Source: Ignavibacteriales bacterium
GTDB lineage: Bacteria > Bacteroidota > Ignavibacteria > UBA10030 > SZUA-254
Length of the DNA stretch: 10,272 nucleotides
Assembly (NCBI GenBank): GCA_016207985.1
Contig: JACQYX010000032.1
Coordinates: forward strand, 1-10,272
Direction: 5' to 3'
Shown: in pieces, positions 1 to 10,272 of the stretch
How the letters are laid out: every line of letters starts with the position of its first letter
Position numbering within the stretch: the first letter of the stretch is position 1
Made by a program: the position numbers and the translations under genes
The notes under the pieces: generated by a model
What the model was told of the DNA's origin: nothing
Database searches by the model: none
Seen by the model: only the letters and a program-made list of their open reading frames with translations

Positions 1-181
1 GCGATTACCCTGGCCCAAGGAGGAAGTTGACAGGCGACTACATGAAATTATGAAGAACATTCACCAATCGTGCCTTGAAAAAGCGGAGAAGTATGGCGCA
101 CCCGGTAATTATGTTAACGGGGCAAATATTGCTGGTTTCCTAAAAGTAGCTGATGCAATGATGGATCAGGGCTTGGTGTAA
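1..181 (+). CDS. gdhA: NADP-type glutamate dehydrogenase, C-terminal end only (gdhA copy 1)
   Basis: This is the last 59 codons of a gene that begins before the window. The reading frame starts at base 2 and ends with TAA at 179-181. The enzyme family catalyses reversible amination of 2-oxoglutarate to glutamate with NADPH in the cytoplasm. The identification rests on the tail containing GNYVNGANI and GFLKVADAMMDQG, which is the C-terminal signature of hexameric GdhA. It aligns without gaps to the tail of the complete gdhA at 3365-4726; by hand I count 40 of 59 identical residues, so the two are paralogues rather than a recent copy. The catalytic lysines and the Rossmann fold lie outside the window and cannot be checked. 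A weak hairpin follows the stop. Confidence 0.93.
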   Translation, partial: RLPWPKEEVDRRLHEIMKNIHQSCLEKAEKYGAPGNYVNGANIAGFLKVADAMMDQGLV

Positions 182-198
182 TTTATTGATTATCGTAT

Positions 199-220
199 TC
201 TCCCTGATAATAAAGGGAGA
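199..220 (+). terminator. Weak hairpin after gdhA copy 1, possible terminator
   Basis: TCTCCCT (199-205) pairs with AGGGAGA (214-220) around an 8-base A/T loop. A T-rich but interrupted stretch (TGTTATTCTTT) follows, with no clean U-run. It lies 18 bases after the gdhA stop, where a terminator or 3' processing hairpin is expected. The 7-bp stem and poor U-tract make it a weak candidate, and read-through into the next gene is possible. Confidence 0.4.
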
Positions 221-241
221 TGTTATTCTTTAAAAAATAAT

Positions 242-264
242 TAAATCCACTTGAATGGGTTGAG
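242..264 (+). other. Relic of an N-terminal coding segment upstream of copy A
   Basis: Bases 242-254 are identical to 4904-4916 inside the first codons of copy B. After a 6-base gap relative to copy B, 256-264 (TGGGTTGAG) matches TGGGTCGAG at 4924-4932. Read in the frame starting at 241 this gives NPLEWVE, against NPLDSLWVE in copy B, so the gap removes exactly two codons. The frame is closed by TAA at 238-240 and has no usable start before ATG 301, so it is probably no longer translated. I read it as a remnant of the ancestral N-terminus of the gene at 314. Confidence 0.45.
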
Positions 265-313
265 GTATTTCCTAAACCTGTTCCCAAAGTTGATATTTCT
301 ATGACGTCATTCT

Positions 314-3208
314 ATGACAAAAATCGATCATCTTAAGATTGAAGATATTCATGGAAGCAGGATTAAAACGTTTCAGAAGCTGATGCGTTTTAAAATCCGG
401 GATATCCTGCTTGTTTCCAGTCTGTATGATAATTATCTTTTTGAGGAAGATGGTCGATTGTACGAGCTCATTCGTCAGGAATTTCAGGTTCTCAATCTCA
501 GTCACCCACCGGAAATTACTCACGTTACCGATGGAGTCGAGGCAATTGAATTGGCAGCGGTTGAAGAGCACTTTGATTTGATTATCACAACACTTCACAT
601 TGAAGATATGCATGTAACGAAGTTCGCCAAGGCGGTTCGTGAAGCAGGTTTAAAAACTCCTATCGTCGTTCTTGCATACGATAACAAGGAATTGCAAGAG
701 CTTATAGAGAATTATGATATATCGGTTTTCGAAAAAATATTCATCTGGCAGGGTGATTATCGTCTGCTGATAGGTATTATTAAATATCTCGAAGACAGGC
801 TGAACGTAGAGAACGATACGCTCTTGGTGGGTGTTCAGTCGATCATTCTTGTGGAAGACAATATTAAGTTTTATTCTTCATACCTTCCCCTTATCTATAC
901 AGAGATATTGAACCAATCGAAGCGCCTTATACTTGAAGGAATCAATGTAACTCACCGATTGTTAAGAACTCGGGCGAGACCGAAGATTCTTCTCTGTACA
1001 ACTTACGAAGAGGCATGGAATTATTTTGAGAAATATCAAGATTTCGTTCTTGGTGTTATCTCCGATGTCAGTTTTATACATAACAGTGTAAGGGATCCGG
1101 ATGCGGGATTCAGTTTTGCAAAGAACGTGATAAGCAAACATGCAGATATTCCCATTCTGCTTCAAACGAGCAGTACGGAACATGAGATGAAAGCAAAAGA
1201 GATTGGGGCGTCTTTCTTGTTGAAGAATTCACCGCGCCTCCTAAAAAATTTACGCCGTTTTATGATGAACAACTTCGGTTTCGGTGATTTCATCTTCCGC
1301 ACACCCGATGGAAAACAGGTTAGCCGCGCTCACGACCTTAAGACATTGGAAGAGCAGCTGCAGATTGTGCCTGTAGAGAGTATTCAATATCATGCCGAAC
1401 GTAACCACTTTTCAGTGTGGCTCAAAGCGAGAACTGAATTCTGGCTTGCCCATCGATTGCGTCCACGTAAAGTTTCGGATTTCGCATCCATTGAGGATCT
1501 TCGTCGTGAATTATTATGTTCCCTCAAACTTTATCGTGAGCTTCAGCAGCGGGGTATCATAACTGAATTCAATCCGGAAACGTTCGACCCGAAGAATAGT
1601 TTCGCCCGGGTCGGCGGCGGATCGCTTGGTGGGAAAGCCCGAGGTCTGGGATTTGTCAATCAATTGATCAGCAATTACAATATTCAGGACAAGTTTGCCG
1701 ACGTTGAGATCTCCGTTCCCTCGGCTATAGTAATTGCTACAGACGTGTTCGATCAGTTTTTAGATGAGAACCGACTCCATGATTTTGCCCTAAGTGCGAT
1801 CGAAGATGATGAAATCAAAAAGAGATTCTTAGAAGCTCCAAAGTTTTCAGAAGATATCAAAATAAAATTATCACAATTTCTCGAGATCATCCACGAGCCG
1901 TTGGCGGTTCGCTCGTCGAGTTTGTTGGAAGATTCCCAGTATCAGCCGTTTGCCGGAGTGTACCAGACGTTCATGATTCCGAATAATAACGCTTCGAAAG
2001 AAATACGCTTGCAGGAATTGCTTCAAAGTATCAAGTTAGTCTATGCTTCAACGTTCTTTCGCAAAGTTAAAGATTACATGAAGGCGACGTCTTACCGTTT
2101 GGAAGAAGAGAAAATGGCGGTCATCGTACAAAGGATGGTAGGTGCAGAACACAAAGGAAGGTTTTATCCGGATTTTGCAGGCGTTGCCAAATCGTATAAC
2201 TTTTATCCGGTCCCACCGCAAGCATCAGTCGATGGAATCGTTCTTGTTGCACTAGGACTCGGGAAAACTGTTGTTGAAGGAGGCAATACTGTTCGCTTTT
2301 GTCCTAAGTACCCCAGGCATCTCATGCAATTCTTTAATACTATAGAGACATTAAAAAATGCACAGCAAGACTTTTATGCTTTGAATCTCGCATATGGACT
2401 TGAGGATAATGGACACATATCGCCTGATAAGTTTGTTGAAAAATACGATATGGGTATCGCTGAAACGGATCAGACTTTGTTCTATGTCGGCTCAACATAT
2501 TCTACCGAAAATGAAACAGTCTATGACGGTATATCGCGAAGCGGGAAAAGAGTTGTAACGTTCGCACCAATCTTGAAGCATAAGATTTATCCACTTCCCG
2601 AGATACTTGAATTAATGCTGCGTTATGGAACGTGGGGAATAGGTACGCAAGTTGAGATTGAGTTCGCTGCTAACATGGACATCCCGCCCGCCAAGCCTAA
2701 AGAGTTTGCCATGCTCCAAATCAGACCTATGGTTCTGAGTCGTGAACTGGAAGAACTTGATGTTGAAAGAAATATAGAGGACCTTATTTGCCAAAGCCAG
2801 ATGGTACTTGGAAATGGATCGATAAAGAATATACACGACTTAGTATTCGTGGATATTGAAAAGTTCGATAGATCGAAAAGTAGAGACGTTTCAGAAGAAA
2901 TTAGTCAGATCAATTCAAAACTGATTGCTTTGAGAAAACCTTATATTCTCATTGAAGCGGGTTTTAAGGATATCAACGTCACGCCGTCTCAAGGATCGCA
3001 CTTTTTTCAGAACATAACATCGTTTAGGGTGGGATATTTTACGGTTGACTCGTCGAATCAATTGGGATTTATCGATTGGCATTGGCTGCGTTCTCAACAA
3101 GCCGTTGATGAATTCAATTATACACGTCATCTGAGCTTAAGTGCACCAATGACGATAAAGATCAATGGACATAAGAATAAGGGGATTATTTTGAAACCGG
3201 GGAAGTAG
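314..3208 (+). CDS. Tandem-receiver / PEP-synthase-like ATP-grasp protein, copy A
   Basis: Role unknown; a signalling or phosphotransfer protein is inferred. Residues about 30-165 look like a receiver fold that has lost its acidic pair (ILLVSSLYD) and phospho-aspartate (LIITTLH, 89-95). Residues about 176-320 form a second receiver with expected positions kept: E181/D182, D251 in VISDVSF, T285/S286 and K304. Residues about 430-807 match the PEP synthase/PPDK N-terminal ATP-grasp domain: GGGSLGGKARGLG (434-446), VRSSSLLED (532-540), FAGVY (546-550), VEIEFA (780-785) and LQIRP (801-805). The roughly 150-residue tail ends TIKINGHKNKGIILKPGK. No classical GG-(T/S)-(S/C)-H phospho-histidine motif or PEP-binding barrel is present. 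Relative to copy B, 28 residues are missing between I880 and E881. ATG 314 is the first start after an in-frame TGA at 302, and no Shine-Dalgarno is visible. It follows gdhA copy 1 by 132 bases. Confidence 0.85.
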   Translation: MTKIDHLKIEDIHGSRIKTFQKLMRFKIRDILLVSSLYDNYLFEEDGRLYELIRQEFQVLNLSHPPEITHVTDGVEAIELAAVEEHFDLIITTLHIEDMHVTKFAKAVREAGLKTPIVVLAYDNKELQELIENYDISVFEKIFIWQGDYRLLIGIIKYLEDRLNVENDTLLVGVQSIILVEDNIKFYSSYLPLIYTEILNQSKRLILEGINVTHRLLRTRARPKILLCTTYEEAWNYFEKYQDFVLGVISDVSFIHNSVRDPDAGFSFAKNVISKHADIPILLQTSSTEHEMKAKEIGASFLLKNSPRLLKNLRRFMMNNFGFGDFIFRTPDGKQVSRAHDLKTLEEQLQIVPVESIQYHAERNHFSVWLKARTEFWLAHRLRPRKVSDFASIEDLRRELLCSLKLYRELQQRGIITEFNPETFDPKNSFARVGGGSLGGKARGLGFVNQLISNYNIQDKFADVEISVPSAIVIATDVFDQFLDENRLHDFALSAIEDDEIKKRFLEAPKFSEDIKIKLSQFLEIIHEPLAVRSSSLLEDSQYQPFAGVYQTFMIPNNNASKEIRLQELLQSIKLVYASTFFRKVKDYMKATSYRLEEEKMAVIVQRMVGAEHKGRFYPDFAGVAKSYNFYPVPPQASVDGIVLVALGLGKTVVEGGNTVRFCPKYPRHLMQFFNTIETLKNAQQDFYALNLAYGLEDNGHISPDKFVEKYDMGIAETDQTLFYVGSTYSTENETVYDGISRSGKRVVTFAPILKHKIYPLPEILELMLRYGTWGIGTQVEIEFAANMDIPPAKPKEFAMLQIRPMVLSRELEELDVERNIEDLICQSQMVLGNGSIKNIHDLVFVDIEKFDRSKSRDVSEEISQINSKLIALRKPYILIEAGFKDINVTPSQGSHFFQNITSFRVGYFTVDSSNQLGFIDWHWLRSQQAVDEFNYTRHLSLSAPMTIKINGHKNKGIILKPGK
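1432..1570 (+). repeat. Pair of 10-bp direct repeats inside copy A
   Basis: AACTGAATTC occurs at 1432-1441 and again at 1561-1570. The two start points are 129 bases (43 codons) apart, so recombination between them would stay in frame. They lie inside the segment that copy B lacks, at codons for TEF in both places. The repeat may be chance at this length, and the junction in copy B does not correspond exactly to recombination at these sites. Confidence 0.35.
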
Positions 3209-3353
3209 AGTATTTATAGAATTCCACAAAACCGGTGTTTGGCAATCTCGGAAGTAAGATGTAAATTTTCTAAGCCTAAATTGAGAATAAAAAAAAATAA
3301 ATAATTGTAGAATAACTACTATATTAATTACAAATCCAACATAAAATATTTTT

Positions 3354-3359
3354 AGGAGA
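3354..3359 (+). promoter_or_regulatory. Ribosome binding site of gdhA copy 2
   Basis: AGGAGA stands 5 bases before ATG 3365. It is a strong site compared with the other long genes here: copy A, copy B and ald have no clear one. This supports the start chosen and suggests efficient translation of this dehydrogenase. An A-rich spacer with a run of nine A (3289-3297) lies upstream; I could not fix a promoter in it. Confidence 0.8.
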
Positions 3360-3364
3360 AATAT

Positions 3365-4726
3365 ATGTCCGAATACGTAAAAGAATTAATGGCAATGGTA
3401 AAGGCGAAAAATCCGGCAGAACCTGAGTTTCATCAGGCAGTGCAGGAAGTTGCTGAATCACTTGCTTTAGTGTTCGAGCGCCATCCGGAATATCGCACAG
3501 CGAAAATTTTGGAGCGAATAATTGAACCTGAACGTGTAATTTTGTTCCGCGTACCATGGGTCGATAGCAAAGGTGATGTTCATGTCAATCGTGGATTCCG
3601 CATTGAAATGAACAGTGCAATCGGTCCGTATAAAGGTGGATTACGATTCCATCCATCCGTCAATCTTGGAATACTAAAATTCTTGGCATTCGAGCAAGTA
3701 TTTAAGAACAGCCTGACGACGCTCCCTATGGGCGGAGGTAAAGGTGGATCAGATTTCGATCCCAAGGGAAAGAGTGATGTAGATGTTATGCGATTTTGCC
3801 AAGCTTTCATGAGCGAGTTACAGCGACATATTGGTCCCGATACCGATGTACCGGCAGGTGATATAGGCGTAGGCGGTCGTGAAATCGGCTTCATGTTTGG
3901 TCAGTATAAAAAATTAAGAAACGAATTCACCGGTGTTCTTACCGGAAAGGGTTTAAATTGGGGTGGTTCACTCATTCGTCCGGAAGCAACTGGATATGGT
4001 GCAGTTTACTTCGCTGCTGAAATGTTAGGTACTCGGAAACAAACACTCGAGGGGAAAAAATGCTTAGTCTCTGGCAGCGGAAACGTTGCTCAATATACCG
4101 TCGAGAAAATAAATCAGCTCGGTGGTAAAGCAGTTACCCTATCCGATTCGAATGGTTATATCTATGATGAAGCTGGAATTTCACCCGAGAAGCTGGCATT
4201 CGTTATGGAATTGAAAAATGTTCGCCGTGGAAGAATAAAAGAAGATGCTGATAAATACAAATCAGCAGTTTACGCACCGCTCACCGGCAAAGAAGATGCT
4301 AATCCCCTTTGGAACCGCAAAGCAGATTGTGCATTCCCAAGCGCTACACAAAATGAAATCAACGATAAGGATGCACAGAACCTTGTGAAGAATGGTGTCT
4401 ATGTGGTTAGCGAAGGTGCAAATATGCCGACTACTATCGATGGCGTTAATGTATTTCTAAACGCTAAGATTCTCTATGGTCCCGGTAAGGCTGCCAATGC
4501 AGGTGGCGTTGCTACCTCAGGCTTAGAGATGTCGCAGAACAGCATGCGGATGTCATGGACGCGAGAAGAAGTGGATAATAAATTACATCATATTATGAAA
4601 AGTATTCATAAGACTTGTGTAACAATTGCAGATCGCTTCGGTACTCCGGGTAACTATGTAAACGGGGCGAATATCGGCGGCTTCCTGAAAGTTGCTGATG
4701 CTATGATGGATCAGGGTGTTGTGTAA
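3365..4726 (+). CDS. gdhA: NADP-type glutamate dehydrogenase (gdhA copy 2)
   Basis: Hexameric cytoplasmic enzyme expected to form glutamate from 2-oxoglutarate, ammonia and NADPH. At 453 residues it is close to the usual length of about 450 for this family (E. coli GdhA 447). Visible motifs in order: VPWVDSKGDVHVNRGFRI (63-80), substrate-pocket lysine K90 in GPYKGGLRFHP, PMGGGKGGSDFDP with K126, PAGDIGVGGREIG with the catalytic aspartate near D166, Rossmann loop GSGNVAQ (237-243), SDSNG (260-264), and the C-terminal GNYVNGANIGGFLKVADAMMDQG. All key residues I can place are present, so the enzyme should be active. The NADP preference comes from the family, not from a decisive residue. The start is fixed by AGGAGA 5 bases upstream. 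It lies 156 bases after copy A and 152 before copy B, mirroring gdhA copy 1 and copy A. Confidence 0.97.
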   Translation: MSEYVKELMAMVKAKNPAEPEFHQAVQEVAESLALVFERHPEYRTAKILERIIEPERVILFRVPWVDSKGDVHVNRGFRIEMNSAIGPYKGGLRFHPSVNLGILKFLAFEQVFKNSLTTLPMGGGKGGSDFDPKGKSDVDVMRFCQAFMSELQRHIGPDTDVPAGDIGVGGREIGFMFGQYKKLRNEFTGVLTGKGLNWGGSLIRPEATGYGAVYFAAEMLGTRKQTLEGKKCLVSGSGNVAQYTVEKINQLGGKAVTLSDSNGYIYDEAGISPEKLAFVMELKNVRRGRIKEDADKYKSAVYAPLTGKEDANPLWNRKADCAFPSATQNEINDKDAQNLVKNGVYVVSEGANMPTTIDGVNVFLNAKILYGPGKAANAGGVATSGLEMSQNSMRMSWTREEVDNKLHHIMKSIHKTCVTIADRFGTPGNYVNGANIGGFLKVADAMMDQGVV

Positions 4727-4754
4727 TTCCGTAACACCATCTCAGTGATACTTA

Positions 4755-4784
4755 TGTAGAGACGGGATCAAATCCGTCTCTACA
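4755..4784 (+). terminator. Strong palindrome after gdhA copy 2 (terminator or REP-like repeat)
   Basis: TGTAGAGACGG (4755-4765) pairs perfectly with CCGTCTCTACA (4774-4784), giving an 11-bp stem around the 8-base loop GATCAAAT. TTTAATAAAT follows. Placed 28 bases after the gdhA stop, it could end that transcript or protect its 3' end. The near-symmetrical arms resemble dispersed GTAGAGACG-type palindromes that I recall from several bacterial genomes, so it may be a repeat element. Only one copy occurs in this window. Confidence 0.65.
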
Positions 4785-4812
4785 TTTAATAAATCTTACC
4801 GAGGAGTAAATC

Positions 4813-4851
4813 TTGTTCAAGGATGTTGTTCTATTAAAGAATCTTTTGTAA
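4813..4851 (+). other. Possible 12-codon leader ORF upstream of copy B
   Basis: GAGGAG (4801-4806) sits 6 bases before TTG 4813, which opens a 12-codon frame (reading MFKDVVLLKNLL if started with Met) closed by TAA 4849-4851. The site is far stronger than anything in front of copy B itself, whose ATG is 27 bases further on. It has no regulatory codon run that would suggest classical attenuation. It could be a translated leader, a leftover of an older gene start, or chance in A/T-rich spacer DNA. Confidence 0.22.
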
Positions 4852-4878
4852 TTTGATAATGTATAATTAAAGATTGAT

Positions 4879-7737
4879 ATGAAAACTAATTTTGATGAAC
4901 GGGTAAATCCACTTGATTCTCTCTGGGTCGAGCACGGGTATGGAAATCGTTTTCAAGGTTTTCAGAATCTGATGCGTTTAAGAATCAGTGATGTCTTACT
5001 CGTATCCAGTCTTTATGATTTATATCTTTTCGAAGAAGACGGTAGACTTTACGAGCTTATCCGCCATGAGTATGAAGGTTTTAATCTTAGTCATCCACCC
5101 GAATTAACGCGTGTTTCCAGCGGGGACGAGGCGATTGCTCTCGCAAAAGAGGAGAATCGGTTTAATCTTATTATTACAACACTTCATATCGATGATATGC
5201 ACGCATTAGATTTTGCTAAGTTAGTTAAGCAATCAGGATTGAATATTCCAATTGTACTCCTTGCCCACGATAATCGGGAGTTGAAATATTTACTCTTGAA
5301 TCATGATACAACGGTGTTTGATAAAATTTTCGTATGGCAGGGAGATTTCCGCATCATTATTGCCATAATAAAATATTTAGAAGATCGGATAAATGTAGAA
5401 CACGATACCAATATCGTCGGTATTCAAACAATTATCGTAGTTGAAGATAACGTGCGGTATTATTCTTCTTTTCTCCCAATCATCTACACAGAAATTCTCA
5501 AACAATCTCAGCGATTGATTTCAGAAGGTATTAATCTCACACATAAATTCTTACGTATGAGGGCACGTCCTAAAATCCTTTTATGCTCAACGTATGAAGA
5601 GGTATCGAAATATTATCAAAAATATAAAGATTTCATGCTGGGTGTTATATCGGATATCGATTTTCCGCGGGATGGAGTACAAGACTCCAAGGCGGGAATC
5701 GAATTTGCAAAAAGTGTGAAAGATGATCAACCCGATCTACCTGTATTATTACTTTCAAACAATATTGATAGTCAATCGGTTGCCCGTGGTACAGGTGCAT
5801 CATTTATCCTCAAAGAATCTCCGATGCTCCTCAACGAGCTGCGTAAATTCATGATTCAATATTTCAGCTTCGGTGACTTCATTTTTCGCACACCTGAGGG
5901 TATCGAAGTAGGACGGGCAACAGATTTAAAAAGTCTGGAGGAACAAATCAAAGCGGTTCCAGAGGAAAGTCTCCGTTACCATGGTGAACGAAATCATTTT
6001 TCAAATGTTAAAGAGACGTTCGATCCGGAAAGCAGCGTCGCGCGGATCGGCGGCGGTTCTTTAGGTGGAAAAGCGCGAGGTCTGGGCTTCGTAAACACGC
6101 TTATCAACGACTACAATGTTCGCGATAGATATGATGGTATTACGATCTCTGTCCCCGCTGCAGTTGTGATTGGCACAGATATTTTTGACCAGTTCCTCGA
6201 GGAAAATAATCTTCGTGACTTTGCGTTCAATTGTACCGATGACAGGGAGATAACAAAGAAATTTTTAGAAGCATCAAGATTCCCGGAAGAAATATTGGGA
6301 GAGCTTGTTGCTTTTTTAGATATTATTCGAACACCGCTTGCCGTGCGTTCATCCAGCTTACTTGAGGATTCTCAATATCACCCGTTTGCCGGTGTGTACG
6401 AAACTTATATGATTCCCAATAATCATCTTAATCCGCTGGTAAGATTAAATGATTTGTTAAACAGCATCAAGCGAGTGTATGCTTCAACTTTCTACCGAAG
6501 TGCGAAAGATTACATCAAGATCACTTCATATCGTCTTGAAGAAGAGAAGATGGCGGTGATTGTTCAGAAGCTGGTTGGCACTGCTCATGAAGATCGTTTC
6601 TATCCCGATATTTCTGGTGTTGCTAAATCGTATAACTTTTATCCTTTACCATCAGTGAAACCCACCGATGGTACCGTATCTGTTGCATTGGGTTTGGGGA
6701 AAACTGTAGTCGATGGTGGAAACACTGTCCGATTTTGCCCAAAGTACCCATCCGATCTAATCCAATTCTATTCAGTCAAGGAGGCACTAAATACCACACA
6801 GCATGATTTTTTCGCTTTGCAGTTAGATGCAAGCTCTGATTTCGGATTTGAAACTTATGATATGTCGGTTAAACAACATGGATTAGATGTTGCAGAGAAA
6901 GACGGACCATTGTATTATGTCGGCTCGACATATTCAGCGGAAAGCGATTCAATTTCGGAAGGGTTGAGCAGGCAGGGTGCAAGGGTTGTAACATTTGCGC
7001 CAATCTTAAAGAGTAAATTATTTCCTCTTGCACCTATCCTCGAGCTTTTGTTGGACATGGGAACATGGGGAATGGGTACACCTGTCGAGATTGAATTTGC
7101 AGTTTGTATGAAACCACAGAATGGAGCCGCAAAAGAATTTGGTCTTTTGCAAATGCGCCCGCTGGTTGTTCATCGTGAACCGGAAGAATTAGAAATCGAG
7201 AAGTATGATCAGTCGGAATTACTTTGTCAGAGCAATCAGGTGCTCGGTAATGGAGTCATCGAAGATATTTATGATATCGTTATCGTTGATTATCAACTGT
7301 TTGAACGCGCAAAAAGCAGAGATGTTGCTAAGGAAGTCAGTATGTTGAATGCCAGATTGATGTCCGAACATATTCCTTATCTCCTGATCGGGATTGGTCG
7401 TTGGGGTACTTTAGATCCATGGCTCGGTATTCCCGTGAACTGGGAACAGATTGCAGGTGCACGTGTCATCATAGAAGCGGGGATGAAAGATATGATAGTG
7501 ACACCATCACAAGGGTCACACTTTTTTCAAAACATCACATCATTTAACGTCGGTTATTTCACCGTGAACCCCGAGAATCAACAAGGGTATCTCGATTGGG
7601 ATTGGTTATTAAAACAAAATTCAAAAGAAGTTATGGCATATACTAGGCATATTCGATTTAATAAACCACTCACTATCAAAATTAATGGGCATAAATCCAA
7701 TGGAATAATTTTGAAACCGGAGGTGGAGCTTGAGTAA
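4879..7737 (+). CDS. Tandem-receiver / PEP-synthase-like ATP-grasp protein, copy B
   Basis: Paralogue of the protein at 314-3208, roughly 60% identical by eye, with the same order of parts and unknown reaction. The first receiver (about 38-173) is degenerate, with VSSLYD and LIITTLH replacing the acidic residues. The second (about 184-328) keeps E189/D190, D259, S293 and K312. The ATP-grasp domain (about 388-763) shows GGGSLGGKARGLG (391-403), VRSSSLLED (489-497), FAGVY (503-507), VEIEFA (736-741) and LQMRP (757-761). The tail keeps GRWGTLDPWLGIPV (840-853) and TPSQGSHFFQN (875-885), with conserved H881. The classical PEP-synthase histidine motif and PEP barrel are absent. The segment joining receiver 2 to ATP-grasp is about 51 residues shorter than in copy A: HFS at 373-375 runs almost straight into ETFDP at 379-383. 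ATG 4879 is the first start after an in-frame TAA at 4864. The 3' end carries the ribosome site of the next gene. Confidence 0.88.
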   Translation: MKTNFDERVNPLDSLWVEHGYGNRFQGFQNLMRLRISDVLLVSSLYDLYLFEEDGRLYELIRHEYEGFNLSHPPELTRVSSGDEAIALAKEENRFNLIITTLHIDDMHALDFAKLVKQSGLNIPIVLLAHDNRELKYLLLNHDTTVFDKIFVWQGDFRIIIAIIKYLEDRINVEHDTNIVGIQTIIVVEDNVRYYSSFLPIIYTEILKQSQRLISEGINLTHKFLRMRARPKILLCSTYEEVSKYYQKYKDFMLGVISDIDFPRDGVQDSKAGIEFAKSVKDDQPDLPVLLLSNNIDSQSVARGTGASFILKESPMLLNELRKFMIQYFSFGDFIFRTPEGIEVGRATDLKSLEEQIKAVPEESLRYHGERNHFSNVKETFDPESSVARIGGGSLGGKARGLGFVNTLINDYNVRDRYDGITISVPAAVVIGTDIFDQFLEENNLRDFAFNCTDDREITKKFLEASRFPEEILGELVAFLDIIRTPLAVRSSSLLEDSQYHPFAGVYETYMIPNNHLNPLVRLNDLLNSIKRVYASTFYRSAKDYIKITSYRLEEEKMAVIVQKLVGTAHEDRFYPDISGVAKSYNFYPLPSVKPTDGTVSVALGLGKTVVDGGNTVRFCPKYPSDLIQFYSVKEALNTTQHDFFALQLDASSDFGFETYDMSVKQHGLDVAEKDGPLYYVGSTYSAESDSISEGLSRQGARVVTFAPILKSKLFPLAPILELLLDMGTWGMGTPVEIEFAVCMKPQNGAAKEFGLLQMRPLVVHREPEELEIEKYDQSELLCQSNQVLGNGVIEDIYDIVIVDYQLFERAKSRDVAKEVSMLNARLMSEHIPYLLIGIGRWGTLDPWLGIPVNWEQIAGARVIIEAGMKDMIVTPSQGSHFFQNITSFNVGYFTVNPENQQGYLDWDWLLKQNSKEVMAYTRHIRFNKPLTIKINGHKSNGIILKPEVELE
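7719..7723 (+). promoter_or_regulatory. Ribosome binding site for the zinc-ribbon gene, inside copy B
   Basis: GGAGG, within CCGGAGGTGG, lies in the last codons of copy B and 6 bases before TTG 7730. It is the strongest Shine-Dalgarno in the window and is what makes the TTG start credible. Its position implies that ribosomes finishing copy B sit next to the start of the small gene, so their translation is probably coupled. Confidence 0.75.
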
Positions 7738-7921
7738 AAAATCAAATAACGAACGACAACAAAAAGTATACGATTCATGTCCGCATTGCGGGCATGATTT
7801 AAGTCCATGGGAAAAAGTACTCTTAGGAGTTGATCGGGCTTTAACATGTAAGCATTGCTGGTATCGTATTTTATTAGACAGTGCGAAGAGTGATCAAAAG
7901 CCATCCCAGGAAAATAAATAA
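7730..7921 (+). CDS. Small zinc-ribbon protein, 63 residues
   Basis: A short soluble protein with two CxxC knuckles: CPHC (C17, C20) and CKHC (C40, C43), separated by 19 residues. This spacing fits a single structural zinc ribbon. Both knuckles have an internal His, and the flanks are charged (KKSNNERQQK at the start, a Lys/Gln/Glu-rich tail). No signal peptide or membrane segment is visible. I do not recognise the family and give no function; zinc-dependent protein or nucleic-acid contact is a guess. The start is TTG 7730 with GGAGG 6 bases upstream, giving an 8-base overlap with copy B. The next gene starts 19 bases after its stop. The tight packing suggests it is co-expressed with copy B and the following glutamate dehydrogenase. 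Copy A has no equivalent small gene after it. Confidence 0.78.
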   Translation: MSKKSNNERQQKVYDSCPHCGHDLSPWEKVLLGVDRALTCKHCWYRILLDSAKSDQKPSQENK

Positions 7922-7926
7922 CAACC

Positions 7927-7931
7927 AAAGG
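7927..7931 (+). promoter_or_regulatory. Ribosome site choosing the start at 7941
   Basis: AAAGG stands 9 bases before ATG 7941. The same frame is open back to an ATG at 7881, but that start would overlap the zinc-ribbon gene by 41 bases and add a basic, low-complexity 20-residue extension unlike the family's N-terminus. This weak site plus family length favour 7941. Confidence 0.5.
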
Positions 7932-7940
7932 TTTAATGAT

Positions 7941-9188
7941 ATGGAATCTTACAATTCGTTTAATGTTGCACAGAAACAAATATTAGATGCAGCAAAGATA
8001 CTCAACCTTGATGCAGCCACAATTGATTTACTATCGTGGCCCCAGAACGAAGTTAAATTTACTATTCCCGTGAGAATGGATAATGGCAGTGTGAAAATAT
8101 TTCACGCCTGGCGAATTCGATACAACACGGCACGTGGACCAGCGAAGGGTGGAATTCGATTTCATCCCGATGAAACAGTTGATACGATCCGTGCATTAGC
8201 ATGTTGGATGACGTGGAAAACTGCTGTCGTTGATCTTCCTCTTGGTGGTGGCAAAGGAGGAGTTCTTTGCGATCCAAAATCAATGTCGTTGAGGGAATTA
8301 GAAAATCTTTCGCGCGGCTACATCAGAGGTGTTGCAGAACATTTAGGTATCGATAAAGATATTCCCGCACCGGATGTCTATACAAACCCACAGACCATGG
8401 TATGGATGATGGATGAGTATGAAACGATCGTTCATCGCCATCAACCCGGCGTGTTAACCGATAAACCGCTGCAGGTTGGGGGAACGCAAGGTCGTCGCGA
8501 TGCAACTGCTCGTGGTGGTGTTGTGACAGTTGGTGAAGCTTGTAAAATTCTCGGTGTGAATCCGAAGGGGAAGTATGCAATACAAGGATTCGGAAACGCG
8601 GGTCAGCGTGCAGCACTTCTTCATCAGGAATTACTAGGTGGCGGAACACTCGTTGCAGTGAGTGATTCACGCGGGGCAATTTACAATCCCAAAGGATTTA
8701 ATCCAAAAGAATTGGTTACATACAAGCTGACCTCCGGCTCTATTGTTGGTTTTCCAGGATCGGCACCGATTTCCCATGACGATGTTCTCGAAGCAGACGT
8801 CGAAGTATTATATCCTGCTGCGCTCGAAAATTCAATCAGTGAACGAAATGCATCTAAGATAAAAGCAAAAATTGTTTGTGAGCTTGCCAACGGTCCAACT
8901 ACCCCGGAAGCCGATGAGATTCTTTATAATAATCGTGTGCATGTTATTCCCGATATTCTTGCGAGTGCTGGTGGTGTCACTGTTTCTTACTTTGAGATGG
9001 TCCAAGATAGTTATTCGTTCTTCTGGGATGAAGATGTTGTGCATCAGCGGCTCGATCAAAAATTAACAAAGGCATATCATTCAGTTCAAGAAGCGATTAA
9101 AGAAAAGAAGGTACATCCACGATTAGCAGCGATGATCGTGGGAGTTGCGCGTGTGGCAGAAGCTTGTAAACTTCGTGGCTGGGTATAG
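7941..9188 (+). CDS. Glutamate dehydrogenase, RocG/GudB-type (Glu/Leu/Phe/Val dehydrogenase family)
   Basis: Cytoplasmic oxidoreductase expected to deaminate glutamate to 2-oxoglutarate and ammonia, probably with NAD. It has 415 residues from the chosen start, close to RocG/GudB (about 424). Motifs: YNTARGPAKGGIRFHP with K69, LPLGGGKGGVLCDP with K105, DIPAPDVYTNP with catalytic D145, GVLTDKPLQVGGTQGRRDATARG (two blocks near 170-192), Rossmann loop GFGNAG (216-221), VSDSRG (240-245), and ASAGGVTVSYFE (341-352), whose serine is the usual glutamate-side-chain contact. The GG-(S/T)-x-GR block and that serine favour glutamate over leucine or phenylalanine. NAD preference is inferred from family resemblance. 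It belongs to a different subfamily from the two gdhA genes, so the cell has both types side by side. It follows the zinc-ribbon gene by 19 bases and is probably co-transcribed with copy B. Confidence 0.95.
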   Translation: MESYNSFNVAQKQILDAAKILNLDAATIDLLSWPQNEVKFTIPVRMDNGSVKIFHAWRIRYNTARGPAKGGIRFHPDETVDTIRALACWMTWKTAVVDLPLGGGKGGVLCDPKSMSLRELENLSRGYIRGVAEHLGIDKDIPAPDVYTNPQTMVWMMDEYETIVHRHQPGVLTDKPLQVGGTQGRRDATARGGVVTVGEACKILGVNPKGKYAIQGFGNAGQRAALLHQELLGGGTLVAVSDSRGAIYNPKGFNPKELVTYKLTSGSIVGFPGSAPISHDDVLEADVEVLYPAALENSISERNASKIKAKIVCELANGPTTPEADEILYNNRVHVIPDILASAGGVTVSYFEMVQDSYSFFWDEDVVHQRLDQKLTKAYHSVQEAIKEKKVHPRLAAMIVGVARVAEACKLRGWV

Positions 9189-9230
9189 GTAAAAACAGCT
9201 TATCACCCATGACAACGAGGCATGATTATA

Positions 9231-9252
9231 TTCTCAATTATGAGAGTTTTTT
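9231..9252 (+). terminator. Small hairpin with T6 after the glutamate dehydrogenase
   Basis: TCTCA (9232-9236) pairs with TGAGA (9241-9245) around an ATTA loop, with a flanking T-G wobble pair, directly followed by TTTTTT (9247-9252). It has the layout of an intrinsic terminator, but the stem is only 5-6 bp and A/T-rich. It lies 42 bases after the stop at 9188. If real, it separates ald from the upstream operon. Confidence 0.45.
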
Positions 9253-9378
9253 CAATACTTTTATAAATTTCTTTATTTTATTTTCTCATAGTATATCATC
9301 CATCTGGCATACAAATTGAGACTTTTCAAGTTGCTTTCTAATCAATAATTTATCACAACTTTAATCCTAAATACCACA

Positions 9379-10272
9379 ATGAATATAGGCATACTTAAAG
9401 AGGATCCTACTCGTGAAAGGCGCGTCGTATTAACGCCGGCAGGAGTACAATCGTTGGTCAGCATCGGATGCCAGGTTTTCATTGAGAAAGATGCCGGCAA
9501 TGCTGCACATTTTTCCAACGAGGAGTATCAATCGGTCGGTGCGAAGGTCGTTTATTCGAGTGACGAGGTTTTTGGCCGCTCAGAGGTTCTTTTAAAAGTT
9601 TCACCACCGACCCCGAGCGATTGTTACCGACTCGTTGAATCACAAACACTATTTGCTGCACTTCACCTTGCGATAGCAAGAAGTGAAGTAATGAACCGCT
9701 TATTAGTAAAAAACATTTGTGCAATTGGGTACGAGCTGATAGAAGATCAGAATGGTGATTTGCCTATCCTTCTGGGAATGAGCGAAATTGCCGGACAGAT
9801 GGCAATTCAAGCTGCGGCACGTTATCTTGAAAGTAATTATGACGGACGGGGAATCGTTATGGGAGGTATTACGGGGATTCCTCCTGCTACAGTTCTGATC
9901 ATAGGTGCCGGTACGGTTGGTCGTGCTGCTGCACGAATGGCGCTTGGTTTAGGTGCAGAAGTGATCGTGCTGGATAAAGATTTTAGCCGGCTCCGGCTTT
10001 TATCAAATCAATTCAACTATCGCATTACCACCGCGATTGCAAATGAATATAATATCAAGAAAGCTCTACAATATGCCGATGTTGTGATCGGAGCAGTATT
10101 AATAAAAGCAGAAAAAGCTCCTCATGTTCTCACCGAGGAAATGGTGAAGCTGATGAAGCCGGGATCGATTATTGTCGATGTATCAATAGACCAAGGTGGA
10201 TGTATCGAAACAAGTCGTCCGACGACATTGGAAAATCCAACCTACACGCTGCATAATGTAATTCATTATTGT
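9379..10272 (+). CDS. ald: Alanine dehydrogenase, truncated by the window end
   Basis: Cytoplasmic NAD-dependent enzyme converting L-alanine to pyruvate and ammonia, and the reverse. The window holds 298 codons of a protein usually about 370 or more residues long; the frame is still open at the last base. The N-terminus MNIGILKEDPTRERRVVLTP is typical, with pyruvate-binding R15. K73 (LLKV) and H96 (ALHLA) match the catalytic lysine and histidine of the Mycobacterium tuberculosis enzyme, and D271 (VSIDQGG) its catalytic aspartate. The block GYELIEDQNGDLPIL and the Rossmann loop GAGTVG (176-181) followed by VLDKD (197-201) fit NAD binding. DQGGCIETSRPTT and NVIHYC are family signatures. ATG 9379 has no clear Shine-Dalgarno. 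It lies 190 bases after the preceding gene, beyond a possible terminator, so it may have its own promoter; I could not identify one convincingly in that A/T-rich spacer. Confidence 0.96.
   Translation, partial: MNIGILKEDPTRERRVVLTPAGVQSLVSIGCQVFIEKDAGNAAHFSNEEYQSVGAKVVYSSDEVFGRSEVLLKVSPPTPSDCYRLVESQTLFAALHLAIARSEVMNRLLVKNICAIGYELIEDQNGDLPILLGMSEIAGQMAIQAAARYLESNYDGRGIVMGGITGIPPATVLIIGAGTVGRAAARMALGLGAEVIVLDKDFSRLRLLSNQFNYRITTAIANEYNIKKALQYADVVIGAVLIKAEKAPHVLTEEMVKLMKPGSIIVDVSIDQGGCIETSRPTTLENPTYTLHNVIHYC

Follow-up and report, generated by a model that had tools for sequence, protein, structure and literature searches.

Neighbouring in-frame losses in two PPDK_N-domain paralogues of an Ignavibacteriales draft genome are probably silent assembly misjoins

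The window, a stretch of 10,272 nucleotides from an Ignavibacteriales draft genome (G000), contains two paralogous genes, copy A and copy B, whose products are 61% identical, together with two genes of the glutamate dehydrogenase (GDH) family (Table 1). The true start of the second GDH family gene is likely an ATG ~20 codons into the listed frame. At the left end of the window, positions 1-184 match the end of a further GDH family gene that lies upstream of copy A in a related genome, G005. Among the matches listed, a GDH family gene shares the stretch with a gene of the A/B family in 66 of 78 named loci, and a frequent order at these loci (L075-L152) is GDH-kinase-GDH-kinase-GDH. This co-occurrence possibly reflects a functional link. 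A search of the Ignavibacteria literature with protein terms returned no title or abstract that treats the copy A/B family or its link to GDH.

Table 1 Genes, blocks and joints in the window
Feature	Position	Strand	Description
Copy A	314..3208	+	964 aa; receiver-like domains, PPDK_N ATP-grasp domain, conserved tail
51-residue block	1418..1570	+	Present in copy A and all scored relatives, missing in copy B
Copy A joint	2953..2954	+	84 nt, equal to 28 tail-domain residues, missing
Glutamate dehydrogenase family gene	3365..4726	+	Between copies A and B; frame open throughout
Copy B	4879..7737	+	952 aa; paralogue of copy A
Copy B joint	6006..6007	+	153 nt, equal to 51 residues, missing
28-residue block GIGRWGTLDPWLGIPVNWEQIAGARVII	7390..7473	+	Present in copy B
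Second glutamate dehydrogenase family gene	7881..9188	+	After copy B; open frame as listed

Both copies match the PPDK_N ATP-grasp domain (PF01326; E 2.9e-35 in A and 1.4e-36 in B), and their N-terminal parts score 28.0 bits (A) and 32.5 bits (B) against Pfam Response_reg, whose cut-off is 30.2. These two were the only Pfam models matched by A and B; neither a PEP/pyruvate-binding barrel nor a PEP-utilizer domain was found, and NCBIfam equivalog cut-offs were missed by far (for example, 52.5 versus 739.75 bits). The conserved tail matches no Pfam model. It carries an invariant SQG[S/T]H motif (2987-3013 in copy A; copy B has it too), and its histidine is invariant in 117 of 117 sequences, as are six positions of the ATP-grasp domain in 120 of 120. 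Foldseek gave no match for the tail alone at E ≤ 0.001, and the resemblance of the tail fold to the phosphoryl-carrier domains of PPDK, which came only from a second look with VIA-align 2, has a Z level reachable by chance. According to the tail model, the 28-residue block would span parts of two core strands. The 51-residue block is helical and precedes the ATP-grasp domain; it overlaps the region that matches DUF5752 in an intact relative, and a literature search for DUF5752 found nothing.

In copy A, P-Y-I-L-I is followed directly by E-A-G-F-K-D, the last base of I880 being 2953 and the first of E881 being 2954, while copy B has the 28 residues between flanks equivalent to those of A. The difference is exactly 84 nt and in frame, which confirms the observation of a sequence-only reading of the window that A lacks 28 residues kept by B. 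That reading also described the flanks as aligning without a gap. This holds near the block but not over the whole gene: copy B has a 51-residue loss of its own, which was overlooked, and there are two single-residue indels. Slippage at a TCAT-like sequence near both edges of the block had been proposed as a possible origin of the loss. In copy B, TCAT is present at the right edge only (GTCATCATA|GAA), the left edge being CTCCTGATC|GGG, and no direct repeat in register that lies within 15 nt of the edges exceeds 2 nt, either in copy B or in the orthologues from G005. A TCAT repeat as the site of replication slippage is thus rejected for these sequences, which served as stand-ins for a true ancestor that may differ.

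To establish the direction of the change, we used the family survey. A search of 60 genomes, the window's own included, gave 36 with a match, further stretches were added, and named bacterial and archaeal genomes, when scanned, gave at least 78 loci from Ignavibacteria, Calditrichota, KSB1 and others, nearly all of them titled MAG. Besides A and B, at least 132 members of the family were collected; the 118 whose open frames reach at least 850 aa were aligned and 14 shorter fragments were left out. The aligned set contains one gene twice (L041 and L078) and one further pair with 99% identity. Among the matches listed, the 28-residue block is present in all 115 relatives whose two flanks can be read (114 groups at 99% identity), A type and B type alike; in the other three of the 118, one flank extends past the end of the contig or locus. 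The 51-residue block is present in all 118 relatives (116 groups) among the matches listed, and also in copy A. The homologue alignment that the sequence-only reading had suggested as a check thus found the block, which it had called conserved, to be highly so, and no scored homologue lacks it. The record as deposited indicates a loss in A and not an insertion in B, because the block is kept in every scorable relative.

The two losses are also exceptional in size. An internal gap of at least 8 core columns occurs in one of the 118 relatives (16 columns, at a different place) and none has a gap of 20 or more; five have gaps at the ends only. A and B each carry a longer internal gap than any of them. 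Two private losses in neighbouring genes of one genome suggest a cause in that genome or in its assembly, and an assembly misjoin would be expected to leave losses private to one assembly, as both are among the scored relatives. Family genes of four other drafts (L050, L052, L054 and L032) are each divided between two open frames, with the break at differing places, which could reflect either decay or errors.

The draft G000 comprises 1.97 Mb in 385 contigs and is 61% complete. We sampled 61 of its contigs, among them that of the window (325,948 bases; 8 wholly N and 53 readable), and compared them in both directions with 1,173,164 bases, about a third of the genome, of G005, which has the closest orthologues of A and B found among the matches listed (BLAST 82% and 80%, respectively). 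The background rate of losses accordingly refers to this one relative. Losses were counted after removal of overlapping open frames, antisense frames having been included in earlier scans. At ≥ 70% identity, 5 of 28 G005 genes show losses in G000 free of N (84, 153, 311, 149 and 107 nt), and the reverse comparison gave none in 30 genes. At ≥ 55% identity, nine clean, N-free losses of 84-343 nt were found in 8 of 54 genes, against none of 59 in reverse; two of the nine lie on weaker alignments (L189, 56% identity; L175, one flank 43%). Four of the losses are in frame (84, 153, 135 and 102 nt) and five are out of frame (343, 311, 149, 107 and 116 nt). With the window excluded, two of seven are in frame, close to the one third given by chance. 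Losses elsewhere in the assembly, with no bias of frame and with none in the relative, are what misjoins would produce. The comparison indicates that the draft silently leaves out 84-343 nt in roughly one sampled gene in seven. A possible further loss of 80 nt (L066) and an in-frame one of 69 nt (L246, 48% identity) were left out of the count by the overlap filter or the 55% limit. Other breaks, likewise not among the nine, are of 5 and 1 nt (L058 and L173) or fall at N runs, where L058 lacks 56 nt and L064 has 41 extra.

Genes of the cell's core are among those affected. Curated models identify the intact relatives of three affected genes as SMC, B12-dependent ribonucleotide reductase (NrdJ) and FabF; those of two others had no curated model match at E 1e-20. 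The clean losses that affect these three genes, and one gene whose product has no curated model, lie on contigs L062, L242, L252 and L244. In the whole of G000, each of the three core genes is found solely as a broken copy, SMC without profile positions 424-460 and 873-984, NrdJ without 99-184 and FabF without 137-165. This profile evidence is independent of G005. The model search of the whole genome found no intact copy of any of the three; at 61% completeness, such copies could be missing from the draft. By score, two additional weak matches to SMC (E 3e-5 and 4e-4) do not represent SMC copies.

Gaps that the assembly does mark with N are unreliable in size. In the readable G000 contigs there are 11 runs of N, each between 1 and 168 letters long; a search for tandem duplications at joints, its output swamped by N runs, served only to show that the assembly has them. 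Four of the 11 could be placed on G005, and all four are mis-sized: 1 N stands for ~63 nt, 42 for ~1, 27 for ~-15 and 55 for ~5, the last placed on flanks of < 50% identity. Where gap sizes are off by tens of bases, some gaps could plausibly have been set to zero.

We conclude, with a probability of about 0.88 that rests on sequence comparison, that both losses, the 84 nt in A and the 153 nt in B, stem from silent local misjoins in the assembly. The sequence-only reading had named an assembly error as the point to exclude, and it is now the favoured explanation. Two correctly assembled ends would have been set directly together with no N run, and the real bases between them omitted; both joints would be in frame by chance, and so would look like biological in-frame deletions. 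The two joints themselves we attribute, by inference, to the assembler or scaffolder, and most likely the organism's real copy A still carries the 28-residue block. Several observations count against misjoins. First, both joints in the window are exactly in frame, a coincidence with a probability of 1 in 9, although this very property was why the finding was selected. Second, a false join of short reads usually needs a shared k-mer, and no long in-register repeat is present at the joints. Third, two premature stops lie in well-conserved frames of other sampled genes.

The stops bear on the reading that both losses are real and recent, with A and B, or those of one strain in the sample, turning into pseudogenes in a decaying lineage. 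Five stops were found inside the 28 genes, and three in 30 genes in the reverse comparison. Two of the five are close to where the open frame begins and probably precede the start codon, and one is at the extreme edge of the alignment. The remaining two, at NrdJ codon 712 and in one L244 gene, are the ones in well-conserved frames; they fit either base errors or real decay. Decay would also account for losses spread over many genes, in and out of frame. Against it, decay would have broken SMC, ribonucleotide reductase and FabF, of which no further copy turned up in a genome 61% complete, and the N gaps of the same assembly are wrong in size wherever checked. Moreover, A and B are constrained outside their losses, with pN against G005 of 0.109 and 0.098 and pS of ~0.80, which is near saturation, hence we give no dN/dS ratio; codon rates near the joint were unused because the codons are too few. 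On this evidence we consider decay unlikely.

The sequence-only reading had instead proposed a real 84-base in-frame deletion that made A a catalytically altered paralogue, and a regulatory one is conceivable too, with B as the working copy. The loss does keep the reading frame, and conservation marks both the deleted block and the rest of A, the latter down to the invariant ATP-grasp positions and tail histidine. But B itself lacks another conserved block, no scored relative shares the loss, and unrelated genes of the same assembly, core genes included, carry similar clean losses; a folded variant is also improbable if, as modelled, the block contributes to two core strands. A misjoin explains the joint better than an altered paralogue because clean losses occur elsewhere, five of the nine are out of frame and core genes are broken. 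The proposal is thus not supported, and we regard it as very unlikely. We give slightly less credence still to both losses being real and the paralogues working solely as a complementary pair, A without part of the tail domain and B without the helical block. That the 28-residue block is an insertion in copy B has next to no probability, as no point in its favour was found and the surveyed relatives of both types rule it out.

Silent misjoins, our preferred explanation, have a practical consequence: clean in-frame absences in draft genomes can be mistaken for enzyme evolution. With silent omissions indicated in 8 of the 54 sampled genes, an in-frame loss in G000 should not be read as biology unless it is supported by reads.

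The proteins themselves share the N-terminal ATP-grasp domain with PEP synthase and pyruvate phosphate dikinase. Unlike these enzymes and rifampin phosphotransferase, A and B carry receiver-like domains in front. As for the assembly, uncurated genomes from metagenomes are described as having local assembly errors and gaps that lead to incomplete or incorrect protein-coding sequences in databases (PMC7111523). The present draft likewise has N gaps and probable wrong local joins. The cases described there include consensus that lacks support and Ns set where ends in fact overlap, in contrast to the silent omission of 84-343 nt that we infer for this assembly.
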